A stretch of 12,600 nt of DNA from Planctomycetia bacterium (GTDB taxonomy: Bacteria > Planctomycetota > UBA11346), in NCBI GenBank assembly GCA_005801395.1, contig SYDV01000107.1, positions 1 to 12,600 of the forward strand, written 5' to 3'. The translations under genes and the position numbers were made by a program. Below are positions 1-12,600 of the stretch, piece after piece. The notes beneath the pieces were generated by a model. The model made no database searches. It had not been told where the DNA came from and saw only the letters and a list, made by a program, of their open reading frames with translations. The stretch's first letter is position 1; every line of letters starts with the position of its first letter.

Positions 1-11
1 ATGATCAGGCA

Positions 12-39
12 GGACTTCCGGACTTCCGGACTTCCGGAC
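12..39. repeat. 8-bp tandem repeat (GGACTTCC, 3.5 copies)
   Basis: Three perfect copies of GGACTTCC (12-19, 20-27, 28-35) are followed by a half copy GGAC (36-39). The array begins 2 nt past the stop codon of the P-type ATPase gene (stop at 42-44, minus strand). Each junction also contains an inverted repeat, CCGGA-AG-TCCGG on the minus strand, so the transcript could fold into alternative hairpins. There is no T-tract after it, so a role as an intrinsic terminator is possible but not shown. Confidence 0.85.
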
Positions 40-41
40 CC

Positions 42-2066
42 TCACCTTCCCGATTCATCAAACCGCAATAATCTCCCCGCATTCGCCATCACGGCGAGCG
101 TGCCTAAATTGTGCAGCATAACGGCGGCGATAGGACCATATAATTTTAGCGCTGCACCTGCGATGATGACAATGGTCCACCCAAGGCCAATTAACACATT
201 GATGTTAATCGTTTTACGGCAGTGACGACTCAGACGAATACAACTGCCTAAACGCCGTAAATCGTGTGACATTAAGACTAAATCACTAGAGGCCATCGCG
301 ACATCGGTGCCACCGACGCGGCGACCGCTGGCATCGAGTCCGCCCATGGCGATGCCGACGGCTCCGGCTTTCAGCGCCAACGCATCGTTGACGCCATCAC
401 CGATAACCAATGGATGACGGCCTGCTTTTAGCTCACGTAAAACACAGTCCAATTTTTGTTGTGGCAACACATCAGCTTCAACGTGATTTATACCTAATTG
501 TTTAGCAATCGCCTCGGCCACCACGCGGCGGTCGCCGGTCACCATAATTTGGTGCGATAAACCTAAAGCACGTAAATCGGCCAAGGCCTCGCCCGCTTCT
601 GGTTTCGGTTCGTCCGATAACAACAACCAGCCGACACACTGACCAGCAATACCTAAAGCCACCAACGGACCATCATGGACAGGCATCGCGGGAACCACGA
701 TGCCTTGTTCGCTCAAAAAGGTGGCGCGACCCAACACAACGTTACGACCATCAGGTAAGGTTGCCGTCACCCCTTTGCCGCTAATTTCTTGGACGTTGGT
801 TAAGGCCAAGCGATCAGCTTGCGTCACACCAGCCGCTACGGCTTGGCTCACAGGATGCGTACTGACGGCGCCCACGCTGCCCGCAATACGCACCCACGAT
901 TGATCATCATCAGCGGCCACGCTTACAACGCTATGCAACGATAAATGACCTTGGGTCACGGTGCCGGTTTTATCTAATATTAATGAATCGACATCAGCGA
1001 GCTCTTCAAGAAATGCCGTGCCTTTAACCAGAATACCATGACGTCCAGCCACCGCTAACGCCGCAATCGCCGTTGCTGGTGCGGCTAACACTAAAGCACA
1101 AGGACACGATGCGACTAACACGCCCATCATTGCAGCCACCGAACCTGTGAGCAGCCACGTCGCTGCGGCAAATAAAAGGACGGCGATTAAATACGGTTGA
1201 GCATAGCGTTCCAACAATCTCGTTACCGGTGGCTTAGCGCGTTCGGCATCGCTCAGTAACGCCACGACTTTTCCCAGCGTGGTGTCGTTACCAACGCTGG
1301 TGACTTCGACCACTAAACGTCCCTGCTGATTAATCGTTCCAGCATAAACCGCATCACCGGCGGTAACTTCTACCGGTACCGACTCGCCGGTTATTGGTGC
1401 CGTGTCGATACTCGAAGCGCCTTCACGCACCACGCCATCGGCAGGACAGCGATCACCTGGGCGCAATTCTACGCGCATGCCAACCGTTAAACTATCGACC
1501 GGAATTTCAACCACCGAGCCATCTGCCTGACAGCGACGCGCATGCGTCACACTTAAACGGCCAAGTGCCGCAATCGCTTCACGCGAACCCAATAAACTGC
1601 GCTCTTCTAGGACATGACCAATCACCATCGCCAATGGCACCAACGCCGCAGTTTCTAAATCGCCAACCACCCAGGCCGCAATCAATGCGACAGCCACTAA
1701 TTGATCCGTCACGCCATGCAATGACGGTTGACGTAAACTACGCCAAGCTTCCTGTAACACCGGAATCGCAACCAAGGTCGCGGCCACACCAGCGACCAAA
1801 CTCGCCAAGTCGGCTTGCGCTGGCAAAAAAACGTGAATGACCAGGGCCATCAATAATAAACCAACACAAATCAGCGCCAATGTCAGACGTAGACCGAGCG
1901 AACGTTTCTCTTTCGAACTTAGCAAATCGCCATTATCACCAAAATTGAGATGATGATGATGGCAACAATCTCCACCTTCGACGTGATCATGGTCAGCGAC
2001 GACGACTGGTTTCATGGTCGCGGCCCAATTATTGCCAACCGGTTTAAATATGGGCGACTGGTTCAT
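42..2066 (-). CDS. Heavy-metal-translocating P1B-type ATPase
   Basis: A 674-residue membrane pump that should use ATP to move a transition-metal ion, most likely out of the cytoplasm. Visible motifs are TGES (226-229, actuator domain), CPC (321-323, the metal-binding membrane motif of the P1B class), DKTGT (365-369, with phosphorylated Asp365), the HP pair (404-405), MVTGD (508-512) and GDGVND (556-561). Membrane pairs lie near 60-105, 121-153 and 290-330, with a last pair at about 622-666. The last segment has Lys641 as in Zn/Cd pumps, but reads HNLGT (652-656) where ZntA-type pumps have an Asp. There is no CxxC-type HMA domain; instead a His/Cys-rich stretch (25-39: HDH, CCHHHH) is likely a metal-binding tail. 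The ATG overlaps the stop of the upstream SPFH gene (ATGA), so translation is probably coupled. Metal specificity (Zn, Cd, Co or other) is inferred only weakly. Confidence 0.95.
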   Translation of the reverse strand: MNQSPIFKPVGNNWAATMKPVVVADHDHVEGGDCCHHHHLNFGDNGDLLSSKEKRSLGLRLTLALICVGLLLMALVIHVFLPAQADLASLVAGVAATLVAIPVLQEAWRSLRQPSLHGVTDQLVAVALIAAWVVGDLETAALVPLAMVIGHVLEERSLLGSREAIAALGRLSVTHARRCQADGSVVEIPVDSLTVGMRVELRPGDRCPADGVVREGASSIDTAPITGESVPVEVTAGDAVYAGTINQQGRLVVEVTSVGNDTTLGKVVALLSDAERAKPPVTRLLERYAQPYLIAVLLFAAATWLLTGSVAAMMGVLVASCPCALVLAAPATAIAALAVAGRHGILVKGTAFLEELADVDSLILDKTGTVTQGHLSLHSVVSVAADDDQSWVRIAGSVGAVSTHPVSQAVAAGVTQADRLALTNVQEISGKGVTATLPDGRNVVLGRATFLSEQGIVVPAMPVHDGPLVALGIAGQCVGWLLLSDEPKPEAGEALADLRALGLSHQIMVTGDRRVVAEAIAKQLGINHVEADVLPQQKLDCVLRELKAGRHPLVIGDGVNDALALKAGAVGIAMGGLDASGRRVGGTDVAMASSDLVLMSHDLRRLGSCIRLSRHCRKTININVLIGLGWTIVIIAGAALKLYGPIAAVMLHNLGTLAVMANAGRLLRFDESGR

Positions 2067-3103
2067 TTGCGTTCTGTGCCCCCAGGCAACATCAAGCGAA
2101 TTGGATCACGTCCATCGACCAGCGTCACTAGTCCGGCCTTACGTAAAATAACTTCTAAGCGATCGCGATAAATACGCGTCAATAATAAAGATCGTTGTTC
2201 CGGAGAACGCTCAGTACTTAAGGCCACAATATTCGCTGTGGTAACGCGAGCGACTGAAACTAATTCACTAGCTTTCGCTTCTGCATTTTGAATAATTCCG
2301 ATACGATCACGTTCACCTTGTTGCCGATATTGTTCTGCGTCGGTATGCGCCGATGCAACAATACGTGCCGCTTCTGCTTCGGCGGCAACCACCTGTTCAA
2401 ATGACGACCGAGCTCGTGCTGGTAATTTACTCGTCAAATCCACGCGACTAATAGTGATGCCAAGGTCCAGTTGCTGTAAACGTTTATTCATCAGGCTGCG
2501 AATATCACCACGCAAGGCTTCCCGTTGATTCGCATTTACCGCATTGACTGGAATTGTTTCTGCCGCATTCACCACTGCCACTCCGTCTAAATGACGTGTC
2601 GCGATGGCGGCAATTGCACTAGCGCAAAATGTTCGCTCCAATGCAGAGAATAAACGTTCTTGCGCCAGCACATATAAAGCGGCGTCGGTGACTTGATAAA
2701 CGACCACACCCTTCACTTGAATTACGCCACCATCACCGGTTAATGCATAACTATCCTGACGCTGATCCAAGTTCGTATCTAATTCTAATGGTGGTGGCGC
2801 ATCTTGCGGCAACGGCGCTTGATCCAGGGCATAGACTTCCTGAGTTAATTGCCGTTCTGGTCCAGGAACAATGACAACCGTGTCGATGGGTCTTGGCCAA
2901 GCCCAGACTAATCCGGTTTCGCCAATCTTAACCACCTCGCCAAAACGAAATACCACGACACGACTGCCGGATTCAACCGCAACAAAACCTGAAGCCAACC
3001 ACGCCAAACCCAACACGGTGACACCGATAAATAAAAAACGGAAGCCCCAGGAAACCGCCTGTTCTAACGCTTGATGACCAGCCTGATCGCGACGATTGGT
3101 CAT
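2063..3103 (-). CDS. SPFH/Band 7 protein, HflK-like
   Basis: A stomatin/prohibitin-type membrane protein of about 346 residues, the third SPFH gene of the operon. It has one N-terminal membrane segment (about residues 22-42), then the typical start of an SPFH domain (VESGSRVVVFRFGEV, about 46-60) and a HflK-like core with VQVKG-type strand and YQV (about 131-141). A long Ala/Glu-rich helix likely to be a coiled coil follows (about 235-300). HflK/HflC proteins form membrane complexes that modulate the FtsH protease; no ftsH gene is in this window, so that partner is an inference. The longest reading frame starts at a GTG at 3112, but I prefer the ATG at 3103 because a GGTGGTGG purine-rich stretch lies just before it. 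Its stop overlaps the ATPase start by ATGA, which ties it to metal transport. Confidence 0.9.
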   Translation of the reverse strand: MTNRRDQAGHQALEQAVSWGFRFLFIGVTVLGLAWLASGFVAVESGSRVVVFRFGEVVKIGETGLVWAWPRPIDTVVIVPGPERQLTQEVYALDQAPLPQDAPPPLELDTNLDQRQDSYALTGDGGVIQVKGVVVYQVTDAALYVLAQERLFSALERTFCASAIAAIATRHLDGVAVVNAAETIPVNAVNANQREALRGDIRSLMNKRLQQLDLGITISRVDLTSKLPARARSSFEQVVAAEAEAARIVASAHTDAEQYRQQGERDRIGIIQNAEAKASELVSVARVTTANIVALSTERSPEQRSLLLTRIYRDRLEVILRKAGLVTLVDGRDPIRLMLPGGTERK

Positions 3104-3146
3104 AACCACCACCAGCGATAAATTTTCATTTGAACCATTAAACTAT

Positions 3147-4145
3147 TCATGGCTTGGCCCGCGATTGCGCTGCCGGTGGAACTGGCCCATCAACTAAAGC
3201 TCTAAATGGCGCGGCGTCGGTTCGCAGAATAATTCGCGTGCCACTTGTTATAATCTGATCCAAAGTATCCAATCCACGCAAAAAAGCGTAGAGCTGTGGA
3301 TCCGCAACGTGCGCGGCGGCATAAATACCAGCAGCATCCGTTTTTGCCTTGGCCTCAATTTCAGCTGCCATTTCTTGCGCCTTGGCAATCACGATACGCG
3401 AATCGCGAAATGCCGTTTGATTGATATCAGCAGCTAACAATGAACCCTTTGCCTTCTTTTCCGCGGCAGCCGTTTGCCGTTCAGCAATCATGCGTTCGAC
3501 CGTGACTTTAATGGTGCTGCTGGGTAAACCTAAACGTTCAATACCGACTTGCACCACATCGATGCCGTATTTGTCGTGGATTGGTTGTGATAAGCGTCGT
3601 AATAAATCTTGTTCTAACGCATCTAATTTCACCTGCGCGACTTCAGCATTAATTAAATCCTCCATGGCATAGCGACTAACTTCCGCCTCTAAGGCTGAGC
3701 CTAAAAACGACCGCACTTGCATGGCCGCTTCGTCAGCGTCACCACGAACTGAGCGTAAATAATCTAAAATTCTTGGCGCTTCGGCAGGAACACGCCAGGC
3801 AATAAATGCGGACATTTGAATGCGTACACCTCCTTTGGTGCCAACATCATGTAGACCAGTAGCGGTAGTATGCAGGCGTAAATCCACCGACACCGTTCGT
3901 TCAATCGGCGCAGGAATTCGCCAAGTTAATCCTGGTTGCACCTGAATGCGCACCGGATCACCAAAACGCGTAATGACGACCGCAGAACCCTGAGCGACGA
4001 CGACCAAGGTTGCGGCTAAAAACGCCACCACGATTAAGACCCCAGCAATCCCTATACGCATCCACGGCCGACCAATTTGACCATGCGTCGTTTTAGGGAC
4101 AGGTGCATCATGATGATGATGCGAATGATGATGGTCTTGACTCAT
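3147..4145 (-). CDS. SPFH/Band 7 protein, HflC-like, with His-rich N-terminus
   Basis: A 332-residue HflC-like member of the SPFH family. A cytoplasmic-looking N-terminus with DHHHSHHHHD (4-13) precedes one membrane segment (31-51). The SPFH domain follows (QGSAVVITRFGDPVR, 52-66; PGLTWRIPAPIE, 71-82). A charged Ala/Glu/Lys-rich helix occupies about 215-280, with ERMIAERQTAAAEKKAKG as the usual HflC signature region. The final domain ends DPQLYAFLRGLDTLDQII, close to the HflC family pattern for its C-terminus. The seven-histidine N-terminal cluster is not part of ordinary HflC and suggests metal binding. The ATG lies 2 nt after the stop of the large SPFH gene, so the two are co-translated. 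Its job is probably to form a membrane ring or scaffold with the neighbouring SPFH proteins; the link with metal export is contextual. Confidence 0.92.
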   Translation of the reverse strand: MSQDHHHSHHHHDAPVPKTTHGQIGRPWMRIGIAGVLIVVAFLAATLVVVAQGSAVVITRFGDPVRIQVQPGLTWRIPAPIERTVSVDLRLHTTATGLHDVGTKGGVRIQMSAFIAWRVPAEAPRILDYLRSVRGDADEAAMQVRSFLGSALEAEVSRYAMEDLINAEVAQVKLDALEQDLLRRLSQPIHDKYGIDVVQVGIERLGLPSSTIKVTVERMIAERQTAAAEKKAKGSLLAADINQTAFRDSRIVIAKAQEMAAEIEAKAKTDAAGIYAAAHVADPQLYAFLRGLDTLDQIITSGTRIILRTDAAPFRALVDGPVPPAAQSRAKP

Positions 4146-4147
4146 GG

Positions 4148-6106
4148 TTATTCCACAGGCGTTGCAAAACGCCGTAAATCGAGCACTGGTCCGTCAACCA
4201 GGTTCAATCGGTGATCAATAATAGACAGTTGTGAACGTGATAATCCTTTACCCAACACTTGCAGCCAGCGCTCCAGGGCCATGACCTCGCTTGACAGAGA
4301 CCAAATTTTTGCTTCTGCGATAAATTTCGCTTGCTCAATTCGTGCCTCGGAAACTTTTTGGACAGCCAACCATTGAGCATTACGTTCAGCCGTAATCGCC
4401 TCAATCTTTTTCTCACTCAGCGTCACGGCGCTATTGCGCTTAGCCTCTGCCACTTCAGCTTCGCTAATGATTTCCGCTTCCTGAACTCCATGATAAGCGG
4501 CAGCAGCATTCGCTGGTGGGTGAATACTGTCAACGGTAACGGCCGTTATTTCTAAGCCGCTCTGTTCTTTATTAAGCGCCTGTTGCACAGCCGTTTTTAC
4601 CACGGCGGCTAAACTGGCACGGTTTTCTCCAATGGCAGCAATGAGCGTGCGCGTGGCAAATACCCGCACCAATTCGCGGCGTGCGAGCGTGCGAATGGTT
4701 AATTCAGGATCTGATAAACGATACAAAGCGCGTAAGGCATCTTCGTCGCGTTGACCAATGCGATAATAAATACGCACATCGCTGCCTAACACTTGTGGTG
4801 CGCGCCTTTCACTATCGCTGCGTCCATTGCCTGGAACGACGTAGACGGCGTCCGCCGCATGATCCTTATTCCACACTCGGTCAAAAGCAGACGTATTTAT
4901 CGCGTCTGCAGGAATACGAACTTGTTCTTCTAATTTATTATCTGCCAAAGTCACTTGATGCACACGCCCAGCATCCATGCGTCGCACGACACCGAATGGC
5001 CACGGTAAATGGACATGCATGCCACTGTTAAGTACGGCGACTGGTTGGCCACCGCGTTCGTAAACGGCACGTTCATGTAACGACACCATGCTCACACCAG
5101 AGAGCAACCACGCGACGAATAACAACACGATGATCAACGGACCACTGACGCGACGCACGAAAGATAGCGCCCAGCTTTGTGACAGATCTATACCAAAGCG
5201 TTCCTTCAAGCCCGCCATGGTGCTGCGTCCAGCGCCTAAGCGCGGCAACACCACACCGGCGACGAAACTATCGCATAGTCCACGCGCTTCTTCGACATTC
5301 GCCGCGGGCAAGAATGGTGCAATTAATACCCGCAACATCGATTCGGCAGCAATGGTTACGACTACAACGGCATAAATCCACAAAGCCCAAATCGCAATCG
5401 TTGCACCTAAAGAACGCGCTATTTCACCTGCGCCAATGATGAGCAAACCCCACAACACCACACGCATCAAGCGTGACAAACTTCCGGCTTCCGGCAAATC
5501 ACTGACTGTGGTCGTCGCGGCAACACTTAATCGCCGTTCAAAGACTAAAACAGGAAAGGCAAAGACCAAACACGTCACCCCAATGGCAAAACCAAACGGG
5601 GTCACACCAATGACTGGCCATAACCAAACCACTAAGGCAGACGCGGCCAATAATTGCGGTAATGACAATACCGTTTGCGGCCAACCCGCCAAACGCAGCA
5701 AACGCGTGCGCTCTGCTTGAAAAACAATATCGGGTTCGTCAGAGCCGCTGAAAATCGCTTGCGGAACCTGTGAATGTTCGTCGCGTGCTTGTTGCGCCGC
5801 TAATCGTTGTTGTCGTGTTACCGTCGCGGCGTCTGCCGCTTCAACTAAACGCCGACGACCACTGGCCAACACACTCGCCGGCACCAAGGCTGCACTCGCC
5901 AACAACCACACGCTACTAACGAGCGCGAGCACCGACGCGGCCTGTGGTTGCTTCATAATAAGTAACGCCACCGCACCAAAACCAGTCACCACACCAATGA
6001 GCGTCACGACCCAAGCGGCTACGGCCAACACGCCGTACCAACGCACAGCAGCCGATACCGAGATCGGCAACACGAGCGAAGGAGGAGGAACTAAACGGTC
6101 AGCCAT
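4148..6106 (-). CDS. Large polytopic SPFH/Band 7 protein (HflK-like)
   Basis: About 652 residues, roughly twice the size of a normal HflK. Numbering from the longest frame (GTG at 6175), the N-terminal half has about six hydrophobic segments (near 47-73, 78-104, 168-190, 192-212, 237-253, 258-285). A short soluble stretch is followed by a seventh membrane span (343-362). Only then comes an SPFH domain (SLHERAVYERGGQPV, 365-379; SGMHVHLPWPFG, 384-395) and a long Ala/Glu/Lys-rich helix (about 565-630). It is therefore a fusion-like layout of a multi-span membrane domain and a HflK-like module. The frame opens with GTG at 6175, but the extra 23 residues are Cys-rich and unlike a normal N-terminus; the ATG at 6106 is preferred although I see no strong Shine-Dalgarno before it. 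It is the first gene of the four-gene operon. Confidence 0.88.
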   Translation of the reverse strand: MADRLVPPPSLVLPISVSAAVRWYGVLAVAAWVVTLIGVVTGFGAVALLIMKQPQAASVLALVSSVWLLASAALVPASVLASGRRRLVEAADAATVTRQQRLAAQQARDEHSQVPQAIFSGSDEPDIVFQAERTRLLRLAGWPQTVLSLPQLLAASALVVWLWPVIGVTPFGFAIGVTCLVFAFPVLVFERRLSVAATTTVSDLPEAGSLSRLMRVVLWGLLIIGAGEIARSLGATIAIWALWIYAVVVVTIAAESMLRVLIAPFLPAANVEEARGLCDSFVAGVVLPRLGAGRSTMAGLKERFGIDLSQSWALSFVRRVSGPLIIVLLFVAWLLSGVSMVSLHERAVYERGGQPVAVLNSGMHVHLPWPFGVVRRMDAGRVHQVTLADNKLEEQVRIPADAINTSAFDRVWNKDHAADAVYVVPGNGRSDSERRAPQVLGSDVRIYYRIGQRDEDALRALYRLSDPELTIRTLARRELVRVFATRTLIAAIGENRASLAAVVKTAVQQALNKEQSGLEITAVTVDSIHPPANAAAAYHGVQEAEIISEAEVAEAKRNSAVTLSEKKIEAITAERNAQWLAVQKVSEARIEQAKFIAEAKIWSLSSEVMALERWLQVLGKGLSRSQLSIIDHRLNLVDGPVLDLRRFATPVE

Positions 6107-6124
6107 GATAGTGCACGCTAGGGC

Positions 6125-6141
6125 GCAGGCAGCATGCCTGC
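6125..6141. promoter_or_regulatory. Perfect 6-bp inverted repeat in leader of the SPFH-ATPase operon
   Basis: GCAGGC (6125-6130), a 5-nt loop AGCAT, then GCCTGC (6136-6141). If translation starts at the ATG at 6106, this lies 18 nt upstream of the start in the transcript leader, where a protein-binding site or a leader hairpin could act. If the GTG at 6175 is used it lies inside the gene. A regulatory role is inferred from position only. Confidence 0.35.
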
Positions 6142-6191
6142 AATCACAGGTGTGGTCGGACAAACGTGCTGTCACACATCGGGGCTAAACT

Positions 6192-6219
6192 TGCCAATGG
6201 CAGTCCCGCCCCTTAGGGG
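6192..6219. promoter_or_regulatory. Two adjacent 11-bp palindromes between divergent operons
   Basis: TGCCAATGGCA (6192-6202) and CCCCTTAGGGG (6209-6219) are each perfect palindromes with 5-bp arms around one central base. Their centres are 17 bp apart. They lie in the short region between the divergent metal-related operons and could be operator sites or parts of the leader structure. No regulator family can be assigned from the sequence alone. Confidence 0.35.
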
Positions 6220-6226
6220 GTGTTAC

Positions 6227-6286
6227 GTTGACTAATGTCTCTCGTATTACATTGTCTTACTAATCTTTAGCTAGAGCGGAGTCAAC
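6227..6286. promoter_or_regulatory. Spaced 7-bp inverted repeat flanking the regulator's promoter region
   Basis: GTTGACT (6227-6233) and AGTCAAC (6280-6286) are perfect inverted copies with centres 53 bp apart, close to five helical turns. The right half overlaps the ribosome-binding site and abuts the ATG of the ribbon-helix-helix gene, while the left half contains a -35-like TTGACT. A direct repeat ACTAAT (6231-6236 and 6259-6264) lies between. This arrangement would suit autoregulation by the encoded DNA-binding protein, but that is an inference. Confidence 0.35.
6278..6281 (+). promoter_or_regulatory. Ribosome-binding site of the RHH regulator gene
   Basis: GGAG, 6 nt before the ATG at 6288. 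It supports this start and the plus-strand reading of the small gene. Confidence 0.65.
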
Positions 6287-6287
6287 C

Positions 6288-6566
6288 ATGAGCGAACAAG
6301 AAGTCATTTCCTTCAAAGCCGATCACGACTTGGTGTTATTGCTGAAAAGTGTGCGCAATCGTAGCGAGTTTATTCGCAATGCCGTGCTGACCGCACTCAA
6401 AGAAACCTGCCCGGTATGCAATGGCACCGGCATTTTGGATTCGCGGCGCAAAAATGACTGGGAACAATTCAGCCACAGCCACCCCATGTCTGAGTGTCGC
6501 AAATGCCACGAACTGGTGTTCACCTGCGACGGCAAACCGTTGAAGCATGAGTGCGCGCACAAATGA
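6288..6566 (+). CDS. Ribbon-helix-helix protein with Cys4 zinc-ribbon-like tail (probable metal-responsive regulator)
   Basis: A 92-residue protein in two parts. Residues about 4-38 fit a ribbon-helix-helix (CopG/Arc/MetJ) DNA-binding fold: a short strand EVISFKAD, a helix, then the typical NRSEFIRNAVLTAL helix (24-37). Residues 41-92 are rich in Cys and His: CPVCNGTG (41-48, the CxxCxGxG pattern of DnaJ-type zinc fingers), CRKC (70-73), then C80, H87, C89 and H91. The C41/C44/C70/C73 set is likely to bind a metal such as zinc. This combination recalls NikR in principle (RHH domain plus metal-sensing domain), but the metal domain is different. It is first in the operon leading to the metal ABC transporter and divergent from the P1B-ATPase operon, so it is a good candidate for the local metal sensor. 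It could instead be a non-sensory zinc-stabilised protein. The GGAG site and a clear ATG support the start. Confidence 0.85.
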   Translation: MSEQEVISFKADHDLVLLLKSVRNRSEFIRNAVLTALKETCPVCNGTGILDSRRKNDWEQFSHSHPMSECRKCHELVFTCDGKPLKHECAHK

Positions 6567-7003
6567 TCGACTTGGGTTTTGTTAGTTCATCGTTCCTGCG
6601 AATTGGCGCCGCCTGCGTATTTGCCCTCGGCGCATTTATTGCCGTGTTCAGCATCGAACAACAGACAGCGGTTCCGATGACCGCCGCAGTAATAGAGCCC
6701 AACACAACCACCACGTCATTATTAATTATTGAAACCACGTACCCCGTTCAACGCTGGCACGTACAAATGCGTGGCGTTGATGTGACAGCCACGAAAAAAG
6801 ACGCGCAACGATTCGAGGCTCAGATCAGCGGTGATCCCACGCAATGTTTTATTCATGCCGAATCAGCCGATGCGTTAAACGCCGCGCCTGCCGCGCTTCG
6901 TTGGCAATATGCCGAAAAAAGCGGTGTCATATGGGGTGAGGGTTCCGTTGCTGGCTCACTTAGCTCTTCGACGAGTTCTTCGACGAGTGATCGAGCTAAA
7001 TAA
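6563..7003 (+). CDS. Small single-span membrane protein of unknown function
   Basis: A 146-residue protein that I do not recognise. One hydrophobic segment (about residues 10-30) follows a very short N-terminus, consistent with a membrane anchor or an uncleaved signal. The rest (about 35-146) is likely outside the membrane; it contains a Thr-rich linker, a possible beta-rich part (SLLIIETTYPVQRWHVQM), one Cys and a Ser/Thr-rich tail. ATG 6563 overlaps the stop of the regulator gene (ATGA) and is preferred to an in-frame GTG at 6551. The stop directly abuts the ATG of the ABC ATPase gene (TAAATG). It sits where many Zn/Mn ABC operons encode the substrate-binding protein, but it is far too short (those are about 300 residues) and lacks a visible metal-binding His cluster, so it is not that protein. 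Confidence 0.75.
   Translation: MIDLGFVSSSFLRIGAACVFALGAFIAVFSIEQQTAVPMTAAVIEPNTTTTSLLIIETTYPVQRWHVQMRGVDVTATKKDAQRFEAQISGDPTQCFIHAESADALNAAPAALRWQYAEKSGVIWGEGSVAGSLSSSTSSSTSDRAK
6965..6988. repeat. 12-bp tandem duplication in the 3' end of the small membrane protein gene
   Basis: TCTTCGACGAGT occurs twice in perfect tandem (6965-6976, 6977-6988) and encodes a SSTS-type repeat in the C-terminal tail. The outer bases AGCTC (6962-6966) and GAGCT (6993-6997) are also inverted, so the segment could form a weak hairpin just before the ABC transporter genes. Confidence 0.8.
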
Positions 7004-7828
7004 ATGTCACACTCAGATAGTTTATTTTTTGATGACGTCACGGTGTGCTACGGACCGACACCCGCAGTCCACCATTTAACCACCACGTTACCGTGCGGAT
7101 CATTAGTCGCATTAATGGGCCCGAATGGCGCAGGAAAAAGCACCTTGCTGCGAGCGATTCTTGGTTGGCATCATTTAACGACTGGCCGTATTACATTGGG
7201 CGGTCAGCCGTGCAGCAAAGCGCGTCGGCGCATTGGTTATTTGCCACAGCGTACGGCCGTTGATTGGGATTTTCCGGTCACCGTGCGCGATGTCGTGGCC
7301 ATGGGGCGTTATCAAGTACGCGGACCTTTCCAACGTTTTCGCGCCGAAGACCACGCCGTCGTGGATGCCGCTATTCAAGAAATGGGCTTAGAATGGCTCG
7401 CTGATCGGCAGATCGCCGCGCTCTCTGGCGGCCAACAACAACGCACCTTTTTAGCACGTGCCGTAGCCTCAGGAGCGGATGTTTTTTTACTCGACGAACC
7501 ATTTGCTGGTTTAGATCCGAATTCCACCGCCGACTTAGTGCGTCGTTTACAAGCCTGGTCAAAAGCTGGTCGCTTAGTCGTAACGGTCGTGCATGACGTA
7601 CCGTTAGCGCAAAAATATTTTCCCCACGTGGTACTTATTCGCAGTCATTTAATTGCCGCTGGCCCCTGTCATGACGTTCTCAGTCAACGTAATTTAGCAA
7701 AGGCCTTTGGCGCATCGTATGCCGCTGAACGATCCGTCATTGCCGCTCGACCGCTCGCCATCCCGGACCTGGGGTCCGCGCTGCGCGATGTCCGCGTCAA
7801 AGCGCAGAATAATGATGTGGCACCATGA
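7004..7828 (+). CDS. Metal ABC transporter ATP-binding protein (ZnuC/TroB/MntB-like)
   Basis: A 274-residue cytoplasmic ATPase that should power a Zn, Mn or Fe importer. Walker A is GPNGAGKST (39-47), the Q-loop Gln is Q82 (YLPQR), the ABC signature is LSGGQQQR (140-147), Walker B with catalytic Glu is FLLDEP (161-166), the D-loop AGLD is at 168-171 and the switch His is H197 (VVHD). The stretch PQRTAVDWDFPVTVRDVVAMGRY (81-103) is typical of the manganese/zinc branch, where DxxFPxTVxDVVxMGRY is common. The start immediately follows the stop of the preceding gene, and its stop overlaps the permease ATG by ATGA, so the pair is co-translated. Which metal it carries cannot be read from the ATPase. 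Confidence 0.95.
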   Translation: MSHSDSLFFDDVTVCYGPTPAVHHLTTTLPCGSLVALMGPNGAGKSTLLRAILGWHHLTTGRITLGGQPCSKARRRIGYLPQRTAVDWDFPVTVRDVVAMGRYQVRGPFQRFRAEDHAVVDAAIQEMGLEWLADRQIAALSGGQQQRTFLARAVASGADVFLLDEPFAGLDPNSTADLVRRLQAWSKAGRLVVTVVHDVPLAQKYFPHVVLIRSHLIAAGPCHDVLSQRNLAKAFGASYAAERSVIAARPLAIPDLGSALRDVRVKAQNNDVAP

Positions 7829-8733
7829 CTGATTTATTCGCCTGGTTTGTCATTGATCCCGAACATCGATTTTTATGGCGCGCTACCATCATGTGCGTGT
7901 TACTCGGCGTCAGTTCGAGCCTGCTCGGCTGTGTCTTAATGGTGCGACGATTATCGCTCATGGGCGATGCGTTAGCCCACTCCTTGCTCCCAGGCGTAGG
8001 CATCGCTTGGTTAATGGTCGGCACCAGTTTACCCGCTTTATTAGTCGGCGGATTAGTCGCCGGTTTATTTACCGCTATTGCCAGCGGTCTGATTAGCCGA
8101 CTGACGCGCGTAAAAGAAGACGCGGCCTTTGCCGCCTTCTTTATCGCGTTGCTCGGCCTGGGTGTCGCCTTAGTCAGCCGCGCAGGGACACCGGTTGATT
8201 TATTGCATTTTTTAGTCGGCAATATTTTAGCGGTGAACGCTGGCGACCTCTACCTCGCGGCGGGTGTCAGTAGTTTAACGCTGCTGATCTTTGCCCTATT
8301 TTATCGAAATATCTTATTGGAATGTTTCGATCCCGCTTATCACCGCGCCTGTGGTGGATGGAGTTTCACCACCCATTTAGGTTTACTCGCACTTGTCGTG
8401 CTCAATTTAGTCGCCGCGTTACATGCCATGGGCAGTGTATTGGCACTCGGCTTATTCATGCTGCCCGCCGTCACCGCCTATTTGTGGTGTAATCGCTGGG
8501 GTTTGATGTTAATCGTCGCCGTACTCTATGCCGTAGGTGGATCGTTAATCGGACTCGCAATCAGCTGGTACGCCGCCCTCGCCTCTGGCCCTGCCATTGT
8601 CATGACCTTAGGCGCAGGATTTTTAATCTCAGCCATTATTAGTCCCAAACAGGGATTACTCGCCCGGTTCTTACGCCCAGAACATCATCACCGCGAAGAA
8701 AGCCACGAGCACTGCGACACGCACGGACATTGA
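7825..8733 (+). CDS. Metal ABC transporter permease (ZnuB/TroC/MntC-like) with His-rich C-terminus
   Basis: A 302-residue integral membrane permease of the ABC-3 family (Zn/Mn/Fe uptake). About eight membrane segments are visible. Family hallmarks include RRLSLMGDALAHSLLPGV (about 42-59) and the loop GSVLALGLFMLPAVTAYLW (about 203-221). The tail after the last span (residues about 285-302) contains HHHREESHEHCDTHGH, seven His and one Cys, which probably binds metal on the cytoplasmic side. It overlaps the ATPase gene by ATGA. No gene for a substrate-binding protein follows; the next gene is an unrelated sulfatase with its own promoter-like region. The transporter would need a binding protein encoded elsewhere. 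Confidence 0.94.
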   Translation: MTDLFAWFVIDPEHRFLWRATIMCVLLGVSSSLLGCVLMVRRLSLMGDALAHSLLPGVGIAWLMVGTSLPALLVGGLVAGLFTAIASGLISRLTRVKEDAAFAAFFIALLGLGVALVSRAGTPVDLLHFLVGNILAVNAGDLYLAAGVSSLTLLIFALFYRNILLECFDPAYHRACGGWSFTTHLGLLALVVLNLVAALHAMGSVLALGLFMLPAVTAYLWCNRWGLMLIVAVLYAVGGSLIGLAISWYAALASGPAIVMTLGAGFLISAIISPKQGLLARFLRPEHHHREESHEHCDTHGH

Positions 8734-8887
8734 ATGATCCTCTTGGAAGTTGATGCATTAGTTATGCATGACAGGCCACCCGTACGCTCATTTTGTTTCA
8801 TCAGTGACACAAATAAAATCAACAAACATACGAGGTGATTGAACGTACAAATCTATTCGCATATATCTTTTCCACGCCGGAGAAATC
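8734..8887. other. Intergenic region between permease and sulfatase genes
   Basis: The 154-bp region holds an ATGCAT-TAGTT-ATGCAT inverted repeat (8753-8769) without a T-tract, which does not make a convincing terminator. Its right half contains a promoter-like pair and the sulfatase ribosome-binding site. Confidence 0.6.
8839..8867 (+). promoter_or_regulatory. Possible sigma-70-like promoter of the sulfatase gene
   Basis: TTGAAC (8839-8844), a 17-nt spacer and TATATC (8862-8867); each hexamer matches the consensus at 4 of 6 bases. It would start transcription near 8874, leaving a very short leader that includes the GGAG site (8879-8882). Consensus matches are modest and the host's promoter rules are unknown. 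Confidence 0.3.
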
Positions 8888-10336
8888 ATGGGTAAATTAC
8901 TAACTGCTATTCTACTGACCTTGAGCATGTTGCACGGCGTCTCTGCTGAACGACCAAATATTTTATGGATTATCTCTGAAGATATGTCTGCACATTTCGG
9001 CTGCTATGGCGAAAAGGCCATCAGCACACCACATGTCGATCAATTAGCCGCCGAAGGTTTATGTTTTGAACGGGCATACGTTACCGCCCCGATTTGCTCG
9101 ACCTCACGATCCTCACTGATCACTGGCATGTATCAGACTTCGATTAATGGCCACCATCATCGTAGTGGACGTGGCACGGTAAAAATAGCTTTACCAGAAG
9201 CCGTTATTGCAGTTCCTCTCTTATTTCGCCAAGCAGGTTATTATACTAGTAATGGCACTTGGTCAGCTAAAGCCGTCAATCAAAGCAAAGGTAAAACCGA
9301 CTACAATTTCGTCGGCGAAGAAAAATTCTATGACGGCAATGATTGGACTGGACGCAAACCAGGACAACCATTTTTCGCTCAAATTCAATTACATGGCGGC
9401 AAAGTGCGGGATGGTAAAAATGCGGCTGAAACATTTACCAAAGCTATGGGCGGTCTGACGCCCACGGAAAAACTCAGCTTACCACCCTATTATCCGCGCA
9501 CCGATGCCATGCTGACCGACTGGGGGCTAACTCTGGATGCCTGTCGCTTAGTTGATCTCCAAGTCGGAGAAATTCGTGCCCGCCTGGAAGCGGAAGGCAT
9601 ACTCAATCAAACGGTGATTATGTTCATTACAGACCACGGCGTTAGCCACGCACGCGGGAAACAATTTCTCTACGATGAAGGCACCCACATTCCCTGCATC
9701 ATGCGAGGCCCTGGAATTAAACCACAGAGCCGTCGCCAAGATGTAATCGAACACATTGATTTAGCCGCCACGGCGCTCGCCGCCGCTGGCCTCGCCAAAC
9801 CCGCCACCATGCAAGCCCAAGATGTTTTAGCCCCCACCTACCGCCCACGCGAAGCCGTGTTTTCTGCTCGCGATCGCGCTGATGAAACCGTTGAACATAT
9901 CCGCAGCGTACGCACCGACCGCTGGCTCTATATTCGTAATTATTTACCGAACCGACCCATGCTGCAACCAAACCGCTACAAGGACGGAAAGAATTGTCTT
10001 AAAGCCCTACGCGCCGCCGAAGCCGCTGGGCAACTGAACGATTTACAAAAACAATTATTACTCTCCCCCACGCGACCAAACGAAGAACTGTACGATTACC
10101 GCGCTGATCCGTTCCAAATCACCAACCTCGCCAATGACCCCGCCAATGCCACCGTACTTGCCGATCTTCGCACCCGTCTAGCAACCTGGGAAAACACCAC
10201 CAACGACCACGGCCGCACACCAGAATCAGAGGCGCAATATGACAGTGATATGGCTGAATATTTGGGAAAAAAGGGTGATACCGAAGTACAGCGTAACATT
10301 GATTTAATGAAGCAGTGGGCGAAGGAAGGGAAGTAG
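8888..10336 (+). CDS. Secreted sulfatase (N-sulfoglucosamine sulfohydrolase-like subgroup)
   Basis: A 482-residue hydrolase predicted to remove sulfate esters or N-sulfate from a sugar or other organic sulfate outside the cytoplasm. It has a signal peptide (1-20, cleaved after GVSA). Sulfatase hallmarks are RPNILWIISEDMSAHFGCYG (22-41, with metal-binding acidic residues ED), the active-site motif CSTSR (70-74) and ITDHG (247-251) followed by RGKQFLYDEGTHIP (256-269). Cys70 should be converted to formylglycine, but the third motif position is Thr instead of the usual Pro or Ala. HHHRSG (89-94) after the motif matches many planctomycete sulfatases. A GGAG site lies 5 nt before the ATG. The substrate cannot be fixed from the sequence, and no maturation enzyme is in the window. 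It shares no obvious functional link with the metal operons upstream. Confidence 0.95.
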   Translation: MGKLLTAILLTLSMLHGVSAERPNILWIISEDMSAHFGCYGEKAISTPHVDQLAAEGLCFERAYVTAPICSTSRSSLITGMYQTSINGHHHRSGRGTVKIALPEAVIAVPLLFRQAGYYTSNGTWSAKAVNQSKGKTDYNFVGEEKFYDGNDWTGRKPGQPFFAQIQLHGGKVRDGKNAAETFTKAMGGLTPTEKLSLPPYYPRTDAMLTDWGLTLDACRLVDLQVGEIRARLEAEGILNQTVIMFITDHGVSHARGKQFLYDEGTHIPCIMRGPGIKPQSRRQDVIEHIDLAATALAAAGLAKPATMQAQDVLAPTYRPREAVFSARDRADETVEHIRSVRTDRWLYIRNYLPNRPMLQPNRYKDGKNCLKALRAAEAAGQLNDLQKQLLLSPTRPNEELYDYRADPFQITNLANDPANATVLADLRTRLATWENTTNDHGRTPESEAQYDSDMAEYLGKKGDTEVQRNIDLMKQWAKEGK

Positions 10337-10462
10337 GGGAAGAAAGAATTGCAGTAAATCAATCTTCCATTGGCCACTGATACTAAGTGACATTTCCTAT
10401 GGTTTAGTTTCAAAGAGTATGGCGCGAAAAACCACCACAAAAATGCTGCATACTCGAATCGA
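10337..10462. terminator. Convergent intergenic region with weak hairpins
   Basis: Between the sulfatase (plus) and MoaD-like (minus) genes there is an imperfect hairpin GGAAG/ATTG with CAATCTTCC (10338-10368). There is also a perfect 7-bp inverted repeat GAGTATG (10415-10421) and CATACTC (10449-10455) with a 27-nt loop. Neither is followed by a strong T-tract. Termination of both transcripts is expected here from the convergent layout, but no classical terminator is seen. Confidence 0.3.
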
Positions 10463-10735
10463 TCATCCTCCTGAGAGCGCCTGAAGAATTAAAATTTTGT
10501 CCTCGGCCTGCAGCGAGTCAGCAAGTTTTTCGCGATCGTGGATTGGCTCTTCACCGACAAAGATATTTACGTGTCGACGAAGTCTACCGGTGTCATCAAC
10601 GATATACGAGGCGAGCCCAGGATGACGGCGCTCAAGTTCATCGATTATGCTGCGCACGGTCGTTCCTGGAATCTCGCCATCGTCGAGATTGGGGAAAAAT
10701 ATTTGCAGATGACGAGTGAACGTGACGTGCGGCAT
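10463..10735 (-). CDS. MoaD/ThiS-family ubiquitin-fold protein
   Basis: A 90-residue protein with the beta-grasp features of MoaD/ThiS. These are a short N-terminal strand, GTTVRSIIDELERRHPGL (24-41, the usual helix), VNIFVGEEPI (56-65), the D-x-L region (about 71-85) and a C-terminal ALSGG ending in Gly-Gly. In MoaD and ThiS this Gly-Gly is activated and carries sulfur for molybdopterin or thiazole synthesis. No other molybdopterin or thiamine gene is nearby, so the real sulfur acceptor is unknown. It starts 6 nt after the stop of the Asp-box protein gene and is probably co-translated with it. Such MoaD-like genes next to sialidase-like propeller genes recur in environmental bacteria, without a known role. 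Confidence 0.85.
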   Translation of the reverse strand: MPHVTFTRHLQIFFPNLDDGEIPGTTVRSIIDELERRHPGLASYIVDDTGRLRRHVNIFVGEEPIHDREKLADSLQAEDKILILQALSGG

Positions 10736-10741
10736 GCGAGA

Positions 10742-11923
10742 TCAGGAAAAGCGGACAGAATGAACGGGCGGTAAATTATTGCCAACGCAGCTCCACGTGT
10801 CGCCGCGATCATCTGAAACATAAACGTTGCCAGTCGTGCTGCCGAAGCAGACGGAATCGCCACGGGCATCGAGGCCGTGCCGGTAAACGACGTCGTAGGT
10901 ATTTTCTTGCGGGAGTCCTTTGCGCAGCGTCTCCCAATTCGCGCCGCCGTCTTTCGTGCGCGCGACAAAAAGTCCGCCGCCGACCGCCATGCGCTGAGCG
11001 TCGCTGTGGGCTGGCACCACCCACGCTGTGCGGCCATCGTGTTCGTCGACCGCGATGGGAAATCCGAAGTGGACGGCTTGGTCTTTATTACTGACGCGTT
11101 TCCATGACCGAGCGCAGTCTTCGCTCATAAATATGCCGCAATGATTTTGCTGCCAAAGCCGATCTGGATCATGTGGACATTGCGTGATGAAATGCGGATC
11201 GTGTCCCCACTCTGCTTCAGGGTTGGGCAGGTAATCGTTGAGCACACCTTTATTCATCGCCTTCCACGTCTTGCCGCCGTCGGTCGTGCCGGCAATGCCA
11301 GCACAGGAAACGCCAATAAGCATGCGCCCTGGATCGCGCGGGTCGACAACAATGGAGTGAATGCCTGGCACAAATTCGCCATAGGCCATCGCCGCTGGCG
11401 TGCCGCCCCAATGATTCCTCGACGTCGCGTTGCCGACAAACAAATCGCCGCCGCGACTTTCGTGATTCCACAGCGGAAGATTTAATTCCCAGGTGTCACC
11501 ACCGTCGTGGCTGGTGAACAATCCCCCAGGCAACGTCCCCGCGTGAATCGTTTTGGGCTGCTGTTTCCCACCGAAAGCCATCACCCAAACTTTCAGCAGC
11601 GAGGCCTCTTTATAGGCCGTCGGCTGTTCAACATTTAAATCCATGTCCGGCGTCGGCAGGTGTTGCTCAACAAAGCGCGCGCCCTTTGGATATGCGAGCT
11701 GAGAAAGATTTTCCCACGTCGCCCCATCGTCCTTCGAACGCGACAGCTTCGGCCCCCAATGCGCATGATCCATCGCCGCCCAGATCGTGCCGTTGCGCGG
11801 ATCACGCGCAGCGTAACTAATCGACATGCCAGCATGCGCTATCGGACGCGGCTTCCACGCGCCAGCCTTGCGATCAAGAATGAGCGTGCCTTTGCGAGTT
11901 CCGAGGATGATTTGGTTGGACAT
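10742..11923 (-). CDS. Asp-box (BNR) beta-propeller protein, 'exo-alpha-sialidase-like'
   Basis: A 393-residue protein made of repeated propeller blades. Six Asp-box motifs (S/T-x-D-x-G-x-x-W) are seen at about 63-70, 138-145, 213-220, 267-274 (degenerate, Gly replaced), 323-330 and 370-377. There is no signal peptide, so the protein looks cytoplasmic, unlike secreted sialidases. The N-terminus starts straight into a blade (IILGTRKGTLIL) and I see no RIP-type sialidase arginine motif. It is often annotated as exo-alpha-sialidase or glycosyl hydrolase, but sialidase activity is unlikely; a VPS10/sortilin-like binding propeller is more plausible. It is the first gene of a two-gene operon with the MoaD-like protein. 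The stretch looks GC-richer than the rest of the window (for example 40 of 60 bases at 10921-10980), suggesting a different origin or codon bias. Confidence 0.85.
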   Translation of the reverse strand: MSNQIILGTRKGTLILDRKAGAWKPRPIAHAGMSISYAARDPRNGTIWAAMDHAHWGPKLSRSKDDGATWENLSQLAYPKGARFVEQHLPTPDMDLNVEQPTAYKEASLLKVWVMAFGGKQQPKTIHAGTLPGGLFTSHDGGDTWELNLPLWNHESRGGDLFVGNATSRNHWGGTPAAMAYGEFVPGIHSIVVDPRDPGRMLIGVSCAGIAGTTDGGKTWKAMNKGVLNDYLPNPEAEWGHDPHFITQCPHDPDRLWQQNHCGIFMSEDCARSWKRVSNKDQAVHFGFPIAVDEHDGRTAWVVPAHSDAQRMAVGGGLFVARTKDGGANWETLRKGLPQENTYDVVYRHGLDARGDSVCFGSTTGNVYVSDDRGDTWSCVGNNLPPVHSVRFS

Positions 11924-12165
11924 GCACTCAGGCTAATTTGAAGCAACGCTGGTTCAATGAGTGCTTGCCTGCTCTGTCCTGTGGGTGTTTCTGAGGTGAT
12001 GCACTAGGCCAAAACAGCGGGCGGCAGCTTTCGGATTTTGGTTTTTCAAACAACTTAGCACAGGCTTAGTTTGAGAATATATAATGAATATCTGGCTAGG
12101 AGTGTGCGCTAACTAAACAGCACGTCGGAGCTAACGTTCCGTTATTTATTTTCGCACCTCCACCG
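11924..12165. other. Non-coding, AT-rich intergenic region
   Basis: No credible gene on either strand in 242 bp. It carries a perfect TATAAT (12080-12085, plus strand) without a good -35 and with no sense gene downstream. It also has a CGGA...TCCG short inverted repeat near 12125-12140 and two GCTAAC copies about 20 bp apart. A leader or promoter for the Asp-box gene should lie in its left part, but no clear hexamers are visible there. Confidence 0.6.
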
Positions 12166-12600
12166 TCACGCTTGTTGATTGACTAATAATAATTCAATTT
12201 TTCTAAACTCGTCTGCTTTACCTTCGTTTTTTGACCAACGAATGAGCTCTTCCCTATTGATGGGATGGTGCTTTGCGACAGCAATCGCCTGATTTAAGCA
12301 TTGTTTGTCGCCGTGATGAAACCACCACGTTAGTCGGTCTTTCATACAATCTAATGGTGATAACAACGTCAGGGTTCCTGTTGATACATGCATATGATTA
12401 ATGTGCTGTGGTCGCTCTTCACCGACCGTTACTGGTCCAGCAGGAAATTCGACTATAAATTTTGTTTCAGGATGAACAAAATAACGGTTCTTTTCTGTGA
12501 ACCCTAATTTTAACATCACCTTCTTGATGTCGATCCGACGAGATAATCCATCAGTAATCAGATCGATATCATCGCTGATATAGGCATTCTTGCTCCAAAT
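12166..12600 (-). CDS. Nucleotidyltransferase-like protein, 5' end beyond window
   Basis: The frame stays open to the right edge, so the gene is longer than the 117 residues counted from the first in-window GTG/ATG (12519/12516). At least 144 residues are encoded here. The upstream part reads IWSKNAYISDDIDLITDG (first 18 residues from the edge), and SDDIDLI is the acidic motif that binds metal in nucleotidyltransferase-fold proteins. It is followed by YFVHPETKFIVEFPAGPV and a C-terminal half with DRLTWWFHHGDKQ and AVAKHHPINREEL. These features resemble a widespread family of nucleotidyltransferase-like hypothetical proteins (DUF6036 or AbiEii-like). Its role is not known from here: it may be a toxin, antitoxin or RNA/protein modifier. 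The gene and its surroundings are AT-rich (19 of 60 G+C at 12181-12240). Confidence 0.8.
   Translation of the reverse strand: MWSKNAYISDDIDLITDGLSRRIDIKKVMLKLGFTEKNRYFVHPETKFIVEFPAGPVTVGEERPQHINHMHVSTGTLTLLSPLDCMKDRLTWWFHHGDKQCLNQAIAVAKHHPINREELIRWSKNEGKADEFRKIELLLVNQQA

Follow-up and report, generated by a model that had tools for sequence, protein, structure and literature searches.

The 12,600-nucleotide stretch of planctomycete DNA analysed here (contig SYDV01000107.1, hereafter the window) encodes a P1B-type ATPase together with three SPFH proteins and, divergently from these, an ABC transporter together with a putative regulator, and the question arises whether such an arrangement would serve to remove metal from the cell or to acquire it. 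The initial annotation postulated a metal-homeostasis system in which the SPFH proteins help to assemble a metal-efflux complex. The notion of metal homeostasis is supported by a zinc-linked context and by a counterpart in Pseudomonas aeruginosa, whereas uptake under zinc limitation fits the evidence better than efflux. In our view, the window most likely specifies two zinc-import systems arranged back to back, and as an explanation of the locus as a whole we consider it probable that its two divergent operons serve to take up zinc with high affinity.

On the minus strand, open reading frame calls together with Pfam and NCBIfam scans place, in the order of transcription, the long protein SPFH1 (4148-6106, 652 aa from its ATG; PF01145, 7e-16), the HflC-like SPFH2 (3147-4145, 332 aa; PF01145, 9e-26), the HflK-like SPFH3 (2063-3112, 349 aa; PF01145, 7e-18) and an HmtA-like P1B-type ATPase of 674 aa (42-2066), the last two genes sharing an ATGA overlap at 2063-2066. 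The plus strand carries the gene for a 92-aa RHH-like/zinc-ribbon protein (CxxC/CxxC; 6288-6566), a predicted zinc-sensing repressor, which is coupled by an ATGA overlap to that of a membrane-anchored orphan of 147 aa (6563, an ATG, to 7003). These are followed by an ABC ATPase of the Zn/Mn type (7004-7828; PF00005) and an ABC-3 permease with a His-rich C-terminal tail (7825-8733; PF00950, 6.5e-50), again joined by ATGA (7825-7828). All genes that the initial annotation had named are hence present where it had put them, although the 147-aa gene had been overlooked. The divergent control region between the two operons (6107-6287) has the claimed length of 181 bp when the ATG at 6106 is taken as the SPFH1 start; the open frame continues to a GTG at 6175.

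Gene set and gene order are conserved in relatives. The succession SPFH1, SPFH2, SPFH3, ATPase was found in 84 of 85 loci fetched from Planctomycetota and from alpha-, beta- and gammaproteobacteria, and the 85th (L026) is consistent as far as its contig reaches, with an ATPase frame that begins in place and stays open up to the contig end. Strains of P. putida and P. fluorescens are among the carriers of the module (loci L031-L033). A coincidental adjacency confined to a single genome does not agree with these 85 loci, and the operon linkage of the SPFH genes to the P1B ATPase is real. Of 24 further Planctomycetota regions, 22 likewise contain an ATPase, which lies downstream of the SPFH genes in 20 and upstream in 2, and the module as such occurs in 27 of 294 Planctomycetota genomes. 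That three SPFH genes are so strictly linked to the pump across two phyla indicates that they work together. Both operons are joined in one locus in the window and in only one fetched genome, Planctomycetota MGR_bin356, which is the closest genome reached and carries the whole divergent layout; its contig C87 shows a looser arrangement of the two. With regard to the His-rich tails (at least five His per 20 residues within the first 110 residues), conservation was seen for SPFH2 (81 of 109), but not for SPFH1 (0 of 110) or SPFH3 (2 of 103), and 27 of 107 ATPases have such a tail; these counts used the longest frames, and some N-termini are therefore too long.

The closest counterpart is the hmtA operon of P. 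aeruginosa (PA2434-PA2439), a member of the Zur regulon that combines HflK-family, HflC and HflC-family SPFH genes with a P1B ATPase and provides the link to zinc; the module gene order matches PA2439-PA2435 (hmtA). Since this operon, including its HflK/HflC-like genes, was already listed as Zur-regulated in 2015, the earlier view that no experimentally described system has this make-up stands only for the SPFH genes, for which our literature search found no published explanation. Zinc depletion induces the P. aeruginosa operon and Zur binds its promoter (PMC4542158, PMC8531726, PMC11761036, PMC9431628). Among these reports, PA2434, PA2435 and PA2437-PA2439 were 5.6-14.4-fold higher in a znuA mutant, Zur was bound at the PA2439 promoter, the proteins of the operon were more abundant upon zinc depletion, and the zinc chelator N-acetylcysteine raised PA2437-PA2439 (log2 0.6-0.8); one of the studies found hmtA mRNA to be low throughout, with no repression by Zn. 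In 2026, exactly the three SPFH genes PA2439, PA2438 and PA2437 were deleted (PA14_33070, PA14_33080 and PA14_33110, the paFlo5-paFlo6-paFlo7 operon) with no growth defect in LB, in a study that covered growth in LB, virulence traits and stress and whose main text does not contain the words 'P-type ATPase', 'Zur' or 'hmtA' (PMC13086221). Zinc limitation is the condition in which a joint role of SPFH proteins and pump should be looked for. When we scanned with what we take to be the Zur consensus, 50 of 84 related loci showed a Zur-like box (at most two mismatches) close to the start of SPFH1, as against 1.4% of 1578 background windows, a count that excludes the window itself, which has another predicted operator.

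The window ATPase belongs to the HmtA type, as it contains CPC in TM6, DKTGT, and HNLGT in TM8 (HN-x-S/G-T), has no HMA domain in the Pfam scan and possesses a His/Cys-rich N-terminus; CPC is present in 100 and HN at TM8 in 97 of 107 ATPases. It shares 54% identity with a P. aeruginosa ATPase that probably is HmtA itself. Metal-importing P-type ATPases are exceptional, P1B ATPases being mostly exporters, and it can be imagined that the pump expels wrong metals (Cd, Co, Mn, Cu) let in by derepressed importers while the SPFH proteins stabilise it. Co-expression with zinc importers is compatible with either direction, and the window ATPase scores above the cut-off of the Cd-family model (431 vs 313.5 bits). 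In TM8, HNLST of P0206 aligns with HEGST of 7qbz, a solved 'cadmium translocating' ATPase, and with DTGAT of ZntA, and therefore does not represent a ZntA-type site, given the residue roles that we assume for ZntA. We nevertheless regard such an exporter as unlikely, as a review passage citing Lewinson 2009 names Cu and Zn, but neither Ag nor Cd, as the metals that HmtA brings into the cell (PMC8456098).

The SPFH proteins themselves point towards HflK and HflC, with a long HflK-like, an HflC-like and an HflK-like protein encoded in this order upstream of the ATPase. In an AF2 model, SPFH1 combines about 300 residues of membrane helices with an HflK-like SPFH domain, and HflK/C structures lead its Foldseek matches, among them HflK/C with FtsH. 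SPFH2, which among proteins of solved structure is closest in sequence to HflC and HflK, bears a His-rich N-terminal tail ahead of its membrane helix; in HflC, the N-terminus lies inside. These likenesses, and the treatment of PA2437-PA2439 as FtsH modulators in two of the P. aeruginosa studies (PMC11761036, PMC9431628), would suit SPFH proteins that modulate FtsH and are co-transcribed with the pump merely by chance. However, no FtsH family was found among the window proteins scanned with Pfam and NCBIfam, and all three proteins stay below the NCBIfam equivalog cut-offs (SPFH3 82 vs 159 bits and SPFH1 47 vs 159 bits for HflK, SPFH2 98 vs 134 bits for HflC). As the ATPase moreover follows the SPFH genes in all 85 loci (one ATPase being cut by the contig end) and recurs in the further Planctomycetota regions, chance co-transcription is quite unlikely.

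The 92-aa protein resembles a zinc switch of an unfamiliar kind. In its family, C41, C44, H65, C70, C73 and C80 are invariant in 40 of 40 aligned sequences (an alignment that drew on 39 of 61 homologues), as befits the metal ligands of an RHH metalloregulator, and the proposed role as a metal-sensing regulator is borne out as probable. Its RHH label derives from the family alignment, with the N-terminus SFKxD...NRSEFIRxA, and from the names of relatives; the window protein has no Pfam RHH match (PF01402, E 0.1), one paralogue reaches 20.0 against a cut-off of 20.5, and the structure model is weak (pLDDT 72). The family is present in 8 of 294 Planctomycetota genomes, mostly apart from those with the SPFH/ATPase module. 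Some of its homologues with names come from Thermodesulfobacteriota and Bacillota. FUR proteins occur in 12 of 14 genomes tested, and the RHH-like protein therefore need not be the zinc sensor.

A predicted tandem operator, GTAWTAYNNNGTAWTAY (at most two mismatches), lies upstream of 8 of 8 full-length RHH family genes, five of which adjoin znu-type genes, the pattern having been derived from the same promoters that were later counted. In the window it reads GTATTACATTGTCTTAC (6244-6260, plus strand) and starts 44 bp upstream of the regulator start codon. The MGR_bin356 genome gave seven matches at four places, compared with three for the reversed control, and six other RHH genomes gave 14 matches at nine places (at most one mismatch), five of them RHH promoters, compared with 11 control matches. 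The operator is not clearly in excess genome-wide, and the case for it rests on the locations of the sites. In MGR_bin356, one copy (contig C64) abuts the start codon of a lone znuA so closely that a ribosome site would not fit in between, and the znuA start may lie further in. Two copies with one mismatch each (C34) precede a probable outer-membrane barrel gene that is 50% identical to the barrel gene beside znuA in the zinc island of this genome. At three RHH-like paralogues (MGR_bin356 C87, L133) the operator is missing, the best sites having 4-6 mismatches. One could speculate that a different regulator uses the operator and that the zinc-ribbon protein is no DNA-binding repressor but, for example, anti-TRAP-like, as its other matches, all weak, are to anti-TRAP and DnaJ zinc ribbons. 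Yet the motif precedes the RHH gene in all eight cases irrespective of the genes downstream, which together with the RHH-like N-terminus and the near-threshold paralogue makes this quite improbable. The family with its invariant Cys/His set and the predicted tandem operator appear to be new here.

The plus-strand operon contains the ABC ATPase and ABC-3 permease of a ZnuABC-type importer, with AztA (201 bits, cut-off 220) and AztB (199 bits, cut-off 280), respectively, as best NCBIfam models; no ZnuA-type substrate-binding protein was found among the ten window proteins scanned. The 147-aa orphan is a probable accessory part of the importer, as suggested by locus L126, where a gene for a distant homologue is flanked by znuA and znuC. 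In MGR_bin356, the module occurs a second time on contig C87, within a zinc-starvation island and beside a TonB receptor. The contig also encodes two ZnuA, two ABC sets, a FUR-family regulator and a COG0523 protein whose score exceeds the cut-off for the zinc chaperone ZigA (625 vs 600 bits). Manganese uptake with the RHH-like protein as manganese sensor, which the nearly equal scores of the substrate-binding protein and ABC ATPase on Zn and Mn models would permit, is very unlikely in view of this ZigA-level protein, the Zur-like boxes and the response of the Pseudomonas module to zinc depletion.

A metal-efflux complex is unsupported because the P. aeruginosa operon is induced by zinc depletion from a Zur-bound promoter, its ATPase imports Cu and Zn according to the review passage cited above, 50 related loci carry Zur-like boxes close to the start of SPFH1, and the predicted operator of the regulator abuts znuA in the nearest genome reached. 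With zinc, which we infer to be the metal here, in plentiful supply, the 92-aa protein would bind it via the conserved Cys/His set, occupy the tandem operator in the 181-bp region and silence the operon that encodes it and probably that of the SPFH proteins too. When zinc becomes scarce, it would release the operator. One operon would then supply the ABC importer, consisting of ATPase, permease and the membrane-anchored accessory protein, with a substrate-binding protein presumably encoded elsewhere, beside the same operator, as in the closest genome reached. The other would supply the HmtA-like ATPase and three SPFH proteins that may form an HflK/C-like periplasmic cage around it, and the cytoplasmic His-rich tails of SPFH2 and of the pump could receive the imported metal.

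It is a tentative idea, possible rather than expected, that two things hold jointly, namely (i) zinc-uptake repressors of a new class that belong to neither the Fur nor the MarR family, in which an RHH domain with a Cys/His zinc ribbon acts on GTAWTAYNNNGTAWTAY; and (ii) a widespread metal-import machine, in which a P-type ATPase sits inside a cage of three SPFH types in the manner of FtsH within HflK/C, and cytoplasmic His-rich tails take up the metal. If true, bacterial zinc uptake would gain a further regulator fold through the RHH-like/zinc-ribbon family and its defined operator.

Among known systems, the HflK/HflC-FtsH complex resembles the module in its SPFH domains and in a likely hetero-assembly, but no ftsH was found in the window, its SPFH proteins score below the equivalog cut-offs, and the module has three SPFH types, a large extra membrane part on SPFH1 and the His-rich tail of SPFH2. 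The ZnuABC and AztABC zinc importers share the ABC ATPase and ABC-3 permease, whereas the window has an extra anchored orphan and scores under the AztA and AztB cut-offs, and no substrate-binding protein was found in it. NikR joins an RHH DNA-binding domain to a metal-binding ACT domain, and like other RHH metalloregulators resembles the 92-aa protein in pairing such a domain with a metal-binding part; in the latter, however, a Cys/His ribbon would replace the ACT domain, in a context of zinc rather than nickel uptake. The predicted role, zinc-dependent repression of uptake genes, is that of Zur and AdcR, which belong to the Fur and MarR families according to a review, in the consulted parts of which 'ribbon' and 'CopG' do not occur (PMC6103462). 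Finally, while Zur binds the promoter of the hmtA operon in P. aeruginosa, the corresponding operon of the window diverges from an ABC importer operon that carries the RHH-like/zinc-ribbon gene.

Re-examination of the window bore out the genes and coordinates of the initial annotation. On the minus strand, reading from 6106 to 42, a long SPFH gene (SPFH1), an HflC-like one (SPFH2) and an HflK-like one (SPFH3) precede a P1B ATPase gene, and on the plus strand, from 6288 to 8733, the order is a 92-aa RHH-like/zinc-ribbon regulator (6288-6566), a 147-aa membrane-anchored orphan (6563-7003), which the annotated gene list had lacked, an ABC ATPase and an ABC-3 permease. ATGA overlaps are present at three junctions (2063-2066, 6563-6566 and 7825-7828), and a substrate-binding protein was not found among the ten window proteins scanned. 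The permease gene is followed by a sulfatase gene (8888-10336) that shows no sign of membership in the metal system, by a BNR/sortilin-like repeat protein (10463-11923, minus strand) and then one resembling MoaD/SAMP1 (42 bits against a cut-off of 60), and by a minus-strand frame (12166-12600) that stays open for at least 144 aa, runs off the window end and is without NCBIfam match.

The system is real and conserved. Its pump module, that is the three SPFH genes and the ATPase, is of the hmtA-operon kind, and the system is best read as serving zinc uptake and not efflux, as had been proposed initially. New are the breadth and the rigidity with which SPFH proteins and pump are partnered, and the RHH-like/zinc-ribbon family with its operator (below). 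Searching proteins with SPFH1 returned 133 relatives among 7994 scored candidates, and in the ranking of the named relatives Planctomycetes stand nearer the top and Proteobacteria after them. A scan of genome contigs yielded 523 stretches encoding a relative, of which the best 80 were combined with five plasmid loci, and the resulting counts describe the closest relatives. In all 85 loci SPFH1, SPFH2 and SPFH3 follow one another in this order on a single strand, and 84 also hold a complete ATPase; in the remaining one (L026) the ATPase frame starts in place before the contig end cuts it off. The gene order, on which the initial annotation had built its link between SPFH proteins and pump, is hence kept in relatives. 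Pseudomonas is named in 55 of the 80 contig titles, and among the rest are Rhizobium, Bradyrhizobium, Paraburkholderia, Enterobacter, Cedecea, Nevskia, Solimonas and three Planctomycetota.

Within a drawn set of 294 Planctomycetota genomes, an SPFH1-type protein (E 1e-40) was found in 27, at 28 places, namely 24 that were fetched more widely, three loci with the full module order (L006, L007 and L015) and one on a 6-kb contig (G166) that stands outside the order count. Among the 24, the exact module order occurs in 15; the third SPFH scores nearest SPFH1 in three, one is without a recognised SPFH3, another has an overlapping wrong frame in its list, and the ATPase lies upstream in two and is absent from the fetched stretch in two. 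Planctomycete ATPases also drift in sequence, and 7 of the 107 show CPG, CPT or CPS in TM6. Next to the module copies of deep planctomycetes (L144, L147 and L150-L155) lies an ABC ATP-binding protein of ~400 aa, Pfam-checked in L144. The module is further found, with transposase genes nearby, on plasmids typed as conjugative from Burkholderia ubonensis and Klebsiella aerogenes (L001 and L002).

HflC comes closest to SPFH2 and HflK to SPFH3, both with scores short of the equivalog cut-offs; among solved cages, SPFH2 finds HflC at 9e-18. In the SPFH1 model (mean pLDDT 79) ~300 residues of long helices precede the SPFH domain, and by fold the model matches HflK/C, stomatin, prohibitin and erlin. 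The His-rich tails remarked on in the initial annotation are kept in SPFH2, with a His-rich stretch near the N-terminus in 81 of 109 proteins, but not in SPFH1 (0/110) or SPFH3 (2/103). FtsH is reported to be enclosed by HflK/C in closed or nautilus-like assemblies (PMC13220708). From this enclosure, the HflK/C likeness and the SPFH2 tails we infer by analogy that the SPFH proteins would form an HflK/C-like cage enclosing the ATPase, in which the His-rich tails could receive metal.

The regulator of the window has nothing above cut-off in Pfam, and its structure model is weak (pLDDT 72). A search found 61 homologues, and in an alignment of 39 of these with the window protein the residues C41, C44, H65, C70, C73 and C80 never vary, nor do N24, S26, E27, F28, I29 and R30, where the second helix begins. 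Ribbon-helix-helix or CopG is among the source names of homologues in Planctomycetota, Thermodesulfobacteriota, Pseudomonadota and Firmicutes. At 1e-15 the family occurs in 8 of the 294 Planctomycetota genomes, one of them weak. Taken with its predicted operator, the family is a candidate new class of regulators of zinc uptake.

In three Planctomycetota genomes a small membrane protein is encoded directly 3' of the RHH/zinc-ribbon gene (L127:10124-10777, L130:2889-3596 and L128:3349-4155). The other two proteins are 55 and 45% identical to that of L127, which is without Pfam match, as that of L130 is without NCBIfam match; possibly, this is an undescribed metal transporter.

Upstream of the regulator, CTCGTAWTACAWYGTCWTAC is common to the window, where the predicted operator lies at 6244-6260, and to L006, the corresponding locus of Planctomycetota bacterium MGR_bin356 (G001), the closest genome reached. 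With at most two mismatches, GTAWTAYNNNGTAWTAY, a pattern derived from the same eight promoter regions that were then scored, occurs within 150 bp upstream of the conserved codons in all eight full-length family genes (window, L006 and L127-L132); among 300 Markov-resampled versions per region an equally good match arose 0 times in seven cases and once in the eighth. It is missing before four divergent paralogues (three on G001 contig C87, and L133), where the best matches have 4 to 6 mismatches. Znu-type neighbours accompany five of the eight regulator genes (window, L006, L129, L131 and L132) and small-membrane-protein neighbours the other three (L127, L128 and L130). The exact operator was found at 4 places in seven regulator-bearing genomes, 3 being the regulator's own promoter (1 control hit), and at 4 places, all in two genomes, among 23 genomes without regulator (5 control hits). 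With at most one mismatch, six regulator genomes (G001 apart) gave 14 hits, spread over 9 places of which 5 are the regulator promoter, versus 11 control hits, and G001 gave 7 hits of GTAWTACNNNGTNWTAC at 4 places versus 3 for the reversed control. Measured against the controls, the number of sites alone thus proves nothing.

The four G001 places are the regulator promoter, a lone znuA and a pair of sites, spaced by 4 bp, that immediately precede a gene for a probable outer-membrane barrel (PF00593, 24.4 bits and so short of the cut-off, 27). This gene is 50% identical to the one that adjoins znuA in the zinc island of contig C87, and ArsR-type and TonB-receptor genes come next. The site at the lone znuA (PF01297 E 2e-84) abuts the start codon and leaves no room for a ribosome site, which implies either leaderless transcripts or a true start further in; an ArsP_1 permease and DUF1980/TIGR03943 pair (L161:10170-12364) diverges from this znuA, 277 bp from the operator. 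The binding protein of the window's ABC operon may likewise be encoded elsewhere under the same operator control, which would explain why the operon is without one.

L006 has the complete divergent layout, with an ATPase 74% identical to that of the window, and both operons were seen joined in one divergent locus only in these two; a looser arrangement exists on G001 contig C87. There, a second module copy diverges from a TonB receptor gene that precedes an RHH-like gene. The contig also encodes two proteins of ZnuA type, two ABC sets, a FUR-family regulator and a pair of COG0523 proteins, one of the pair above the cut-off for the ZigA zinc metallochaperone (625 vs 600 bits). In one ABC set a remote orphan homologue (25% identity, E 4e-9) lies between znuA and znuC, and judged by this homology the 147-aa orphan of the window is probably an importer accessory.

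A link to zinc is also seen outside P. aeruginosa. A Zur-like palindrome (consensus GTTATANTATAAC, at most two mismatches) is present close to the start of SPFH1 at 50 of 84 loci, which are related and mostly Pseudomonas and hence not independent; among 1578 background windows drawn from these loci the rate is 1.4%. The module of Paraburkholderia sprentiae has a zinc ABC transporter and a GTP-binding protein upstream, and the fetched flanks contain a ZnuA-like gene in 16 and a COG0523-like gene in 5 of 110 loci, as raw counts.

The hmtA operon of P. aeruginosa bears the same series of labels as the window, with HflK-family PA2439, HflC PA2438, HflC-family PA2437 and HmtA PA2435. This series is listed with increases of 5.6 to 14.4 times in a znuA mutant (PMC4542158, Table 2), and zinc-loaded Zur is reported to shift the PA2439 promoter in a study in which hmtA mRNA was constantly low (PMC8531726). 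Zinc depletion reportedly raises the proteins of the operon, not all significantly (PMC11761036), and N-acetylcysteine, read as a zinc chelator, raises the three SPFH genes by log2 0.6-0.8 (PMC9431628). HmtA itself is described in a review as taking up Cu and Zn, not Ag or Cd (PMC8456098). Over 635 residues the window ATPase shares 54% identity with a P. aeruginosa ATPase (P0206, 1424 member sequences) that likewise has the CPC and HN-x-S/G-T motifs and a His-rich N-terminus and is, we infer, HmtA, though its record names neither HmtA nor PA2435. In TM8, the HNLST of P0206 lines up with HEGST of 7qbz and DTGAT of ZntA 4umv (solved structures), and the site is thus neither ZntA-type nor plain HEGST-type.

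Lastly, a 2026 paper on the SPFH proteins of P. aeruginosa PA14 reports the deletion of paFlo5-paFlo6-paFlo7, predicted to form a single operon (PA14_33070, PA14_33080 and PA14_33110). Growth was assayed in LB; biofilm was ~20% lower and virulence in Galleria attenuated, and the main text contains no occurrence of 'P-type ATPase', 'Zur' or 'hmtA' (PMC13086221). As these locus tags correspond to PA2439, PA2438 and PA2437 (PMC9431628, Table 2), the deleted genes are the SPFH genes of the hmtA operon, and this operon, together with its ATPase, is now found to be kept across two phyla.
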